Of a DNA stretch of 64,000 bases, positions 1-64,000 are shown piece after piece. Source of the stretch: Acidobacteriota bacterium (lineage in GTDB: Bacteria > Acidobacteriota > Terriglobia > Terriglobales > Acidobacteriaceae); contig QIBA01000054.1 in assembly GCA_003225175.1 (NCBI GenBank), forward strand, positions 1 through 64,000, in the 5' to 3' direction. Under the pieces are notes generated by a model that was given only the letters and a program-made list of their open reading frames with translations, searched no databases and had not been told where the DNA came from. Made by a program: the position numbers and the translations under genes. Numbering within the stretch: the first letter of the stretch is position 1; every line of letters starts with the position of its first letter.

Positions 1-169
1 CCATCGCGGGAGTGATTCTCAAAGAACCATGCACACGGCAGAAGTTGTAATGAGCGAAGTGTAACGCGATTGCCGCTTTCAGGTTCTCCAATTTTTTGCT
101 GAAAGCGTTTGTGAGTCGCGTGAATCTCCGCATCTGCATTCTCATGGTGAGGTTATGGCGTTCTACGAA
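1..169 (-). pseudogene. C-terminal remnant of an IS transposase (runs off left edge)
   Basis: Read on the minus strand from about position 169 to the window edge, an open frame gives FVERHNLTMRMQ, then RRFTRLTNAFSKKLENL, then HYNFCRVHGSLRITPAM. This is the typical C-terminal end of a DDE transposase of the IS1-like group (conserved VER-NLTMRM, RLTNAFSKK and HYNF-R-H motifs). The frame meets a TAG stop shortly upstream, near position 195, and homology ends at about the VER motif, so the catalytic N-terminal part is missing in this window. The remnant lies directly upstream of the rplM promoter region. What continues to the left of position 1 cannot be seen. Confidence 0.75.
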
Positions 170-203
170 CGGACAACAGGTCAAATTAGGACACTACCCC
201 CGT

Positions 204-233
204 TTGACACTCCTTTTGCAACTCCGCTAATAT
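204..233 (+). promoter_or_regulatory. candidate sigma-70-type promoter for rplM-rpsI
   Basis: TTGACA at 204-209 and TAATAT at 228-233 are separated by 18 bp and lie about 150 bp upstream of the rplM start. A second -10-like TATACT lies at 235-240. The position between the transposase remnant and the ribosomal genes fits a promoter, but no transcript start is known. Confidence 0.45.
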
Positions 234-386
234 CTATACTTTGTGTAGTCCTGCAAGTGCCCGCCTGGGTGGTCACATCGCGCTAATCGGCCGGTGAGTT
301 TCAGCCTGCGGTTTCATTGCTCTTTTTCGTAAGGATTGGCGGTCGCCGAGTCTGCCTGTCCCTTTTCATCCATTTGGAGAATTGGA

Positions 387-821
387 ATGTCTACTACTTT
401 CCCCACTGAGGGGAAAATCGCGCGCAAGTGGTACGTGGTCGATGCCACGGACCAGACCTTGGGACGCCTCGCGACCCGGGTTGCACATATTCTCGCGGGC
501 AAGCATAACCCGCAGTACACGCCTTTCATCGATACCGGCGATCACGTGGTTGTGATCAATGCCGCGAAAGTCAAGCTGACCGGAATGAAAGCAGGGCAAA
601 AGATTTATCACCGCTATACCGGATATCCCGGCGGATTGCGCTCTGAGCAGTACGACAAAAAGCTCGCACGGCGTCCGGAAGCGGTCGTGGAAGATGCGAT
701 CAAGGGCATGTTGCCCCACACCAAGCTTGGCCGCGCAATGGCGGGCAAGCTGAAGGTGTATCGCGACGACAAACACACCCATGCGGCCCAGAAGCCCGAG
801 CCGCTGACACTGGCGAAGTAG
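387..821 (+). CDS. rplM: 50S ribosomal protein L13
   Basis: The 144-residue product matches L13 along its whole length: the [21 protein letters not shown] start, [25 protein letters not shown] and a C-terminal [20 protein letters not shown]13 is a large-subunit protein that binds 23S rRNA early in assembly. The frame is open further upstream, to a possible start at 336, but the ATG at 387 follows TTTGGAG at good distance and gives the normal family length. rpsI follows, as in most bacteria, with 138 bp holding an inverted repeat between them. Confidence 0.97.
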
Positions 822-839
822 AAGGAGCACTCAGCCTTC

Positions 840-926
840 AGCACTCAGCCATGAGGGTGCTTGGGTTGAATAAAGTTCGGATGCGCCACCAGCGGTTGAC
901 TGGCTGAATGCTGATGGCTGAGTGCT
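840..926. repeat. family A inverted repeat between rplM and rpsI
   Basis: AGCACTCAGCCAT at 840-852 and its exact reverse complement at 914-926 form 13-bp arms around about 60 bp. The words GCTGA-TGCTGA and CACTCAGC recur at 1418-1445 (upstream of rpsB) and near 27328-27348. The arms sit inside the presumed rplM-rpsI transcript, where they could form a long-range stem. Confidence 0.7.
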
Positions 927-959
927 TATTTTGAGGAAATAGGAAACAACGGAATTTCT

Positions 960-1355
960 ATGGCTGATCTGGTTCAGTATTACGGCACGGGACGTCGCAA
1001 GTCGAGCATTGCTCGCGTGTTTCTGCGTCCCGGCAGCGGAAGTTTTCAAATAAACGGACGTGCATTCGACAACTATTTTGTGACCGATGCGCAACGCGTA
1101 AGCGCCAAAGCTCCGCTGGTGAGCAGCGAGACCGGCACCACGTTCGATGTGGTAGCGACGGTGCAAGGCGGCGGCGTGAATGGACAGGCTGACGCAGTAA
1201 AGATGGGCATCGCCCGCGCGCTGCTTGAGTTCAACATCGAGCTGCGCAAGAAGCTCAAGGCTGAAGGGCTGCTTTCACGAGACGCGCGCGGCAAAGAGCG
1301 TAAGAAGTACGGACAAAAGGGAGCACGAAAGCGCTTCCAGTTCTCGAAGCGGTAA
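960..1355 (+). CDS. rpsI: 30S ribosomal protein S9
   Basis: The 131-residue protein has the S9 signature: [19 protein letters not shown] at the start, the central [19 protein letters not shown], and the basic tail ending [17 protein letters not shown], which in S9 reaches the P-site tRNA. The ATG follows GAGGAAATAGGA with a rather long spacer. It forms the usual L13-S9 pair with rplM. A family F palindrome starts seven bases after the stop codon. Confidence 0.97.
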
Positions 1356-1361
1356 GGTTTT

Positions 1362-1388
1362 GGTAGAGACGCAGTACGCTGCGTCTCT
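1362..1388. repeat. family F palindrome (copy F1)
   Basis: GGTAGAGACGCAG and CTGCGTCTCT flank a TACG centre and make a near-perfect hairpin just after rpsI. The same 27-30 bp unit occurs at 14981 (inside rnr), 33724, 54300, 57282 and 58690. There is no T-run, so it is not a standard terminator. Confidence 0.8.
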
Positions 1389-1465
1389 GCTGAATGAACG
1401 ATTTGGCAGTTGCCTTAGCTGAGCGCTGACGGCTGATTGCTGAAAGCTGGTTTTTCACAAATCTT

Positions 1466-1497
1466 CCCGAACCCGAAATCCAATTAACGGGTCCGGG
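1466..1497 (+). promoter_or_regulatory. hairpin in the rpsB leader
   Basis: CCCGAACCCG (1466-1475) can pair with CGGGTCCGGG (1488-1497) with one mismatch, and an AATTTTT stretch follows about 10 bases later. It could end rpsI transcription or act in the rpsB 5' leader, where S2 autoregulation is known in other bacteria. The sequence cannot separate these. Confidence 0.35.
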
Positions 1498-1562
1498 CCG
1501 GGAATGTAATTTTTGGGATGCAAGACTGATCCTGGGAATGCAAACCACAAAAAGGAGGTCAA

Positions 1563-2456
1563 TTGGCGAATATCACCATGAAGGAACTGCTCGAAGCGGG
1601 CGTCCACTTCGGGCACCAGACGAAGCGCTGGAATCCCAAAATGAAGGAATTCATTTTCGGAGAACGCAACGGAATTTACATTATCGACCTGCAGAAAACG
1701 CTCAAGATGTTCAAAGACGCGAGCAAGTACGTGCAGGACATGGCCGCGCAAGGCAAGACGATTATGTTTGTCGGCACCAAGCGCCAGGCGCAAGACGCGA
1801 TCGCCGAAGAGGCCACCCGCTGTGGAATGTTCTACGTGAACCAGCGCTGGCTCGGCGGACTGCTCACGAATTGGGTCACGGTGCAGAAGTCGGTAAAGCG
1901 GCTCCAGGAACTCGACGACATGGCGACCGATGGGCGCTACGATCTGCTGCCCAAGAAGGAAGTTATCAAGCTGGAGCGCGAACGTAAGCACCTGCAGGCG
2001 AACCTGGCAGGTATCAAATCATTAAAGCGGCTGCCCGATACGCTGTTCGTGATCGATTCGAACAAAGAGCAGATTGCCGTGCGTGAAGCCCGCAAGTTGG
2101 GAATCCCGGTGGTTGCGGTGGTTGACACGAACTGCGATCCGACCGAAGTGGACTATGTAATCCCTGGCAACGACGATGCGCTGCGCGCAATTCGCCTGTT
2201 TGCTTCAAAGATCGCTGACTCGATTGTCGAAGGCGCACAGGCGGCCACAGACAAGCAGGACGCTGACTTGGCAGGCGCAGTGAGTGCGGCGACCGAGACA
2301 TCTGCCGGCGAGAGCGCCGTAGGCGGCGAATACGGTGAGGACGGTGAAGCAAGCTCTGATGACATCAACCTCGAAGAGGTGCTGGGCGGCAATATCCGCA
2401 AGTCTTCAGCCGCTGCTGCTACCGTGGAAGCAGAAGCTGCTGTCGAGGAACGCTAA
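1563..2456 (+). CDS. rpsB: 30S ribosomal protein S2
   Basis: The 297-residue product carries the S2 core: [61 protein letters not shown] and [14 protein letters not shown]. The start is TTG at 1563. It aligns with the MA-N-T-M-KELL start of other S2 proteins and follows a very strong AAAGGAGG only four bases away, whereas the ATG at 1578 would sit too far from it. The C-terminal tail (about residues 235-297) is Ala/Glu/Ser-rich and makes the protein about 55 residues longer than that of E. coli. tsf follows after 154 bp; in between is a hairpin at 2538-2560 with CCCGAGC/GCTCGGG arms. Confidence 0.96.
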
Positions 2457-2610
2457 TCCGAGCTGGGTGGGGCGGCTGAGTCGGATCGCTGCTAAACGTC
2501 ATCAAATACATACACGATACAAACGCGACATTCTTGGCCCGAGCCGCTGTGGCGCTCGGGTCATTACTTGTTAGGCCGGATTTACAGGCCGGCAGAAGGC
2601 ATAATGGAAA

Positions 2611-3273
2611 ATGAGCACTACTACTGTGAACATTGACGCAAAAATGGTGAAGGAGCTGCGCGACAAAACCGGTGCTCCGTTCGGAGACTGCAAGAACGCT
2701 CTCGTGGGCTCCAACGGCGATATCGAGCAGGCGATTATCCTGCTGCGGAAAAAGGGCATCGCCATGGCGGGCAAAAAGGCATCACGCAGCACGAACGAGG
2801 GCTCGGTTTCCAGCTACATTCATGCCGGTGGCAAGATCGGGGTATTGCTTGAGCTCAACTGCGAAAGCGACTTCGTCGCCCGCACCGATGACTTCAAGGA
2901 GCTGCTGCACGACATCTCCATGCACATTGCCGCGACGGATCCCAAGTACATCCGCCGCGAAGATGTCACGCCTGAGGACTACGACCGCGAGAAGGAGATC
3001 TATCGCTCGCAGGCTGCGGCAACCGGCAAACCTGCTCCAGTAGTGGAGAAGATCGTCGAAGGCAAGATGGCGAAGTTTTACGAGGAGGTCTGTTTGCTTG
3101 ATCAGCCCTTCATCAAAGAACAGACCATCAGCGTTTCGCAACTGATCGCTAGCAAGATCGGCAAGCTGGGGGAGAACATCTCCGTCCGCCGCTTCGCCCG
3201 CTTCAAAGTAGGCGAGCAGAACTGGACGATTGGACAGACGAAGCCAGCGAGTACAGAAGAGACGAAACAGTAG
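2611..3273 (+). CDS. tsf: translation elongation factor Ts (short form)
   Basis: EF-Ts is the nucleotide exchange factor for EF-Tu. The N-terminal UBA-like part has VKELRDKTGAPFGDCKNAL, followed by EQAIILLRKKGIA and the core SYIHAGGKIGVLLELNCESD and DFVARTD, which carries the residues that displace Mg2+ in EF-Tu. At 220 residues it is the short, Thermus-like form lacking the second core subdomain of the 283-residue E. coli protein. pyrH, the usual next gene, is absent here and lies alone at 21.0-21.7 kb. A strong terminator follows. Confidence 0.96.
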   Translation: MSTTTVNIDAKMVKELRDKTGAPFGDCKNALVGSNGDIEQAIILLRKKGIAMAGKKASRSTNEGSVSSYIHAGGKIGVLLELNCESDFVARTDDFKELLHDISMHIAATDPKYIRREDVTPEDYDREKEIYRSQAAATGKPAPVVEKIVEGKMAKFYEEVCLLDQPFIKEQTISVSQLIASKIGKLGENISVRRFARFKVGEQNWTIGQTKPASTEETKQ

Positions 3274-3309
3274 GTTTCCAGTGCAACGGATGCTTAGATC
3301 GAAACGGAG

Positions 3310-3336
3310 CGCCGGGCGTGATCGCCCGGCGTTTTT
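3310..3336 (+). terminator. intrinsic terminator after tsf
   Basis: CGCCGGGCG (3310-3318), a TGAT loop and CGCCCGGCG (3323-3331) make a perfect 9-bp GC-rich stem followed at once by TTTTT. It closes the rplM-rpsI-rpsB-tsf block and separates it from aceE. Confidence 0.92.
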
Positions 3337-3401
3337 GTTTTATCCAGCACTTACGTAATCGCAAATCACAATCAAAAGGGCGGCCGCAAGCAAGTAATAT
3401 C

Positions 3402-6086
3402 ATGGTAGTTATGAACGCATATCCAGTTGCGCCGGCTGAGCCGGTGGAGACTGATCAGAGCGAAGTTGCCGAGTGGCTTGAGGCCTTCGATCAGATCATC
3501 GAAGAAGAGGGCCCGAGCAGGGCCGCCGAAATGCTCGAGGCGCTCACACGGCGCGCGCGCGAGTCGGGCGTAAACCCTCCCGCGCAGCTCAATACGCCTT
3601 ACAAGAACACGATTCCCATAGAGCAAGAGCTGCCCTATCCCGGCGATCGCGAAATGGAGAGCCGCGTCGAAGCGCTGATTCGCTGGAATGCAATGGCGAT
3701 GGTGCATCGCCAGAATAAGAAAGACTCCGGCATCGGTGGACATCTCTCGACATATTCCTCACTCGCCACGCTGCTCGAAGTTGGATTCAATCACTTCTTC
3801 CACTGCAGCTATGGCCAGCAGCCCGGGGACTTGATTTATTTCCAGGGGCATGCTTCCCCCGGAGTTTATGCCCGCGCATTCCTGGAAGGCCGAATCAGCG
3901 AGAATCAGGTCTTGAATTTCCGTCATGAAACTCGGGGCGAGCCGGGACTCTCGTCGTATCCGCACCCGTGGCTGATGCCTGACTTTTGGAGTTTCCCGAC
4001 GGTCTCGATGGGCATTGGTCCAATCAATGCCATCTACCAGGCGCGCTTCATGCGCTATCTCGAAAACCGCAATCTGATCGAGAAGACCCCGCGCAAGATT
4101 TGGGCCTACCTTGGAGATGGTGAGACCGACGAGCCAGAGTCGCTCGGGGCACTCACCGTAGCTACTCGCGAGAAGCTCGATAATCTGATTTTCGTCGTGA
4201 ACTGCAACCTGCAGCGCCTCGACGGGCCAGTTCGTGGAAACGGAAAAATCATCAACGAGCTCGAAGGCGCCTTCCGTGGAGCTGGTTGGAATGTAATCAA
4301 GGTCATTTGGGGTAGTGATTGGGACTCGCTCTTCGCCCGTGATCGTTCCGGCTTATTGCTCAAACGCATGGAGGAATCCGTCGACGGCGAGTACCAGAGC
4401 TTCAAGGCGAAGGGCGGCACTTATGTGCGCAAAGAGTTCTTCGGCAGATATCCCGAATTACTCGAACTCGTGGCTGACATGAGCGACGAGCAGCTCGAGA
4501 ACCTGCACCGCGGTGGTCACGATCCCAAGAAAATTTATAACGCCTATCTGCGAGCGGTGGAGCACAAAGGCGGGCCTACAGTCATCCTGGCGAAGACGGT
4601 GAAGGGATACGGTCTCGGTTCTGCGCAGGCACGCAACGCAACGCATCAGGAAAAGAAGCTGACTGACGAGGCGCTTGTGGCCTTCCAGCACCGCTTCAAG
4701 ATTCCTGTGCCCAAAGAAGCGGCGAAGGACGGAATGCCGTATCGGCCCAAGGAAGACACGCCGGAAATCACGTACATGAAGCAGCGGCGCAAGGAGCTTG
4801 GCGGCTTTTTGCCTGCACGTGAGAAACGAGAGCCAAACCTGCAGGCACCGGAACTCGAGTTCTTTTCCGATGCCTTGGGGGGATCGCGTGGTCGTGCGGT
4901 TTCGACCACCATGGGTTTTGTGAGCATGCTCCGCACGCTGATGAAGCATCCCGAAATAGGAAAGCTGATTGTGCCCATCGTTCCCGATGAGGGACGTACC
5001 TTCGGCCTGGAGTCGGCGATCCGCCAGGTTGGCATCTACGCCAGCCAGGGCCAGCTCTATACACCGCACGATCAGGACATTTTGCTGTACTACCGTGAGG
5101 AAAAAGACGGCCAGATTTTGGAAGAAGGGATCACCGAAGCCGGATCAATGGCTTCGTTCGCCGCGGCAGGGACGGCTTATTCAAACTACCGCGTCCCGAC
5201 AATCCCCTTCTACATGTATTACTCAATGTTTGGCTTTCAGCGCGTGGGTGATCTCATCTGGGCGTTCGGTGACGCGCGCGGCAAAGGCTTCCTCATGGGC
5301 GGCACTGCGGGCCGCACGACGCTCTCTGGGGAGGGGCTGCAGCACTGTGATGGGCATAGCGTGGTCATGTCGAGTGTCTATCCCAACTGCATCACCTACG
5401 ATCCGGCATTCGCGTACGAGATGGCCATAATCATCCAGGATGGCCTGCGCCGGATGTACCAGAACAGTGAAGCCATCTACTACTACCTCACGATGTACAA
5501 CGAGGACTACGCCATGCCCGAGATGCCAAAGGGCGTCGAGGAAGGCGTGCTGCGCGGCATCTACAAGTACAAAGCTGCTCCAGGCGGCAAAGCGATTGTC
5601 CAGTTGTTCGGTAGCGGCCCAATTTTGAACGAAGCTCTCAAAGCGCAAGCGATTCTGGCAGAAAAATACAGCGTGCAGGCCGACGTATGGAGTGTGACCA
5701 GCTACACCGCACTACGGCGCGAAGCATTGGCGGCTGATCGTTGGAATCTGCTCCATCCCGCCGAGAAGGAAAAGCAGCCATATATTTTGAAAGCGGTCGA
5801 AGGATCTGAGGGCCCCATCATCGCGGCCAGTGATTTCATGAAGATCGTACCCGATCAGCTTTCACCATGGCTGCGCGGGCGGCTGCTGAGCCTGGGCACG
5901 GACGGCTTCGGACGCAGCGACAACCGCGAGTATCTGCGCAAACATTTCGAGGTCAATGCCGAATCCATCGCTGCAGCCGCGCTGTCACGACTCTCACGCG
6001 AGAAGAAATTTGACGCAAAGAAGGCGCAGAAGGCGCTGCAGGAGCTGAACGTCAATCCCGAGAAGATGGATCCTGCGAAAGCGTAG
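3402..6086 (+). CDS. aceE: pyruvate dehydrogenase E1 component, homodimeric type
   Basis: AceE decarboxylates pyruvate with thiamine diphosphate and passes the acetyl group to the lipoyl arm of E2. About 894 residues, as in E. coli (887). Visible motifs: YFQGHASPGVYARAFLEGR near residue 145, the ThDP/Mg site GDGETDEPES, NCNLQRLDGPVRGNGKI, and the second-domain stretch FLMGGTAGRTTLSGEGLQH. The ATG at 3402 (MVVMNAYPV) or 3411 is taken as start because the frame upstream runs into the tsf terminator; neither has a clear ribosome-binding site. No aceF or lpd is adjacent. sucA follows, separated only by a family B repeat, so the window groups two E1 enzymes. Confidence 0.96.
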   Translation: MVVMNAYPVAPAEPVETDQSEVAEWLEAFDQIIEEEGPSRAAEMLEALTRRARESGVNPPAQLNTPYKNTIPIEQELPYPGDREMESRVEALIRWNAMAMVHRQNKKDSGIGGHLSTYSSLATLLEVGFNHFFHCSYGQQPGDLIYFQGHASPGVYARAFLEGRISENQVLNFRHETRGEPGLSSYPHPWLMPDFWSFPTVSMGIGPINAIYQARFMRYLENRNLIEKTPRKIWAYLGDGETDEPESLGALTVATREKLDNLIFVVNCNLQRLDGPVRGNGKIINELEGAFRGAGWNVIKVIWGSDWDSLFARDRSGLLLKRMEESVDGEYQSFKAKGGTYVRKEFFGRYPELLELVADMSDEQLENLHRGGHDPKKIYNAYLRAVEHKGGPTVILAKTVKGYGLGSAQARNATHQEKKLTDEALVAFQHRFKIPVPKEAAKDGMPYRPKEDTPEITYMKQRRKELGGFLPAREKREPNLQAPELEFFSDALGGSRGRAVSTTMGFVSMLRTLMKHPEIGKLIVPIVPDEGRTFGLESAIRQVGIYASQGQLYTPHDQDILLYYREEKDGQILEEGITEAGSMASFAAAGTAYSNYRVPTIPFYMYYSMFGFQRVGDLIWAFGDARGKGFLMGGTAGRTTLSGEGLQHCDGHSVVMSSVYPNCITYDPAFAYEMAIIIQDGLRRMYQNSEAIYYYLTMYNEDYAMPEMPKGVEEGVLRGIYKYKAAPGGKAIVQLFGSGPILNEALKAQAILAEKYSVQADVWSVTSYTALRREALAADRWNLLHPAEKEKQPYILKAVEGSEGPIIAASDFMKIVPDQLSPWLRGRLLSLGTDGFGRSDNREYLRKHFEVNAESIAAAALSRLSREKKFDAKKAQKALQELNVNPEKMDPAKA

Positions 6087-6095
6087 AAGGACGTG

Positions 6096-6190
6096 GCCTT
6101 CGGCTGTCGGCGTTCGGCCTCGAAACGTTTTGGTAAAACCACCGAACGGCTTAGTGGATAAAAGCCGAGCGCCGAATGTCCAGAGCCGAT
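6096..6190. repeat. family B repeat (copy B1)
   Basis: Words of the type CTTCGGCTGTCGGCGTTCGGC at the left are answered by GCCGAGCGCCGAATG and GAGCCGAT at the right in inverse orientation, giving a loose palindrome that fills the aceE-sucA gap. Related copies lie at 51156-51262, 58550-58582 and 60546-60647. Confidence 0.65.
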
Positions 6191-6220
6191 CATCAACTTG
6201 GCAGCAATTAGAATCAACCT

Positions 6221-8704
6221 ATGGCTTCTACCACTCAGGAATATCAGAGGAGCTCCCTCCTCATCGATCCCCAAGACCGCGAGCGCGTCTTTGAGACGTT
6301 TCGGCGCTGGGGATACCTTCAGGCTCAGCTCGACCCGTTGGGACAGTACTTTGCTCCGCAAATGGTTCCCGAGCTCGACGTACAGGGAGATTTCGCCGAT
6401 GAAGCTCGCCGCTACTACTGCGGCACCATTGCCGCTGAGTTCATGCATATTCCGGATGTGGCCAGGCGGGAGTGGATCCAGGAGCGTCTCGAGAGCGAGC
6501 CCGCGCCTGTGGATCAGAAGCACATACTCGAACTCCTCACCAAGGCAGACCTGTTCGAGCAAGTGATTCAGTCGCGCTATCTGGGAACGAAGCGCTTTTC
6601 GCTGGAAGGGGTAACTGCTCTCATTCCTTTTCTCGACGAAGTCCTAAACGATGCTGCCGAACGCGGAACCGTGCAAGTCGTAATCGCCATGAGCCATCGC
6701 GGACGGCTTAACGTAATGGTGAACATCGTCGGCAAAACCGCTGCAGACATGTTCGCGAAGTTCGAAGATGTTGATCCGCGCAGCGTGCTTGGCGGCGGCG
6801 ATGTGAAGTACCACCAGGGGGCAACCGGGACCTTCACCGGACGTGGTGGTCAAACGATTAACCTGCATCTGGTTTCCAATCCGAGCCACCTCGAAGCCGT
6901 CGATCCAGTAGCAACCGGACGGGTGCGGGCCAAGCAGATTCGCATGGGCGGTGAAGAGAGAGTTCTTCCCGTTATGATCCACGGCGATGCCGCCTTCGCC
7001 GGACAAGGCATCTGGGCTGAGACCATGAATCTCGCAGCCGTGGATGGGTATACGGTTGGCGGCGGCCTGCACATCATCGCCAATAATCTGATCGGATTCA
7101 CCAGCGAACCCTGCGAAACCAATTCGTCACGTTACGCATCCGACCTGGCGAAGCGTCTGCCGATTCCAATCCTCCACGTAAATTCTGAAGATGCGGATGC
7201 AGTCCTGCGCATCGCGAGACTCGCAACCGAATATCGCTACACCTTCCACAGCGATGTCGTTGTTGATCTTGTCGGATACCGCCGTCACGGCCACAGCGAA
7301 GTCGATGACCCGACGATCACGCAGCCGATTCGCTATGCGCGCATCAAGGATCATCCGCCGCTGCACGAAATCTATGCGAAGAGGATCGGCGTCGATAGCA
7401 GCCAACGGGTGCAGGAGATCACGGCCGAGATTGGTGAAGCGCAGAAGCAGGCGACCAAGCTGAAGAAGATGCCACGTCTAGCCAAACTTCCCGAGTACTG
7501 GGACAACTACAACGGCGGCCGATTCAAACCTGAATACGATGTCGAAACGGGAATTTCCACAGAGCAGGTTGGCCAGATTGCCGACAAGCTGGCGAGCTAT
7601 CCGAAAGAGTTTCACATCCATCCCAAGATCAAGAAGCTGCTGGAGCAGCGTGCTGAAATGGGACATGGCAAGCGCGCCTTCGATTACGGTATGGCTGAGG
7701 CTCTGGCCTTTGGCTCGCTCTTGCTCCAGGAAGTGCCGGTCCGTCTCAGCGGACAGGATTGCAAGCGCGGCACGTTCAACCAGCGCCACAGCGTGCTGAT
7801 CGACATCGAGGACGAGACGGAATACATTCCGCTGAATCATCTCGCGCCGGAGCAGGCGAAGTACGAGGTATACAACTCGATCCTGTCTGAGGCCGGTGTG
7901 CTCGGCTTTGAGTATGGATACAGTCGCGATTATCCCGAGTCCCTGGTCCTGTGGGAGGCGCAGTTCGGCGACTTCGCCAATGGCGCGCAGATCGTCATTG
8001 ATCAGTTCATCGCTGCGGCAGAGGACAAATGGGGACTGCTTAGTGGCCTCGTAATGCTCCTTCCTCATGGCTACGAGGGGCAAGGACCGGAGCACTCCAG
8101 CGCACGTATCGAACGCTATCTCCAGCTGGCTGCGCGCGACAACATGCAGATTTGTCAGCCCTCGACTTCCGCACAATACTTTCATCTCTTGCGGCGGCAG
8201 GTGCTGCGTCCCTGGCGCAAGCCGCTGGTCGTCTTTACCCCAAAGAGTATGCTCCGCCATCCGGACGCGAGCTCTTCGCGGCAGGAGTTCAGCCGTCCTC
8301 ACTTCCTGAACGTTCTTCCCGAAACGGAAATCGCCGATCCCAAGCGCCTCCTGATTTGCACCGGCAAGATCGGGCACGAGCTGCGAATGGAGCGCAAAAA
8401 GCGGAAAGATGACTCGACCGGCATCATCTTCATCGAGCAACTCTATCCCTGGCCCGAAGCGGAACTCATGGCGGAATTACAGCGTCACGCGAACGCGCGA
8501 GAGATTGTGTGGGTACAGGAAGAGCCTTCGAATATGGGAGCCCTTTGGTTCGTGGTACCGCGCCTGAAGCGGATCTCCGGTGGCCGGCCGGTCCTGACCG
8601 TAAAGCGCTCGGCCAGCGCCAGTCCAGCAACCGGCTCGGCCAAGGCTCACGATATGGAACAGAAGACGCTGCTCCAAGTCGCCTTTGGAAATCCTGCAAA
8701 GTAG
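6221..8704 (+). CDS. sucA: 2-oxoglutarate dehydrogenase E1 component
   Basis: This 827-residue ThDP enzyme decarboxylates 2-oxoglutarate in the TCA cycle and succinylates E2. The family is recognised from YYCGTIAAEFMHI, WIQERLE, MSHRGRLNVMVNI, the HLVSNPSHLEAVDPVA stretch, HGDAAFAGQGIWAETMNLA and GQDCKRGTFNQRH; the C-terminal third has PHGYEGQGPEHSSARIERYLQL. It is shorter than the E. coli enzyme (933) mainly at the N-terminus, where the E2-binding segment is reduced, closer to the DHTKD1-like size. The ATG lacks a clear Shine-Dalgarno sequence. sucB is not nearby. Confidence 0.93.
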   Translation: MASTTQEYQRSSLLIDPQDRERVFETFRRWGYLQAQLDPLGQYFAPQMVPELDVQGDFADEARRYYCGTIAAEFMHIPDVARREWIQERLESEPAPVDQKHILELLTKADLFEQVIQSRYLGTKRFSLEGVTALIPFLDEVLNDAAERGTVQVVIAMSHRGRLNVMVNIVGKTAADMFAKFEDVDPRSVLGGGDVKYHQGATGTFTGRGGQTINLHLVSNPSHLEAVDPVATGRVRAKQIRMGGEERVLPVMIHGDAAFAGQGIWAETMNLAAVDGYTVGGGLHIIANNLIGFTSEPCETNSSRYASDLAKRLPIPILHVNSEDADAVLRIARLATEYRYTFHSDVVVDLVGYRRHGHSEVDDPTITQPIRYARIKDHPPLHEIYAKRIGVDSSQRVQEITAEIGEAQKQATKLKKMPRLAKLPEYWDNYNGGRFKPEYDVETGISTEQVGQIADKLASYPKEFHIHPKIKKLLEQRAEMGHGKRAFDYGMAEALAFGSLLLQEVPVRLSGQDCKRGTFNQRHSVLIDIEDETEYIPLNHLAPEQAKYEVYNSILSEAGVLGFEYGYSRDYPESLVLWEAQFGDFANGAQIVIDQFIAAAEDKWGLLSGLVMLLPHGYEGQGPEHSSARIERYLQLAARDNMQICQPSTSAQYFHLLRRQVLRPWRKPLVVFTPKSMLRHPDASSSRQEFSRPHFLNVLPETEIADPKRLLICTGKIGHELRMERKKRKDDSTGIIFIEQLYPWPEAELMAELQRHANAREIVWVQEEPSNMGALWFVVPRLKRISGGRPVLTVKRSASASPATGSAKAHDMEQKTLLQVAFGNPAK

Positions 8705-8797
8705 CGCAATCGATGCCAGCGGCCAACAGGCAAATTGCTTCTTCGGCTAAGGTTCTTGTCGTAGATCGATCCAACTCCTTTCGACGTCTACTCAGAT

Positions 8798-9244
8798 GTG
8801 ACCATCCGAAGTGTTGCCAAGAGCCTTCTTGTCCTACTCCTGGTTGCGGTAAGCAGCTATGTACTTGAAGTACGTTTGCACCGGAACGGTATTCCCGGCC
8901 GCGATCTTATCCTGCTATCCAGCTTTCTGGTAGGACTCGTAGCCGCAGCATTGGTTTACTTCCTTTCAGTTCGGGAACGGCAACGTCGGGCCTATGTCGA
9001 CTGCCGCTTACGCGTGATCGCCGAGATGAACCACCATATTCGCAACGCGCTGCAGGTCATTACGTTTTATAGCCGCAAAGGCGAGAAGCAGGAAGTTGGA
9101 GTTGTGGAAGCAGTTGAGCGGATTCAATGGGCTCTGCGCGAAGTCCTTCCGCAATTGCCTGGGTCCCCGGCGGAAGTAGAAGCAAGCACGGCTCGGTTTC
9201 CGTTACCGAAGCTACGGTCGATCGAATGGGCGCGCCAGAAATGA
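8798..9244 (+). CDS. small membrane protein with a histidine-kinase dimerisation/H-box helix but no ATPase domain
   Basis: 149 residues from a GTG start. Residues about 7-24 and 38-57 are hydrophobic and predict two membrane helices. They are followed by LRVIAEMNHHIRNALQVI (residues 71-88), which resembles the H-box of a sensor histidine kinase (H79 or H80 as phospho-acceptor). The protein then ends in a helix and a short Pro-rich tail with no N, G1 or G2 box, so it cannot phosphorylate itself. It could be a phosphotransfer or dimerisation partner of another kinase, or a truncated kinase. It stands alone between sucA and tRNA-Pro, without a response regulator nearby. Confidence 0.6.
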   Translation: MTIRSVAKSLLVLLLVAVSSYVLEVRLHRNGIPGRDLILLSSFLVGLVAAALVYFLSVRERQRRAYVDCRLRVIAEMNHHIRNALQVITFYSRKGEKQEVGVVEAVERIQWALREVLPQLPGSPAEVEASTARFPLPKLRSIEWARQK

Positions 9245-9279
9245 TGCGCGACTAGCTTTTGCACCCAAGAACGGAATGG

Positions 9280-9353
9280 TCGGGACGGGCAGATTTGAAC
9301 TGCCGACCCCTCGCACCCCAAGCGAGTGCTCTACCAGGCTGAGCCACGTCCCG
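9280..9353 (-). tRNA. tRNA-Pro (anticodon GGG)
   Basis: On the minus strand the 74-base sequence folds completely: acceptor CGGGACG/CGTCCCG, D-arm GCTC/GAGC, anticodon stem CTCGC/GCGAG with loop TTGGGGT (anticodon GGG, reads CCC and CCU), variable loop GGGTC, T-arm GGCAG/CTGCC with loop TTCAAAT, discriminator A. CCA is not encoded. It lies opposite to both neighbouring genes. Confidence 0.96.
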
Positions 9354-9462
9354 ACAGCAGAGAAAGATCCCGCAGGCAGCGGGATTGGGGTGACTCCATG
9401 ATACTACAGCGCTTCCGGCCGAAAGCCTGCCCTAAGCCTGTAGAATCGAGTTTTCACCCACT

Positions 9463-10674
9463 ATGTTTCTGCGTGCTCTCCTGGCGATCGCCATCTTCGG
9501 AACCTTAACCTCCACTGTGTTCCTCGTGCTGGCTCTACTCGGTTCGTCGCGCTTTGCCAGAAAGCGCAAGCAATTTCGCTCTGCGGCAGCATACTTCTCT
9601 CCGGTGAGCGTGTTAAAGCCAGTTCACGGACTCGAACCCAATCTCCAAGAGAACCTCGAGAGCTTCTTCTGCCAGGATTTTCCCGATTTCGAACTTATCT
9701 TTTGCGCTCGCCAGGCGAACGATCCTGGGCTGCAGATGGCACAACGGCTATCGCGTAAGTATCCAAACGTGAAGGTCAGGATTCTCGCTTGCGGCGAGCC
9801 GCCCTGGACGAACGCGAAACTGTTCTCGCTGGAGAAGATGTGGAAAGAAGCCGCTCACGATCTGCTCGTGATCAGCGACAGCGATGTTCGCGTTTCGCGC
9901 GACTATCTTCGCGAGATCATCAAGCCCTTTGCCGATCCCAAAGTGGGAATGACGACCTGCATTTATCGGGGATTACCGGCAGGTGGCTTCTGGACTGAGC
10001 TCGAGGCATTCGGATACTCGGTCGAGATGACCTCGGGAGTTGTCGTTGCCGACATGCTCGAAGGCATGAAGTTCGCGCTCGGCCCCACGATGGTCGTACG
10101 GCGTGAATGCGTGGAAGCGCTCGGCGGATTCGGATTCATGGCCGATTACTGCGCCGACGATTACATCCTGGGAAATCGAGTCGCTGAATCCGGCAGGGAA
10201 GTCGTTCTCTCGCACCATGTGATCGATCACATGGTCTTCCATCATTCATTTCTCGACTCAATGCGTCACCAGGTGCGCTGGATGCGAAGCACTCGTTTCT
10301 CGCGTCCCAAAGGGCATTTCGGAACTGTGCTTACGTACGCGATGCCTTATGGCGTACTGGGATTGATCGCTGCACTCGCCACTGGACACCCTGCCCTCGG
10401 TTGGAGCTTGTTTGGCGCTGCGTTCCTAAATCGAGTGATTCAGTCGATCGTTGCAGGATATTGCGTTGCCGCCGACCGGAAGGCTCTGACTCACGCATTT
10501 CTGTATCCCATTCGTGATCTGCTTGGAATGTTCCTGTGGATCGGCAGCTATCTGAGCGCGAAGATCCATTGGCGGCGCGAGATATACCGGCTCTCAACCG
10601 GCGGACTGATGTTGCGTTTGGAAGAGCCGACCGATGTTCCAAATCAGGAAGAAGCGGTCGCCGGCGGCAAATAG
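9463..10674 (+). CDS. hpnI: GT21-type glycosyltransferase, HpnI-like
   Basis: 403-residue membrane glycosyltransferase of the ceramide glucosyltransferase family (GT21). An N-terminal helix (residues 5-28) is followed by a GT-A fold: VSVLKPVHGLEPNLQENL, SDSDVRV (D1-D2), FALGPTMVVRRE, ADDYILG (D3) and the QVRWMRSTR motif (the family Q/R-x-x-R-W). Three to four helices follow near the C-terminus. HpnI-type members add N-acetylglucosamine to bacteriohopanetetrol; ceramide glucosyltransferases share the same motifs. A second hopanoid-type transferase (HpnB-like) lies at 46.1 kb and an ArnT-like enzyme is convergent next door. The assignment to hopanoids is inferred from family resemblance. Confidence 0.72.
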   Translation: MFLRALLAIAIFGTLTSTVFLVLALLGSSRFARKRKQFRSAAAYFSPVSVLKPVHGLEPNLQENLESFFCQDFPDFELIFCARQANDPGLQMAQRLSRKYPNVKVRILACGEPPWTNAKLFSLEKMWKEAAHDLLVISDSDVRVSRDYLREIIKPFADPKVGMTTCIYRGLPAGGFWTELEAFGYSVEMTSGVVVADMLEGMKFALGPTMVVRRECVEALGGFGFMADYCADDYILGNRVAESGREVVLSHHVIDHMVFHHSFLDSMRHQVRWMRSTRFSRPKGHFGTVLTYAMPYGVLGLIAALATGHPALGWSLFGAAFLNRVIQSIVAGYCVAADRKALTHAFLYPIRDLLGMFLWIGSYLSAKIHWRREIYRLSTGGLMLRLEEPTDVPNQEEAVAGGK

Positions 10675-10830
10675 TATTGTCGCCGCTGGTTACGTGCTCC
10701 ATCCTCGGCCGGACACGGTTTCGGATTGCGAAAATGTGGGCTGATGCGAGCTCCTGGTTTGAGGGCATTGCAACCTTGGCTTCTCAAAGTCCCGCGCCTT
10801 GCCCGCCGAGGGCGACCGGAACCACGCAGC

Positions 10831-12657
10831 TTACTGCCTGTTACTTAATATCTCTTTTTCCGATATTTGGGCGAACGAATAGGCTCTTTTTCCAAGAAGC
10901 GCTTTCACTCGCGATTGCTGTTCGTCAGGCACAAACAGGAAAACCCGCTGCGGACCTTCCCACGCCCGAAGCAGATCCTCATCGGTCAGGAAAATGTGAG
11001 GAGCATCGGGATACTTTGATCCCCATAGAAGTGAAGTGCTGCATCCGTTGACGAGCAGGACCTGGCGCTGCAGATAAAAAATCAGCGAGGAGCCGTATGC
11101 TTGATCGCCGTAAATCATCACCTGATCGCCGGGACGAATCACCTGCTGAACCTGGCGAGCAAGAGTGCGTGACGACAGGAATGGGCCAAAGCGGACCAGC
11201 GCGATATGCGCAGCAAGCAAGAAAATCGCGGAAGTAACAGCGAGTGTCCAGACAGCAACGCGCGTCGAACGACGAGATGAGAGCAGAGCCGCCAGAGGCC
11301 CGACGAGTAGAGCGAAGGCAGCGAGCGATGCGGGCAAGCGCAATCCCGCAAAGGCCGGGCCGGTGAGATCGAAGAATTTCGACATCGCTAGAGTGTTGTC
11401 TGCCACCTGCCGATTGGCGAGTACGGTTCCCAGATCCAGCGGAACGGGCAAACTGCGAGACGACCACACGCCCGCGATCAACGCGATGCCGGCGGCAGCT
11501 CCCAAAACGGTAAGTGCTCCATAAGCGACCTTGCTCCATCGGCTGCCGAAGCGATCAGAAGCCAGGGCGTCTGCCGCAAGCAGAAGGAGCGGCAGGTATG
11601 CCGGAAATGTGTAGTACTCCTGATTGGTGGAGATCGCGAAGAACACCAGAATTAATCCCGACCAGATCAGGCAGATCATTCGCGTGCGGTCGGCGAAAGT
11701 CCACTCTGATGGAACTCGGTGCTTCGCGCGCTCACGCAGGTTCTCCACTACTCGACCGAGAAACAGACTCCAGGGGAAAAGCCAGACCAAATGCAGAGTC
11801 CAATAGGCGATCGCCGGAAGCTTGTTGTAGTCCTTCGGGTAACGCTTGCCAAGAAAGCGCAACAGGTGTTCATTGACGAAGTAGAACCAGAAGAAGCCCT
11901 GATTACGCAGTCCAGCGAGGACGTGCCAGGGAGCTGCGATCGCGAAGAAGAGAAGTGTGCCGGTAACGAGACGGAACTCGCGCCAGCGCCTCCATTCGCC
12001 GGTGACGAACAAATACGCGAGCAGCGTTCCGCCAACAAAGATGATCGCCACCAGTCCCTTGGCCAGGACGGCTACAGCCAAACAGGCATAGCACGCGTAC
12101 CAAAGGCGCGATGCTCTCCCACGGTCGAGCGCGAGCAGGGCGAAGTAAAGTGCTCCGGCGATTGTGAGTGCGAGTAGCGCTTCAGGAATCAGAATTCGCG
12201 AGAACAGGTAATATCCAATCGTCGTGACAACGAACAGCGCGGCGTAGATGCTCGCACGCGCGCCGAATGCGCGTCGTGCCCAATCGGCCGCGAGAATCAT
12301 CAGCAGCAGGATGGCAAGTGCGGTCGGCAGTCGCGTTGACCATTCTGAAACGTCAAAAACGCGGTAGCAGGTTGCGACCAGCCAATACGGCAACAGTGGC
12401 TTCTCGAGATAGCGGATGCCATCAACGTGCAGCGTGACCCAATCATTATTAGCCAGCATCTCGCGAGCGGCTTCGGCGTGGGTCGCATCCGCATCGTCGA
12501 AGATCGCCGGAGACGAGAGCGACCCAAGATAGACGAACGCGAACATCAGGAAGATCGCAGTCCAAGCCATCCAATGGCGGCGGAGCAGCTCAGGCCATGA
12601 GTTTGCAGAGACCTGTGACGAACGCAGTTCTATTATGGGTGGGGGAGCGATCGCCAA
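10831..12657 (-). CDS. ArnT-like polytopic glycosyltransferase (GT83/PMT superfamily)
   Basis: 608 residues with about 12 hydrophobic segments. The first periplasmic loop carries IFDDADATHAEAAREM and the segment after it GIRYLEKPLLPYWL, both typical of undecaprenyl-phosphate-sugar transferases such as ArnT (E/D-x-Y/H-E-x-x-R and EKPPLxYW motifs). Such enzymes move a sugar from a lipid-phosphate carrier to lipid A or another lipid on the outer face of the inner membrane. The TTG start follows the yggX stop by three bases, so the pair looks coupled. It converges on the HpnI-like gene, so a shared lipid-decoration role is possible. The acceptor is unknown. Confidence 0.8.
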   Translation of the reverse strand: MAIAPPPIIELRSSQVSANSWPELLRRHWMAWTAIFLMFAFVYLGSLSSPAIFDDADATHAEAAREMLANNDWVTLHVDGIRYLEKPLLPYWLVATCYRVFDVSEWSTRLPTALAILLLMILAADWARRAFGARASIYAALFVVTTIGYYLFSRILIPEALLALTIAGALYFALLALDRGRASRLWYACYACLAVAVLAKGLVAIIFVGGTLLAYLFVTGEWRRWREFRLVTGTLLFFAIAAPWHVLAGLRNQGFFWFYFVNEHLLRFLGKRYPKDYNKLPAIAYWTLHLVWLFPWSLFLGRVVENLRERAKHRVPSEWTFADRTRMICLIWSGLILVFFAISTNQEYYTFPAYLPLLLLAADALASDRFGSRWSKVAYGALTVLGAAAGIALIAGVWSSRSLPVPLDLGTVLANRQVADNTLAMSKFFDLTGPAFAGLRLPASLAAFALLVGPLAALLSSRRSTRVAVWTLAVTSAIFLLAAHIALVRFGPFLSSRTLARQVQQVIRPGDQVMIYGDQAYGSSLIFYLQRQVLLVNGCSTSLLWGSKYPDAPHIFLTDEDLLRAWEGPQRVFLFVPDEQQSRVKALLGKRAYSFAQISEKEILSNRQ

Positions 12658-12660
12658 TGC

Positions 12661-12933
12661 TTATCGTGAGGGCGGCACGTATTCCTGCGGCAGCTGCGAA
12701 CCTTCGCCGAAGAAATATGCCTGTAGTTGCTGCGCGAGAAACTCCTGCGCTTCTCTCTTCCAGGGCTGCAGGCGATATTCGTTCATGAGCATCTTCTGAT
12801 GCTCGCCCCACTCCGCCCAGGCTTGCTTCGACACGTTGTCGTAAATCTTCTGGCCGAGCTCATTGTCGAAAGGAAGCTCGTCGAGCCCTTCCATCTCCCG
12901 GCCATACTTCACGCACCGCACCATGTGTGCCAT
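12661..12933 (-). CDS. yggX: YggX-type Fe(II)-trafficking protein
   Basis: 90 residues. RCVKYGREMEGLD with the single conserved cysteine at residue 7, LGQKIYDNVSKQAWAEWGEHQKMLMNE and LAQQLQAYFF match YggX over the whole length. YggX protects iron-sulfur enzymes from oxidative damage in enteric bacteria. Translation could also begin at the second Met (12924), which is closer to the usual N-terminus. It is followed by the ArnT-like gene with a three-base gap. Confidence 0.9.
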   Translation of the reverse strand: MAHMVRCVKYGREMEGLDELPFDNELGQKIYDNVSKQAWAEWGEHQKMLMNEYRLQPWKREAQEFLAQQLQAYFFGEGSQLPQEYVPPSR

Positions 12934-12986
12934 GCAGCTCTACTGTCCTCCTTAGAGGATTATGAATATTCAATTTTACAGGAGAC

Positions 12987-13081
12987 GAGGCGAACACGAA
13001 GGTCACGAAGGGAAAAGAAGAGGTCACAAAGAAAACTCCGTGACCTTAGAGTTTTACCTTCGTGCCCTTCGTGTTGGCCTC
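12987..13081. repeat. family H inverted repeat, overlapping the 3' end of rnr
   Basis: The left arm (12987-13011: GAGGCGAACACGAAGGTCAC plus GAAGG) and the right arm (13057-13081, its reverse complement with two mismatches) enclose 45 bp. The right arm is coding: it supplies the last residues and leads into the TAA stop of rnr. The CACGAAGG-CACGAAGG word pattern is what makes the arms. Confidence 0.8.
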
Positions 13082-15546
13082 TCCCGTTTTGGTTCTTGGA
13101 ATATTGAGAACTGCAGCTTGCGTTGCACGCGATCGATCCGGTCGAGGATCACGCGAACGCGATCACCGATCGAGTATGCATGTCCGGAACGCTCGCCGAT
13201 GATCTGGCGAGTGTTTTCGTGATATGCGTAGCGGTCATCGCTTAATGAACTAAGTGGAACCAATCCTTCGATGAACAGATCGTCGAGTTCCACGAAGAGT
13301 CCGTATTTCGTCACGCTCACGATCAGCGCGCTGAAGTCTTCGCCGACTCTGTCCTCCATGAACTTAATCTTCTTCCACTCGATCAGCTCTCGCTCGGCTT
13401 CGTCGGCGCGGCGCTCGGTAGTACTGGAATCGACGGCGATGTCGTGCAGTTCATCTAACGGAATAATCTCTGTCAGATGATTCTTGCCATCTTCAGCCTG
13501 CTTCCTTTCTCGACGTTTCGACCACGGTGAAGGTTGCTGGCCATCGTGCGACGTACTCATTTCCCCGTGGGACAGCCGCCCTCGGCTGTCTTGTCGCTGC
13601 TTTGCCGAGGCAGACGCGTGCGTCCCGTCGTGCAGCACTACCTTCAGAATCCGGTGCACGATCAAATCGGGATAACGTCGAATCGGCGACGTGAAATGCG
13701 TGTAACTGGGAGCAGCCAGCGCGAAGTGTCCTTCGTTCTCCTCCGAGTAGCGGGCTTGCTTCAGAGAGCGCAGCATCAGGTACGACAGGATGCGTTCTTC
13801 GGGCTTGCCTGCGATCTTCTGCGTTAGCTTCTGGTACATGCGCGGAGTAATGTGCACCTCTTGAGGAACTTCGTGCTGCCGCGGATTGCGTCCGCTGCCA
13901 TGACGCTCGCGGCGCTCCCCACGCATCTGGAAACGCCGGACCGGCAGGTCTACTCCCAGCGAATACCCAAACGCCGCTGCCAAAAGTTCAAAGTCATAGA
14001 CCCGCTTCGCATCGGGTTTTTCGTGGATGCGGTAGAGCGAAGCAACCTCATGACTCTCGAGATGGGCAGCTACGCACTCGTTTGCCGCCAACATGAATTC
14101 CTCGATGAGCCGATGGGAGAACTTCCGCTCCGCGCGGGCTACGCCCTGCATAAGGCCGGACTCGTCGAATTCGATTACCGGCTCCGGCATGTCGAAGTCG
14201 ATGGAACCGCGCTTGACGCGCTTGCGGTTGAGAATTTTGGCGAGCACCTCCATACGCTCGAATTCGCTGACCAGCGAAGCATACTGCTGGCGCATGCTGT
14301 GATCGCCATCGAGGACGGCCTGCACTTCGTTGTAAGTCATGCGAGCGGCGGAGCGAATTATTCCTTCGTGAATCTGATAACTGACGATCTCACCCGCGTG
14401 ATCCATTTCCATGATGCAAGAGAGCACCAGCCGTTCCACTTGTGGACGCAGGCTGCAGAGGTCGGTAGAAAGCTCCAGAGGCAGCATGGGAACAGCGCGA
14501 TCCGGAAAATACACCGATGTTCCCCGGAGCCGTGCTTCCGCATCGATCGCGGAGCCGTCTGTCACATAGTTCGCGACATCCGCGATGTGCACTTGAAGTT
14601 CGTAATTCCCGTTTTGCAGCTTGCGAACGAGCACCGCGTCGTCGAAATCGCGCGCCGTCTCGCCGTCTATGGTGACGATCGGCAAGTCGCGATAGTCGTG
14701 CCTCCGCGCGACTTCATTCCGAGGGATTACGGCGGTAAACGATTCGGCTTCTTCAAGCACTTCTGCTGGAAATACGTGTGGGATGTGGTGCTTGCGGATC
14801 ATGATTTCGACATCGACGCCGAAATCGTCCTCGTATCCGAGAACTTCGATTACCTTACCCCGAGCATTCTGTGAGCCCGAAGGCCATTGAATGATCTCGA
14901 CATCGACGATCATGCCTTCGAGATCGACCGGCGCGCTCCGGCGGGCTTCCTTTCCGATGACGCGGTGTCGCGACTCGCTCGATAGAGAGGCAGCATGCTG
15001 CGTCTCTACCGATGGAACCTCCATGCCGCCGGGAATCATCACGGGATCGGTGAGCTTTTCGTCGATTGGCTGAAGGTAGTTGAACCGATCGCCGTAGTGG
15101 AAGATTCCTACTACAGTCGGATGGGCGCGGCCAACAACTTTGACGATCCTTCCCTCAGCTCTACCATCTCCGCGCCCCGGACCTAATTCAACCAGCACGT
15201 TGTCTCCGTGCATGGCAGCGTTCATATCACGAGGAGAGATGTAGATGTCGCCTTCGATCCGATCCTTTACTGCTGGATCTCGCGGGCGGACGAATCCGTA
15301 GCCATCACGATGAACAGAGAGCTCGCCGGCAACCAGGTTGTGCTTGGCCGCTGCCTTCGGCAATCCATAGCGATCGCGTCCCATTAGAACCAGCTCGCCG
15401 CGATCGACGAGCTTTTGCAGGCGCTCATCCAGTAGCCGTCGCTCCTCACCGCCACGCAGTCGCAACTCGCGCACAAGCTGCTTGTACCCAGCCGCGTGAT
15501 TTGGTTGGCGAGAGATGCGGGCCAGGATTTCTCGATCGTTCGTCAT
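13054..15546 (-). CDS. rnr: ribonuclease R
   Basis: 830-residue 3'-5' exoribonuclease of the RNB family, which degrades structured RNA. Order: an N-terminal winged-helix-like segment, cold-shock domains (about 80-270), RNB domain with the metal-binding GETARDFDDAV (D300, D302, D303), then the ERRADEAERE motif and an S1 domain (VTKYGLFVELDDLFIEGLVPLSSL). Three segments derive from repeats found between genes elsewhere: residues about 179-189 (family F), about 651-661 (family G) and the C-terminal RPTRRARR (family H). All fall in loops between domains or at the end. Upstream lies a perfect 16-bp tandem duplication, whose TAGATT ends six bases before the ATG; no Shine-Dalgarno sequence is seen. 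Confidence 0.96.
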   Translation of the reverse strand: MTNDREILARISRQPNHAAGYKQLVRELRLRGGEERRLLDERLQKLVDRGELVLMGRDRYGLPKAAAKHNLVAGELSVHRDGYGFVRPRDPAVKDRIEGDIYISPRDMNAAMHGDNVLVELGPGRGDGRAEGRIVKVVGRAHPTVVGIFHYGDRFNYLQPIDEKLTDPVMIPGGMEVPSVETQHAASLSSESRHRVIGKEARRSAPVDLEGMIVDVEIIQWPSGSQNARGKVIEVLGYEDDFGVDVEIMIRKHHIPHVFPAEVLEEAESFTAVIPRNEVARRHDYRDLPIVTIDGETARDFDDAVLVRKLQNGNYELQVHIADVANYVTDGSAIDAEARLRGTSVYFPDRAVPMLPLELSTDLCSLRPQVERLVLSCIMEMDHAGEIVSYQIHEGIIRSAARMTYNEVQAVLDGDHSMRQQYASLVSEFERMEVLAKILNRKRVKRGSIDFDMPEPVIEFDESGLMQGVARAERKFSHRLIEEFMLAANECVAAHLESHEVASLYRIHEKPDAKRVYDFELLAAAFGYSLGVDLPVRRFQMRGERRERHGSGRNPRQHEVPQEVHITPRMYQKLTQKIAGKPEERILSYLMLRSLKQARYSEENEGHFALAAPSYTHFTSPIRRYPDLIVHRILKVVLHDGTHASASAKQRQDSRGRLSHGEMSTSHDGQQPSPWSKRRERKQAEDGKNHLTEIIPLDELHDIAVDSSTTERRADEAERELIEWKKIKFMEDRVGEDFSALIVSVTKYGLFVELDDLFIEGLVPLSSLSDDRYAYHENTRQIIGERSGHAYSIGDRVRVILDRIDRVQRKLQFSIFQEPKRERPTRRARR
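13567..13593. repeat. family G copy inside rnr
   Basis: GTGGGACAGCCGCCCTCGG followed by CTGTC matches the intergenic copy at 54091 (GTGGCACAGCCGCCCTCGG, then CTGTG) with two or three changes. Read on the minus strand in the rnr frame it encodes DSRGRLSH. It lies between the RNB and S1 domains, where E. coli RNase R has a variable linker. Confidence 0.85.
14981..15010. repeat. family F copy inside rnr
   Basis: GATAGAGAGGCAGCATGC followed by TGCGTCTCTACC is a full family F palindrome with one or two changes from the intergenic copies. In the rnr frame it encodes VETQHAASLS. It lies within the cold-shock region, between MIPGG and GMIVDVEI, where other RNase R proteins have a shorter loop. Confidence 0.88.
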
Positions 15547-15578
15547 CAGTTGAATCTATCCACAGTTGAATCTATCCA
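15547..15578. repeat. 16-bp perfect tandem duplication abutting the rnr start
   Basis: The unit CAGTTGAATCTATCCA occurs twice head to tail directly before the rnr ATG. Each copy carries TAGATT on the minus strand, so the duplication may have doubled a -10-like element. Confidence 0.9.
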
Positions 15579-15689
15579 CTTTATCGAAATAGTGAGCACA
15601 CGGTTCAGCGCTGTTGCCGGCCATTGCCGCTCCTGATTACTCAGGTACTCACTCAATGGCTTCGGACCATCGCCTCTATACTGCGATGC

Positions 15690-16271
15690 ATGGATGCTTT
15701 ACGCCATGTCTTAACGGCCGCGTTGCTTGCATTGGTTCTTAACTGGCTCTGGAAATCGTCGAGAAGTGGAAAAGTTAAGGAGGAGGCGGGTCGCAAGATA
15801 TTCGGACCGACCACGGCGATCCAGATTGTGACCGCTCTCTGCGGCTTACTGTTTACGGCGCTTGTAGTGATTTCTGTCGTCGTGTTGCGCAAGCCTAATC
15901 AATGGTGGGTGCCATTCCTGTTTATGGCATTTCTCGCCATGGTTCCATTCATGTATCCGCCGGTGCTGACGATTGACGTGGATGGAGTTACATCGCGTAC
16001 GTGGTATGGCAGCGAGAAGAAGATCCGGTGGGAAGACATAGCCAGCCTGCATTACAACACCGGAAACAAGCAGTTCAGCGTGCGGAGTAATGACAACCGC
16101 AAAATCACCCATGCTGGCTACAATGCAGATCCGGATGGGTTCCTGCAAGAAATCCAGAGACGCACGCGACTGCCGCTGAAGGTCGCTCAACCTGGAGTCT
16201 GGAAGAGCGAAACGGTCGAGGTCCCGTATGAGGAAAATCAGAAAGAATCGAGCGATCAGCTAATCCGGTGA
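15690..16271 (+). CDS. membrane protein with a cytoplasmic PH-like domain, unknown function
   Basis: 193 residues from the ATG at 15690; a TTG at 15624 would add 22 residues. Residues about 5-20, 40-62 and 70-90 are hydrophobic. A soluble part follows (TIDVDGVTSRTWYGSEKKIRWEDIASLHYNTGNKQF in two stretches), with alternating strands and a W-E-D-I turn like bacterial PH-type domains. A TATACT box ends seven bases before the ATG and there is no Shine-Dalgarno sequence, which favours this start and a leaderless message. Divergent from rnr. No known family is recognised with certainty. Confidence 0.65.
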   Translation: MDALRHVLTAALLALVLNWLWKSSRSGKVKEEAGRKIFGPTTAIQIVTALCGLLFTALVVISVVVLRKPNQWWVPFLFMAFLAMVPFMYPPVLTIDVDGVTSRTWYGSEKKIRWEDIASLHYNTGNKQFSVRSNDNRKITHAGYNADPDGFLQEIQRRTRLPLKVAQPGVWKSETVEVPYEENQKESSDQLIR

Positions 16272-16314
16272 ACGACAACGCATTCGTTTCTTCGATCACT
16301 TTCACCAAACATGT

Positions 16315-16481
16315 TGTCATCCTGAGCCCCTATTTTGGGCGAAGGACCTCCCGAAATATTTTCGGACTTATTGCTGTATATCGGCTTTCTGGCGCAAGGC
16401 TCTGGTGTAAGAGCCAGGAAAGAGCAACGAAGTCGGATGCATTTGCGGGAGGTCCTTCGGCAAAAGCGGCTCAGGATCACA
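16315..16481. repeat. family E long inverted repeat (copy E1)
   Basis: TGTCATCCTGAGCCCC at the left and GGCTCAGGATCACA at the right are inverted termini. Inner arms GGGCGAAGGACCTCCCG and GGGAGGTCCTTCGGC are also complementary, giving about 50-bp imperfect arms around an 80-bp centre. Copies E2-E4 lie at 57332, 58751 and 62616 and are 176-179 bp long. Confidence 0.85.
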
Positions 16482-16511
16482 GTTCTATAGCGCGATTAGG
16501 CCGCCGTTCTT

Positions 16512-16940
16512 CTATGGTCGGGCTGTGCTTACCAACCACGAAGCCCAACCGATGCAGATTGCCACTAATCCCGACAGCACGATTGGCGGCGCCAAAAAAT
16601 AAATCCAACTCAGCACTAACGAGACTAACTGCACTGCGAAGAAGGTCCAGCCGAGTGCGCCTATAGTCTGCGGAGCGCTGCGAGCCAAGGTGCCGAGGCG
16701 CCAGGCCAGAAATGCTGTAAACAGAAGATATAAAGTCTGGAACAGTCCAAAGCCAACGTAGAAGCGTGCATATGTGGCATCAGTACGTCCGACTTGAAAA
16801 TGGGCATTGTTCATCGACTCCCAGACCGCGCGTCCTTCTGCAGTGGGCGCCTGAAACTTCAGGAATCCGAATGTGTGTCCCACGGCAAACAGAATGAGTA
16901 ACACGGAAGCGATTCGGTAAAGTACAACCGCCTTCGCCAT
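16512..16940 (-). CDS. four-helix membrane protein (LIC_13387-like)
   Basis: 142 residues with four hydrophobic segments (about 5-22, 60-82, 90-110 and 115-137). YRIASVLLILFAVGHTFGF at the N-terminus and ARFYVGFGLFQTLYLLF in the middle resemble a small conserved membrane family annotated as LIC_13387-like in several phyla; no biochemical function is established. It stands alone between two repeat clusters. Confidence 0.7.
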   Translation of the reverse strand: MAKAVVLYRIASVLLILFAVGHTFGFLKFQAPTAEGRAVWESMNNAHFQVGRTDATYARFYVGFGLFQTLYLLFTAFLAWRLGTLARSAPQTIGALGWTFFAVQLVSLVLSWIYFLAPPIVLSGLVAICIGWASWLVSTARP

Positions 16941-17012
16941 GGATGGTGATCCTCCGAATTGATTGCTGCTTTATACCAGATGACGTTAGGCTTCGGGACA
17001 ATCGACAGAAGC

Positions 17013-17232
17013 AATCGGGTGATCGGGCGAAGTAAAACCGCGACCCGTCTACCCTCTCTTTCATTCCGAACCCACACCTTACTCTTATCCCGAAACGAAG
17101 TGAGGGATCCGCTTTTGTTGCGACACCAAAGAGCGGATTCCTCGCGCCAAAACCAGGCGCTTAGGAATGACAGTGTGGAAAGAGGAGCACTTCGTTAGAG
17201 AAGCAAGAGCACTTCACCCGATCACCCGATTC
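17013..17232. repeat. nested composite repeat C-I-C'
   Basis: GCAATCGGGTGATCGGGCGA followed by AGTAAAACC (17013-17039) is answered by ACTTCACCCGATCACCCGAT (17211-17230) in inverse orientation. Between them sits another module, family I (17060-17172), with its own inverted ends (CATTCCGAA on the left, GGAATGACA on the right). The same architecture recurs at 42966-43143. This fills the space between the LIC_13387-like and RidA-like genes. Confidence 0.75.
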
Positions 17233-17237
17233 ATCAA

Positions 17238-17741
17238 TCACTCCTTCCGCTGCGAAGGAAGCACCACCACCGCTTCTACCTCCAGTAGCAAGTCAGGATT
17301 CACCAATGCGGCAACTCCGACGGTGGTACTCGCCGGTTGATGTTCGTTCTTTGCTAGATATTGCCCACGCACCTCGCGATGGCCCTCCAAGTTTTCAGGC
17401 ATATTCACCATGAAAGTATTTAGCTTGACCACGTCATTGAAAGTTGCGCCCACTGAGTCGAGCGCAGCCTTCAGATTTTCGAAGACTTGTTTGGATTGTG
17501 CGCGAATGTCACCTTTGCCCACGACTTTGCCGTCTTTGTCGTAAGCGACCTGGCCGGAGATCAGAATTGTGCGTCCACCGCTGATCTCGACCAACTGAGT
17601 GAAACGCGGATTCACTGCTAATCCCGGCGGATTGATGTAGCGCACATGCGCGGATGTGTCCTTCCTTTCAGTTGGCTGCTTTGTGCTCTGCGCCCATAAG
17701 GGAATTACAAGGAGCGAAAACATCACCAAATGACGAATCAT
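17238..17741 (-). CDS. secreted RidA/YjgF-family protein
   Basis: 167 residues from the ATG at 17741, which follows CAGGAGAAACC. The first 18 residues (MIRHLVMFSLLVIPLWAQ) form a signal peptide, unusual for this family. The rest is a Rid domain: ISGGRTILISGQVAYDKDGKVVG, QVFENLKAALDSVGATFNDVVKLNTFM and VGVAALVNPDLLLEVEAVV. Where RidA has the Arg that binds the imine substrate carboxylate (xARxxVxVAxLP), this protein has QPASTTVGVAAL, with no Arg, so classical 2-iminoacid deaminase activity is doubtful. It probably belongs to one of the Rid groups without that Arg. Its role outside the cytoplasm is unknown. Confidence 0.85.
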   Translation of the reverse strand: MIRHLVMFSLLVIPLWAQSTKQPTERKDTSAHVRYINPPGLAVNPRFTQLVEISGGRTILISGQVAYDKDGKVVGKGDIRAQSKQVFENLKAALDSVGATFNDVVKLNTFMVNMPENLEGHREVRGQYLAKNEHQPASTTVGVAALVNPDLLLEVEAVVVLPSQRKE

Positions 17742-17914
17742 GGTTTCTCCTGAATTGGGATTTGTGCAAAAACCTTCGCTCAAGGCCGGCAATTCCGGAC
17801 AGTAGATGAAGGCCGTCAAGAAAAAGTTCAATAATGTTCGGCTGGTAAATTTCTACGTTGCGGTAATGTCGCGGGAACTACTTTAACGAGCGTCTCTGAG
17901 GGTAGATATACTGA

Positions 17915-18437
<523 letters not shown>

Positions 18438-18648
18438 CGGCCCTTCGCTGTCAAAGCATTTGTTCGAACTCAGGCCTTCGCACGATTAGCTCCCTTCATC
18501 AGCACGTTCGCCTCAAGCTGATGATTCACCTGACCGCTCCAGCCTGTAACCTAAAGCTCTAATGGAAAATGGCATTCATTAAGAGGACCGGGCCGCCATC
18601 ACGAAGGTTTCATTTCGGAACGTTGGAATATGAGCAAGTAGAGGTGAG

Positions 18649-19410
18649 ATGGATGTGGATCTGAAAGGAAAAGTTGCGCTCGTAACCGGCGGTGGCACCG
18701 GTGTTGGTCGGTCCACCATTCTGCAGCTGGCTCAGCTGGGTGCTGCCGTCGCTGTGAACTACTCGAAGTCCAAGGACGAGGCTGCGGCAACGGCAAAGGA
18801 AGCTCAGAGTTGTGGCGTTCAGGCAATCGCGGTCCAGGCGGATGTCTCCGATGAATCTGCAGTCCTGCGTATGATCGAGCAAGTGCGGCGCCAGTTGGGT
18901 CCGGTGGAAATCCTGGTAAACAATGCCGCCTTCACTCGTTTTACCGATCTTTCCGATCTGCATGCATTGAACCAGCAAGAGTGGGATCGCACTTTCGCGG
19001 TCAACGTGAATGGCACTTTGTATTGCACTCGGGCGATAGCGCCAATGATGAAGGCTAAGGCTTGGGGACGCGTAGTGAACGTCTCCTCAGTTGCAGCGTA
19101 TACGGGAGGCGGAAGCTCGATCGCTTACTGTGCATCGAAGGCGGCTATCCTGTCCCTTACCCGTTCCTTCGCAAAGGTCCTTGGTCCAGAGATAACCGTG
19201 AACGCGGTGGCGCCGGGGTTGATTGAGACGCGCTGGATCGCTCCTATCAAGCGACTGGACGAATTCAGAGAATCGTGGAAGAAAGAGACCGCTCTTCACA
19301 AAGTGCTTTCGCCGGATGATGTAGCCGAGGCGATCGTGAGCTTGATTGCGACCATGAGCATGGTAACCGGCCAGACCGTCGTTGTGGATGGCGGCTGGAG
19401 AATGCAGTAA
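18649..19410 (+). CDS. short-chain dehydrogenase/reductase (FabG-like)
   Basis: 253 residues, classical SDR: TGGGTGVG cofactor loop (residues 14-21), ADV (acidic residue after strand 3), NNAA instead of NNAG, VNVSSVAAY with the catalytic Ser, YCASK with Tyr and Lys, then VAPGLIETRW and a C-terminal TGQTVVVDGGW. It reduces or oxidises a carbonyl/alcohol with NAD(P); substrate cannot be read. The Asn-Tyr-Ser region after strand 2 (AVNYSKSKDEA) suggests NADP. No fatty-acid genes are adjacent. Confidence 0.9.
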   Translation: MDVDLKGKVALVTGGGTGVGRSTILQLAQLGAAVAVNYSKSKDEAAATAKEAQSCGVQAIAVQADVSDESAVLRMIEQVRRQLGPVEILVNNAAFTRFTDLSDLHALNQQEWDRTFAVNVNGTLYCTRAIAPMMKAKAWGRVVNVSSVAAYTGGGSSIAYCASKAAILSLTRSFAKVLGPEITVNAVAPGLIETRWIAPIKRLDEFRESWKKETALHKVLSPDDVAEAIVSLIATMSMVTGQTVVVDGGWRMQ

Positions 19411-20022
19411 GGCAGGGGCGGGAGCATAGGACAGAGAGATATGGTTGTGTGGCACACCCAGCCTCGGCTGTGGTTCCGCCCAAGGTTAAGACGTCCGGCA
19501 CATTGTGGGAAACCGAATTTCCTGTTTTGCTCTTGCACGTTGCTTAGCCAAGCCTGTAAGTCATTCGGTCAGCGATGAATAGAGCTAAGCGAGTCTCATT
19601 TCACGCCAGATTCGTCGTGCTGAGTTGGATAGAACCACAGCGGGGGCGGCTGTGCCACAGAGCTGTATCAAGGGTCGCGTTTTTACAAAAAACCTAAGGC
19701 TTTTGTCCGACGAAAGAACTGCTCCGTAAGCACGCAAGTTTTACATCGCAAGGGCTTTGCAGGCGGGTGGATTGCGGGAAACAGAGTTGCTCAAGTGTTG
19801 TTCTGGAGCGGGGTTGGGCGTAGTTCGGCTTAAGAGGAAAACTTCGGAACTTTAGGTGCTCATGTGGTTTCCACAGTCCTGCGCGAGCGGTACACTCAGC
19901 TAGCAAAAGCAAGACGCCAGCACCTTCCCGGTTCGCTCTTGGCCAGCGTCAAGGAGCTGATAAGTTAGAGTTGGAGCTTGCGGCACTTGAACTCGAAAGA
20001 GAATTGAAGGAGACAAAACCTA
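19411..20022. repeat. 612-bp intergenic space with an inverted family G pair
   Basis: GTGTGGCACACCCAGCCTCG then GCTGTGG (19447-19473) and CCACAGCGGGGGCGGCTG followed by TGCCACAG (19635-19660) are family G copies in opposite orientation around about 160 bp. The rest (19661-20006) shows no credible gene. A Shine-Dalgarno AAGGAG at 20007-20012 belongs to the next gene. Confidence 0.65.
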
Positions 20023-20583
20023 ATGTGGAAGCCAGCCAATCCCCCGACGTCGAACCAGCCGAATAGCAATCCGGCTGTCGGCCCGACTCAAACCAAACCG
20101 ACGCCGACTCCGTCTGTGGAGACCCGTCCTACACCCGCTGCTGTTGAACCAACTCCAGCGCCGGCCAATCGCAACGCCGTTCTGAACACCCAGGAACAGG
20201 CGACGATCGGCAAGAGCCTCGTCATTAAGGGTGAAGTAACCGGTTCCGAGTCGTTATACATCGACGGCAAGGTCGAGGGATCCATTCAGCTGCCGGGTAA
20301 TCGCGTGACTATCGGCCGCAACGGTCAAGTTTCTGCAAATATCAACGCCCGCGAAGTGGTTGTGCTCGGCAAAGTCCGCGGTAACCTGAACGCCAGCGAT
20401 CGCGTGGATATCCGCAACGAAGGCTCGCTCACCGGCGACGTCGTAGCGCAGCGCATCAGCATCGAAGATGGCGCCTTTTTCAAGGGCGGCATTGACATTC
20501 GCAAGCCTGGTCAGCAGCAGAAAAACGATTCGAAGGAGCCTGTCTCGATCGAGTCCTCAGCTGTGGCCGCAGCTCGCGCCTAA
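20023..20583 (+). CDS. bactofilin
   Basis: 186 residues. A Pro/Thr/Asn-rich disordered head (residues 1-48) precedes a beta-helical DUF583/bactofilin core: ATIGKSLVIKGEVTGSESLYI, DGKVEGSIQLPGNRVTIG, GQVSANINAREVVVLGKVRG and TGDVVAQRISIEDGAFFKGGI. The tail is again disordered. Bactofilins are self-polymerising cytoskeletal proteins that scaffold cell-shape or envelope enzymes. AAGGAG ten bases upstream supports the start. Confidence 0.93.
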   Translation: MWKPANPPTSNQPNSNPAVGPTQTKPTPTPSVETRPTPAAVEPTPAPANRNAVLNTQEQATIGKSLVIKGEVTGSESLYIDGKVEGSIQLPGNRVTIGRNGQVSANINAREVVVLGKVRGNLNASDRVDIRNEGSLTGDVVAQRISIEDGAFFKGGIDIRKPGQQQKNDSKEPVSIESSAVAAARA

Positions 20584-20595
20584 GTCTGCTTTCTC

Positions 20596-20632
20596 GGCCT
20601 GTCCTCGTCTGCAGAGGCGGACGGGACAGGCC
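20596..20632 (+). terminator. hairpin after the bactofilin gene
   Basis: GGCCTGTCC (20596-20604) pairs with GGACAGGCC (20624-20632); the inner CGTCTGC/GCGGACG extends the stem. No T-run follows, so it may stabilise the mRNA end or act as a weak terminator. Confidence 0.5.
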
Positions 20633-20661
20633 ACGTTAATGGAATAAAGGGTTGAATTAAG

Positions 20662-20868
20662 ATGTTGGAAAAATTTCTGCAAGTCTTGTCGCTCAGCTGT
20701 CGTCATCGCCATACGTCAAAGCCTTTCGCCGCAGCCAGCGCATCCTCTGGTCGGAACTCCGATTGGGAGCCCATTGGACAGGGTGGTCACTACGTCGTTT
20801 GCCTCGATTGCGGGCAGAAGTTCGATTACGACTGGGGCACGATGCAGGTAGTGCGGAAGGTCAGCTAG
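20662..20868 (+). CDS. small zinc-ribbon-like protein, unknown function
   Basis: 68 residues. C13-R-H-R-H in the N-terminal half and CLDCGQKFDYDW in the C-terminal half (Cys-x-x-Cys) could bind one metal. The family is not recognised by name. The stop codon lies inside a 20-bp tandem duplication. It lies 79 bp after bactofilin on the same strand, with a terminator after it. Confidence 0.7.
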   Translation: MLEKFLQVLSLSCRHRHTSKPFAAASASSGRNSDWEPIGQGGHYVVCLDCGQKFDYDWGTMQVVRKVS

Positions 20869-20892
20869 AAAAGCGGAAGGTCAGCTAGAAAA
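20853..20892. repeat. 20-bp perfect tandem duplication at the gene end
   Basis: GCGGAAGGTCAGCTAGAAAA occurs twice in direct succession. The first copy holds the TAG stop of the zinc-ribbon gene; the second repeats it downstream. Confidence 0.95.
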
Positions 20893-21009
20893 GCAGCGAT
20901 TAGCAATAAGCAATTAGCTTGAAAGGCCAGCGACTGCGCTGGCCTTTGTGTTTTGAAGCTCCTGAGCTTTTCGTGTTGGTGTTGCTCTTGGCTAATTGCT
21001 AATCGCTGC
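20893..21009. repeat. family D inverted pair around a terminator
   Basis: GCAGCGATTAGCAATAAGC then AATTAGC (20893-20918) is answered by GGCTAATTGCTAATCGCTGC (20990-21009). Related words occur at 22764-22797, 49990-50028 and 62886-62912. Confidence 0.75.
20922..20954 (+). terminator. intrinsic terminator between the zinc-ribbon gene and pyrH
   Basis: AAAGGCCAGCG, loop ACTG, CGCTGGCCTTT: an 11-bp perfect stem (20922-20947), then GTGTTTT. It sits between convergent genes and within a family D pair. Confidence 0.88.
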
Positions 21010-21012
21010 CGT

Positions 21013-21726
21013 TCACGCACAAACCAGCGAGCCCACCTTTTCACCTGTGATCACGCGGCGGATGTTCCCGTGCTTATTTAAATTGAAGATGATCATGGGC
21101 AGGTTGTTGTCTTTGCACAGACTAATGGCCGTAGTGTCCATGACCTTCAAACCGCGCTTGATGATTTCCATATAGGTGATTTGCTGGAACATTGTCGCGT
21201 CCTTCACGAGGAATGGATCGGCGTCGTAGATGCCATCGACTTTGGTCGCCTTAAGAATCACATCTGCTTTGATTTCCATGGCGCGGAGGGAAGCGGCGGT
21301 GTCGGTGGAGAAGTAGGGATTTCCTGTCCCAGCGCCGAAAATGACTACGCGCTCCTTTTCAAGATGCCGCATTGCCCGCCGCCGAATGAATGGTTCGGCC
21401 ACCTGATTCATCTCAATGGCGGACATTACCCGAGTATGAACATGCTGTTTCTCGAGCGCATCCTGCAAGGCCAGGGCGTTGATCATGGTGGCCAGCATGC
21501 CCATGTGGTCGGCAGAGACGCGGTCCATATCGCGAGCCTGCTCGGCTACGCCGCGGAAAAAGTTGCCGCCGCCAACCACGATCGCAATCTGAACCCCTAA
21601 AGCATGTACTTCAGCAATTTCTGCGGCGATTTCGTGAACTCGAGTGGCATCGACCCCAAACCCTTGTCCAGCCGCGAGGGCCTCCCCGGATAGCTTTAAG
21701 AGAACGCGCTTAAAGACAGTCGACAT
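21013..21726 (-). CDS. pyrH: UMP kinase
   Basis: 237 residues from the ATG at 21726, phosphorylating UMP to UDP with ATP. Motifs: [70 protein letters not shown] and the C-terminal [17 protein letters not shown]. The frame extends 20 residues upstream, but [16 protein letters not shown] is the family N-terminus. A TATACT box lies nine bases before this ATG and no Shine-Dalgarno sequence is visible. pyrH is normally next to tsf and frr; here it is alone. Confidence 0.95.
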
Positions 21727-21868
21727 TATGATTTCAGTATAGAACGGCCGCAGTTGCTGGCTCGCGAAGAGCTTATACGTGCGCACCAGTCCTTATTCTC
21801 GGCGCAAGACGACAATCCGGAGTAATATTCCCACCGTACCTCTCAGGAATCGCCCTCCGGACGGCTCG

Positions 21869-22750
21869 ATGCCCACAAAAATTGCCCTGATCGATTTCGA
21901 CGAAGAGTTGCTCGAATCCAGCCGTACTGAATTGGAGCGCAGGGGATACAAAGTCCGAACGGCAACCGACGGCGTTGCGGGGCTACAACTGGTCGAACAG
22001 ATGCAGCCGGACGTCGTAGTGCTTGAGCTGGTTCTCCCCAAGCTACATGGTTTGCAGCTGTGTGCCCGACTGCGCAAGCATCCTGACCTCCGAGCCAGAG
22101 TAATTGTGGCGGCTTCGCCCACGTTTGCCATCGATATTCGTAAGGCGCGAGATATGGGGGCCGCGTCGTTCCTCAATAAGCCATACACAACCGAAGATCT
22201 GGCACGGGCAGTCAAATCTGTGGAATCAGTTCCGGTTCCTCACAACGAGATCCAGCGTATAGCGGCGCTCAGGTCGTACGACATTCTCGACACTTTGCCG
22301 GAGAAGTCATTCGACGATCTAGCGCAGCTTGCGGCGATCATCTGTGAGACTCCTGGAGCGATGATTACATTTGTTGATTCTGACCGCCTGTGGTTCAAAT
22401 CGATGGTCGGGTTCGTTGCCAACGAGGTGCCTCGCGAACTCTCGTTCTGCGCACACGCCATCATGCATCATGAGGTGATGGTCGTGGAGGACGCGACCAA
22501 AGACGAGCGCTTTGCCGGCAATCCACTCGTCTCGTCAGCTCCGAAGGTTAGGTTCTACGCCGGCTCCCCTCTGCGTACACCCGACGGAGAAGCTTTAGGT
22601 AGCGTCTGCGTGATTGCCCAGGAGCCGCGTTCCATAACGGATCAGCAGAGACAGGCACTGCGATTGCTCGCGAACCAGGTCCAGCTTCTTCTGGAATGGC
22701 GGAAGTGGATGAACAAACGCGCAACCACGAGCACAGCAGCCACGGCATAG
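21869..22750 (+). CDS. receiver-like domain with Glu at the phospho-acceptor site, fused to a GAF domain
   Basis: 293 residues. Residues 3-118 form a response-regulator receiver fold: IALIDFDEE (D9, D11), the PDVVVLELVLPKLHG strand 3, AASP, and FLNKP with K104. At the place of the phosphorylated Asp stands Glu53 (codon GAG). Residues 125-285 form a GAF domain (LRSYDILDTLPEKSFDDLAQLAA, MITFVDSDRLWFKS, LSFCAHAI and FYAGSPLRTPDG). No output enzyme domain follows. The protein may be constitutively in an active-like state or simply non-phosphorylatable. The start at 21869 is chosen because residues upstream are not receiver-like. Divergent from pyrH. Confidence 0.85.
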   Translation: MPTKIALIDFDEELLESSRTELERRGYKVRTATDGVAGLQLVEQMQPDVVVLELVLPKLHGLQLCARLRKHPDLRARVIVAASPTFAIDIRKARDMGAASFLNKPYTTEDLARAVKSVESVPVPHNEIQRIAALRSYDILDTLPEKSFDDLAQLAAIICETPGAMITFVDSDRLWFKSMVGFVANEVPRELSFCAHAIMHHEVMVVEDATKDERFAGNPLVSSAPKVRFYAGSPLRTPDGEALGSVCVIAQEPRSITDQQRQALRLLANQVQLLLEWRKWMNKRATTSTAATA

Positions 22751-22797
22751 ACTCATCTGCTTCGCTAATCGGGCATTGCTAATTGCTAATTGCTGCT

Positions 22798-22833
22798 AAA
22801 AAAATGGGCGGAACCTACATTCTGGCTCCGCCC
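22798..22833 (-). terminator. terminator of the Asp-box propeller gene
   Basis: Read on the minus strand, GGGCGGAGCC pairs with GGTTCCGCCC (one mismatch) and is followed within two bases by seven T. A family D repeat (22764-22797) lies just beyond it. Confidence 0.8.
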
Positions 22834-22857
22834 TCTCCGGTCAGGGGTGAATTTGAA

Positions 22858-24774
22858 CTATTCGTTGCCGCGGGACTCTTCCATGCGGGCGCTCATGCGA
22901 TTGCTGCCTTCGAAGCTCACAACGCCTTCGTAGAGGCTGAGCGCAAACATCCGATCCCGCATTGGGACTGCGCGGTGGAGTGGCAGGCCTGCGTCTTCCA
23001 TGCGATGCCATCTCTGTCCGTCGGCGCTTCCGAACACTTCGCTTGAGCCATCAACAATCGCGAGAAGGTGTTTGCCGCTTTGGTCGTAATCGAGCGAAGT
23101 GATCTTGGCCTTCGGCAGATCGGTGGACATTGGCTCCCAAGTTCCGCCCTTCTGCTGGCGGAAGAGACCCTGTGCAGATGAAATCCAGAGGTTCTGATCG
23201 GCGTCGATGGCAATGCCGGTAATTAGCGTCACGGGCAGACTCTGCTCCACGTTGAAGTGTTTCCCTCCATCGGCGGAAACCAGCAGCGTGGTGTAGGTTG
23301 CCGCTGCAACCATGCCGTTATTGGCACGAACCTTCACGAAGGGTTCCTTCTTGGCGGCGCGCTGTTGCGTCCAGGTTTTGCCCAGATCGCGTGAGACTAG
23401 CAGTGTGCCTGAGGTCGTGGGAACGAACATCATGTTGCCTATGATTGCCAGATCTGGAACGTTCGGCATCATGCCCGGCACAGTCATGCGCGCCCACATG
23501 CGGGCATTTGGAGCCAGGCGGAACAGGCCGGCGTTGGTCCCGGCATAGACATTACCCTTCTCATCCTGGGCGAGCGTGAAGACGTCACGGCCGTTGAGTC
23601 CATTGCTGAGCTGCGACCAGCGCTGTCCGGCATCGCGAGTCACGTAGACCCCGCCGAACTCTTTGTCGTTCACCATACCGGCGTACAGCGCACTGGGATT
23701 CTTATTGTCGGCAAGCAGCGCGCGCACCTGACGGTGAGCGAAGCCATCATTCGATGCACTGAACGAAGCCGAGTTGTTCGTGCTTACCAACACGCCACTG
23801 CGATCCGTGGCGAGCATTACGTGCGTCGAATCACGTGGATCGATCATCACGTCGTTCACGATGATGTTCGGAGCTGTGACTCGGTGCCAGGTTGCACCGG
23901 CATCCTGCGTCTTCCACAGACCTTCGGTGGTTCCGGCGAAGACGACGTCTGGATGGTTCGCGTCCTGCTTCAACACGCGCGTTCGTCGTGCCGAGAACGG
24001 AATTCCCTGGGCCTTGTGGAAGAGATCGCCGCCGTTGATGCTCTTGTAAATACCGGAGCAGGCGCTCAAGTAGATCGTCGAGGGCTGCTTCGGATCAATG
24101 ATCAGCGAGAAAACATCGGAATCGTCGATGACTCCGTTCTTAATCTGATGCCAGTTGTTTCCGCCATCCTCGGTCTTCCAGGCAAGATGCCATGTGCCGG
24201 CATAAATCACATCAGGATTCTGCGGATCGATGGCTAACGATTCAATGTTCTTGATGTCCTTGTGACCTTCCGGCGAGATGCGGGCCCAGTGATCGCCACC
24301 ATCGTTAGAACGGAACACGCCATCGAGCGCGCCTGCGACGAGGATTTTGGAATTCGAGGACGCCATCGCAAACGAGCGAATCGACTTTCCCTTCATTCCG
24401 TTCAGCGACTCGAACGACTTTCCACCGTTGTGCGAGCGGAACAGGTCCCCGTTTTGGCTCTCGATGCTCCACGCCGCAACATACACTTTGCGGGAATCGC
24501 CTGGATCAAAAACTATGTGGTCGAGCACATAGTCAGGTCCAGTGCCCAGGTGTGTGAAGCGGTTCCAGGAAAGACCACGATCGCGTGATTCGAAAATCTG
24601 TCCCGAACTGGTACCGAGCAGGATGCGGTCCGGATTATGGGGATCGTAAGCTAGCGAACGAACATCTCCCCCGTCAGGACCAATCATGTGCGGCGTCGCA
24701 CCATGGGCATAGCCGATGAAAAAGGAGACTACGCAGGCCGATGCCAGGGCCAACCACCATCTTTTGCGCAACAT
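22858..24774 (-). CDS. secreted Asp-box (BNR) beta-propeller protein
   Basis: 638 residues. A signal peptide (LRKRWWLALASACVVSFFIG then YAHG) is followed by about a dozen repeats with Asp-box motifs such as SRDRGLSW, SNDGGDHW, TEDGGNNW, TQDAGATW, SRDLGKTW and SADGGKHF. These form multi-bladed propellers like those of sortilin-type and Ycf48-like proteins. Such proteins are exported and bind or scaffold other macromolecules; no active-site residue can be named. The ATG at 24774 is preferred over GTG at 24780, since GGAGG lies nine bases before the ATG. The 297 bp up to rel hold nothing recognisable. Confidence 0.88.
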   Translation of the reverse strand: MLRKRWWLALASACVVSFFIGYAHGATPHMIGPDGGDVRSLAYDPHNPDRILLGTSSGQIFESRDRGLSWNRFTHLGTGPDYVLDHIVFDPGDSRKVYVAAWSIESQNGDLFRSHNGGKSFESLNGMKGKSIRSFAMASSNSKILVAGALDGVFRSNDGGDHWARISPEGHKDIKNIESLAIDPQNPDVIYAGTWHLAWKTEDGGNNWHQIKNGVIDDSDVFSLIIDPKQPSTIYLSACSGIYKSINGGDLFHKAQGIPFSARRTRVLKQDANHPDVVFAGTTEGLWKTQDAGATWHRVTAPNIIVNDVMIDPRDSTHVMLATDRSGVLVSTNNSASFSASNDGFAHRQVRALLADNKNPSALYAGMVNDKEFGGVYVTRDAGQRWSQLSNGLNGRDVFTLAQDEKGNVYAGTNAGLFRLAPNARMWARMTVPGMMPNVPDLAIIGNMMFVPTTSGTLLVSRDLGKTWTQQRAAKKEPFVKVRANNGMVAAATYTTLLVSADGGKHFNVEQSLPVTLITGIAIDADQNLWISSAQGLFRQQKGGTWEPMSTDLPKAKITSLDYDQSGKHLLAIVDGSSEVFGSADGQRWHRMEDAGLPLHRAVPMRDRMFALSLYEGVVSFEGSNRMSARMEESRGNE

Positions 24775-25071
24775 TGACACTGTCCTCCAGTGACTTTGGT
24801 AACTCGCAAGTTTCGGGAGAAGGGCGCGTTAACAATGCCACCGGCGGCGCCGGGTGGGTAGATGACGAAAGGTACCTCGCTGCTAAATGGACCTTGGTCA
24901 CCGATTTCGTAAGTGATTGAAAACAGAGTAGCTGATTGGGAGTTGTTTCCAACTCAGGAAAACACCGGAAAGGTACTTTGGTATGGGAATCACAGGAAAC
25001 TGTCAATTTCCATCATTCTGAGGCATGAATCTGCCCGAGATCTGCCGATCTTGTGGGTTTTGGCAGAAGTT

Positions 25072-27297
25072 TTAAATCTTTTTTAGCCGCTGCACGTCAA
25101 TGATTCCCGGAATTCGGCGAATCCCCGAAACGATGCGATCAAGGTGCTTGACGTCTTCGATGTCTATCGTGATGTCGATCGACGCCCGACTATCGCCCGT
25201 GCGTACGTCCATGTGGCGGATGTTGGTGTTGTCATCGCTAATCGCTGCTGTGACCTGCTTCAACATTCCAGTGCGGTCATCGCAGACTACGGTGAGCTTG
25301 ACCGGATATGTTGCCTTTGCCGGGCCGGAGACCGAGGCGCTAGGTCGCCCCCAAGTGACGTTGATACGCCGGTCAGGTTCGTACATCAGATTGGTGACGT
25401 TGGGGCAGGATTTCGAGTGAACCGCGACGCCTTTGCCGCGAGTCACGAAGCCGACAATTTCCTCGCCGCGGATCGGATTGCAACAGCGTGCGCGATAGAC
25501 AAGTAGCTCATCGTGGCCCTGAACTTTGAGCGATCCGCCGTCGTCGCCAAAGACCCTGCGGATCATGCCGCCGATCAGCCCGGTTTCTTCTTCTGGTTCT
25601 GGCTCGGCGCCGCCAACTGCACTTGGAACAAGCTTTTTCAGAACAGCGCGCGCAGAGAACTTGCCATAGCCGATCGACGCAACCAGATCTTGCTCGTTAC
25701 TGCCTATCCCATATTCGCTCGCGACTGCTGCGTAGTTCTGTTGTGTGACTTCTTTGAGACTAACCTTGTATTTGCGGGCTTCTTTTTCCAGCAACTTCCG
25801 GCCAATTTCGAGTGCGCGCTCGCGCTGATGAACCAGAAGCCAATGCTTGATCTTGTTTCGTGCGCGAGAGGACTTAACAAATCCCAGCCAGTCGCGGCTT
25901 GGCTGATGTCCTGTCTGGGTGATGATCTCAACGATGTCACCGTTGCGCAGCTTGTACCGAAGTGGGACGATGCGTCCGTTCACTTTCGCTCCTACACACG
26001 TGTTACCGACCTCAGTGTGGATGTGGTAGGCGAAGTCAATGCAGGTGGCGTCACGGGGCAGGATGACGACTTTGCCTTTGGGAGTGAAGGTGTAAACCTC
26101 TTCGGGATACAGGTCGATCTTGAGCGTTGAGAGGAACTCGTTGGGATCGGAGACGTCGCGCTGCCACTCTACAACCTGCCGCAACCACGACAGACGTTGC
26201 TCGTCTTTGGCGTTGACTGGAGTGCCGTCTTTGTACTTCCAGTGCGCGGCGATACCGTCCTCCGCCATCTTGTGCATCTCTTCAGTGCGAATCTGCACTT
26301 CAAACTGCATGCCGCCTTCCGCCATGACCGTGGTGTGCAGAGATTGATAGAGATTCGGCCTCGGCATAGCGATGAAGTCTTTGATTCGTCCAGGAACCGG
26401 CCGCCAGATGCTGTGGATTGCGCCCAGCGCGCTGTAACAGTCTTTTACTGAGGAAGTGATGATGCGGATCGCCAGCAGGTCATAAACCTGGTCGACGGTG
26501 ATTCGTTGTCGCTGGAGTTTTTGCGCGATGCTGTAAAGGCGCTTGATGCGATGGTCGACACGTGCTTCCACACCATTTTCTTTCAGCTTCTCGCGGATAA
26601 AAGCTACGGTTTTCGTGAGGAAGGCCTCACCCTGCTTACGCCGCGCTTCGACCTGCTCCTTGGTCTGGGTGTAGCCAATGGGATCGACATATTGGAATGC
26701 GAGGTCTTCTAGTTCGCCTCGGACCTTGCCCATACCCAGACGATGTGCAAGAGGAGCGTAGATGTCGAGAGTCTCTTGCGCAATGTGCTGCTGACGATCA
26801 GGCGGAAGATGTTCCAGCGTCCGCATGTTGTGCAAGCGGTCGGCCAACTTGATGAGGACGACGCGTATGTCGTCCGTCATCGCGAGCACCATCTTTCGGA
26901 CGTTCTCCGCCTGCCGCTCCTCGCGGCTAGCCAGATTGATCTTCGCGATCTTCGTTACGCCGTCAACGATATGAGCGACCGGGGTGCCGAATTTCTCCTC
27001 AATTTGGCTGTTTGTAACGTCGGTGTCTTCCACTGCGTCGTGCAGCAGTCCGGCGGCGATCGCCGTGGAATCCAGCTTCATTTCTGCCAACACCAACGCT
27101 ACTTCGAGGGGATGGACCAGATAAGGCTCGCCGGAAGCGCGAGTTTGCCCATTGTGGTGCTGGAGGGAGAACTCGTAGGCGCGCTGGATGATGTCGAGGT
27201 CATCAGCCGGACGGTTCTCGCGAACCAGGTTCAGCAGGTCACGGAATTTTGTCGCCGTAAGAACGTTGGTCGCGATCTGCTGGCGCAGTGTCGCCAT
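25072..27297 (-). CDS. rel: bifunctional (p)ppGpp synthetase/hydrolase
   Basis: 741 residues, long RSH protein controlling the stringent response. HD hydrolase domain with LLHDAVEDT (H86-D87, E90-D91) and RLHNMRTL intact, so hydrolysis is expected. Synthetase domain with RIKDFIAMPRPNLYQSLHTTV. TGS domain from PKGKVVILPRDATCIDFAY, then the conserved-cysteine ZFD region (YRARCCNPIRGEEIVGFV with SCPNV) and a C-terminal ACT domain (RTGMLKQVTAAISDDNTNI). Both catalytic halves look functional. A TATAAT box ends five bases before the ATG without a Shine-Dalgarno sequence, suggesting a leaderless mRNA. Confidence 0.95.
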   Translation of the reverse strand: MATLRQQIATNVLTATKFRDLLNLVRENRPADDLDIIQRAYEFSLQHHNGQTRASGEPYLVHPLEVALVLAEMKLDSTAIAAGLLHDAVEDTDVTNSQIEEKFGTPVAHIVDGVTKIAKINLASREERQAENVRKMVLAMTDDIRVVLIKLADRLHNMRTLEHLPPDRQQHIAQETLDIYAPLAHRLGMGKVRGELEDLAFQYVDPIGYTQTKEQVEARRKQGEAFLTKTVAFIREKLKENGVEARVDHRIKRLYSIAQKLQRQRITVDQVYDLLAIRIITSSVKDCYSALGAIHSIWRPVPGRIKDFIAMPRPNLYQSLHTTVMAEGGMQFEVQIRTEEMHKMAEDGIAAHWKYKDGTPVNAKDEQRLSWLRQVVEWQRDVSDPNEFLSTLKIDLYPEEVYTFTPKGKVVILPRDATCIDFAYHIHTEVGNTCVGAKVNGRIVPLRYKLRNGDIVEIITQTGHQPSRDWLGFVKSSRARNKIKHWLLVHQRERALEIGRKLLEKEARKYKVSLKEVTQQNYAAVASEYGIGSNEQDLVASIGYGKFSARAVLKKLVPSAVGGAEPEPEEETGLIGGMIRRVFGDDGGSLKVQGHDELLVYRARCCNPIRGEEIVGFVTRGKGVAVHSKSCPNVTNLMYEPDRRINVTWGRPSASVSGPAKATYPVKLTVVCDDRTGMLKQVTAAISDDNTNIRHMDVRTGDSRASIDITIDIEDVKHLDRIVSGIRRIPGIIDVQRLKKI

Positions 27298-27302
27298 GAT
27301 TG

Positions 27303-27308
27303 ATTATA
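27303..27308 (-). promoter_or_regulatory. consensus -10 box immediately before rel
   Basis: TATAAT on the minus strand, five bases from the rel ATG. With a normal -10 to start-point distance, transcription would begin at or near the A of the start codon. A -35 element is not clear. Confidence 0.5.
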
Positions 27309-27476
27309 GCTGCGGGGGGAAGCAGGCAGCCGTCAGCACTCAGCGCTCATCTGCGGATCGCCATGCTTACGAAGGGAGCCAGTAGCGAAAACACGGCTGG
27401 GTTCTACAAACCCTGTACCAGCGGCCCGGAACCACGTCACCTAAGTGGAACCACGTTAGGCGGCAGGGAAATAGCG

Positions 27477-29006
27477 CTATGCGGCGGAGCCGCGCTCGCG
27501 ATGAAACACTGTCTCAAATGCGTCGACCCGTTCACGGACATTCAACACGTGCTGCGGTAACAAAAGCTGTCCCCCGGCTTCGATGAGGGGAATCACGCGG
27601 TCGAAGTCTGGACCAGAATGGGAACCGGTGATGACGATCCGAATGGGATGAAAGAGGTCTTTGCCCTTCGCTCCAGTTCCCTCTTTTACTTCATTAATAA
27701 CGGCTTTGAAACTTTCCGGCGTGAACCCATTGCTGCCTGCTCGGACTCGAGTTGCAAATTCAGCGATGACTCTTTGTCCAATTTCAGAAGTCAGAAGGGC
27801 CTGATTGTCATCGTCCTTCACCGCTGCTTCAGCGTCATAGTTCAGCAGGAACCTGGCCCTTTCGGGTAGCTGCTCCAGCCGGTCAACGTACGGGATAAGC
27901 AGCGCGATAACTTTTTCTGTCCATGAACGGACCTCCGGGTTTTCGTTATCGGGAAGCAGTCCTATCTTGCGAAAGTAGGGCAGAGACAACTCCAAAATGC
28001 GCCGTGGGTCTGCCGCTTTGATGTAGTGCCGATTTAGCCAGTAAAGTTTGTCGAAATCGAAAATCGCCGGCGAGGGAGTCACGCGCTCGAGTGAGAACTC
28101 CTTGATCAGCTCGCGGGGCGTGAACGTTTCGCGAGTGCCTCCGCTCGGCGCCCAGCCCAGCAGTGCCAGATAGTTCACCAGAGCTTCCGGCAGGATTCCC
28201 ATCTCGCGGAATTGCGAGATCGAAGTCGCGCCATGCCGCTTCGAGAGTCGCTCGCGGTCAGGTCCTAGAATTGTGGACAAGTGCGCGAATTCCGGAATAG
28301 GAAATCCCAGCGCTTCGTACAAGGCGACTTGTTTGGGAGTGTTGGAGAGATGATCGTCGCCGCGAATCACGTGGGTGATCTTCATCTCAGCATCGTCGAC
28401 GACAACCACGTAGTTGTAAACGGGAATCCCGGACGATCGCACGATGATCGGATCGCTGACCGATTCATTGTCGAAAGTGACGTCCCCGCGTACGATGTCA
28501 TGAAAGTGAATCGGGTGCTCGGGAATCTTCAGCCGAATTGCAGCGGCTTCGCCGCTCGCCCGACGCTGCTGCGCCTCCGTTGCGTCGCACAGTCGGCACT
28601 TGCCCGAGTACACCTGTGGACGACGCTCTGCCGCCGCTGCCTGACGCTCCCGCTCCAGCTCCTCGGCGGTACAGAAGCACAGGTAAGCTTTTCCTTCCTC
28701 CAGCAAACGTCCGGCATATCGCTGATAAGTATCCATGCGATCACTTTGCCGATAAGGAACAAAAGGACCGCCAATATCGGGACCCTCATCCCAATCGATG
28801 CCGAGCCAACGCAGATCTTCGAGCAGTTGTTTTTCGAAGCGTGCCTCACTCCGCTCCACATCCGTATCTTCAATTCGGAGAACGTGGATCCCCTTCTTTT
28901 GTCGGGCGACCAGCCAGTTGTAAAGGGCGGTTCGCGCATTACCAACGTGTAGCAACCCCGTGGGAGACGGGGCAAAGCGAACGCGGATTTTTTGGGGGGA
29001 CTTCAC
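27477..29006 (-). CDS. gltX: glutamyl-tRNA synthetase
   Basis: 509 residues, class I synthetase. HIGH-type signature in [21 protein letters not shown], the zinc-site pattern CFC with KCRLC about 30 residues on, [34 protein letters not shown], and the KMSKS-type [12 protein letters not shown] is the start codon and has no obvious ribosome-binding site. Whether it charges only tRNA-Glu or also tRNA-Gln cannot be read from motifs. The 180 bp to rel include a family A fragment (CAGCCGTCAGCACTCAGCGC). Confidence 0.96.
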
Positions 29007-29188
29007 TCAATCGATGTTAACAAAAGGGAAATAAGGCACGCTGAGGAGCCAACCTGTGCTGCAGGGTAGGTATCTGATCATTCGGAGCGACAGTAGTAGA
29101 GGGCCCAAGTCGCTTAGCCATTTATCAGAAAGCCTCATTTGCAACCACAGATGAGGCTTTTAGTTTGGGCATGCCATCCTCCGAACAG

Positions 29189-29419
29189 TTACGTAGCGTC
29201 GCCATCCTCGTACGTGTGCGATGCGCGTCGATTCGGCTGGCGTCCTTCATCTTCATTTGATAATCCGAAGAGGCGTCTTTCCTCTTGCGTCATCTCACGG
29301 CCATGGGTCAGTCTGAATACATTCTCGATCGCATTTCGTAACTGACCATCGCGAGCGGGCCGGCGCACTCTGGATCCGGCTGGCGAATCCGAGTTTTTTC
29401 CGGGCTGTTGCTTCTTCAC
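29189..29419 (-). CDS. small protein with THG-EMT-E-R motif (paralogue 1)
   Basis: 76 residues from a GTG start that overlaps the stop of the upstream gene (GTGA). The middle reads NAIENVFRLTHGREMTQEER then RLFGLSN. The same pattern occurs in the gene just upstream (VFRETHGGEMTPEDRAFLGIS), so the two are tandem paralogues. The rest is polar and likely disordered. No known family is recognised. Confidence 0.5.
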   Translation of the reverse strand: MKKQQPGKNSDSPAGSRVRRPARDGQLRNAIENVFRLTHGREMTQEERRLFGLSNEDEGRQPNRRASHTYEDGDAT

Positions 29420-29586
29420 TGATCAGAGATTCCAAGGAAGGCGCGGTCCTCAGGCGTCATTTCGCCGCCGTGAGTCTCGCGAAAAACCAGCTTCATGGTT
29501 TCTATAACAGATGGTGGGAGCGGAGTTGCTGCATCCTCCAAGGTGCCGCAATCTTCAGGAATAAAGTTCGTTTCTTCTATCTTCAT
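29416..29586 (-). CDS. small protein with THG-EMT-E-R motif (paralogue 2)
   Basis: 56 residues from the ATG at 29586 (a TTG at 29622 would add 12). The C-terminal half, VIETMKLVFRETHGGEMTPE then DRAFLGISDQ, is shared with the overlapping downstream gene. The pair looks like a duplication and is probably co-translated. The two charged helices around the THG turn suggest a small interaction domain. Function unknown. Confidence 0.5.
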   Translation of the reverse strand: MKIEETNFIPEDCGTLEDAATPLPPSVIETMKLVFRETHGGEMTPEDRAFLGISDQ

Positions 29587-29721
29587 AGGCTTTCTTGCAT
29601 GTAGATGTCTGGCGCGTAGCAAGCTATTCGATGAGGTTTTTCGCGGGAGAGGTTGGTCAGCTGCTTCTCAACGAAGGCCGGCATTCATGAATCGAACTTT
29701 GGCGCAGGATGGATAACCAGA

Positions 29722-30075
29722 TCAGTGCCGTGAAACCAGAATGATTCCCATAACCAGCGTTGCGACGGAAGCCACGGCCGACACTGTTAGAGCAATCAGT
29801 AAGATTCGATGCTGGTCGGCCATCCTGGCGACTTCACGCTGGAGAGATACGGACTGATCATCAATGACTCTCAAACGCTGCTGAATACTTTCAAGAGCGG
29901 AGCGAAGCTCCATCAGGTTGTGCTGGTGTGAGCGCAGGGCCTCCGACGTGTAACTTTGAAATTCCTGCGTTGCGGAATCCCGCACCGGCCGCGCCGTACG
30001 GCGCGCGGCGTAAAGTTCCATTAAGGGAAGAAGTTTGCGAGCATATCCCAGCAGCTCTGTCAGCAGTTGGAGCAT
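29722..30075 (-). CDS. tail-anchored coiled-coil protein, unknown function
   Basis: 117 residues. A helical N-terminus, then a coiled coil (about residues 45-88: HNLMELRSALESIQQRLRVI and following) and one C-terminal transmembrane helix (about 92-114). The ATG begins one base after the TAG stop of aroDE, so translation is coupled. The topology is that of a small membrane-anchored adaptor. Confidence 0.65.
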   Translation of the reverse strand: MLQLLTELLGYARKLLPLMELYAARRTARPVRDSATQEFQSYTSEALRSHQHNLMELRSALESIQQRLRVIDDQSVSLQREVARMADQHRILLIALTVSAVASVATLVMGIILVSRH

Positions 30076-31686
30076 CTAGCCTCGTTTCGCCTGTGCCAGC
30101 TGAGGAGATTCGCGCATCGAAAATGCAGGCGGCACGATTCCCAAAGCGTACAGCACAGCTCGATGCATATCTTCGACGGGAGCTGGCTTACCTGTCCAGA
30201 TCTCAAATTGCCGAGCACCTTGGTGTACGAACATTTCCGTTCCGGGAATTACCTGAATGCCTTTTGCACGCGCCATTTTTACCAGGCGCGTCTCTGCCGG
30301 GTTATAAATCATCTCAAACAAGTAGCGCGTTCGGAGGTCGGACTCCTCGAGCGGAGACTGCGGGCGTCCTTCCATTCCTACGGGAGTGGCATTGATGATG
30401 ACATCGAATTCGAGTTTCTTGAGATGCGTATGCGAAATATAATGCGCATGCGCTTGGCGTGCCAGCTTCTGTCCGGTCTCCGCGGTGCGATTCATGACCC
30501 AGACCTCTGCATTGCGTTCCTTGAGACCAAAGACCGCGGCGCGCGCCGCACCTCCGGCTCCAATCACCAGAATTTTCGCGCGCGTCAGGCTAATGCGCTG
30601 TTCGAGTGGACGAACTACACCAGCGACATCGGTGTTGAATCCGTACAGTTTTCCGTCCTGCGAGCGAATGACAGTGTTGCAAGCTCCAATTTTGGTGCTC
30701 AGAGCATCCGTTTTGTCGAGACGCTCAATGATCTCTTGTTTCAAGGGCATCGTGACGCTCAGACCCTGTATGGGCATATCGCGGGCGCATTTCAGCAGAT
30801 CATCGACGTCGGAGGTCTGGAGGGGTACGTAAACGGCATTAATGTTCTCGCGCCGGAACGCGGTGTTCATCATTTCAGGCGATAGAGAGTGACCAATGGG
30901 AACACCTGCGACGCCATAGACCCTGGTTGCGGCATCCACCGCATCGATACGAAACACATCCCTTAAGACCCGAGCCGTCATCTGTCCGGGGGCCGTTTCT
31001 GCACCAGCTTCAGCCGAAGCAAAGGTAAACGCGCTTCCGAACCGAACGTTCAGGATGCGGCTGATAATGCCCCGTTCACCCATGCACACCCCAACCGTGC
31101 TGACTAAGTCGCTTCGCTGTTCCAGAAGCCGCATCATCTTCACGTTGTCCGACAGCGATTTGGCAGTCGAAACAATCTTGATGTAATCGGCGGGGAACTC
31201 GTGCATCTGCTCCCAGGTTTCTTCCAGCTTCTTGGTGCCCCGAAAGTCGTGGAAGGAGATCATCAGGCCAGCTTGTTGGCGTAGCTTTTCGATGTCATTT
31301 GCCTTCAGAGCCTTAGCTGATTCCATCTCAATGTCCACCAGCTGACATCCGGCGGCAGCGGCCTTTAGGAGAATCTCGAGCTGCGAAGCAACGGTTCCGC
31401 GAAACTTGCCGCCGTTTGCCGCCCTCCTGCAGGTGGCGATCAAGAGAATGTCCCGGTGGAATCCGCCGAATTCCTTGAGCTTGGGCAATAGCAGAGCAGG
31501 CTTGGAAAGGTAATCTAAACGTAACTCCAGCAAGGAGTTCTCGTTCGCGGCGTGTTCGATTTTCTCCATCAATTCAGAGGGGCTGGAGGCGAACAAGGCA
31601 ACACATAGCCGAGGAAGGCGATGCCTCAGAAATCGTGCCGCATAGCCTGGAGTATCGCTTTTCATCAACTTACGCCGGACGGGCAT
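30076..31686 (-). CDS. aroDE: bifunctional 3-dehydroquinate dehydratase (type I)/shikimate dehydrogenase
   Basis: About 536 residues joining two consecutive steps of the shikimate pathway. N-terminal AroD barrel: LELRLDYL, ATCRR, ISFHDF with the catalytic His and YIKIVSTA with the Schiff-base Lys. C-terminal AroE from about residue 245: VYGVAGVPIGHSLSPEMMN, VTMPLKQEI (Lys catalytic), ACNTVIR, GFNTDVAG and the NADP loop VIGAGGAARAAVFGL. The fusion order matches that of plants and some bacteria. Start chosen at the ATG 31686; another ATG at 31665 and a TTG at 31719 are possible, none with a clear ribosome-binding site. Confidence 0.94.
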   Translation of the reverse strand: MPVRRKLMKSDTPGYAARFLRHRLPRLCVALFASSPSELMEKIEHAANENSLLELRLDYLSKPALLLPKLKEFGGFHRDILLIATCRRAANGGKFRGTVASQLEILLKAAAAGCQLVDIEMESAKALKANDIEKLRQQAGLMISFHDFRGTKKLEETWEQMHEFPADYIKIVSTAKSLSDNVKMMRLLEQRSDLVSTVGVCMGERGIISRILNVRFGSAFTFASAEAGAETAPGQMTARVLRDVFRIDAVDAATRVYGVAGVPIGHSLSPEMMNTAFRRENINAVYVPLQTSDVDDLLKCARDMPIQGLSVTMPLKQEIIERLDKTDALSTKIGACNTVIRSQDGKLYGFNTDVAGVVRPLEQRISLTRAKILVIGAGGAARAAVFGLKERNAEVWVMNRTAETGQKLARQAHAHYISHTHLKKLEFDVIINATPVGMEGRPQSPLEESDLRTRYLFEMIYNPAETRLVKMARAKGIQVIPGTEMFVHQGARQFEIWTGKPAPVEDMHRAVLYALGIVPPAFSMRESPQLAQAKRG

Positions 31687-31909
31687 CTTAATGGTGCACA
31701 AGAGTAGATGCAACTGCAAAGCTAAAGTGAACTATGCTGGTGGGCTACTCCCGTATTCATCTGGTTACTACGCGCATAATGTACTGTCGGGTATGCTCGG
31801 CTACATTGAGGCGCATCTCGCGTTGCCGCGCCCCGGATCCGGTTCTCGGGGGACATTCCCTAAAGTGCTCTTTTCCTAAGACTTGGCGTCCGCGAAGCTT
31901 GGAGGACCT

Positions 31910-33694
31910 ATGCGAAACACACTTGCTGCCTTTTTGCTGATGACTGCCGCTGCTCTGGCCCAGGATCAGCCGTCTACATCTACTCCCACTCAGGGCAACC
32001 CACCGCAAGAGCAGCAACAGACGCAGCAGCAAGTGACTCCTGCTTCGCCCGCAACGACCGAAGCGCCGAGCGTCACGCAGCCGCCAGCTGCTCAGCAGCC
32101 TGAGACTCAAGCGCCGCCCGCGCAAGTGCCCGCAGCTCAGGCGGCGCCTGTTCCTCAACAAGCGCCAACACCAGAACCTGCTCCAGAGAATCTGGCCAAG
32201 CCGACCCAGGCACAACCGAGCATTGCCAAGACAAACAAGGTTGAGCTATTCAGGGGCCCAACCCTCTCCGATGTGTACTGTTCTGGCTTTATCACCAAGC
32301 AGGATGTTCATGCCAGCGCTATCGTCATCGACGATGCGCGCGCGCCAGAACAGGTGAGGTCGGCAGAACGTTCCTACATTTATCTGAGCGGCAGGGGCGT
32401 GGAGGAAGGCCGGGAGTATCTACTGTTACGGCATACACACGATCCCAATCACAATCAGTCTTTCCCCGGACAGCTTGGGTTGCTCAGTAGTTTGGGTGAG
32501 TTGTACGAGGATTTGGGTCGGGCCAAGGTGATCGCGGTAAGAAAGAAGGTCGGAGTTGCACTGGTTGAACAGGGCTGTTCTGAGGTCCTGCCGGGTGATA
32601 TGGCCGTCCCATTTCAGGAACGTCCGCGGCCGGAATACAAGCAGACGAATTTTGAACAGTTTGCTGTACCCACTGGCAAGACAAAAGGACGGGTCGTGCT
32701 GGCTCAGGATCTAGGCACCCTGGTCGGTAATCACCGAATCATTTACCTTAATGTCGGAGAAGCACAAGGAGTCAAGCCTGGCGACTACTTCCGGGCGCTG
32801 CGCGACTACGGCTCCATCGCGAACAATCCGGCTGAGTCCCTGCCTTTCAAGGCTCCGCCATACGACCCGACGCAGAAGAATCCCCCGAATTTCGAATTTC
32901 GTGGACACGCAGGTGAGCTGCCCATTCGCGCCATCGGAGAAATGATCGTCCTAAACACGACTCCGAACACTTCGACTGCTCTCACCACGTACACCCCAGA
33001 AGAAATTCACCTCGGCGATACGATTGAGATGATCGACTCGACACCATTACCGCCTCCGGCAGTTGAGGCCACCGCGGCAGCCCTGCCTCCAACTATCAAT
33101 TGCTCCGTGAGCCGCTCCACGATCCAGGTTGGAGAGTCGTCAATCATTACCTGCAACGGTGTCGCTGAGGAAGGACACACGCTGACCTACAGCTATCAGG
33201 CAAGCGCCGGACAGATCACTCCTCGAGAGAATCGAGCAACACTCACTCCGAACGCTCCTGGTCCGATTACCGTGACCGCGACAGCGGTTGATGATCGCAA
33301 TTTGTCAGCGCAAAGCACGGTGAACCTTGACGTGCAGTCAGCGCCGTTGTCTCCAACCAGCACGGAGAGCACCGGCTCGCTCACTCCCAGCATGCTGAAC
33401 GAACTCACGTTTAAGCTTGGCAGCGCTCGTGTGGATAACCGCGCAAAAGCGGAGCTCGATGACGATGCTCTTCGCCTGCAGCGCGATGCGAACGCAACGT
33501 TGATCATTGAAGGCTCGGCAAATCCATCAGAGAACGAAGCTCTGGCTTTGCAACGCGCCGAAAACGCGAAGACCTATCTCACTCAGAGCAAGGGTATCGA
33601 TGCAAGTCGCATTCAGACTCGCGCAGCGCAAACCAAAACGGGAGCCAAGGTTGTGGTTGTGATGGTTCCGGCCGGAGCTCCTCCGCAACAATAA
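31910..33694 (+). CDS. secreted OmpA-like protein with Pro/Gln-rich head
   Basis: 594 residues from the ATG at 31910, five bases after GGAGG. A signal peptide (MRNTLAAFLLMTAAALAQ) leads to a long Pro/Gln/Ala-rich stretch (about 20-110). Next comes a domain with VYCSGFITKQ and paired lysM-like or barrel-like strands (about 125-380), then a beta-sandwich (INCSVSRSTIQVGESSIITC, about 400-485). The C-terminal part (from ELTFKLGSARVDNRAKAELD) is an OmpA-type peptidoglycan-binding domain of reduced form, with SANPSENEALALQRAENAKT. It probably links the outer envelope to peptidoglycan. No partner genes adjoin. Confidence 0.8.
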   Translation: MRNTLAAFLLMTAAALAQDQPSTSTPTQGNPPQEQQQTQQQVTPASPATTEAPSVTQPPAAQQPETQAPPAQVPAAQAAPVPQQAPTPEPAPENLAKPTQAQPSIAKTNKVELFRGPTLSDVYCSGFITKQDVHASAIVIDDARAPEQVRSAERSYIYLSGRGVEEGREYLLLRHTHDPNHNQSFPGQLGLLSSLGELYEDLGRAKVIAVRKKVGVALVEQGCSEVLPGDMAVPFQERPRPEYKQTNFEQFAVPTGKTKGRVVLAQDLGTLVGNHRIIYLNVGEAQGVKPGDYFRALRDYGSIANNPAESLPFKAPPYDPTQKNPPNFEFRGHAGELPIRAIGEMIVLNTTPNTSTALTTYTPEEIHLGDTIEMIDSTPLPPPAVEATAAALPPTINCSVSRSTIQVGESSIITCNGVAEEGHTLTYSYQASAGQITPRENRATLTPNAPGPITVTATAVDDRNLSAQSTVNLDVQSAPLSPTSTESTGSLTPSMLNELTFKLGSARVDNRAKAELDDDALRLQRDANATLIIEGSANPSENEALALQRAENAKTYLTQSKGIDASRIQTRAAQTKTGAKVVVVMVPAGAPPQQ

Positions 33695-33723
33695 GAGCAA
33701 CGTTCCAGGACGGGACTCTCCAT

Positions 33724-33752
33724 GGTAAAGACGCAGCATGCTGCGTCTTTAT
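33724..33752. repeat. family F palindrome (copy F3)
   Basis: GGTAAAGACGCAGCATGC followed by TGCGTCTTTATC, a near-perfect hairpin 30 bp after the OmpA-like gene. A more degenerate relative (GAGAGGCGCGG-TGG-TCCGCGTCTCTACC) lies at 34206-34232 before guaD. Confidence 0.85.
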
Positions 33753-33871
33753 CAGAACGCAGGTGCTCGCAACGTCCACTATTCAAGCCACCGGCGAGCT
33801 TTTCTCCGCCAACCCGCCTCACAGCCAACCGAATCTGACTGAAGGAAGGTTCTTAAGGGAGGATTCAATCC

Positions 33872-34162
33872 ATGGCAACGAAGAGTCGTAGTCGCAGCTC
33901 CAGTTCGCGTAGCAGGAGCAGTCGATCGCGCGGCAGGAAGTCTTCACGCCGCAAATATAGCCCCAGCGCCGGGAGCGACGTGAAGCGCGAAATGCATGAG
34001 TTCAAGCGCGGGAAACTGAAATCCGGTCGAAGCGGAAAGACGGTGAAGAGCCGCAAACAGGCGATCGCGATCGGTCTCTCTGAAGCGCGGCGCAAGGGAA
34101 AGAAAGTGCCCGCGAAGAAGAGCAGTGGACGATCTTCGTCCTCGCATCGCAAAGCCGCCTAA
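33872..34162 (+). CDS. small basic protein, DUF6496-like
   Basis: 96 residues, extremely basic. The N-terminus is a Ser-Arg repeat (RSRSSSSRSRSSRSRGRK). The core KREMHEFKRGKLKSGRSGKT then VKSRKQAIAIGLSEARRKGK is the DUF6496 pattern found in many soil bacteria, often with histone-like tails. Nucleic-acid binding is likely by composition only. GGGAGG eight bases upstream supports the start. Confidence 0.85.
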   Translation: MATKSRSRSSSSRSRSSRSRGRKSSRRKYSPSAGSDVKREMHEFKRGKLKSGRSGKTVKSRKQAIAIGLSEARRKGKKVPAKKSSGRSSSSHRKAA

Positions 34163-34240
34163 ACCAAGTTGGTCTAACTGCGGGCGGCTGCGAATGAACT
34201 GATGGGAGAGGCGCGGTGGTCCGCGTCTCTACCGCCATCC

Positions 34241-34708
34241 CTAATAGGGAATCTTGTCCGGCTTCTGCTCCCAAGCCTTGAATGCGGCCAGCGCCTCTTC
34301 CCGCAATAGCTGCTGCATCCGGACTGAACGTTTTAACGTTGGTTTCGCGAGTTCCTGGTAGATGAACGCGTCGTCAAAGCCGATTCTCGCTGCGTCCGCG
34401 GCGGTATTCGCGTAATACACGTTCTTCGGACGAGCCCAGTAGATTAGGCCCATACACATAGGACAAGGCTCGCAACTTGTGTAGATTTCGCAGCCGGTCA
34501 GCTGGAACGTCTTCAGCTTTCGGCAAGCAGCGCGGATTGCGATGACCTCGGCATGTGCGCTTGGATCGTTCGTAGCAAGCACCTGATTCGCACCTTCGCC
34601 GACAATCTCGTCATCCTTGACTACAAGAGCTCCGAAAGGTCCGCCGTTCCCGGAATGAACATTCTGCAGGGAGAGTTCAATCGCTCTCCGCATGAACTTA
34701 AGATCCAA
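34241..34708 (-). CDS. guaD: guanine deaminase, CDA-fold type
   Basis: 155 residues. MDLKFMRRAIELSLQNVHSG and GGPFGALVVKDDEIVGEG, then the zinc ligands in SAHAEVIAIR and SCEPCPMC, YWARPKNVYYA and FDDAFIYQE. The end ...KPDKIPY is characteristic of the B. subtilis-type guanine deaminase, which converts guanine to xanthine, rather than tRNA adenosine deaminase TadA. The start is TTG at 34708; ATG at 34693 is the alternative. Confidence 0.88.
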   Translation of the reverse strand: MDLKFMRRAIELSLQNVHSGNGGPFGALVVKDDEIVGEGANQVLATNDPSAHAEVIAIRAACRKLKTFQLTGCEIYTSCEPCPMCMGLIYWARPKNVYYANTAADAARIGFDDAFIYQELAKPTLKRSVRMQQLLREEALAAFKAWEQKPDKIPY

Positions 34709-34946
34709 TCCTCACCTGGACAGAAAACGTTGAGAAGCTAAATCGATTGTAAATGGCGGCTTGCTGACTTTAGTGCGATGGGATTGCAAGAATTCTGGAA
34801 AGTGACGGTAGGACCAGCATAAAAGGGGTCCTGAATCGCTGTTCTTGTGATGTCGCCCGTGGACTGGCCGAGATCGGCCGGAGCCACTTTAGCATGCCTA
34901 ACCATCCTCGATGCCGGACGTCTAAGAGCTTGTTTCAGGAGGGGCA

Positions 34947-37421
34947 ATGGACACTCTCGCCCAGGATGTTCGATATGGCCTTCGCGGCCTGAGCCGGGCT
35001 CCCGGTTTTGCACTGATTGCAATCCTGACGTTGGCGTTGGGAATCGGCGCAAACACGGCCATCTTCAGCATCATTTACGCAGCTCTATTGCGTCCCTTGC
35101 CCTATCAAAAGCCGGGGCAGTTGGTCCGCCTGTACGAAACTGAGGCGGCGCCGGGCAACTATCCGTTCACAGGGCCGGATTTTCTGGACTGGAAAACGCA
35201 GAATCACAGCTTTCAGGACATGACGCTCATCAGCTGGGCTCACTCGATGAACCTGAGCGGACGCGGCGAACCTGACCACGTAATGGGTGTTCCCACCGAA
35301 TCGAATTTCTTCTCGCTGCTGGGAGCGCGTCCCCTGCTCGGAAGAACCTGGGCTGCGGCGGAAGATGAGCCGGATCACGATCATGTGCTGATACTCGGCT
35401 ATGGACTTTGGCAAAGTCATTTCGGTGGAGACCCGAAGATCCTCGGGAGCGATGTCGAGTTAAATGGGGAAAAGTACAGTGTCATTGGTGTAATGCCCGC
35501 CGGCTTTCATTTTCCGTCTGAAGCTCAGCTTTGGATTCCGCAAGACATGGACAGCAAGAGCCTCGGCCAGCGTGGTAGTCACTCATTTCGGGCTTTCGGG
35601 CGGCTCAGGCCCGGTGTCTCGCTGCAGCAGGCGCAATCGGAGATGTCGGTGATCGCCAGCCGGCTGGAGCAGCAATATCCAGATTCGAATCACAAAGTGG
35701 GCGCCTCGCTGGTTGAGTTACACGAAGACATGGTGGGCGAATCGCGCAGTTCGTTGCTAATGATGCTTTGGGCGGTTGCCCTCGTACTTCTGATCGCCTG
35801 TGCCAATATCGCCAACCTGTTGCTCTCGCGGGCAGTCGCTCGGCAAAGGGAGATGGCCATACGCGGCGCGCTTGGCGCGGGACGAACTCGTCTGATGCGA
35901 CAGGTGCTCACCGAAAGTATTTTGCTGGCGGGTGCAGGAGCCATTGCCGGTCTGCTGCTGGCATGGGCCGGAGTAAGAGTCATTACCTCTCTGAAGCACT
36001 TGGGACTCCCTGCAGCGAACGTGATCGAAGTGAACCCCGCAGTGCTCGGTTTCACTTTGGTACTGGCACTCATTACCGGAATCGTCTTCGGAATCGTGCC
36101 TGCATTGCAGATTTCCCGTCCGAGTTTTTATGAAGAACTCAAGGGCGGAGCCGGGGGCGCTGTGAGTCCCGGCCGCAAACGTCGCTCCGTCAGCGATACG
36201 TTGGTTATTGGCGAGGTCGCGCTCTCGCTTCTGCTCCTGATTTCCGCAGGGCTGCTTCTAAAAGATTTCGTAAGGCTGCGCAGCAACAATATTGGCGTGC
36301 GTCCAGAGGGTGTTTGGACCGCCGTTATCTCTCTCCCCGATGCTAAGTACAAAGAAAACCAGCCTCAATTCAATGTCGCACAATCCTTATTGGACAGGGT
36401 GAAAAGCATTGCCGGGCTGGAATCAGCTGCGCTCAGCACGCGAATGCCCCTTGAAGGAGGAAGTAACGGTTATATCTCTCTTCGTGGCCAGCCCTTTCAT
36501 CCTATGAGCGGGCCGCTCGTCGAAAGTCATGCCGTTTCGCCGGATTATTTCAAAGCGATGGGAATTCCATTACTTCAGGGCAGGACGTTCACTGAAGAAG
36601 ACGTGAACAGTCAATTCGCGCTTGATGAGCGCGTCGCGCCAATCTACAAGGCAGGTGGGAAACTTACGCCCGAGCAGAGCAATGGAATCACGATTCCCAC
36701 AGTGGTCAATCAGGAGATGGTGCGAGAGTTCTGGCCTGATCAGAATCCTATCGGCCAGATGTTTGCGCGCGGTAACAAGGATGGTCCCTGGTATCAGGTG
36801 ATAGGCGTCACAGGTGATGTGAAACAACACAGCATTACAAGCCGGCCCTATCCAGAGGCCTACACTGCCTTCGACGGTTCACAGTACTTGTATGTGGTGG
36901 TGCACACTTCAAGGCTATCGCTGGATGTAACTTCGGAAGTTCGGCACGCTCTGGCAGAGACTGATTCAGCCCTACCCCTGTTCGGAGTGCGGACTATGAA
37001 CGATGTCATTGCCGAACACGCCAGCGGACAGCAATTTCTAGCCTTACTTGTAGGTCTCTTCTCCGGACTTGCGCTGCTGCTTGCCGCTGTCGGCATCTAT
37101 GGCGTCTTGTCGTACCTGGTGACGCAGCGCACTCGCGAGATCGGCATTCGCATGTCCTTGGGAGCAAGTCGAGGCAATGTTTTGTCGCTTGTACTCAAAC
37201 AGGGAATGCGTTTGGCTGGATTTGGCTTTGTTGCCGGACTAGTTGCCGCCCTGGTCGCCGGGCGACTGCTCTCTGGATTGTTGCATCAAGTCCATCCCAG
37301 CGACCCCTTCGTGATGTTTGCTACCGCCGCATCGCTGGCGGCAGTGGCGCTGGCGGCTTGCTATCTACCCGCCAGGCGGGCTGCCAAGGTTGATCCCATG
37401 GTGGCATTGCGGCACGAATAA
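34947..37421 (+). CDS. ADOP-family ABC transporter permease (MacB/FtsX-like)
   Basis: 824 residues. Begins with the ADOP signature: LAQDVRYGLRGLSRAPGFAL then LTLALGIGANTAIFSIIYA, followed by LRPLPY. Two MacB/FtsX units: helix 1 near residue 25, a MacB-type periplasmic domain, helices around 270-400, a second periplasmic domain (about 460-680) and a C-terminal helix triplet with VTQRTREIGIRMSLGASRG. No ATPase gene adjoins, as expected for these 'orphan' permeases. They are strongly expanded in Acidobacteria. AGGAGG lies five bases before the ATG. Confidence 0.94.
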   Translation: MDTLAQDVRYGLRGLSRAPGFALIAILTLALGIGANTAIFSIIYAALLRPLPYQKPGQLVRLYETEAAPGNYPFTGPDFLDWKTQNHSFQDMTLISWAHSMNLSGRGEPDHVMGVPTESNFFSLLGARPLLGRTWAAAEDEPDHDHVLILGYGLWQSHFGGDPKILGSDVELNGEKYSVIGVMPAGFHFPSEAQLWIPQDMDSKSLGQRGSHSFRAFGRLRPGVSLQQAQSEMSVIASRLEQQYPDSNHKVGASLVELHEDMVGESRSSLLMMLWAVALVLLIACANIANLLLSRAVARQREMAIRGALGAGRTRLMRQVLTESILLAGAGAIAGLLLAWAGVRVITSLKHLGLPAANVIEVNPAVLGFTLVLALITGIVFGIVPALQISRPSFYEELKGGAGGAVSPGRKRRSVSDTLVIGEVALSLLLLISAGLLLKDFVRLRSNNIGVRPEGVWTAVISLPDAKYKENQPQFNVAQSLLDRVKSIAGLESAALSTRMPLEGGSNGYISLRGQPFHPMSGPLVESHAVSPDYFKAMGIPLLQGRTFTEEDVNSQFALDERVAPIYKAGGKLTPEQSNGITIPTVVNQEMVREFWPDQNPIGQMFARGNKDGPWYQVIGVTGDVKQHSITSRPYPEAYTAFDGSQYLYVVVHTSRLSLDVTSEVRHALAETDSALPLFGVRTMNDVIAEHASGQQFLALLVGLFSGLALLLAAVGIYGVLSYLVTQRTREIGIRMSLGASRGNVLSLVLKQGMRLAGFGFVAGLVAALVAGRLLSGLLHQVHPSDPFVMFATAASLAAVALAACYLPARRAAKVDPMVALRHE

Positions 37422-37615
37422 GCGCGATTCCCACTCTGAATCCTAACGATGCAGCCTGTATGCGCGACTTTAATGGAAGCTCCTATGGTTCTGGGCGCAA
37501 GGTAACCGCAGTTCTGCCCATGCTATAGTAACCGCACTTTCTGGCTTAACCCCACAGCGGCCGTGAGGAGATCGCTGAGGCTTTAGCGGCGGAATCCGCG
37601 GCCCAGAGCACAGGT

Positions 37616-39697
37616 ATGTCCACCAGCTCGATGACCAAGCCGGCGGCAACTTCGACGCTTCGCGTCCTGCCTTTGCTGGTGTTCTTCGACGAAGAGATCG
37701 AAATACGGCGCAATCTGGTCGACATACCTCGCTATCGGCCTATCGCCTTCGAGAGCGCTCTCAAGCTCCCGGCAGATGTGGAACGAATCGTAATCAGCGG
37801 TGAAGAATCGCTGCTGCTCCGCTTCTACGAAGAGATTCGCAAACCATCCTTCCGGCTGATTGCGCTTACCGGCCATCGTTTTCATGACCCGCGGCTCGAC
37901 GCGCTTGTTTATGCCTACTTGCCCGCGAATACGCCTCACGAGTTGTTAGAACGCACGATCGATAACGCTCTCGATCACATCCACCTGATACACGTCCGTG
38001 AACAAATCAATGAGCGGCTGCGCGGAGTCACTCGCGAGATCCAGGAGCTGAACAAGATCGGCGCAGCGCTCTCAGCCGAGCATCACCTCGATCGCCTGCT
38101 CGAACTAATTCTCACCAAGAGTCGGCACATCACGAACGCCGATGCCGGTTCACTCTACCTGGTCGAGTCAGCGCAGCAGCAGGAAAAGCCTCTTGCGCCC
38201 CATCACGCGATGTTGCCGCTCAATGCCGACGGGACCAGCGGACTGCCCGCTGCCGCGCTGGTCAAGGAAGAAGAAGAGGAAGAGCTGAAGCAAAAGCGTC
38301 TACATTTCAAGCTGGCGCAGAACGATTCCATCACGATCCCCTTTAGGGAATCGACAATCGAAATTAACCACAAGTCCATCGCCGGTTACGTTGCAGCTAC
38401 CGGAGAAATCGTCAACATTGAAGACGCGTACCACATCACTCCCGAAATTCCTTACAGCATCAACCGCAAGTTCGACGAGGACTCTGGATACCGCACCAAG
38501 TCAATTCTGGCGGTACCACTTCGGGATCAGAAGGACCACATTGTCGGCGTGCTGCAGTTGATCAATGCGAAGCGCGACGGCAAGGTCAAACTCGATTCCC
38601 TCACTGCCGTGGACGAACAGGTGGTTTCTTTCAACGGCCGGCAGCAGGACATCGTCGCATCCCTCGGCAGCCAGGCCGCGGTCGCAGTCGAAAACAGCAG
38701 ATTATACGAATCGATCCAGCGGCTCTTCGAGGGCTTTGTGCGCGCTTCGGTTATTGCGATTGAGGCTCGCGATCCCACGACATCAGGCCACTCGTTCCGG
38801 GTTGCAAACCTGACAGTCGCACTCGCCGAGGCGGTGCAACGCATCGAAACCGGCCCGTATGCCGACTTGCGCTTTACGCGCGAAGAGATGCGCGAGATTC
38901 GCTACGCATCGTTGTTGCACGACTTCGGCAAAGTTGGCGTGCGCGAGGAAGTGCTGGTCAAGGCAAAAAAGCTTTACCCCGCGCAACTTGAGTTAGTGAA
39001 GCAACGCTTCGAATTTGTGAAGCGCTCGATGCAGGCTGAGAAGCTGCAGCAACGCTTAGACTATGTTCTCGAGAAAGGCCGGGAAGAGTATCTGGCGAAG
39101 CTGGGTACCTTCGATAAGCAATTGAAGAAACAGCTGGAGGAGGCAGATCGCTTTTTCTCGGTTGTCCTCAAATCCGACGAACCAACCGTGCTGCCGGAAG
39201 GAAATTTCGAGAAGCTGCTTGACATCGCTGCGCGTCACTATCGTGATTTCGAAGGCGAAGAGAAGCCGCTGCTCACTCCGGATGAAGTACGCCTGCTCTC
39301 AATTCGCAAAGGCTCGCTTGACGAAAACGAGCGCCTGCAGATCGAGTCGCACGTGGTCCACACGTTCAATTTCCTACAGCAGATTCCCTGGACTTCCGAG
39401 ATCCGCAACATTCCCGAAATCGCTCGCGGTCATCACGAGAAGCTCAACGGCTTGGGCTATCCGTATAAGCTCTCAGCGCCGGAGATCCCGGTGCAGACGC
39501 GCATGATGACGATCTCGGACATCTTTGACGCGCTCTCCGCGGCCGATCGTCCTTACAAGAAGTCTGTAGACTTGGAACGCGCCCTGGAAATCTTGCGATA
39601 TGCGGTAAAGGATGGCGAGCTCGACGCAGCGCTCTTCCAAGTCTTTCTCGATGCGAAGGTTTATCAGAAGTGGAAGGTTGAACCGCATCGGTACTGA
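37616..39697 (+). CDS. GAF/HD-GYP cyclic-di-GMP phosphodiesterase-like protein with an expanded HD-GYP domain
   Basis: 693 residues. Residues 15-115 form a receiver-like or unknown domain, 150-360 a GAF domain (LDRLLELILTKSRHITNADAGS, SIAGYVAATGEIVNIEDAY, SILAVPLRDQKDHIVGVLQL). The C-terminal HD-GYP starts at VRASVIAIEARDPTTSGHSF, with LLHDFGKVGV (H435-D436) and HHEKLNGLGYP (GYP at 614-616). The usual distance HD to GYP is about 65 residues; here it is about 180, with a charged helical insertion (about 447-560). HD-GYP enzymes hydrolyse cyclic di-GMP. All core metal ligands appear kept. Confidence 0.9.
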   Translation: MSTSSMTKPAATSTLRVLPLLVFFDEEIEIRRNLVDIPRYRPIAFESALKLPADVERIVISGEESLLLRFYEEIRKPSFRLIALTGHRFHDPRLDALVYAYLPANTPHELLERTIDNALDHIHLIHVREQINERLRGVTREIQELNKIGAALSAEHHLDRLLELILTKSRHITNADAGSLYLVESAQQQEKPLAPHHAMLPLNADGTSGLPAAALVKEEEEEELKQKRLHFKLAQNDSITIPFRESTIEINHKSIAGYVAATGEIVNIEDAYHITPEIPYSINRKFDEDSGYRTKSILAVPLRDQKDHIVGVLQLINAKRDGKVKLDSLTAVDEQVVSFNGRQQDIVASLGSQAAVAVENSRLYESIQRLFEGFVRASVIAIEARDPTTSGHSFRVANLTVALAEAVQRIETGPYADLRFTREEMREIRYASLLHDFGKVGVREEVLVKAKKLYPAQLELVKQRFEFVKRSMQAEKLQQRLDYVLEKGREEYLAKLGTFDKQLKKQLEEADRFFSVVLKSDEPTVLPEGNFEKLLDIAARHYRDFEGEEKPLLTPDEVRLLSIRKGSLDENERLQIESHVVHTFNFLQQIPWTSEIRNIPEIARGHHEKLNGLGYPYKLSAPEIPVQTRMMTISDIFDALSAADRPYKKSVDLERALEILRYAVKDGELDAALFQVFLDAKVYQKWKVEPHRY

Positions 39698-39777
39698 GAA
39701 GCTGGATTCCACTCCAGCGCTCCGCTCACAGCCAAGTAGCTAGTAACGAACAGGCTCTTCTGTCATAATCCCCCGTC

Positions 39778-39978
39778 ATGTGGGATGCTTTAACCCATTT
39801 CTTCTCGCGACTGCTTACCTTTGCTTGGTTCGCAGGGGCAGTGTTGATGCTTCTCACGATTCCTGCGTGCATCTACAAGATTTTTTCTGCGCTATGGGAG
39901 ACGGACGATTCTGAGGAAGAGCAGCAGAGCGTTTACGATGCCCCAGGCCAATCACGGAAGGCTGCGAGGAGATTCTGA
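39778..39978 (+). CDS. small membrane protein, unknown function
   Basis: 66 residues. One or two hydrophobic helices (about 12-38: LLTFAWFAGAVLMLLTIPAC) and an acidic tail (ETDDSEEEQQ). A CATAAT box ends eight bases before the ATG; no ribosome-binding site. Not recognised. Confidence 0.5.
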   Translation: MWDALTHFFSRLLTFAWFAGAVLMLLTIPACIYKIFSALWETDDSEEEQQSVYDAPGQSRKAARRF

Positions 39979-39999
39979 TCGCAGCAGGCAACGCCCTGT

Positions 40000-40272
40000 T
40001 CACTTCAACCAGTGATGATGCACCCCATCTCGGACAGCATTACCTATTGTGATAATGCAACCCAAAACGGCTCCGAAGCTCCAGAGTGAGCCGATCACTC
40101 GTCCAAGGCTGAGGGTGAAACTACGGTGAGGCTTCAAGTAGGGATTGAACTCATTCCAGAAGGCTTCAGGATTGCGCCAAATCCAGATACCGAGTGCGAG
40201 AATCGCAAAGCATACCGTAGCCAGGCCCAGGTCGACCAGCACGCCGGCATGCATGAGGGAGTCGGGAATCAC
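40000..40272 (-). CDS. small membrane protein, unknown function
   Basis: 90 residues from GTG (or from ATG at 40254). Two hydrophobic segments (about 12-32 and 56-78) flank FWNEFNPYLKPH. Convergent with the small membrane gene before it. Not recognised. A degenerate family E-like fragment (TATCCTGAGCCTC then GGCGAAGCATCTC) follows on the right at about 40366-40410. Confidence 0.5.
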   Translation of the reverse strand: MIPDSLMHAGVLVDLGLATVCFAILALGIWIWRNPEAFWNEFNPYLKPHRSFTLSLGRVIGSLWSFGAVLGCIITIGNAVRDGVHHHWLK

Positions 40273-40435
40273 ACCTTATTTCACCGCGCAGTCCGTAAGC
40301 AGCAGGTCAAGAGCGCGTAAGGAATTTGTAAAGAGTAGCCATTCGAGGCTCATCTACTTCTCTTATCCTGAGCCTCTCTGCTGGGCGAAGCATCTCCGCG
40401 ATGCTTCGCACTTACTTGCTGATATGAGCGGACCG

Positions 40436-42940
40436 CTACCCAACCTCGACTAAACCATACCGTCGCTGCCAATGCGTCTTGAGATGGAACATCATCGTAT
40501 TGCGATCCATTTTGGAAATGGGAAGGCCTTTTTCTTCGACGACGCGTTGAGCCTCGGCCCGAGCCAGTTCGAGGAGTTTGCGATCCCGAATCAGGTTTGC
40601 GGCACGGAAGCTTGGAGCTCCCGCCTGCTTCGTGCCAAAGAATTCTCCCGGCCCGCGTTGTTCGAGGTCAAGCTCGGCGATCGCGAACCCATCCTGCGTG
40701 CGCAGCATGGCGTCGAGCCGCTGCACTCCTTGTGGGGTGATCTTGCCGCCGGTCATGAGCACGCAGTAGGACTTGTGTGAGCCTCGGCCAATGCGCCCGC
40801 GCAATTGATGAAGCTGGGAGAGGCCAAAACGCTCGGCGTGCTCGATTACCATTACTGTCGCGTTCGGTACATCGACTCCCACTTCTATAACAGTCGTCGC
40901 CACCAAGACGTTAATGTCCCCGCGCTGAAAGCGCGCCATGACCAGCTCTTTCTCGTCCGAAGAGAGCCGACCATGCAACAGCGCAATGCGCAGGTCCGGA
41001 AAGATATTCTTCCGAAGCTCCTCATACATATCAGTGGCGGACTTCAGGCTGACATTCCGTGTTGGGGTTGGCTCTGGCATGCCCTTGAAGGACGTCTGTC
41101 TGAGACGCGCGAGCTCCCGAGCGGAACCCGGTGCTCGCGGATCGATAGCACCGGGACGCCTGGTTGCGAATCGTCTTTGCGCCGAGGCTTGCGTTCTGGC
41201 GTTTCCTCGCCGAGTGACTGTGCCCGAAGTTTCGGCTTCTTGTTCGTTTACGTCACGGGCTAACAGATCACCTTCCTCTCCGGCGCTTTCAATCACTGGA
41301 TAGACGACATAGGCTTGCCGCCCTAGCGCCACTTGCTTGCGCACGAAATCCCAAACTTCAGGGGCACGTTCGTCGGAAATCGAGCGCGTAGTGATCGGAG
41401 TACGTCCCGGTGGAAGTTCGTCGATGATGCTGACGTCAAGATCGCCATAAAGCGTAAGAGCGAGAGTGCGCGGAATCGGGGTCGCAGTCATAACGAGCAC
41501 ATCGGGCTCATAAATATCGGGTGATCGGGTGATCGGGTCATCGGGCGAAGTTACACCGGAAGTAGATCTGCGTTTATCCTTTGAATCTGGCTTCATCTGC
41601 GTGGGAAGCTGCTGTTGACTATCGGCCGGTGAGTTATCACTTGGCTTCCGCATCAAGCGCCAGCGCTGCATTACGCCAAAGCGATGCTGTTCGTCGACCA
41701 CGATCAGTCCCAATTTGGCAAATTCTACTTTTTCTTCAATGAGCGCGTGCGTGCCGATTACGAGCTGGGCGTTGCCCTGAGCGATGTGCCGACGCGTTGC
41801 CCGCTTTCGGTCTTCCTCCAGCGATCCGGTCAACAACACAACGCGATAGCCGTGCTCCTCCAGCAGCTTGCGCGCACCGAGATAGTGCTGTGTAGCAAGG
41901 ATTTCGGTCGGGGCCATGAAGGCAGCCTGATAACCGTTCTCGATCGCAATGACGGCTGCTTCGAGCGCCACCAAAGTCTTTCCTGATCCGACATCTCCTT
42001 GCAGCAGGCGCCGCATCGGAACCGGCGTTTGCATATCATTTGCGATTTCACCCAGCACCTTCTTCTGGGCGCCTGTAGGTCTGAACGGTAGAAACCGTTT
42101 AATGGACTCCCGCACGCGATCGGTTAATTGGAAACTGATTCCGGTGCGGCGGCGCAAATTGCGGCGCTTGAGTTCGAGCCCGACCTCCAGAAAAAACAAT
42201 TCTTCGAAGATGAGGCGGCGATGTGCCGGCGTGGCGCGCGCTTCCAGATTGGCGAAGCTTTCTCCCAGCTCGGGAAAGTGAACTTGCTGAAACGCATCGC
42301 GCCGCGACGTAAGTTGCATCTGTTCGCGTACGCCAGGAGGGATGCCGTCGGGAATGTTGGGAGAGAGTTCCTGCACTACGCGATGAAGCACATTGCGAAA
42401 CCAGCGCGAATTCAGCTTCCCGATCGCTTCATAGACGGGAACGATCCGGCCTATCTCGACCGACTGCTCCAGGCGTTCTTCGATCAGGCTTTCCGGTTCG
42501 TCTTCGTTTTGTCCGAGAACTTCGACCTGAGGCTGCATGATCTGGAATCGGGTTTTAGAGAACTTTCCCCATCCTTCTTCTACCTTGCCGTACAAGGCCA
42601 GCATCTGTCCGGCTTTGAAGCGATCGCGAAGGTAGGAACCGTGAAACCACGTGCACACGATCGTCTTCATTCCTTGACCAACGACGAGTTCAAAAATAGG
42701 GATTCCGCTTTTGGTGCGGTACAGGTGGGAATTACGCACTTCCGCAATGATGGTGGCGAACTCACCAACGCGTAATTCCGAAATTTCGCGAGGATTCGCG
42801 CGGTCCTCGTAGCGGAAAGGCAAATGGTAGAGCAGGTCCTCAACGGTGGAGATCCCCTTTTCGCCAAGAATGGACGCGGCACGGGGACCGATGCCTTTCA
42901 CATATTGGAGCGGGGTGTGGAGTTCAAGCATGAAGGACAA
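40436..42940 (-). CDS. recG: ATP-dependent DNA helicase RecG with two in-frame insertions
   Basis: 834 residues (E. coli 693). Wedge domain (LQYVKGIGPRAASILGEKGI), Walker A GDVGSGKT, DEQH, MTATPIPRTLALT, then the helicase C-lobe (ALLHGRLSSDEKELVMARFQ, VATTVIEVGVDVPNATVMVI, QLRGRIGRG) and the TRG region. RecG reverses stalled replication forks and processes branched DNA. The first insertion (residues about 432-478) separates DEQHRFGVMQRWRLM from the MTATPIPRT motif; its part TSPDDPITRSPDI is encoded by a family C repeat. The second (about 555-630) precedes LKSATDMYEEL and is Arg/Thr/Ala-rich. Motifs on both sides are intact, so the protein is probably active. Confidence 0.96.
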   Translation of the reverse strand: MSFMLELHTPLQYVKGIGPRAASILGEKGISTVEDLLYHLPFRYEDRANPREISELRVGEFATIIAEVRNSHLYRTKSGIPIFELVVGQGMKTIVCTWFHGSYLRDRFKAGQMLALYGKVEEGWGKFSKTRFQIMQPQVEVLGQNEDEPESLIEERLEQSVEIGRIVPVYEAIGKLNSRWFRNVLHRVVQELSPNIPDGIPPGVREQMQLTSRRDAFQQVHFPELGESFANLEARATPAHRRLIFEELFFLEVGLELKRRNLRRRTGISFQLTDRVRESIKRFLPFRPTGAQKKVLGEIANDMQTPVPMRRLLQGDVGSGKTLVALEAAVIAIENGYQAAFMAPTEILATQHYLGARKLLEEHGYRVVLLTGSLEEDRKRATRRHIAQGNAQLVIGTHALIEEKVEFAKLGLIVVDEQHRFGVMQRWRLMRKPSDNSPADSQQQLPTQMKPDSKDKRRSTSGVTSPDDPITRSPDIYEPDVLVMTATPIPRTLALTLYGDLDVSIIDELPPGRTPITTRSISDERAPEVWDFVRKQVALGRQAYVVYPVIESAGEEGDLLARDVNEQEAETSGTVTRRGNARTQASAQRRFATRRPGAIDPRAPGSARELARLRQTSFKGMPEPTPTRNVSLKSATDMYEELRKNIFPDLRIALLHGRLSSDEKELVMARFQRGDINVLVATTVIEVGVDVPNATVMVIEHAERFGLSQLHQLRGRIGRGSHKSYCVLMTGGKITPQGVQRLDAMLRTQDGFAIAELDLEQRGPGEFFGTKQAGAPSFRAANLIRDRKLLELARAEAQRVVEEKGLPISKMDRNTMMFHLKTHWQRRYGLVEVG
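41516..41552. repeat. family C copy inside recG
   Basis: ATCGGGTGATCGGGTGATCG then GGTCATCGGGCGAAGTTA, the same tandem CGGGTGAT-words as the intergenic copies at 17013, 60506 and 61747. In the recG frame (minus strand) it encodes SPDDPITRSPDI. Confidence 0.9.
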
Positions 42941-42965
42941 AATATTTAATCATGGAGGGGAAGAA

Positions 42966-43143
42966 GAATCGGGTGGTGAAGTAAAAACCGCCTCGATGGA
43001 TACAATCATTCCGAGCGCCTGTTTTTGCGCAAGGAATCTGTTTTCTCGGCGTCCCACTGAACAGCAAATCCCTCACTTTCGTTTCGGGATGACACTAAGT
43101 TAGATTCTTGGTTTTATTTCACTCGATGACGCTATCACCCGAT
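42966..43143. repeat. nested composite repeat C-I-C' (second copy)
   Basis: GAATCGGGTGGTGAAGTAAA then AACC (42966-42989) is the outer left arm. The outer right arm (43110-43143) has TTTCACTCGATGACGC and TATCACCCGAT. The inner module (43005-43094) is a family I element with CATTCCGAG at the left and GGGATGACA at the right. It fills the gap between recG and the DsbD-alpha-like gene and touches the latter's stop codon. Confidence 0.75.
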
Positions 43144-43665
43144 TTACTTTATGTGCTGACTTGGCGGAGTACTTCCGCGTGCGCCTTTCGCCTGATTGAC
43201 AACTTGGACGTCAAACTGCACGGGAACGCTCTTCGGCGGGTAGCAGGCATTATCGCTGCAAGCTTGATATCTGAGCTGGCCGTGGACAGTGAAGCTCCCC
43301 ACACTCGCCGTTTTCGCGGCGCTCAGTTTGGCCATGACGGTGAAGTCATCCGAATAGACGCTGAGTTTCTCGCTCGGGTCGAAAGGAAAACTCAAGTCCT
43401 TGCCGGCAGGATAGGTAATACTTCCGGCCGCAAGCTCGGTGGGCGGCTCAAGCTTCAATGTGGTTGGGATCAACAATTCCGATTTCGGCTGATTGGAGTT
43501 CACGTGGAAGCCTTCCTTGACTTTGAAGTGCAGCTCCACATCGGTTGGCTTCCCAGGAGTGACGGTTGTTGGCGACGCGCCCTCGAAGCTCACATAAACA
43601 CGCGGCGCTTCTGCAGCCAGCAATGGCAAGCAAAGAATTGTGAGTACGAAGAGAAGCCTTTTCAT
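43144..43665 (-). CDS. stand-alone DsbD-alpha-like periplasmic thiol protein
   Basis: 173 residues. Signal peptide (MKRLLFVLTILCLPLLAAEA), then an immunoglobulin-like domain with YQACSDNACYPP (C136 and C141). E. coli DsbD-alpha has the equivalent pair before YPPE. Such domains take electrons from the thioredoxin-like domain and pass them to periplasmic partners. The next gene is a TlpA-type thioredoxin and the third a CcdA, in the same direction. Together they reproduce the three parts of DsbD as separate proteins. Confidence 0.85.
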   Translation of the reverse strand: MKRLLFVLTILCLPLLAAEAPRVYVSFEGASPTTVTPGKPTDVELHFKVKEGFHVNSNQPKSELLIPTTLKLEPPTELAAGSITYPAGKDLSFPFDPSEKLSVYSDDFTVMAKLSAAKTASVGSFTVHGQLRYQACSDNACYPPKSVPVQFDVQVVNQAKGARGSTPPSQHIK

Positions 43666-43685
43666 TGGGGTTCCGCTCAGCGCCT

Positions 43686-44288
43686 TCAGGACGCTGCCTT
43701 CACCCGGCCACTGGCCGTTTCTGCTTCCGACCTGTTTTCAGCTAAGGACTTCTTGATGTTGTTCTCGATTTCGCTGCGGCTTACGAGTCCCAAAGCTGAA
43801 TCGATGATCTTGCCGTTTCGGTCGATATAGTACGTAGCTGGGAGACCAACGGCGCCATATGCATCGCCCACCGCATCTTGTCCTTGCAGGATGGTGTAAT
43901 TCACGCCCATTCCCTTCGCAAACTTCTCGATTGCATCCTTCCCGGAATCATCCAGTGCGACGCCCAAGATCTCCAATCCCTGAGGCCCATATTGCTTCTG
44001 CAGCTCCACTAGCCAGGGCATTTCGACTTTGCAGGGGCCACAGAACGTCGCCCAGAAGTTAAGGAGCACGGCCTTGCCTCGAAAGTCGGAGAGCTTCACC
44101 TGCTTACCCTGTAGGTCCTGTAAAGCGAAGTCGGGGGCCTGTTTGCCTTTCGCCTCGGCTGAAGAGATCGGTTCGGGATTGCCAATCAAAGGCGAGACCT
44201 TCGATCTACTTGAGTTTCTAACCCCGGCAAAGATCATTACAGCTACAACTAGGGCCAGCACGACAATGGCGACAGCATTACGTTTCAC
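43686..44288 (-). CDS. TlpA/ResA-like membrane-anchored thioredoxin
   Basis: 200 residues. N-terminal anchor (residues 5-22), thioredoxin fold with NFWATFCGPCKVEMPWL (C83-G-P-C86) and the cis-Pro site GLPATYYIDRNGKI. Members of this group reduce periplasmic disulfides for cytochrome c maturation or other targets. 20 bp upstream of the DsbD-alpha gene and 39 bp downstream of ccdA, so one operon is likely. Confidence 0.92.
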   Translation of the reverse strand: MKRNAVAIVVLALVVAVMIFAGVRNSSRSKVSPLIGNPEPISSAEAKGKQAPDFALQDLQGKQVKLSDFRGKAVLLNFWATFCGPCKVEMPWLVELQKQYGPQGLEILGVALDDSGKDAIEKFAKGMGVNYTILQGQDAVGDAYGAVGLPATYYIDRNGKIIDSALGLVSRSEIENNIKKSLAENRSEAETASGRVKAAS

Positions 44289-44327
44289 AGATTAGATACC
44301 CCCAATGAAATCATCTCAATTTCGCCT

Positions 44328-45053
44328 TCAGAGTGCAAAGCGGTTCAGGAAGCCAAGGTAACCAGAAAGGACCCCGAAATGGCGAGTGACAAACAAGGCT
44401 CCAATGACGATCAGAAGCACTCCGCTGGCTACTTCTACTGCGTGTAGATGCCGCCGAAAGCGGTTGTAGAAGGCTAGAAATCTCTCGATTCCAAGTGATG
44501 TGAGTATGAACGGCACAGCCAGTCCCATGGAGTAGATCGCCAGCAGTAAGATTCCTTTTGAAACTGTTTTTTGAGACGCGGCGATCGCAAGGATGGCCGC
44601 TAGAATTGGTCCAATACAGGGTGTCCAGCCGAAGGCAAAGGCGAAGCCGACGAGGAACGATCCCCAGGCGCTCTTGCCGGTGCCGACCGTGTGCATGCGC
44701 TTATCCGCATAAAGCGCGCTGATCTTGAGAATACCCGTGAGATGAAGCCCAAATATGATGATGATCGCTCCTGCGATCTGGCCCATTAAACCCTTGTACT
44801 CGCGCAGCACGTGGCCGACTGAAGTCGCGGCGGCGCCAAGCATCACGAAAACGACAGTAAACCCCACGATGAAAGTCAGGGAGTTCACCATGACCGCCTT
44901 CATACGGCTGGCGCCCAGCTGACTCTGCAGCTCATCCACCGAAGCTCCAGAGATAAGCGAGATATAACCTGGGACGAGTGGGAGCACGCAGGGCGAAAGA
45001 AACGAGGCAAGTCCCGCAACGAAGGCAGCTAACGCCAATGGGAGACTCTGCAT
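44328..45053 (-). CDS. ccdA: CcdA-type thiol electron transporter
   Basis: 241 residues, six hydrophobic helices. LSPCVLPLVPGY (C22) and GWTPCIGPILA (C146) are the redox-active pair that carries reducing power from cytoplasmic thioredoxin across the membrane. First gene of the ccdA-tlpA-dsbD-alpha set. The length is that of CcdA without DsbD's extra domains. Confidence 0.94.
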   Translation of the reverse strand: MQSLPLALAAFVAGLASFLSPCVLPLVPGYISLISGASVDELQSQLGASRMKAVMVNSLTFIVGFTVVFVMLGAAATSVGHVLREYKGLMGQIAGAIIIIFGLHLTGILKISALYADKRMHTVGTGKSAWGSFLVGFAFAFGWTPCIGPILAAILAIAASQKTVSKGILLLAIYSMGLAVPFILTSLGIERFLAFYNRFRRHLHAVEVASGVLLIVIGALFVTRHFGVLSGYLGFLNRFAL

Positions 45054-45230
45054 GCTAGGCGCAATTCTACAAGACTGAACTCCGGGGCTAGTCCAATCCT
45101 GGGCTATGATTTGTACTCCGCGACCGAAAAAGGCTACAAGAGAATAACGCAGTCCTGCCCTATTTGGACTGAAAAATGTGGGTCGAATTTACCCGTTTTG
45201 GGAAACTTCCTGTTCCTCGGGAGGGCTTAA

Positions 45231-45361
45231 GTGTCTGCTACTGCTTCTAGTACTCCTGCACGAATGTCCATGCTCGACGTTCTAAAGATCTCTGGTTTCA
45301 AACGGCTTTGGCTGGGGCAGCTGGTAAGCATCCCTGGGTGATTTTCTGGCTGTCTTCGGCG
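45231..45361 (+). pseudogene. truncated 5' end of an MFS permease gene
   Basis: After GGGAGGG (45219-45225), GTG at 45231 opens a frame reading STPARMSMLDVLKISGF then KRLWLGQLVSIPG and TGA at 45339. Shifting one base gives GDFLAVFG, so the family pattern LWLGQLVS-x-x-GDFLA continues in another frame. This is the N-terminus of a multidrug-type MFS transporter; homology stops at about 45361 where unrelated DNA begins. Both a frameshift and a large deletion are visible. Confidence 0.7.
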
Positions 45362-45392
45362 GGCGGCCGGAACCACGTTCCAAACCCTAAAT

Positions 45393-45878
45393 CTACTTGC
45401 GAGGAGCCGCCTCATGTCGCGACGGGGGAGGCTGGCGACGCTCTCCGGTGAACATCCGGTCAATTCCGAGCCTCAGCGGCGTACCGCTGTGCAAGCCGCT
45501 CCAGCGTTCCGATACGACAATGGAATTTCCGGGGTTCTGCGGATCGTATTTTACCGAAGTGGGCACTCCAATGCGGCAGTTGTGCAGATCGACGTATTGA
45601 CGCAGATGCGTCACGTCCTGCGACGCTTCATACTGGACGCCTGCGACATCATAGTTGTAGATGAGAAGCTGAGAGGCGTTCGGCTCGTCGGGGTTCAGTT
45701 CCGCCACATCGATGACTGTGCCATCGACCAATCGACCGATGCGGTCGAGAAGCTCTCGGCGCTCGCGCTCATGGTCCTCTGCAGATTTTTTGCGCCGCGT
45801 CGCTAAACGCAGCACGGCAAGCCCACCGAGAACAAGTGCACTGCCGGCAATCACGTAGAGACGGAGAGCGGTCAACAT
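45393..45878 (-). CDS. membrane-anchored protein of unknown function (DUF3592-like)
   Basis: 161 residues. One N-terminal helix (about 5-25), a charged linker, then a strand-rich domain (GTVIDVAELNPDEPNASQLL, YNYDVAGVQYEASQDV, GVPTSVKYDPQNPGNSIV). The Y-D-P-x-x-P-x-x-S end of that domain resembles DUF3592. The ATG follows GAGGAATT. Function unknown. Confidence 0.65.
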   Translation of the reverse strand: MLTALRLYVIAGSALVLGGLAVLRLATRRKKSAEDHERERRELLDRIGRLVDGTVIDVAELNPDEPNASQLLIYNYDVAGVQYEASQDVTHLRQYVDLHNCRIGVPTSVKYDPQNPGNSIVVSERWSGLHSGTPLRLGIDRMFTGERRQPPPSRHEAAPRK

Positions 45879-46112
45879 GAATTCCTCAAGACCGGAGAGG
45901 CCAGAATCAAACGAAACAGACCTAGCGTTCGCAGATGGCTACCGGAGGATACTTAAGCTTACCGCGAACCAGCCATTTCCACCTATCAAGCGAAGTACCT
46001 ATTACTATCGAGTGACAATCGAACAATTGGCAGGGCTTTTCGATTTTGTGATTTCCCGATTTCGCGGTTATGCGATTGCAAATCGCGAATTTACTGATTC
46101 TCATCATTCACC

Positions 46113-47261
46113 TTGCTCGCATTGTCCATTCTTGTCTTGCTGATCTGGCAGTATCTGCTGCTCGTTCACGCGCAGTTCTGGCGCATAGACAAGTTTCACC
46201 TCCCCAGGACAGCAAGTCGCCCCTTGAGGCGAATCGCTATCGTGATACCCGCTCGAAACGAAGGTGAGGTTATCAGTAGGGCAGTAAGCTCACTTTTGCG
46301 CCAGGAGTTTGCGGGAGACGTTCGTTTGTTCGTCGTAAATGACAACAGCACGGACGCGACGGCGAATGCTGCCCGCGCAGCCGCCGGTGCACTGGGCCTT
46401 TCTGAAAAGCTGGTAGTCATCAGCGGTTCATCAGTGCCCGCTGGATGGACGGGAAAGGTGTGGGCAATGCAGCAGGGATTGCAGGCGGCGCGAATGATGT
46501 ATCCAGACTTTGTGCTGCTCACAGACGCCGACATCGAGCATGCACCCGATAATCTCGCGCGTCTTGTCACTCAAGCCGAGCAGGGATTGTTCGATCTCGT
46601 GTCAGTGATGGTGAAATTGCGTTGCCAAACGCTAGCGGAGAAGTTTGCAATTCCCGCTTTTGTTTACTTCTTTTTTCTGCTCTACCCTCCTGCGCGAGTC
46701 GCTAATCGCCGCAGCAGTGTAGCAGGCGCCGCAGGTGGATGTGTGCTGATTCGTCCTGAGATTTTGGAGAAGGCTGGGGGATTTGAATCCATTCGCGGGG
46801 AAATCATCGACGATTGCAGTCTGGCCGCTCGGGTAAAGCGAGCTGGAGGACAATTGTGGATGGGAGTAAGCCAGGAGACTCGCAGCATTCGCGGCTATGC
46901 GACTATCTCAACGCTTCTCGAGATGATTTCGCGCACTGCCTTCAGTCAGCTTCGACATTCATCGCTCTTGCTGATCGCTTGTGTCTTCGCCATGCTGCTT
47001 ACGTTTGTGCTTCCTCTTGTACTGGTATGCGCGACCGATAAGACGGCTGGATGGATCGCAGTTGCTGCATGTATCGCCATGTTCGTGAGCTATGTGCCCA
47101 TGCTCGGGTTTTACAGAATTAATCTCCTCTCGACTGTGACCCTGCCCTTCGCTGCGATTTTTTATGTTTACGCAACGATTCACTCGGCAGTGAAGTACTG
47201 GCGGAGGAAAGGTGGCGAGTGGAAAGGTAGAGCGCAGGATGTGCCGCCGCCGTCCTCGTAG
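46113..47261 (+). CDS. hpnB: HpnB-like hopanoid-associated glycosyltransferase (GT2)
   Basis: 382 residues from a TTG start; the frame is closed by TGA shortly upstream. N-terminal helix, then GT-A fold: IAIVIPARNEGEVISRAVSS, VNDNSTDATAN, LTDADIEHAPDNL (DxD), AGAAGGCVLIRPEILE, DDCSLAARVK and RTAFSQLRHS. Three to four helices at the end. The length and the order of motifs match HpnB, found in hopanoid gene sets. The squalene-hopene genes themselves are not in this window. Confidence 0.82.
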   Translation: MLALSILVLLIWQYLLLVHAQFWRIDKFHLPRTASRPLRRIAIVIPARNEGEVISRAVSSLLRQEFAGDVRLFVVNDNSTDATANAARAAAGALGLSEKLVVISGSSVPAGWTGKVWAMQQGLQAARMMYPDFVLLTDADIEHAPDNLARLVTQAEQGLFDLVSVMVKLRCQTLAEKFAIPAFVYFFFLLYPPARVANRRSSVAGAAGGCVLIRPEILEKAGGFESIRGEIIDDCSLAARVKRAGGQLWMGVSQETRSIRGYATISTLLEMISRTAFSQLRHSSLLLIACVFAMLLTFVLPLVLVCATDKTAGWIAVAACIAMFVSYVPMLGFYRINLLSTVTLPFAAIFYVYATIHSAVKYWRRKGGEWKGRAQDVPPPSS

Positions 47262-47302
47262 AAACATCAGCCGCGGCGGACTCGTTTCCACGATGAACTC
47301 TG

Positions 47303-47971
47303 CTACCCCAATGCTTTTTGCAGGTCCTTCAAATTCGCTTTCTCCCAATCCTTAGAAAATTTCTCCAGACCAATGTCAGTCAGCGGATGATGAAACATCA
47401 TCTCCAGAACTTTGAATGGCATGGTGCCAACGTGTGCCCCTGCCATTGCCGCTTCGACGACATGCATGGGATGGCGCAATGACGCAGCAAGTACCTGCGT
47501 GTTGAAGCCATAGTTTTTGTAGATCTGCACAATCTCGCGCACCAGATTCATACCATTTGTGCTGATGTCATCGAGGCGTCCGACGAAGGGGCTCACGTAT
47601 GTGGCGCCGGCCTTAGCAACAATCAAGGCCTGTGTAGGCGAGAAGCACAGCGTCATGTTCACTCTGATGCCTTCCTCGGCGAAAGTCTTGCAGGCCTTCA
47701 CGCCTTCGCGAGTGCTGGGAAACTTGATCACCACATTGCGGTGCCATTTGGCGTAGGTGTGTCCCTGCTCGAGCATGCCTTCGAGATCCGTGGCAGTCAC
47801 TTCGACGCTTACGGGACCGTTTACTGTGTTACAGATTTCGAGAATGCCCTCTTTGAACGGCCGGCCTTCTTTTGCGACCAGCGAGGGATTGGTAGTGATT
47901 CCGTCGAGAACGCCCATTTCCTGGCCTTCGCGAATTTCCTTTATGTTTGCGGTATCTAAAAAGAATTTCAT
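47303..47971 (-). CDS. short transaldolase/fructose-6-phosphate aldolase family
   Basis: 222 residues. [41 protein letters not shown] with the Schiff-base Lys, [31 protein letters not shown] and [14 protein letters not shown]. This is the compact TalC/FSA type. Whether it acts as transaldolase or as fructose-6-phosphate aldolase is not decided by these motifs. The ATG at 47971 is the family start; an upstream ATG-frame adds eight residues. A second transaldolase is the tal-pgi fusion at 54.4 kb. The FAH-family gene ends four bases upstream. Confidence 0.93.
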
Positions 47972-47975
47972 GGCT

Positions 47976-48824
47976 TTAATGCCTCTTTCCCTCACTCAAT
48001 GCGGTAAGCGCTTCTTTCATTTCAGATGACGTAAACCCTTCCTCCGGCACCACAAAGTTCGTAAGAATTCCCAAGCCGGAGATGCTGACTTCCACGCGAT
48101 CGTCTGCCTTAAGCGGACCCACCCCGGCGGGAGTTCCTGTAAGAATGAGATCGCCCGGCAGCAACGTCATCACTCGACTGATGTAACGGATCACGTCAGG
48201 CAGCGGGAAAATGAAATCCCGTGTGTTTCCCTTTTGCCGGATCTGGCGGTTCACGCGAGTCTCGAGATCCAGTTCCTGGGGGCTGACCTCATCGCTTACG
48301 AATGGACCTGCAGGACAGAATGTGTCGAATCCTTTGCCTCGCGTCCACTGCCCGTCGCTCTTCTGCAGATCGCGTGCAGTTACGTCGTTGGCACAAGTGT
48401 AGCCGCGAACGAATGACAGCGCCTCGCCCTGTGTCACATTGCGACATTTCTTTCCGATCACGGCGGCTAGCTCGCCCTCGTGATCCACTCGTTGCGAGAT
48501 CTGCGGCATCACGATCTTGCCCTCGGGTGCGAGCAGAGAAGACGGGGGTTTCAGAAAAATGAGAATGTCGGCTGGCACCTCATTGCCGAGCTCCTTGGCG
48601 TGCTCGCGATAGTTGCGTCCGACGCAGACGATCTTCGACGGATTTACCGGAGGCAGCAGGTGTGCTTCGCTAAGCGGGATCGGCTGCATCTCCTCTTCGC
48701 GAAAAATGCACGCATGATCTTCCTCGGGAGGAGGAATGCGGCGAACGATTACATCCTCGCCACCCTGAACCTGAACTTCACCATATTGCGGGCCGTCGGA
48801 GGTAGGGAACTTACAGTAGCGCAT
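47976..48824 (-). CDS. fumarylacetoacetate hydrolase (FAH) family protein
   Basis: 282 residues. An N-terminal small domain (about 1-60) and the FAH core: [51 protein letters not shown] (metal ligands E-x-E), [27 protein letters not shown] and TGTPAGVG. Known members hydrolyse acylpyruvates or oxaloacetate or isomerise homoprotocatechuate ring-cleavage products; the substrate cannot be told. Coupled to the transaldolase gene by a four-base gap. Confidence 0.92.
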
Positions 48825-48864
48825 GCATACAGCTTAAGGTCTGCGGAGATGAAATTAAAATGGT

Positions 48865-49950
48865 CTACTTCGGGACCTGCTCTGAACCTTCTTCGGAGCG
48901 CTTGCTTTCGTTTCCACGCTCATCAATGGCAGAGACTGAATAAAAATATCTGATGCCCGGCTGGATTGCCTTGTCGCTATACGCAGGTGCAGTGATCGGC
49001 TGCTGGTTGAGCTTCGTAACATTGGACTCATTTTCCCGCCGTCGATAGATGAAGTATCCCGCCAGATCTCGGTCCATAACGGGATTCCACGTGACGTCGA
49101 TCGAGGGTTGCTGCCCTGATAGTTGGCCAGAGAATACGGCTTGTACTTGGGTGGGAACGGCAGGTGGGAAAATGTCGTGGACCACGACGTCAATCGGGGT
49201 TGTAGAGGCGCCATCGAAGACCACCGTGCTGCCGTTCGGCAGCTTTATGGATCCGACAATTACTACGCGATACGCGTAAGCCTTTTCCCACGCAAAGCTC
49301 TCATCGCGAAGCTCAACATTCGCGGCCTCTACAGAGGGCAACTCAATCATTCGCCGCGTAACAGTGATTTCCTGCGGTGCTCCCTTTTCGCTCCGGCGCA
49401 GTTCGAGCATCTGCGGGAGTCCCGCATCTTGGGGAGTGACGTTGGCTATCACCAGCACTGCGTCTGGTGTGAGCTGACTGACTGGATTTCCATTCAGCTT
49501 TGACACTGCTGCTGTGGGAACCTGCACCTGATTGGAGACTCCGGCGTTGCGTCCACGGTCGTTGTCGACCTCAACGGCGAACGTGACATAGTCCTTCGAA
49601 GCAGAAGCTTCCCCGGGTACAGATGTGGCCGCGTTAGCCGTCTTCAGCGTTGCTGGAGCAGCAATAGTTGCGATCACATTGCATTGTGCTGGTTGTTCGA
49701 TTCGCGATTGATTGATAGCGCGACAGATCTTCGTCTGTCCGCCATGGGTGAAGGAAGCACCGTCTGTGGTCTCGCTAGGAATTGTCCAGCTCAGAGCGAT
49801 TTGATCGCCAGTGCGTGTGGCTTTGAGGTCAGAAACCGGCTTAGCGAGGTTCAATGAAGGCGGCTGCGGAGGCCCCGGAGTGCCGCATCCGGAAGCTAAA
49901 ACCATCATTAACGCCGGAAGACACAGCCCTTTGGCCGAGGTCGTGCGCAT
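48865..49950 (-). CDS. lipoprotein with fibronectin type III domains
   Basis: 361 residues. Signal with lipobox LASGC (Cys22), then a Pro-rich linker and two or three FN3-type sandwiches (ATRTGDQIALSWTIPSE; QPSIDVTWNPVMDRDLAGYF then YIRRR-like IYRRRE; YFYSVSAIDERGNESKRSEE). Probably a surface or periplasmic lipid-anchored binding protein. No neighbouring system explains it. Confidence 0.82.
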   Translation of the reverse strand: MRTTSAKGLCLPALMMVLASGCGTPGPPQPPSLNLAKPVSDLKATRTGDQIALSWTIPSETTDGASFTHGGQTKICRAINQSRIEQPAQCNVIATIAAPATLKTANAATSVPGEASASKDYVTFAVEVDNDRGRNAGVSNQVQVPTAAVSKLNGNPVSQLTPDAVLVIANVTPQDAGLPQMLELRRSEKGAPQEITVTRRMIELPSVEAANVELRDESFAWEKAYAYRVVIVGSIKLPNGSTVVFDGASTTPIDVVVHDIFPPAVPTQVQAVFSGQLSGQQPSIDVTWNPVMDRDLAGYFIYRRRENESNVTKLNQQPITAPAYSDKAIQPGIRYFYSVSAIDERGNESKRSEEGSEQVPK

Positions 49951-49989
49951 GAATGAATCAGCCTACCAAAAGCTTCGCAGCTACGAAGC

Positions 49990-50028
49990 TGAATCGCCTA
50001 TTGCGCATCATCTATCGCCTATTGCCTA
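49990..50028. repeat. family D-like repeat abutting the Rieske gene start
   Basis: GAATCGCCTATTGCGCATCA then TCTATCGCCTATTGCCTA: two copies of ATCGCCTATTG directly before the ATG. It takes the place of any Shine-Dalgarno sequence. Confidence 0.55.
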
Positions 50029-51153
50029 ATGAAAGCAGTGGAATCCCCTGTTCAAGTTCAGGAGCCAGTCCCCGCTGCAACCGCAGATAACACGTCTGCG
50101 GCGGGCAAAATGCTGTTTGATTTCTGGTATCCAGCGCTCCTAAGTCGTGCCTTGCGCGGCACAAAACTGGTCAAAGCTACGCTTTTAGGACAGCCATTGG
50201 TGCTTGGACGCGATGCTAACGGCCATGCTTTCGCCATGAAGGACATCTGTCCACACCGCGGAATTCCCCTTTCCTGCGGCCGGATTGAGGGTCAAAACCT
50301 CGAATGCTGCTACCACGGATGGAAGTTCAATGTGCACTCCGGCACGTGTACAGAGATCCCTTCGCTCACTTCGGACTCCAAGATAAAGCCAGAAAAGATC
50401 CACGCTACGCACTATCCGTGCCAGGAACGGGACGGATATGTATGGGTTTTTATGGCCGAATCGCGCAGTTCTGCAGCCAATCCAGCGCCGGTTCCGGAGC
50501 TTCCGCTGCCGCCGGGAAGGCATAAGATCACCCATTTATCGGCCGAATTGCCCTGCAATGTGGACCATGGAGTCATCGGATTAATGGATCCGGCGCACGG
50601 TCCGTTCGTTCATCAGTCGTGGTGGTGGCGTACCAGGCGCAGCATTCACGACAAGGAAAAGACCTTTGAACCCATCCCAATGGGCTTTCGAATACGCACT
50701 CATACGCCCAGCGCGAACAGTGGAGCGTACAAATTGCTGCGTTTTTATGGCGATTCGGTCACCACTTCAATCGAGTTTACGCTGCCAAATATCCGGGTTG
50801 AGCAGATTCGGATCGGCGATCACTGGGTCATTAACCGCGCTGTAGTGACGCCAATTGACCAGAATCGGAGCCGAATTGACTTCGTTGCGGCGTGGAATAT
50901 CTTCTCCTGGGTGCCGTTTGTAACGCCTATATTCAACGTATTTGCACGCAAATTCATCCGTCAGGACCAGTCCACGATGGAATTGCAGGCCGAAGGGCTG
51001 CGCTATAACCCCCCGTTAATGCTCATTGATGACGCCGATAAGCTCGGTAAATGGTACTTCCAGCTCAAGAATGCGTACTTTCAGGCGAAGAAAACAGGCT
51101 CAAAAATGCAGCATCCGATGACTGGCCCGGTCACTTTAAGGTGGCGTAGCTAG
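50029..51153 (+). CDS. Rieske [2Fe-2S] ring-hydroxylating oxygenase, alpha subunit type
   Basis: 374 residues. Rieske centre CPHRGIPLSCG with CCYHGWKF (C-x-H ... C-x-x-H) in residues about 74-110. The catalytic domain has the mononuclear iron site VDHGVIGLMDPAHGPFVHQ (N-x-x-D-H-x(4-5)-H type). Such oxygenases hydroxylate aromatic rings or steroid/terpenoid-like compounds with electrons from a separate reductase; none is encoded nearby. Length is short compared with benzoate-type enzymes, more like KshA/VanA-type. Substrate unknown. Confidence 0.9.
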   Translation: MKAVESPVQVQEPVPAATADNTSAAGKMLFDFWYPALLSRALRGTKLVKATLLGQPLVLGRDANGHAFAMKDICPHRGIPLSCGRIEGQNLECCYHGWKFNVHSGTCTEIPSLTSDSKIKPEKIHATHYPCQERDGYVWVFMAESRSSAANPAPVPELPLPPGRHKITHLSAELPCNVDHGVIGLMDPAHGPFVHQSWWWRTRRSIHDKEKTFEPIPMGFRIRTHTPSANSGAYKLLRFYGDSVTTSIEFTLPNIRVEQIRIGDHWVINRAVVTPIDQNRSRIDFVAAWNIFSWVPFVTPIFNVFARKFIRQDQSTMELQAEGLRYNPPLMLIDDADKLGKWYFQLKNAYFQAKKTGSKMQHPMTGPVTLRWRS

Positions 51154-51155
51154 GG

Positions 51156-51262
51156 GGCTATCGGCGCTCGGCTGTCGGCGTTCGGCCAGTAAGCCGCCTC
51201 GCCGCTCTCTGGTGGACACAAAGATGCCGAGTGGCCGAAAGCCGAATTGCCGAAAGCCCTTT
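51156..51262. repeat. family B repeat (copy B2) in the tkt upstream space
   Basis: GGCTATCGGCGCTCGGCTGT then CGGCGTTCGGCC at the left are answered by GGCCGAAAGCCGAATTGCCG then AAAGCC at the right, an imperfect palindrome of about 107 bp. The 356-bp space up to tkt otherwise holds no gene. Confidence 0.75.
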
Positions 51263-51509
51263 CCTGTCACTTCCGCGAGATTTCCCGATTCTCATCCTCA
51301 AATTTAAAAGCAGTAAGAACAAGATTTTGGGGCATCGATTCCCGATATTTGATAGAGTGACGGGCCTGCGGCAAACAATCTCGGGCCCTGCTCACCCCCG
51401 TTAGGACTCGTTAGAGCATTTCCGGACGCGCCAGATGACGGGAACCTCACTTTCGCGTAGGATTTCCGCGCCGAAAGCCCGGACAATTTAACCGCTCCTG
51501 GAGGACTTC

Positions 51510-53582
51510 GTGGACTCGAAAGAACTCGACCAGCTTTGCGTCAACACCATCCGCACGCTCAGCATGGACGCGGTGCAGCAAGCCAACTCCGGGCATCCGG
51601 GCACACCGATGGCCATGGCGCCGGTGGTTTACACCTTATGGAATCGCGTCCTGCGTTTCGATCCCGAAGACTGCATCTGGCCGAACCGCGATCGCTTTGT
51701 GCTCTCCATCGGACACGCGTCGATGCTGCTGTATTCCATCCTGCACCTCACCAATGTGAAGGCGGTCGATTCCAATTACGAACAAGTCGGCAAGCCGACT
51801 GTCACGATTGATGACATCAAGCGCTTTCGCCAGCTTGAAAGCAAATGTCCCGGACATCCGGAATATCGCTGGACTTCCGGAGTAGAAACAACTACAGGCC
51901 CGCTCGGTCAGGGAGTGGCGACGAGTGTAGGCATGGCGGTCGCCGGCAAGTGGCAGGCGGCGTACTTCAACCGTCCCGAGTTCGAGATGTTCAACTATCG
52001 CGTTTACGCGCTATGCGGCGATGGATGCATGATGGAAGGCGTCTCCAGCGAAGCCGCTTCGCTCGCTGGACACCTGAAGCTCTCGAACCTCTGCTGGATC
52101 TACGACAACAATCACATCAGCATCGAAGGCAATACCTCGCTGGCCTTCAGCGAAGATGTAGCGACGCGCTTCATGGGCTACGGCTGGAACGTCACCCGCG
52201 TAGGCGATGCCAATGATCTCGAGATGCTGGAGCGCGCTTTCCGTAGCGCGCAGAAGAGCGCAGACCGTCCCACTCTGATCATCGTCGACAGCCACATCGG
52301 ATACGGCGCTCCCAACAAGCAGGACACCAGTGGCGCTCACGGCGAGCCGCTGGGCGAGGCCGAGATTAAGCTCGCGAAACGCAATTATGGCTGGCCCGAA
52401 GACGCGAAGTTCCTTGTGCCCGACGGTGTGATAGACCACTTCAAGTCCGGAATCGGGAAGCGCGGAAGCGAAGCACGCCTTGGGTGGCGTCAGAAGTTCG
52501 AACAGTACCGCCAGAAATATCTGCAGCTCGCCGGTGATCTCGACAAAATGCAGCGCCGCCAGCTTCCCGATGGTTGGGATAAGGACATTCCCATCTTTCC
52601 GGCCGATTCCAAGGGACTCGCCGGACGCGACTCGTCAGCAAAGGTTCTGAATGCAATTGCGAAGAACGTGCCTTGGCTCATCGGGGGATCGGCTGACCTC
52701 TCACCATCGACCAAGACGCGCCTCACCTTCGACGGCGCCGGCGACTTCAGCGCCGAAAACTATGGCGGACGCAATCTGCACTTCGGCATCCGCGAGCACT
52801 CGATGCACTCCATTCTCAATGGACTCTCGACCTCGAAGCTCCGCCCGTTCGGCTCGCAATTCCTGATCTTCAGCGACTACGCGCGCACGTCCATTCGCCT
52901 GAGCGCGATCATGGAGCTGCCGGTAATCCACATTTTTACTCATGACTCGATTGGAGTCGGCGAGGACGGGCCCACGCATCAGCCTATCGAGCATCTCGCA
53001 TCGCTTCGTGCCATTCCGGGACTCATCACCTTCCGTCCAGCCGACGCCAACGAGGTGGCGGAAGCGTGGAAGGTGACGATGAAGCTCACCTCGGAGCCGG
53101 TGGCGATGATCCTTTCGCGTCAGAATTGCGTGACTTTCGATCGCGCGAAGTACGCGCCCGCTTCGGGAGTGGCCAAAGGAGCGTATGTTCTGGCCGGCGA
53201 TCCGAAGACAACGCCGGAGCTGATCATCATCGGCACTGGCAGCGAAGTGCAGATCTGCGTCGAGGCTTACGAAAAGTTAACCGCGGAGGGCGAAAATGTG
53301 CGCGTCGTCAGCATGCCTTCGTGGGAACTCTTCGAGCACCAAAGTGAGGAATACCGGGAGAGCGTGTTGCCCTCGGCAGTGCAGAATCGCATTTCTGTCG
53401 AGCAGGCTTCCACTTATGGATGGGCGCAGTACGTGCGCAATCCCGGTGCACGCATTGGCATGAAGACTTTTGGCGCCTCAGCCCCATTGAAAGAGTTGCA
53501 GAAAAAATTCGGCTTTACGCCTGAGGCGATCATCAGTGTAGCCAGGGAAATGTTGACGAGAAAGGTAGCCAAGGGAGCATGA
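51510..53582 (+). CDS. tkt: transketolase
   Basis: 690 residues, ThDP enzyme of the non-oxidative pentose-phosphate pathway. [20 protein letters not shown] (substrate His), [31 protein letters not shown], the ThDP motif [18 protein letters not shown]...NN, and in the second domain [13 protein letters not shown] and [23 protein letters not shown] start at 51510 with GGAGGAC just before. First gene of a block that runs to the window end; rpiB overlaps its stop by four bases. Confidence 0.97.
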
Positions 53583-54058
53583 AGGTCTCTATTGGCGCCG
53601 ATCATGCCGGATTTCCGCTCAAGCAAGAAGTCGCGGCTCATCTGCGCGAACAGGGTCACGAGGTGATTGATCTCGGCACCAACAGCACCGATCCAGTCGA
53701 CTATCCGGATTTCGCTGAGGCTGTGGGCAAGAGCATTCTCGACGGCACTGTGAAACGTGCGGTGCTGATTTGCGGCAGCGGCGTGGGCGCGTCGGTGGCG
53801 GCCAACAAGATGCCCGGAGTCCGCGCTGGATTGTGCCATGACGGCTACTCGGCGCATCAGGGCGTGGAGCACGACGATATGAATGTGCTGGTCCTCGGCG
53901 CACGCGTAATCGGCGTCGCATTAGCCAAGGAATTGGTCGACAACTACATGCGCGCCGCGTTTACGCATGAGGAACGGCACGAGCGCAGGCTGAACAAGGT
54001 GATGTCGATTGAGGAGCGGTACGGGAAGAAAGTTTCGGTGAAAAGCAGTATTCACTAA
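53579..54058 (+). CDS. rpiB: ribose-5-phosphate isomerase B
   Basis: 159 residues. [51 protein letters not shown] (Cys as base), and [15 protein letters not shown]. Interconverts ribose-5- and ribulose-5-phosphate. The ATG overlaps the tkt TGA (ATGA), so translation is coupled. The homologue LacAB is excluded by the isolated pentose-phosphate context. Confidence 0.96.
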
Positions 54059-54090
54059 GCGGTTGTCAGTAGAAGGCTCCTTGTGGATTT

Positions 54091-54328
54091 TGTGGCACAG
54101 CCGCCCTCGGCTGTGGCTCTGCACAAGGCTCGCAACAGACAAGGTGCTTCGGGCACAGGGCTGGATTCACTGATTACTGACAAATTTGTATGTCAGTAAA
54201 ACAGGAAAGTTCATGGTGGTACGGGCTGTGCCAGTGTTGTTGAGTGTGGGCGGAGCCACAGCCGAGGGCGGCTGTGCCACCAGGACTCACTAAACGTTCG
54301 TAAAGACGCAGCATGCTGCGTCTCTACC
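54091..54328. repeat. inverted family G pair followed by family F
   Basis: TGTGGCACAGCCGCCCTCGG then CTGTGGCTCTGC (54091-54122) and GGGCGGAGCCACAGCCGAGG then GCGGCTGTGCCA (54248-54279) are inverted arms about 125 bp apart. GTAAAGACGCAGCATGC then TGCGTCTCTACC (54300-54328) is a family F palindrome. The space between rpiB and tal-pgi (309 bp) contains nothing else. Confidence 0.85.
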
Positions 54329-54367
54329 ATGCAGCCTCGAATTAAAAATTTTTAGGAGTACAAGAAA

Positions 54368-57259
54368 ATGAGCGCGATTCGTGCCACTGCTATTACGTCC
54401 ATCACTTCCATCAATCCACTCAAAGCGCTGGCCACCTACGGACAATCCGTATGGCTCGACTACATTCGGCGCAGTCTTATCACCAGCGGTGAGCTGCAGC
54501 GCCACATTGACGAAGATGGTCTCGCCGGCGTTACCTCGAATCCCGCGATATTCGAGAAGGCAATCGCCGGCAGCAACGACTACGCCGACAAGCTATCGCG
54601 CCTGAACTCCAGCAACCTGGACGCGAAGGGAATCTACGAAGAGATTGCGATCGGCGACATTCAGGACGCCGCTGACATCATGAAGCCGGTGTACACAGCG
54701 ACGAAACGCCGCGATGGATACGTGAGCCTGGAGGTCTCGCCCGATCTCGCCAACGACACCGCGGGAACGCTCGAAGAGGCCCGCCGTCTGTGGAAGCGCG
54801 TCGCGCGTGAGAACGTGATGATCAAAGTGCCTGCTACTCCAGCCGGCGTTCCGGCGATTCAGCAACTGATCAGCGAAGGCATCAACGTGAACGTCACGTT
54901 GCTCTTCGCGCAGCAGGCGTATGAAAACGTAGCCGAGGCCTACATCACCGGACTGGAGAAATTTGCCGCTTCAGGCGGGGATGTATCGCGCGTGGCCAGC
55001 GTGGCCAGCTTCTTCATCAGCCGCATCGATACGCTTATCGACAACCTTCTGACAGAAAAAATCAAGCGTGCCGGCTCCGACCAGGAGCGCCAGCTCCTCG
55101 AATCCCTGTTAGGCAAAGTCGCCATCGCCAATGGAAAGCTCACTTACGAAAGGTACAAGCAGATCTACAGCGGCCCAAGATGGAACGCGCTCAAGGCCAA
55201 GGGCGGGCAGACACAGCGTCTGCTCTGGGCGTCGACCAGCACCAAGAATCCAAGCTATCGCGATGTGATCTACGTTGAGGAGCTTATCGGACCAGACACC
55301 GTCGATACGATTCCTCCGGCAACCTTCGACGGATTCCGCGATCACGGCGTTCCCAAAGAAAGCCTCGAAGCCAATCTCGACGCCGCGCGCCAAACCATGC
55401 AGAACCTGGCGAACGCCGGGGTGTCGATGAAAGACGCCACGGAGAAACTGCTCGCCGATGGAGTGAATATCTTCGAAGAAGCATTCGGGAAATTGCTCGA
55501 AGCCATCGAGAAGAACAGGAAGAAGAATTTAGCCCCAAAAATCGCCCAGATGACGTGGAAGCTGCCTGCCGATCTCGAAGCCAGGGTGAAAGCGACCGTT
55601 CAGGAATGGGAACAGGGCAAGAAGATGCGCCGCCTGTGGGGACGCGACTCGTCGCTCTGGACCAACTCCGACGAATCCAACTGGCTGGGCTGGCTGGCGA
55701 TGACCGAAGATCAACTTGCGCATATCGCCCATCTCAACTCCATCGCCGAAGAAGTGCAGCAGTCTGGCTTCAGCCACGTGGCGCTGCTCGGCATGGGGGG
55801 ATCGAGCTTGGCTCCGGAAGTTATGAGCATGACTTTCGGACGCGCGAAAGGCTTTCCCGAGTTCCACATGCTCGACTCTACTGATCCGGCGCAGATCAAA
55901 GCATTCGAGGGCAGGCTCAACCTGAAGACGACATTGTTCATCGTCTCCAGCAAATCAGGAAGCACGCTGGAACCCAACATCTTCAAACAGTACTTCTTCG
56001 AGCGCATGAAGCAGACGGTAGGAGAAGCGAAAGTTGGCGAGCACTTCATCGCGATTACCGATCCGGGATCGGCTTTCGAGAAGGTCGCGACCCGCGATAA
56101 GTTCCGTCACATCTTCCACGGACGCGCCGACATCGGCGGCCGCTACTCCGCGCTCTCCGATTTCGGACTCGTACCCTCAGCGGTGATGGGCGTAAACGTA
56201 AAGAAATTCCTGAACTGTACCGAGGAGATGGTGCAGGCCTGTGCGGCGACGGTTCCCGTAGCCGACAATCCAGGTGCCGTTCTGGGAATCATCATGGGCG
56301 TGCACTGCAATGCCGGCAAAGACAAGGTCACACTCATTACCTCTCCGGGTATTTCCGACCTGGGTGCATGGCTCGAACAGTTGCTTGCCGAGTCTACTGG
56401 CAAAGAGGGTAAAGGCATTATCCCGGTGGATCGCGAAGAGGTCGGCTCGCCTGAAGTCTATGGCAAAGACCGGCTCTTCGTTTACATCCGCCTGGAAGGC
56501 GCAGCCGATGCCGCGCAGGACACAAAGGTGGACGCGCTGGAGAAAGCTGGGCTCTCCGTCGTCCGCATCAAGGTGCTGGACAAGTACGACATCGGTCAGG
56601 AGTTCTTCCGCTGGGAGATCGCAACCGCGGTTGCAGGATCTGTGATCGGAATCAACTGCTTCAATCAGCCCGACGTCGAGGCCAGCAAGATCGAGACGCG
56701 CGAGCTCACCCAGAAGTACGAAGAGACCGGATCGTTGCCGCCCGAGTCCCCCATCCTCGACGACCAGGGCATCAAGCTCTTCGCGGACGAGAAGTACGCA
56801 GGCAAGCTCACGATTGCTGCAGGCAAAGAAAAGACGCTGGCGGCGTATCTCCGTGCGCATCTCGACACCATTGGCGCTGGAGATTATGCGGCATTGCTCG
56901 CCTACGTGCAGATGAACGAAGCTAATGACAAGGCGCTGCAGAGCACACGCAAGGCGATCCGCGATCGCAAGAAATCAGCGACGTGCCTTGGCTTTGGTCC
57001 GCGCTTCCTGCATTCCACCGGACAGGCATACAAAGGCGGTCCCAATACGGGAGTCTTTCTGCAGATCACTTGCGACGATGCAGCCGATCTGCCCGTGCCC
57101 GGGCAGAAGTTCACGTTCGGCGTGGTGAAAGCGGCGCAGGCGCGGGGCGACTTCCAGGTGTTAAGCAAACGGAATCGGCGGGCGCTGAGGGTGCATTTAG
57201 GGAAAGATGTGGCGGCGGGATTGGCGACGCTGGATCGAGTGGTTAAGCAGGTTATTTGA
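54368..57259 (+). CDS. tal-pgi: bifunctional transaldolase/glucose-6-phosphate isomerase
   Basis: 963 residues in two enzymes. Transaldolase part (1-370): GQSVWLDYIRRSLI, GVTSNPAIFEKAI, MIKVPATPAGVPA with Schiff-base K153, and NVTLLFAQQAYENV. Isomerase part (about 400-963): two SIS domains with GMGGSSLAPEV, SSKSGSTLEPN, FSDFGLVPS-like LSDFGLVPSA, and a C-terminal KGGPNTGVFLQITCDDA. The linked enzymes produce fructose-6-phosphate and convert it to glucose-6-phosphate, closing the cycle toward zwf. The fusion is known in several phyla. AGGAG eight bases before the ATG. Confidence 0.96.
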   Translation: MSAIRATAITSITSINPLKALATYGQSVWLDYIRRSLITSGELQRHIDEDGLAGVTSNPAIFEKAIAGSNDYADKLSRLNSSNLDAKGIYEEIAIGDIQDAADIMKPVYTATKRRDGYVSLEVSPDLANDTAGTLEEARRLWKRVARENVMIKVPATPAGVPAIQQLISEGINVNVTLLFAQQAYENVAEAYITGLEKFAASGGDVSRVASVASFFISRIDTLIDNLLTEKIKRAGSDQERQLLESLLGKVAIANGKLTYERYKQIYSGPRWNALKAKGGQTQRLLWASTSTKNPSYRDVIYVEELIGPDTVDTIPPATFDGFRDHGVPKESLEANLDAARQTMQNLANAGVSMKDATEKLLADGVNIFEEAFGKLLEAIEKNRKKNLAPKIAQMTWKLPADLEARVKATVQEWEQGKKMRRLWGRDSSLWTNSDESNWLGWLAMTEDQLAHIAHLNSIAEEVQQSGFSHVALLGMGGSSLAPEVMSMTFGRAKGFPEFHMLDSTDPAQIKAFEGRLNLKTTLFIVSSKSGSTLEPNIFKQYFFERMKQTVGEAKVGEHFIAITDPGSAFEKVATRDKFRHIFHGRADIGGRYSALSDFGLVPSAVMGVNVKKFLNCTEEMVQACAATVPVADNPGAVLGIIMGVHCNAGKDKVTLITSPGISDLGAWLEQLLAESTGKEGKGIIPVDREEVGSPEVYGKDRLFVYIRLEGAADAAQDTKVDALEKAGLSVVRIKVLDKYDIGQEFFRWEIATAVAGSVIGINCFNQPDVEASKIETRELTQKYEETGSLPPESPILDDQGIKLFADEKYAGKLTIAAGKEKTLAAYLRAHLDTIGAGDYAALLAYVQMNEANDKALQSTRKAIRDRKKSATCLGFGPRFLHSTGQAYKGGPNTGVFLQITCDDAADLPVPGQKFTFGVVKAAQARGDFQVLSKRNRRALRVHLGKDVAAGLATLDRVVKQVI

Positions 57260-57281
57260 GTACCTCAAAGTGACGAACATC

Positions 57282-57310
57282 GGTAGAGATGCAGTATGCT
57301 GCGTCTCTCC
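57282..57310. repeat. family F palindrome (copy F5)
   Basis: GGTAGAGATGCAGTATGC followed by TGCGTCTCTCC, 22 bp after tal-pgi. Confidence 0.85.
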
Positions 57311-57331
57311 ATGCAGATTGAATTCAGAGAC

Positions 57332-57507
57332 TGTCATCCTGAGGCCCGGTTTTGGCCGAAGGATCTCCCGGAATATGTCGGACTTACTTGCTGCTTGTGC
57401 GGCTCTTTCACGAGGGCCTGAGTGCATGGCCAAAGTGCCACGAAGGGGCAACTAAGTCCGACGCATCGCGGGAGATCCTTCGCCCAAAAGAGGGGCTCAG
57501 GATGACG
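57332..57507. repeat. family E long inverted repeat (copy E2)
   Basis: Ends TGTCATCCTGAGGCCC and GGGGCTCAGGATGACG are inverted. Inner arms TTTTGGCCGAAGGATCTCCC and GGGAGATCCTTCGCCC pair as well. The centre has GCGGCTCTTTCACGAGGGCC and GGCCAAAGTGCCACG. Length 176 bp, as copy E3. Confidence 0.9.
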
Positions 57508-57544
57508 GTCGAAGAGTGTCGATTTCTAAAAGGAGTTCCACCTT

Positions 57545-58543
57545 ATGCAGATGGGCATGGTAGGTCTAGGAAGAATGGGCGGCAACATGGTGCGCCGCCT
57601 TATACGCGGAGGCCATCAGATCGTTGTTTCTGACCTGAGCGCCGAAACTGTCAACGCGATCGCTAAGGAAGGCGCAGTCCCCAGCAGCGGGCTGGACGAT
57701 CTAGTGAAGAAACTCAACAAGCCGCGTGCTGTATGGGTGATGGTTCCCGCCGGAGATCCCACCGAGAAGACGGTCTTCGCACTCACGGAAAGGCTCGAAT
57801 CTGGCGACACCATCATCGACGGCGGCAACTCCATGTGGAAGGACGACATCCGCCGCGCGAAGATCCTCAGGGCAAAAGGCATTCACTACGTCGACGTCGG
57901 CACCAGCGGTGGCATCTGGGGCATCGATCGCGGCTATTGCATGATGATTGGCGGTCCCGATGAGGCAGTGAAGCGTCTCGATCCGCTCTTCAAGACACTC
58001 GCGCCGGGAATCGGTGACATCCCACGCACTCCCGGATGGGAGAAGAAGCCGGGCAACACCGCCGAGCAGGGATACATTCACGCCGGTCCTTCGGGAGCGG
58101 GACATTACGTGAAGATGGTGCACAACGGCATCGAGTACGGCCTGATGCAAGCGTATGCCGAAGGCTTCGATATTTTCCGCAACGCCAACTCCAAAGAAAT
58201 TTCCGAAGATCAGCGCTACAACCTAAACCTTCCGGAGATCGCCGAAGTGTGGCGTCGGGGATCGGTAGTGGCCTCGTGGCTGCTCGACTTGACGGCGATG
58301 GCCCTTATAGAAGATCCCGAACTTGCCCAATACAGCGGATTCGTCCAGGACTCCGGCGAAGGACGCTGGACAATCGAAGCCGCGGTCGCCACAGCGGTTC
58401 CGGCTGACGTGCTGACGGCCGCGCTGTACACCAGATTCCGCTCGCGCCAGGAACACACATTTGCCGAGAAGACGTTGTCAGCCATGCGGCAAAAGTTTGG
58501 CGGACATGTTGAGCCGAAGAAGGCGGCGGGAAAGATTGCTTGA
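57545..58543 (+). CDS. gnd: 6-phosphogluconate dehydrogenase, short (GndA-type) form
   Basis: 332 residues. [20 protein letters not shown] dinucleotide fold, [66 protein letters not shown]. Oxidatively decarboxylates 6-phosphogluconate to ribulose-5-phosphate. About 140 residues shorter than E. coli Gnd (468), as in the NAD-type or compact group; cofactor preference is not determined. AGGAG nine bases upstream. Confidence 0.95.
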
Positions 58544-58549
58544 AAACGG

Positions 58550-58718
58550 CTTTCGGCCATCAGCTGTCGGCTTTCGGCCACGAAGCAGTTTGGTATCAAC
58601 TCATTTGTGGCACAGGCGCCCTCGCCTGTGTTCGTTTTGGGCAGAGCCACAGCCGACGGAGGCTGTGCGACAGTGCCCGATAAATTTTCGTAGAGACCCA
58701 GCATGCTGCGCTTCTACC
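58550..58718. repeat. cluster of families B, G and F after gnd
   Basis: B3 (58550-58582: GGCTTTCGGCCATCAGCTGT then CGGCTTTCGGCC); a family G pair in inverse orientation (58604-58630 and 58639-58675, GGCACAGGCGCCCTCGCC against AGCCACAGCCGACGGAGGCT); F6 (58690-58718, GTAGAGACCCAGCATGC then TGCGCTTCTACC). Confidence 0.8.
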
Positions 58719-58750
58719 ATGCAGTAAGCCACTGTCGTGCAGTAAAGAAC

Positions 58751-58926
58751 TGTCATCCTGAGGCCTCTTTTGGCCGAAGGATCTCCCGGAATGTGTCAAA
58801 CGTAATTGCTGCCGCGTGGCATTTTGGCCAAACGTCTGGGGTTCTCGTGAAAGAGCCACACTGGCTGCAAGTACGTCCGAAATATTTCGGGAGATCCTTC
58901 GGCCAAGAGAGGGCCTCAGGATGACA
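58751..58926. repeat. family E long inverted repeat (copy E3)
   Basis: TGTCATCCTGAGGCCTC and GAGGGCCTCAGGATGACA are inverted ends. Inner arms TTTTGGCCGAAGGATCTCCC and GGGAGATCCTTCGGCCAA are exact over most of their length. 176 bp, 50 bp before zwf. With the B-G-F cluster it fills the 432-bp gnd-zwf space; no gene is seen in it. Confidence 0.92.
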
Positions 58927-58975
58927 GTCGATAGATGACAGTCGATAAAAAGTAAGCTGCAGAAAAAGGACTCAT

Positions 58976-60505
58976 ATGGCGACCGCAACGTCCGTACAGA
59001 CAAACATTCCACACACCAAGACCACCGGTCCCTGCGTAATGGTCATCTTCGGTGCGACCGGCGACCTTACCAAGCGCAAGCTGCTGCCATCGATCTACAA
59101 CCTGTTGAGCACCGGACTGCTGTCGCGCGAGTTCGCCATCGTCGGCATGTCCAAGGATGGCTGGACTACCGATCAGTTTCGCAAGCATGTCAGCGATTCG
59201 CTCAAGCAGTTCGCCGAGGGCGCCGATCCGGAACTGGTGGATTGGCTTGAACGTCATTCTTATTATGTGCAGGGCGAATTCGGCGACAGCGAAGCCTATA
59301 AGCGCTTGCGCGTGCAGTTGAAGGAAGTCGATGAGGTCCACGGGACGCACGGCAATTACTTCTTTTACTTCGCCATCGCGCCGCAGTTCTTTGCCACCTC
59401 GGTGCAGAAGCTGGGCGAGTCAAATCTTTCGGAGGAAGAGAACGGTTCCTGGCGCCGGGTCATCATCGAGAAGCCATTCGGGCATGATCTGGAGTCAGCC
59501 AGGGAGCTGAATAAGCAGATCAAGGAAGTGCTCTACGAGAGCCAGATCTTCCGCATCGATCATTATCTGGGCAAAGAGACGGTGCAGAACATCTTAGTAT
59601 TCCGTTTTGGGAATGGACTTTTCGAGCCGATCTGGAGCCGCAACTACATCGATCATGTGCAGATCACTGTGGCCGAGACCGTGGGAGTGGAAGGCCGTGG
59701 AGGCTACTACGACACCTCGGGCACGCTGCGCGACATGGTGCCCAACCACATCATGCAGCTCATCAGCCTGACCACGATGGAGCCTCCGATCTCGTTCCAG
59801 GCAGATGACGTGCGTGATGAGCAGTCGAAGGTGCTGCACGCCATTCGTCCGATGAGCGGAGAAGAGGTGATTCACAACGCCGTGCGCGGTCAATACGGCA
59901 CTGGAACGACGCAGAAAGGCGAACGCATGCCTGGCTACCGTCAGGAGCCGAGCGTGAATCCCAGTTCCCGAACTGAAACCTTCATCGCACTGAAGCTCTC
60001 GATCGACAACTGGCGTTGGGCAGGCGTTCCGATCTACTTGCGCACAGGCAAACGCATGGCGCGGCGACATACGGAAATCGCCATTGAGTTCAAGCGCGCG
60101 CCGTTCGTGCTCTTCCGCGACACCGACATCGAGCACCTGCCGAGCAATCAATTAGTCATCAACGTCCAGCCGGAAGAAGGTATTGCGCTTAAGTTCGGCG
60201 CCAAGGTTCCGGGTCCGCTGGTGAAGGTCGGGCCAGTGCACATGAGCTTCAACTACCAGGATTATTTTGGCGGCACCGCGCAAACTGGTTACGAAGTATT
60301 GCTCTACGACTGCATGATCGGCGATGCCACTCTCTTTCAGCGCGCGGATATGGTCGAGGCCGGTTGGTCAGCAGTTGATCCAGTGCTCGACGTGTGGAAG
60401 GCGCTGCCTCCAAGGGAATTCCCGAACTACCAGGCAGGCACGTGGGGGCCGAGGGAGGCTGAGGAGTTGATGGCTCGGGATGGCAGACACTGGAGAAACC
60501 TATAG
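58976..60505 (+). CDS. zwf: glucose-6-phosphate 1-dehydrogenase
   Basis: 509 residues. [20 protein letters not shown] (NADP fold), the catalytic [53 protein letters not shown] and [14 protein letters not shown]. Entry enzyme of the oxidative pentose-phosphate pathway. AAAGGA five bases before the ATG. A composite palindrome begins one base after the stop. Confidence 0.97.
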
Positions 60506-60688
60506 GAATCGGGCCATCGGGTCATCGGGTGAAGTGAAACCCAAAAGGCTTTCGGCTATCGGCGTTCGGCTTTCTGCCAGAAAGCTGTCCTGTGAGTTAC
60601 ATAGCAACACATAGGCCGAAAGCCGACAGCCGAGTGCCGATAGCCTTCTTACTTCACCCGATGACCCGATCACCCGATGGCCCGATTC
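60506..60688. repeat. nested composite repeat C-B-B'-C'
   Basis: Outer arms: CGGGCCATCGGGTCATCGGG then TGAAGTGAAA (about 60510-60539) and ACTTCACCCGATGACCCGAT then CACCCGATGGCCCG (60651-60684). Inner arms are family B: AAAGGCTTTCGGCTATCGGC (60545 on) and GCCGAGTGCCGATAGCC (about 60629-60645). The whole 183-bp element is one interrupted palindrome between zwf and glk. Confidence 0.9.
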
Positions 60689-60716
60689 CTCGAGCAACAA
60701 TGGGAGAAAGACAATC

Positions 60717-61733
60717 TTGACCATGATCCTGGCCGGCGACATCGGCGGTACGAGCGCAAGGCTTGCATATTTTGAAGGGCAGAACGGACGTTTGCGCCCC
60801 ATCGTGGAAGAGGTCAAGCACAGCCACGATTACAGCAGTCTCTATGCCGCAGTGCTTGAATTCAGAGACAAGTATCGATACCAAATCGGGACTGCCTGCT
60901 TTGGTGTCGCCGGACCGGTGAATGAAGGCCGCGTCGAAGCTCCAAACCTGCCGTGGATCATCGACGAGAAGGAACTTGAGAAGGAACTCCGCCTGAACAA
61001 GGTTTACCTGATCAACGATCTCTTAGCTAACGCGCATGGACTCTCCGAGCTGTGCGCAGAAGATTTCGAGGTGATCGCTCCGGGAGTACCGGAAGCGAAG
61101 GGAAATCGTGCTGTCATTTCCGCCGGCACTGGATTGGGCGAAGCCGGACTATATTGGGACGGCGATGTGCATCATCCGTTTGCGGCCGAGGGTGGACACG
61201 CCGACTTTGCTCCAGCGAACGAGCTTCAGGCCGAACTTTGGCATTACCTGCACCAGAAGTTCGGCGGACACGTGAGTTGGGAGCGCGTCCTCTCTGGTCC
61301 CGGGCAGTTCAATATCTACGAGTTCCTGCGCGATACCGGAAAAGGGAAGGAAGAGGCCTGGCTCGCCGACGAAATCAAGGCGGGCGATGCTTCGGCAGTG
61401 ATTTCAAAGCACGGTCTTTCGGGAAAGAGCCCGTTGTGCGTGCAGGCGGTAAATCTTTTTGTTGAGATCTACGGAGCAGCTGCGGGAAATCTGGCGCTCA
61501 AGTATCTGGCAACAGGTGGCGTCTACATCGGCGGCGGCATCGCGCCGAAGATTCTGCTCAAAATGAAGGAGCCGCGCTTCTTCCAGGCATTTTGCGATAA
61601 GGGACGCCTGCGTCCGCTGCTCGAGAACATTCCCGTGCGCGTGGTGCTGAATGACAAGACCGCGCTGCTCGGCGCGGGACATGTGGCGATGATGCATGCG
61701 GGGAGCGAGGTTGGGCAGGTGGCGATTGGGTGA
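60717..61733 (+). CDS. glk: glucokinase
   Basis: 338 residues, ROK-unrelated Glk family (Pfam Glucokinase). ILAGDIGGTSARLAYFE (phosphate 1), GVAGPVNEGRVEAPNLPW, LINDLLANAHGLSEL, ISAGTGLGEAGLYW, the AEGGHADFAP and GGVYIGGGIAPKI segments. Phosphorylates glucose to glucose-6-phosphate, the zwf substrate. GGGAG lies ten bases before a TTG (60717); an ATG two codons later (60723) is the alternative start. Confidence 0.95.
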   Translation: MTMILAGDIGGTSARLAYFEGQNGRLRPIVEEVKHSHDYSSLYAAVLEFRDKYRYQIGTACFGVAGPVNEGRVEAPNLPWIIDEKELEKELRLNKVYLINDLLANAHGLSELCAEDFEVIAPGVPEAKGNRAVISAGTGLGEAGLYWDGDVHHPFAAEGGHADFAPANELQAELWHYLHQKFGGHVSWERVLSGPGQFNIYEFLRDTGKGKEEAWLADEIKAGDASAVISKHGLSGKSPLCVQAVNLFVEIYGAAAGNLALKYLATGGVYIGGGIAPKILLKMKEPRFFQAFCDKGRLRPLLENIPVRVVLNDKTALLGAGHVAMMHAGSEVGQVAIG

Positions 61734-61746
61734 AGGGAAGAATTGA

Positions 61747-61791
61747 GCCATCGGGTTATCGGCTGATCGGGTCATCGGGCAAAGTAAAAGC
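61747..61791. repeat. family C repeat (single arm)
   Basis: CCATCGGGTTATCGGCTGAT then CGGGTCATCGGGCAAAGTAA: four tandem ATCGG-words, without an inverted partner. 48 bp before pgl. Confidence 0.75.
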
Positions 61792-61839
61792 CAATTATTC
61801 TATGGTTGGGGTTTACTTTCTCCGCAAAGGCAGCAACTG

Positions 61840-62601
61840 ATGTCCAAGCCCAGCATCCATGTACTCGAGGATCTTCAACAAGTCGCAGCGGCCGCTACCG
61901 ACGAATTTGTTGCGCGCGCGAAGCGCGCGATTTCGCATCATGGGCGATTCACCGTCGCACTCTCGGGTGGATCGACGCCCAAAACGATGCACTCCATCCT
62001 GGCCGAGCGCTCGGCGAAGAATCCCAAGCTGGTGGACTGGTCGCGAGTGCAAATTTTGTTTGGCGATGAACGCCATGTGCCTCCCGATCATGCGGACAGC
62101 AATTACCGGATGGCTAAGGAGACTCTGCTGTCGAAGGTCCCAATTCCCGCGGCTAACATTCACCGCATTCACACCGAGAATCCCGATGCCGCCAAAGCAG
62201 CCGGAGAATACGATCGCGAACTGGTGAAGGTCTTTCAACTCAAGGGTGACGATCAGCTGCCGCGCTTCGATCTGATCTTTCTTGGGATGGGACCTGACGG
62301 TCACACCGCTTCGCTCTTTCCTGGTACAACGGCTGTTCATGAACTCAAGAAGCGCGTAGTCGCGAACTGGGTGCCGAAGTTCAATACGTGGCGGGTTACC
62401 TTCACGCGTCCTGTGATCAATCAGGCAGAATGCGTGTTGCTGATGGTCTGCGGGAAAGATAAAGCGCAGCCTTTCAGCGAGGTGATCGGTCAGGGTAGCC
62501 CGGATGTTTATCCAGTGAAGTATGTGCAGCCGACGCACGGAGAACTGATTTGGCTGGTGGATAGGGCGGCAGCAGCGACGCTCGCGCCAGCGACTAAGTG
62601 A
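61840..62601 (+). CDS. pgl: 6-phosphogluconolactonase
   Basis: 253 residues, NagB-like fold. FTVALSGGSTPKTMHSIL, DWSRVQILFGDERHVPPDHADSN in two overlapping stretches, FDLIFLGMGPDGHTASLFPG (catalytic His) and RVTFTRPVINQAECVLLMV. Hydrolyses 6-phosphogluconolactone between Zwf and Gnd. Same strand as glk and zwf. Confidence 0.96.
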   Translation: MSKPSIHVLEDLQQVAAAATDEFVARAKRAISHHGRFTVALSGGSTPKTMHSILAERSAKNPKLVDWSRVQILFGDERHVPPDHADSNYRMAKETLLSKVPIPAANIHRIHTENPDAAKAAGEYDRELVKVFQLKGDDQLPRFDLIFLGMGPDGHTASLFPGTTAVHELKKRVVANWVPKFNTWRVTFTRPVINQAECVLLMVCGKDKAQPFSEVIGQGSPDVYPVKYVQPTHGELIWLVDRAAAATLAPATK

Positions 62602-62615
62602 CTGCACTGTTGCGT

Positions 62616-62912
62616 TGTCATCCTGAGGCCCGATGTTGGCCGAAGGATCTCCCGGAATGCGTCGAACTTAGTCGCCCTCGCATGGCACTTTGGCCAAAAA
62701 TGCCCGAGTTCTTGGTGAAAGAGCCGCACTGGCTGCAATCATGTCGGAAACATCGCGGGAGATCCTTCGGCCAACATCTGGCCTCAGGATGACAATTCAT
62801 TAGTTCCCAAGTTCGCCGAGCAACATCGAAACATTTATCCTGCAACAAAGTGAACAGTCTGCAATCCGATAGAGATACTGCTGTAGCTAATTGCTAATCG
62901 CTAATTGCTGCT
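62616..62912. repeat. family E (copy E4) and family D after pgl
   Basis: E4 (62616-62794): ends TGTCATCCTGAGGCCCG and TGGCCTCAGGATGACA, inner arms TGTTGGCCGAAGGATCTCCC and GGGAGATCCTTCGGCCAACA. D4 (62886-62912): GCTAATTGCTAATCGC then TAATTGCTGC. The 327-bp space holds no gene. Confidence 0.88.
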
Positions 62913-62928
62913 TTTCCGCTGCCTCTTC

Positions 62929-64000
62929 ATGCGTAAAGAACACGAACGCCTAATCGAAGACAAGAATCGCGAAGTCTACTGGAAGCGCTGGGGGCCGTAC
63001 CTCAGCGAGCGCGCGTGGGGCACAGTTCGCGAGGACTACAGTGCGAATGGCGATGCGTGGGGTTATTTCACTTTTGATCAGGCGCGATCGCGTGCATATC
63101 GCTGGAATGAAGATGGCATCGCCGGATTCTGCGATCGGCATCAGCTCATCTGCTTTGCCGTGGCCATGTGGAATGGGCATGATCCGTTTCTCAAAGAGCG
63201 GCTCTTTGGACTGAGCGGACAAGAAGGCAATCATGGAGAAGATGTAAAGGAATGCTACTTCTATCTGGACAACACACCGACGCATTCTTACATGAAGGCT
63301 TTGTACAAGTATCCGCAGCAGGAGTTTCCTTACCCGCGGCTGATTGAGGAGAACCGCCGGCGAACGCGCCTCGATCCCGAGTTCGAGCTGATGGATACCG
63401 GAATATTCGATGATGGGCGCTATTTCGACGTGTTTGTCGAATATGCGAAGGCGACGAGCGAGGACATACTGATTCGCATCACCGCGTGGAATCGCGGTCC
63501 CGAAACGGCACGGCTGCACCTGCTGCCGACGATCTGGTTTCGCAACCTCTGGTCGTGGAAAGACGATCCCGAGCAGATCAAGCCGAAGCTGGAGCGTATG
63601 GCTGACGTTCAGGGCATGCCTTTAATGCGCGTCTACCATCCCCAGTACGGCGAGCGCTGGCTCTTCGCCGAGGGATCGCCACAGCTTCTGTTCACGGAAA
63701 ACGAGAGCAATCTGAGGCGTCTGTTCAACGCGCCTAATCGCGGCTTTTATCAGAAAGACGGCATCAACGATTACGTGGTGAAGGCGCAGCGCTATCGCAT
63801 CAACGCAGAGCAGACCGGGACCAAGGCATCGGCGTATTACGACCTGGAGATCGCGCCGGGCGAGAGCGCGGTCGTCAAGCTGGTATTTACCGAAAACATC
63901 AACAGCATGCAGGATCATTTCGGGAAGGCATTCGATGAGGTTTTCCACGAACGAATCTTGGATGCCGACGAGTTCTATCGCGACATCATTCCGCAGTCGA
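62929..64000 (+). CDS. glucosidase of the GH63-like family (partial, runs off the window)
   Basis: At least 357 residues from the ATG at 62929: KEHERLIEDKNREVYWKRWG, then YLSERAWGTVREDYSANGDA and WGYFTFDQARSRAYRWNEDG. A recognisable stretch is FDVFVEYAKATSEDILIRIT, then RGFYQKDGINDYV. This is the MGH1-like/GH63 'glucosidase' group that cleaves alpha-linked glucose residues from sugars such as mannosylglycerate derivatives or oligosaccharides; catalytic residues lie beyond the end of the window. Its place after glk and pgl suggests it feeds glucose into the block. No ribosome-binding site is evident. Confidence 0.82.
   Translation, partial: MRKEHERLIEDKNREVYWKRWGPYLSERAWGTVREDYSANGDAWGYFTFDQARSRAYRWNEDGIAGFCDRHQLICFAVAMWNGHDPFLKERLFGLSGQEGNHGEDVKECYFYLDNTPTHSYMKALYKYPQQEFPYPRLIEENRRRTRLDPEFELMDTGIFDDGRYFDVFVEYAKATSEDILIRITAWNRGPETARLHLLPTIWFRNLWSWKDDPEQIKPKLERMADVQGMPLMRVYHPQYGERWLFAEGSPQLLFTENESNLRRLFNAPNRGFYQKDGINDYVVKAQRYRINAEQTGTKASAYYDLEIAPGESAVVKLVFTENINSMQDHFGKAFDEVFHERILDADEFYRDIIPQS

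Follow-up and report, generated by a model that had tools for sequence, protein, structure and literature searches.

Dispersed REP-type palindromes as the very probable source of in-frame segments in two predicted linkers of an acidobacterial RNase R

Palindromes of the REP type have been described in more than 80 species, where they lie near gene ends and supply TAG stop codons (Di Nocera et al. 2013; PMC3733652). The same study found REPs inside genes, including those for UvrD helicase, DNA polymerase I and DNA ligase, found different REPs at about the same recB site in two Xanthomonas species, and independently stated that intragenic REPs are biased towards DNA- and RNA-handling enzymes; RNase R is absent from its main text. 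The presence of intergenic palindromes in frame within bacterial genes, uvrD, polA and ligase included, is therefore already known (PMC3733652). The elements described here resemble these intragenic GTAG/CGTC REPs in that they are short palindromes, mostly intergenic and near 3' ends, which supply TAG stops and in some cases sit wholly within genes and in frame. In both sets UvrD, DNA polymerase I and DNA ligase are hit, and both display RAYT association, alternative complementary stem pairs and GTGG tag variants, such a tag having been reported for O. terrae elements (PMC3733652). In contrast, the host here belongs to Acidobacteriota, the targets further include RNase R, RecG and Der, unrelated families occupy the same linker across genera, and one of the families (F) is a near-perfect palindrome for which no RAYT was found. 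The initial annotation of this locus had drawn a parallel with Rickettsia palindromic elements, which are likewise palindromic repeats read in frame within protein genes. This likeness is fair as to the kind of event; the sequences differ according to the initial annotation, the host is different, the internal share is small here (5/84 for F), and the REPs inside genes of many phyla (PMC3733652) are the closer precedent. No description of such palindrome-derived linkers was found for Acidobacteriota. The present case adds a phylum and further target genes to what was known. Three elements touch a single gene, states before and after can be compared within one genus, and the same linker was reached by different families across genera.

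The window analyzed is a stretch of 64,000 nucleotides from the genome of a soil acidobacterium (G000), which was compared with five congeners (G001-G005) and with G008, G009 and G011. Copies were assigned to genes or intergenic regions in a 2.44 Mb sample (43% of the genome) taken by stretches, in which 2125 genes (86.4% coding) were called with our own hexamer model, trained on the long ORFs of the genome and not derived from annotation. Reversed patterns or reversed words were used as controls for the three repeat families F, G and H and for a family-free 14-mer test. The RNase R gene and the repeats that touch it are as follows.

13054-15546, minus strand: rnr, RNase R, 830 aa, with CSD1, CSD2, RNB and S1 domains (Pfam); stop codon at 13054-13056
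14982-15009: F inside rnr, encoding VETQHAASL (aa 180-188) in the CSD1-CSD2 linker; 2/28 mismatches
13567-13590: G, a GTGG-tagged REP, inside rnr, encoding DSRGRLSH (aa 653-660) in the RNB-S1 linker; 2/24 mismatches, compensatory
12987-13081: H, an inverted repeat of roughly 95 bp straddling the rnr stop, with arms at 12989-13011 and 13057-13079

The rnr product matched Pfam RNB with E=5.5e-113, together with CSD2, OB_RNB and S1, and its best PDB match by sequence was RNase R (chain 8cdu_C). Compared with PDB RNase R, the query carries long extra stretches at 173-210 and 640-697. An AlphaFold2 model built with 59 homologues had a mean pLDDT of 82.5 and a pTM of 0.80; pLDDT fell below 50 at 183-194, 653-680 and 687-689 and was about 60 in the C-terminal block. 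The F and G peptides, which begin at residues 180 and 653, fall in the only longer regions below 50 (183-194 and 653-680), and these low-pLDDT segments lie right within the long extra stretches. The RNB, CSD and S1 domains are intact, and D294, D300, D302 and D303 are invariant in the homologues (n = 59), as expected from the earlier claim of an undamaged core. According to the model, then, F and G sit in variable, unstructured linkers and leave the core of the enzyme intact. The initial annotation had placed all three repeats in loops or at the terminus; F and G occupy the two least ordered loops of the model, and H, which is not internal, spans the stop. The peptides it had read from the three repeats (VETQHAASL, DSRGRLSH and RPTRRARR) were reproduced. 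We consider it very probable that F and G in rnr are dispersed REP-type palindromes residing in unstructured linkers and tolerated in frame, and that H is a 3'-end repeat.

The rnr copy of F deviates from the family consensus GTAGAGACGCAGCATGCTGCGTCTCTAC at 2 of 28 bases. Genome-wide, allowing up to 3 mismatches over 20 bases, F was found 133 times compared with once for the reversed pattern, and the reversed controls of F, G and H gave no match in the 2.44 Mb sample at the cut-offs used, which excludes chance. The assertion that F also occurs between genes elsewhere in the window was borne out by five intergenic copies.

1363-1390: F, intergenic
33725-33752: F, intergenic
54300-54327: F, intergenic
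57283-57310: F, intergenic
58690-58717: F, intergenic

In the sample, 84 copies of F were identified: 65 intergenic, 14 at gene edges (11 of them at 3' ends) and 5 internal. Random placement would put about 72 of the 84 inside genes, and coding sequence is thus strongly avoided by F. Intergenic copies often abut gene ends, as REPs do; they are enriched between convergent genes (21/65, compared with 264/1498) and depleted between divergent genes (8/65, compared with 311/1498). F can be read as VETQHAASL or as RDAACCVST, and its third frame gives a TAG stop, which fits the many copies at gene ends. The count by location and frame that the initial annotation had called for showed that four of the five copies inside genes, those in rnr, uvrD and DNA ligase and one close to a C-terminus, use the VETQHAASL frame and that the fifth uses the cysteine-containing one; the polar VETQHAASL frame probably suits linkers better. 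An unpaired GTAG tag beside the stem-loop is absent from F, in which GTAG pairs with CTAC. A Y1_Tnp gene carrying F at its ends was looked for and ruled out, as F flanks none of the ten Y1_Tnp loci in G000.

The G palindrome consists of a GTGG tag and a stem of CACAGCC and GGCTGTG around a GCCCTC loop (read directly). The rnr copy differs from the consensus GTGGCACAGCCGCCCTCGGCTGTG at 2 of 24 positions, and the two changes compensate each other across the stem (C-G to G-C). There were 39 matches genome-wide (up to 3 mismatches) and none in the control; the sample held 28 copies, 23 intergenic and 5 internal; of the internal ones, two fall in a single doubtful ORF. Copies in ORF C30:185590 and several N-terminal matches were set aside because start codons are probably wrong there. 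G, too, has five intergenic copies in the window, again as previously asserted, and four of these form two inverted pairs.

19449-19472, plus strand: G, intergenic
54092-54115, plus strand: G, intergenic, inverted pair with 54257-54280
54257-54280, minus strand: G, intergenic, inverted partner of 54092-54115
58607-58630, plus strand: G, intergenic, inverted pair with 58648-58671
58648-58671, minus strand: G, intergenic, inverted partner of 58607-58630

Ten Y1_Tnp matches were identified in the genome. One of these RAYT genes (L173, 1432-1989) lies between inverted perfect copies of G at 1383 and 1966. Because a RAYT gene is flanked by inverted G copies, G is a REP with a cognate RAYT, and it displays the other features of GTAG-type REPs: a palindrome of 20-40 bp in many copies, mostly intergenic, with a GTGG tag. 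The likeness to RAYT/REP systems (REPtrons) extends to the stem with a short loop and the inverted pairs; in contrast, no link to a RAYT was found for F or H. By analogy with known RAYT/REP systems, the RAYT may move G. Other RAYT loci carry repeat pairs of their own, namely GGAGAACCGGCCGCCCTCGGCCG at L174 (one copy was seen at L168) and GCGCCGTAGGCGCGGCACTC at L166 and L169.

H had been counted as the third of three families to have entered one gene. This description is correct for F and G, each of which lies whole and in frame inside a conserved gene. In H, only the gene-side arm (13057-13079) is coding, supplying RPTRRARR as the last codons of rnr, and the stop codon falls within the element. 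H spans the rnr stop at the same position in G001 and G003, G004 retains just the gene-side arm, and the C-terminal tail of RNase R is basic in most relatives. Given its position across the stop codon, which is shared with G001 and G003, and given that it supplies a tail which is basic in most relatives anyway, H belongs to the 3' end of the gene and does not count as a third internal insertion into rnr. The sample contained 20 copies, 17 of them intergenic; matches inside dnaA and pyrG (5 mismatches) were discarded as chance.

The first rnr linker varies among the five congeners. G004 has two copies of F (VETQHAAS and VETRHAASL), G001 has a decayed copy, GTAGAGAAGCCGCATGTTGCGTCT, in which the symmetry is lost, and G002, G003 and G005 have other sequence that is possibly more decayed F. 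These states match the number of F copies per genome (G004, 300; G000, 133; G001, 97; G005, 28; G003, 5; G002, 3). The prediction that the segments would vary in an alignment of relatives was therefore upheld for F, doubled in G004 and decayed in G001, but not for H, which is kept in G001 and G003. Nowhere in the genus did rnr show a clean empty site for F or G, and the linker has a similar length in all congeners, so that insertion and replacement are both compatible with the data. Between the two F copies of G004 (L021) lies a piece similar to the sequence flanking the first of them, as a tandem duplication of the linker would produce. In G009 and G011, which belong to other genera, the same rnr linker holds sequence of the ACCGCAGAGGACGCAGAGGA type, giving the peptide TAEDAEDA; G009 contains 52 matches to ACCGCAGAGGACGCAGAGGA compared with 4 in the control, one of them within the der linker. 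On the evidence of these sequences, unrelated repeat families fill the same rnr and der linkers in different genera. The ACCGCAGAGGACGCAGAGGA copies of G009 in der and rnr are at C9:52468 and C5:255064, in genes that carry G and F/G, respectively, in the genus of G000.

The copies might instead work as RNA or DNA hairpins within the gene, in transcript stability or as gyrase or supercoiling sites, with their coding capacity incidental. The compensatory double change that preserves the G stem in rnr would fit such a role, as would the enrichment of intergenic F at convergent gene pairs, its depletion at divergent ones and its frequent abutment on gene ends. However, the internal F of G001 has no symmetry, and the same G stem variant occurs at G011:C15:36742 and may mark an inherited subfamily rather than a variant selected in place. 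We regard a hairpin role as very unlikely.

The original description implied that rnr was unique in this respect. This did not hold: at least six other genes carry in-frame repeat segments in the 43% of the genome that was sampled. In a family-free test, 14-mers present in at least 5 intergenic regions were looked for in 1150 genes, and 25 clusters were found compared with 3 for reversed words, all 3 of which were only 14 nt long. Internal clusters of at least 17 nt occurred in genes for UvrD/PcrA, Der, an FAD monooxygenase-like fusion, DNA polymerase I, RNase R (two), RecG and ATP-dependent DNA ligase; Pfam gave all of these identities but that of the fusion, which was assigned from its sequence and a partial scan. 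The window contains a second decorated gene.

40436-42940, minus strand: recG, with RecG_wedge, DEAD, Helicase_C and RecG_dom3_C domains
41516-41546: octamer-type intergenic repeat (CCCGATCA units) inside recG, encoding SPDDPITRSPD between the helicase domains

G000-G004 all have the recG segment, and G005 has an empty site. In polA, the segment is related to an inverted G pair; G000 and G004 carry it, and G002, G003, G008 and G009 lack it. The uvrD gene of G004 holds one copy of G and one of F, and der of G001 holds an inverted G pair. A degenerate in-frame F copy, AEMQHAASSM, was noted in the ATP-dependent DNA ligase (G000:C36:44313, L277). Matches of 14-15 nt in an SBBP-like protein and a MacB-like permease were taken as chance, and one of 16 nt in a LolC-like permease was borderline (all names from sequence reading).

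Linkers are free in composition, and GC-rich linker codons under low constraint could in principle come to look like palindromes by convergence. This explanation is hardly credible and is refuted by the controls: the rnr copies show only 2 mismatches over 28 and 24 bases, the reversed controls were zero, and the clusters of the 14-mer test far outnumbered those of its control; a second F copy in G004 and the empty sites in polA and recG also argue against it.

Of the 7 genes with a clear internal copy, 6 serve nucleic-acid or ribosome handling; among 40 genes drawn at random from the same length class there were 3, one of them the ligase itself. With so small a sample, and a comparison made once the list was known, this bias is suggestive. 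Together with the similar bias noted independently in other phyla (PMC3733652) and the basic tail that H maintains, it is what would be expected if REP-derived segments tuned RNase R and repair enzymes (altered activity, a mutator phenotype, RNA or DNA contacts by basic tails) and were kept by selection. We consider such adaptation unlikely. The segments decay, F being altered in G001 and unrecognizable or absent in G002 and G003; they lie in regions without predicted structure; and the same linker encodes different peptides in different genera. A broader proposal would have unrelated REP-like families throughout Acidobacteriota preferentially land or persist in the linkers of nucleic-acid enzymes, where the segments would affect these enzymes in a common way (for example, in repair or RNA turnover) and repeatedly remodel the same machinery; it is rather doubtful, if marginally less so.

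Under the favored reading, dispersed REP-type palindromes F and G would have entered unstructured rnr linkers, where they may have survived because the frame was kept and only a floppy loop was altered, the inserts presumably being near neutral for the enzyme. Selection would remove copies from structured coding sequence, in keeping with the observed depletion, copies at gene 3' ends would often provide the stop, and the gene-side arm of H would have become the basic C-terminal tail of RNase R. The rare internal copies would then decay as linker sequence, as seen between congeners, and linkers of DNA- and RNA-handling enzymes would be hit repeatedly, by one family or another depending on the lineage. 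These cases show dispersed intergenic palindromes supplying proteins with new linker sequence on a continuing basis, with before and after visible within one genus. The puzzling bias of REPs to DNA- and RNA-handling enzymes of other phyla is independently repeated here, and rnr, uvrD, polA, recG, der and ligase, together with these species, form a set in which to test whether it arises by insertion, tolerance or selection.

A further intergenic family was observed in the window at 57329-57510, 58750-58926, 62606-62804 and 16314-16374, as long inverted pairs starting TGTCATCCTGAG and roughly 77-95% complementary between places.

Follow-up and report, generated by a model that had tools for sequence, protein, structure and literature searches.

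RecG is enlarged by two insertions between intact helicase motifs

The window analyzed here, a stretch of 64,000 nucleotides from the genome of a soil Acidobacteriota bacterium (G000), carries recG on the minus strand at 40436..42931. The open reading frame encodes 831 amino acids from an ATG at 42931, or 834 amino acids from an alternative TTG start at 42940. The protein was called as RecG by NCBIfam RecG equivalogs and by the Pfam domains RecG_wedge, DEAD, Helicase_C, and RecG_dom3_C; the wedge domain, the helicase domains, and the C-terminal domain 3 are all present, and the motifs GDVGSGKT, DEQH, TATP, TTVIEVGVDVPNA, and QLRGRIGRG are intact. The best PDB match of the AlphaFold2 model is RecG of Thermotoga maritima (1gm5; E 7.7e-47), with a query TM score of 0.54 for a model that includes long disordered parts. 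Domains, motifs, and fold are thus the same as in the T. maritima and Escherichia coli (9wm0) proteins; both of these, however, lack two insertions found here. With 831 residues compared to 693 in the E. coli chain 9wm0, G000 RecG is 138 residues longer, in agreement with the original prediction of about 140.

Insertion 1 (41516..41644, minus strand) comprises residues 430-472, which take the place of about four residues in 1gm5 and 9wm0. It is preceded directly by helicase motif II (DEQH, 41684..41695, minus), which is invariant in 29 RecG sequences, and followed by motif III (TATP, 41477..41488, minus), which is invariant in relatives. Insertion 2 (41057..41284, minus strand) comprises residues 550-625/629 instead of the 2-6 residues in these solved RecG structures, and is rich in Arg, Thr, and Ala. 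Both insertions had been suggested to lie between helicase motifs that remain intact, and the flanking motifs bear this out. With dN/dS ratios of 0.03-0.06 for the core and ~0.3-0.8 for the inserts, the RecG core is under strong purifying selection while the inserts evolve under looser selection. Selection on the core also lends indirect support to a product that would be translated and active.

Insertion 1 contains sequence from two interspersed repeats

Insertion 1 is composite, with a remnant of one repeat (repeat B) first and an array of a second (family C) after it. The family C array (41516..41552, minus) consists of ACTTCG followed by (CCCGATNN)n, is 36-37 bp long, and in recG has the composition ACTTCG-CCCGATGA-CCCGATCA-CCCGATCA-CCCGAT; it is translated as TSPDDPITRSPD, in line with the family C origin proposed originally for part of insertion 1. 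In a perfect (CCCGATCA)n array all three forward frames are open while every reverse frame contains TGA, which explains the orientation of the array in recG and implies that just one orientation can be kept in genes.

The repeat B remnant (41566..41617, minus; consensus approximately ACGCAGATGAACGCGGATTTAGGGATTCACGCAGAT) occupies the first half of insertion 1 and was missed by the original prediction. It was picked out (41617-41566, E 1.6e-4) by a consensus of intergenic repeat B copies from G001 and G004. The version of repeat B in G004 RecG matched 22 times in its own genome and 29 times in that of G001 (RecG included), while a search of the G000 genome with its own repeat B sequence gave no further copy because the remnant is so decayed. 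Insertion 1 thus has two properties of a coding repeat insertion: its DNA is multicopy elsewhere, and it is absent from the orthologue in the close outgroup G005.

Family C is specific to the genus

A family C pattern gave 77 matches (~50-66 sites) in G000 compared to 0 for a reversed control pattern. Among 61 genomes, it gave 48-128 matches in each of six genomes of the same genus and at most seven in each of the 55 others; family C is, therefore, specific to this genus. Among ~66 G000 arrays sampled with their flanks, only that in RecG is clearly intragenic, the remaining overlaps between arrays and open reading frames being short, low-scoring, or near the starts of the frames. Within the window, the pattern search also identified an intergenic inverted pair of arrays at 60500..60691 and a single intergenic array at 61750..61785 (minus). 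Many intergenic copies are inverted pairs ~90-170 bp apart, a feature that we compared with MITEs. We also observed that intergenic family C copies (60500-60691 and others) are often composite, with outward-facing CCCGAT arrays flanking tandem stretches of GCCGANN type joined by TTTTACTTCA. The surrounding region (57283-62804) is a dense cluster of interspersed repeat families, comprising a CATCCTGAGG/CTTCGG type, a GTAGAGACGCAGCATGCTGCGTCTCTAC type, family C, and GGCCTTCGGCTGTCGGCGTTCGGCC, several of which form long inverted pairs.

A single family C unit folds poorly (z -0.63) and does not form the stable hairpin of a REP, whereas elements of other lineages (see below) fold strongly (L200, z -6.3; L172, z -5.3). 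Y1_Tnp has 10 matches in G000, and at the subset of these loci that was examined no family C array lies within ~1.5 kb of the Y1_Tnp gene. Judged by the loci examined, family C is probably not a RAYT-linked REP.

Insertion 2 of G000 has no second genomic copy

The original prediction drew attention to an inverted repeat in the DNA of insertion 2. The 9-bp pair CCCGGTGCT/AGCACCGGG exists (41127-41135 and 41147-41155, minus) and forms a hairpin (z -3.5); the window contains 19 such pairs compared to 4-11 in simulations, a number not far from chance, and we did not retain this pair as a special signal. Insertion 2 of G000 is not multicopy: a search of the G000 genome gave no second copy and, besides insertion 2 itself, nothing better than E 0.15, leaving a derivation from a repeat unsupported in this genome. 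By analogy with the repeats in insertion 2 of G006 and L172 described below, it is plausible that it, too, derives from an old repeat.

The insertions are predicted to be disordered

In the AlphaFold2 model (pLDDT 77.6), pLDDT falls below 50 at residues 432-469 and 548-626. Both insertions are thus predicted to be disordered; structure prediction had been proposed as a check on whether they form surface loops. Between G000 and G004, 57% of the aligned insertion 2 residues differ. Between G000 and G001 (L002), silent sites of both insertions (41057-41284 and 41516-41644) diverge ~3-fold less than the rest of recG: 11 of 65 fourfold sites differ in the inserts compared to 175 of 355 in the core (p 6.5e-7). 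A few short core stretches are equally low in silent divergence. Gene conversion or a constraint on the nucleic acid are possible causes of the slow silent change in the inserts.

Insertion 1 was most simply gained on one branch within the genus

In a tree of the RecG core, G005 is the outgroup of G000-G004 (support 100/100). G005 RecG has a repeat-free stretch of 29 residues where the carriers have 68-89, although the G005 genome has 124 family C pattern matches, none of them in recG. Besides G000, four genomes encode related in-frame segments at this position, in RecG proteins with 78-91% identity to G000 RecG, and all five carriers (G000-G004) have repeat-derived DNA at insertion 1. Relatives that keep the protein segment while lacking the repeats would have spoken against an origin from repeats; we looked for them and found that G005 lacks both and that five of five carriers have repeat-derived DNA. 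Because the outgroup lacks the segment, the simplest reading is a gain on a single branch, in the common ancestor of G000-G004 once G005 had diverged. The G003 insert is 90% identical over 87 bp to a long form of family C that lies between genes, and G004 recG has a decayed version of this long form in which the central part is kept. Together, these matches suggest that an element of ~100 bp was probably inserted and later trimmed. We also note that both insertions of G003 recG (L004) contain a similar GCCGCCCCCGGCCGG stretch, possibly another repeat used twice.

Unrelated repeats have entered the same two turns across Terriglobales

We read ~105 RecG genes from Terriglobales and related bacteria at both insertion points. 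As this alignment with other acidobacterial RecG proteins, which had been proposed as a check, shows, both points vary widely in length, with inserts of 19-83 amino acids at insertion 1 and 18-97 at insertion 2. In BLAST searches with RecG masked, 25 of 91 insert segments matched non-RecG DNA compared to one of 91 control segments of the same length from RecG. Searches of whole genomes confirmed five further repeats in the RecG turns as multicopy: in insertion 1, a strongly folding 56-bp element (L200/L201/L216) and a 45-bp element (L220/L217); in insertion 2, a 50-bp element (G006) and a 35-bp element (L183/L176/L188); and a 40-bp hairpin (L172/L179), of which insertion 2 of L172 holds two copies. 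L176 is from Edaphobacter lichenicola, a cultured relative. Counting family C and repeat B as well, the total is seven repeat families in two turns of RecG. Intergenic-type repeats have thus landed in RecG time and again, in several genera; the original prediction had missed this invasion of RecG loops in other genera.

Replication and repair genes look over-represented among other hosts

Repeat copies in relatives were sampled without regard to genes. Copies in the interior of genes were found in G006 (RecN, DnaX, an ImuA/RecA-like protein, and a VioC-like monooxygenase), G065 (RecG again, PriA, and a Dpp5-type peptidase), and G067 (Era and a relative of hopanoid-associated phosphorylase); the G061 and repeat B samples had no interior copy in a gene of a recognized family. 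Apart from RecG and the monooxygenase, these hosts are, in the order given, loci L274, L286, L353, L391, L384, L370, and L374, with the repeat near locus position 2000. Open reading frames over repeats in L272, L262, L370 (plus strand), L366, L368, and L375 matched no family and were left out as unproven, and L371 (a partial urocanase) was excluded as a host with the repeat copy near its start. Four of the eight non-RecG hosts are replication or repair genes. Assuming that such genes make up 5% of all genes, the binomial chance of at least four of eight is ~4e-4, for a small sample and outside any planned test; on this basis, replication and repair genes look over-represented.

Discussion

The sequence match, the copy number, the polarity of the gain, the recurrence of repeats in RecG, and the purifying selection on the core follow directly from the data. 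The interpretation that we favor, and hold with considerable confidence, is that repeats entered two tolerant RecG turns in frame, giving near-neutral disordered loops in an enzyme that stays functional, and that the same turns were reused across Terriglobales. Specifically, two short turns, one between motifs II and III and the other just past the YVVYPVIE strand, would tolerate additional residues. Once G005 had branched off, two or more kinds of interspersed repeats (among them B and C) would have entered the first turn in frame in the common ancestor of G000-G004, and the element would then have shrunk and diverged, with the long form kept in G003, decayed in G004, and reduced to the array alone in G000 and G001. 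The insertions would form disordered surface loops on a RecG that stays functional, and other repeat families would have been taken up independently by the same two turns across Terriglobales. Selection would act as a sieve: repeats may land widely but would persist in genes only where extra disordered residues are harmless, and RecG would offer two such turns. We infer that such sieving has confined insertions to these turns and that the loops are nearly neutral; most likely, the insertions are tolerated passenger sequence. Three observations count against this interpretation. Plain neutral drift does not predict the low silent divergence in the inserts, insertion 2 of G000 matches no multicopy repeat, and no mobilizing enzyme was linked to family C at the Y1_Tnp loci examined.

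An unlikely alternative is that selection maintains the disordered loops because they tune RecG, e.g., in partner binding or fork regression. The presence of both loops in five of five carriers, the amino acid change in the G000/G001 inserts far under the core silent rate, and the conserved silent sites of the inserts would fit such a role; nevertheless, insert length and sequence vary freely between species, insertion 2 differs substantially between G000 and G004, and G005 and much of the family manage without long versions. It is less probable still that the array arose locally, through slippage at the native CCC GAT codons in EPDVLVM, without any inserted element. A CCCGAT hexamer does lie 9 bp past the array and is present in the uninserted recG of G005 as well, but the recG copy has the ACTTC lead-in of intergenic copies, and the occurrence of the element's central part in G003 and G004, including the 87-bp match, weakens this explanation; the hexamer could instead have aided insertion via microhomology. 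An origin of the repeat within recG, followed by spread outward to intergenic sites, would agree with RecG being its sole clear coding location among the sampled sites in G000, yet we regard this as hardly credible: it is contradicted by the 124 pattern matches in G005, none in RecG, unless G005 RecG lost its copy. The genomes are mostly draft assemblies, and an assembly or annotation artefact might be suspected, but four independent genomes with related in-frame segments at this position make its probability negligible. Finally, moss organelle RECG keeps recombination between short dispersed repeats in check (PMC4358946), and one can imagine a feedback in which repeat-built loops weaken or retune RecG and lineages with an enlarged RecG let repeats spread. 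We regard this as a long shot; if true, the apparent over-representation of repair genes among repeat hosts would be its general form.

Returning to repeats tolerated in two turns, these insertions belong to one type of event with the RPE insertions of Rickettsia and with intragenic REPs (PMC2229807, PMC3733652). As in RecG, RPEs are described in PMC2229807 as short interspersed repeats in frame in genes for conserved proteins, and one tested product, Gmk, was active with altered substrate affinity (Ogata et al., reviewed there). The sequences and the phylum differ, and family C consists of direct 8-bp repeats in an array, a single unit of which folds poorly. GTAG/CGTC REPs (PMC3733652) resemble family C in being intragenic and sometimes the sole coding sequence hit per species; they occur at about the same recB site in two Xanthomonas species, and many lie in DNA synthesis and repair genes. 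Unlike these, family C has neither a GTAG nor a CGTC foot, and the main text of PMC3733652 mentions neither RecG nor RecN. In Wolbachia, palindromic WPE-like insertions (PMC4224334) are likewise in frame in recombination and replication-restart genes and apparently not inactivating; the genes listed with them include addA, addB, and priA, i.e., the same bias, but not recG.

Among open-licence papers, we found nothing direct on intergenic repeats in coding genes of Acidobacteriota and no earlier description of RecG as a host, of such insertions in Acidobacteriota, or of unrelated repeats reusing the same two turns. RecG thus provides a clean, datable example of intergenic repeats turned into protein in a free-living phylum, with two turns of one protein entered repeatedly by unrelated repeats. 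The many natural pairs of RecG with and without loops make it testable whether the loops reflect tolerance or more. The repeats in replication and repair genes described here are an Acidobacteriota echo of the unexplained finding in Rickettsia, Wolbachia, Xanthomonas, and Opitutus.
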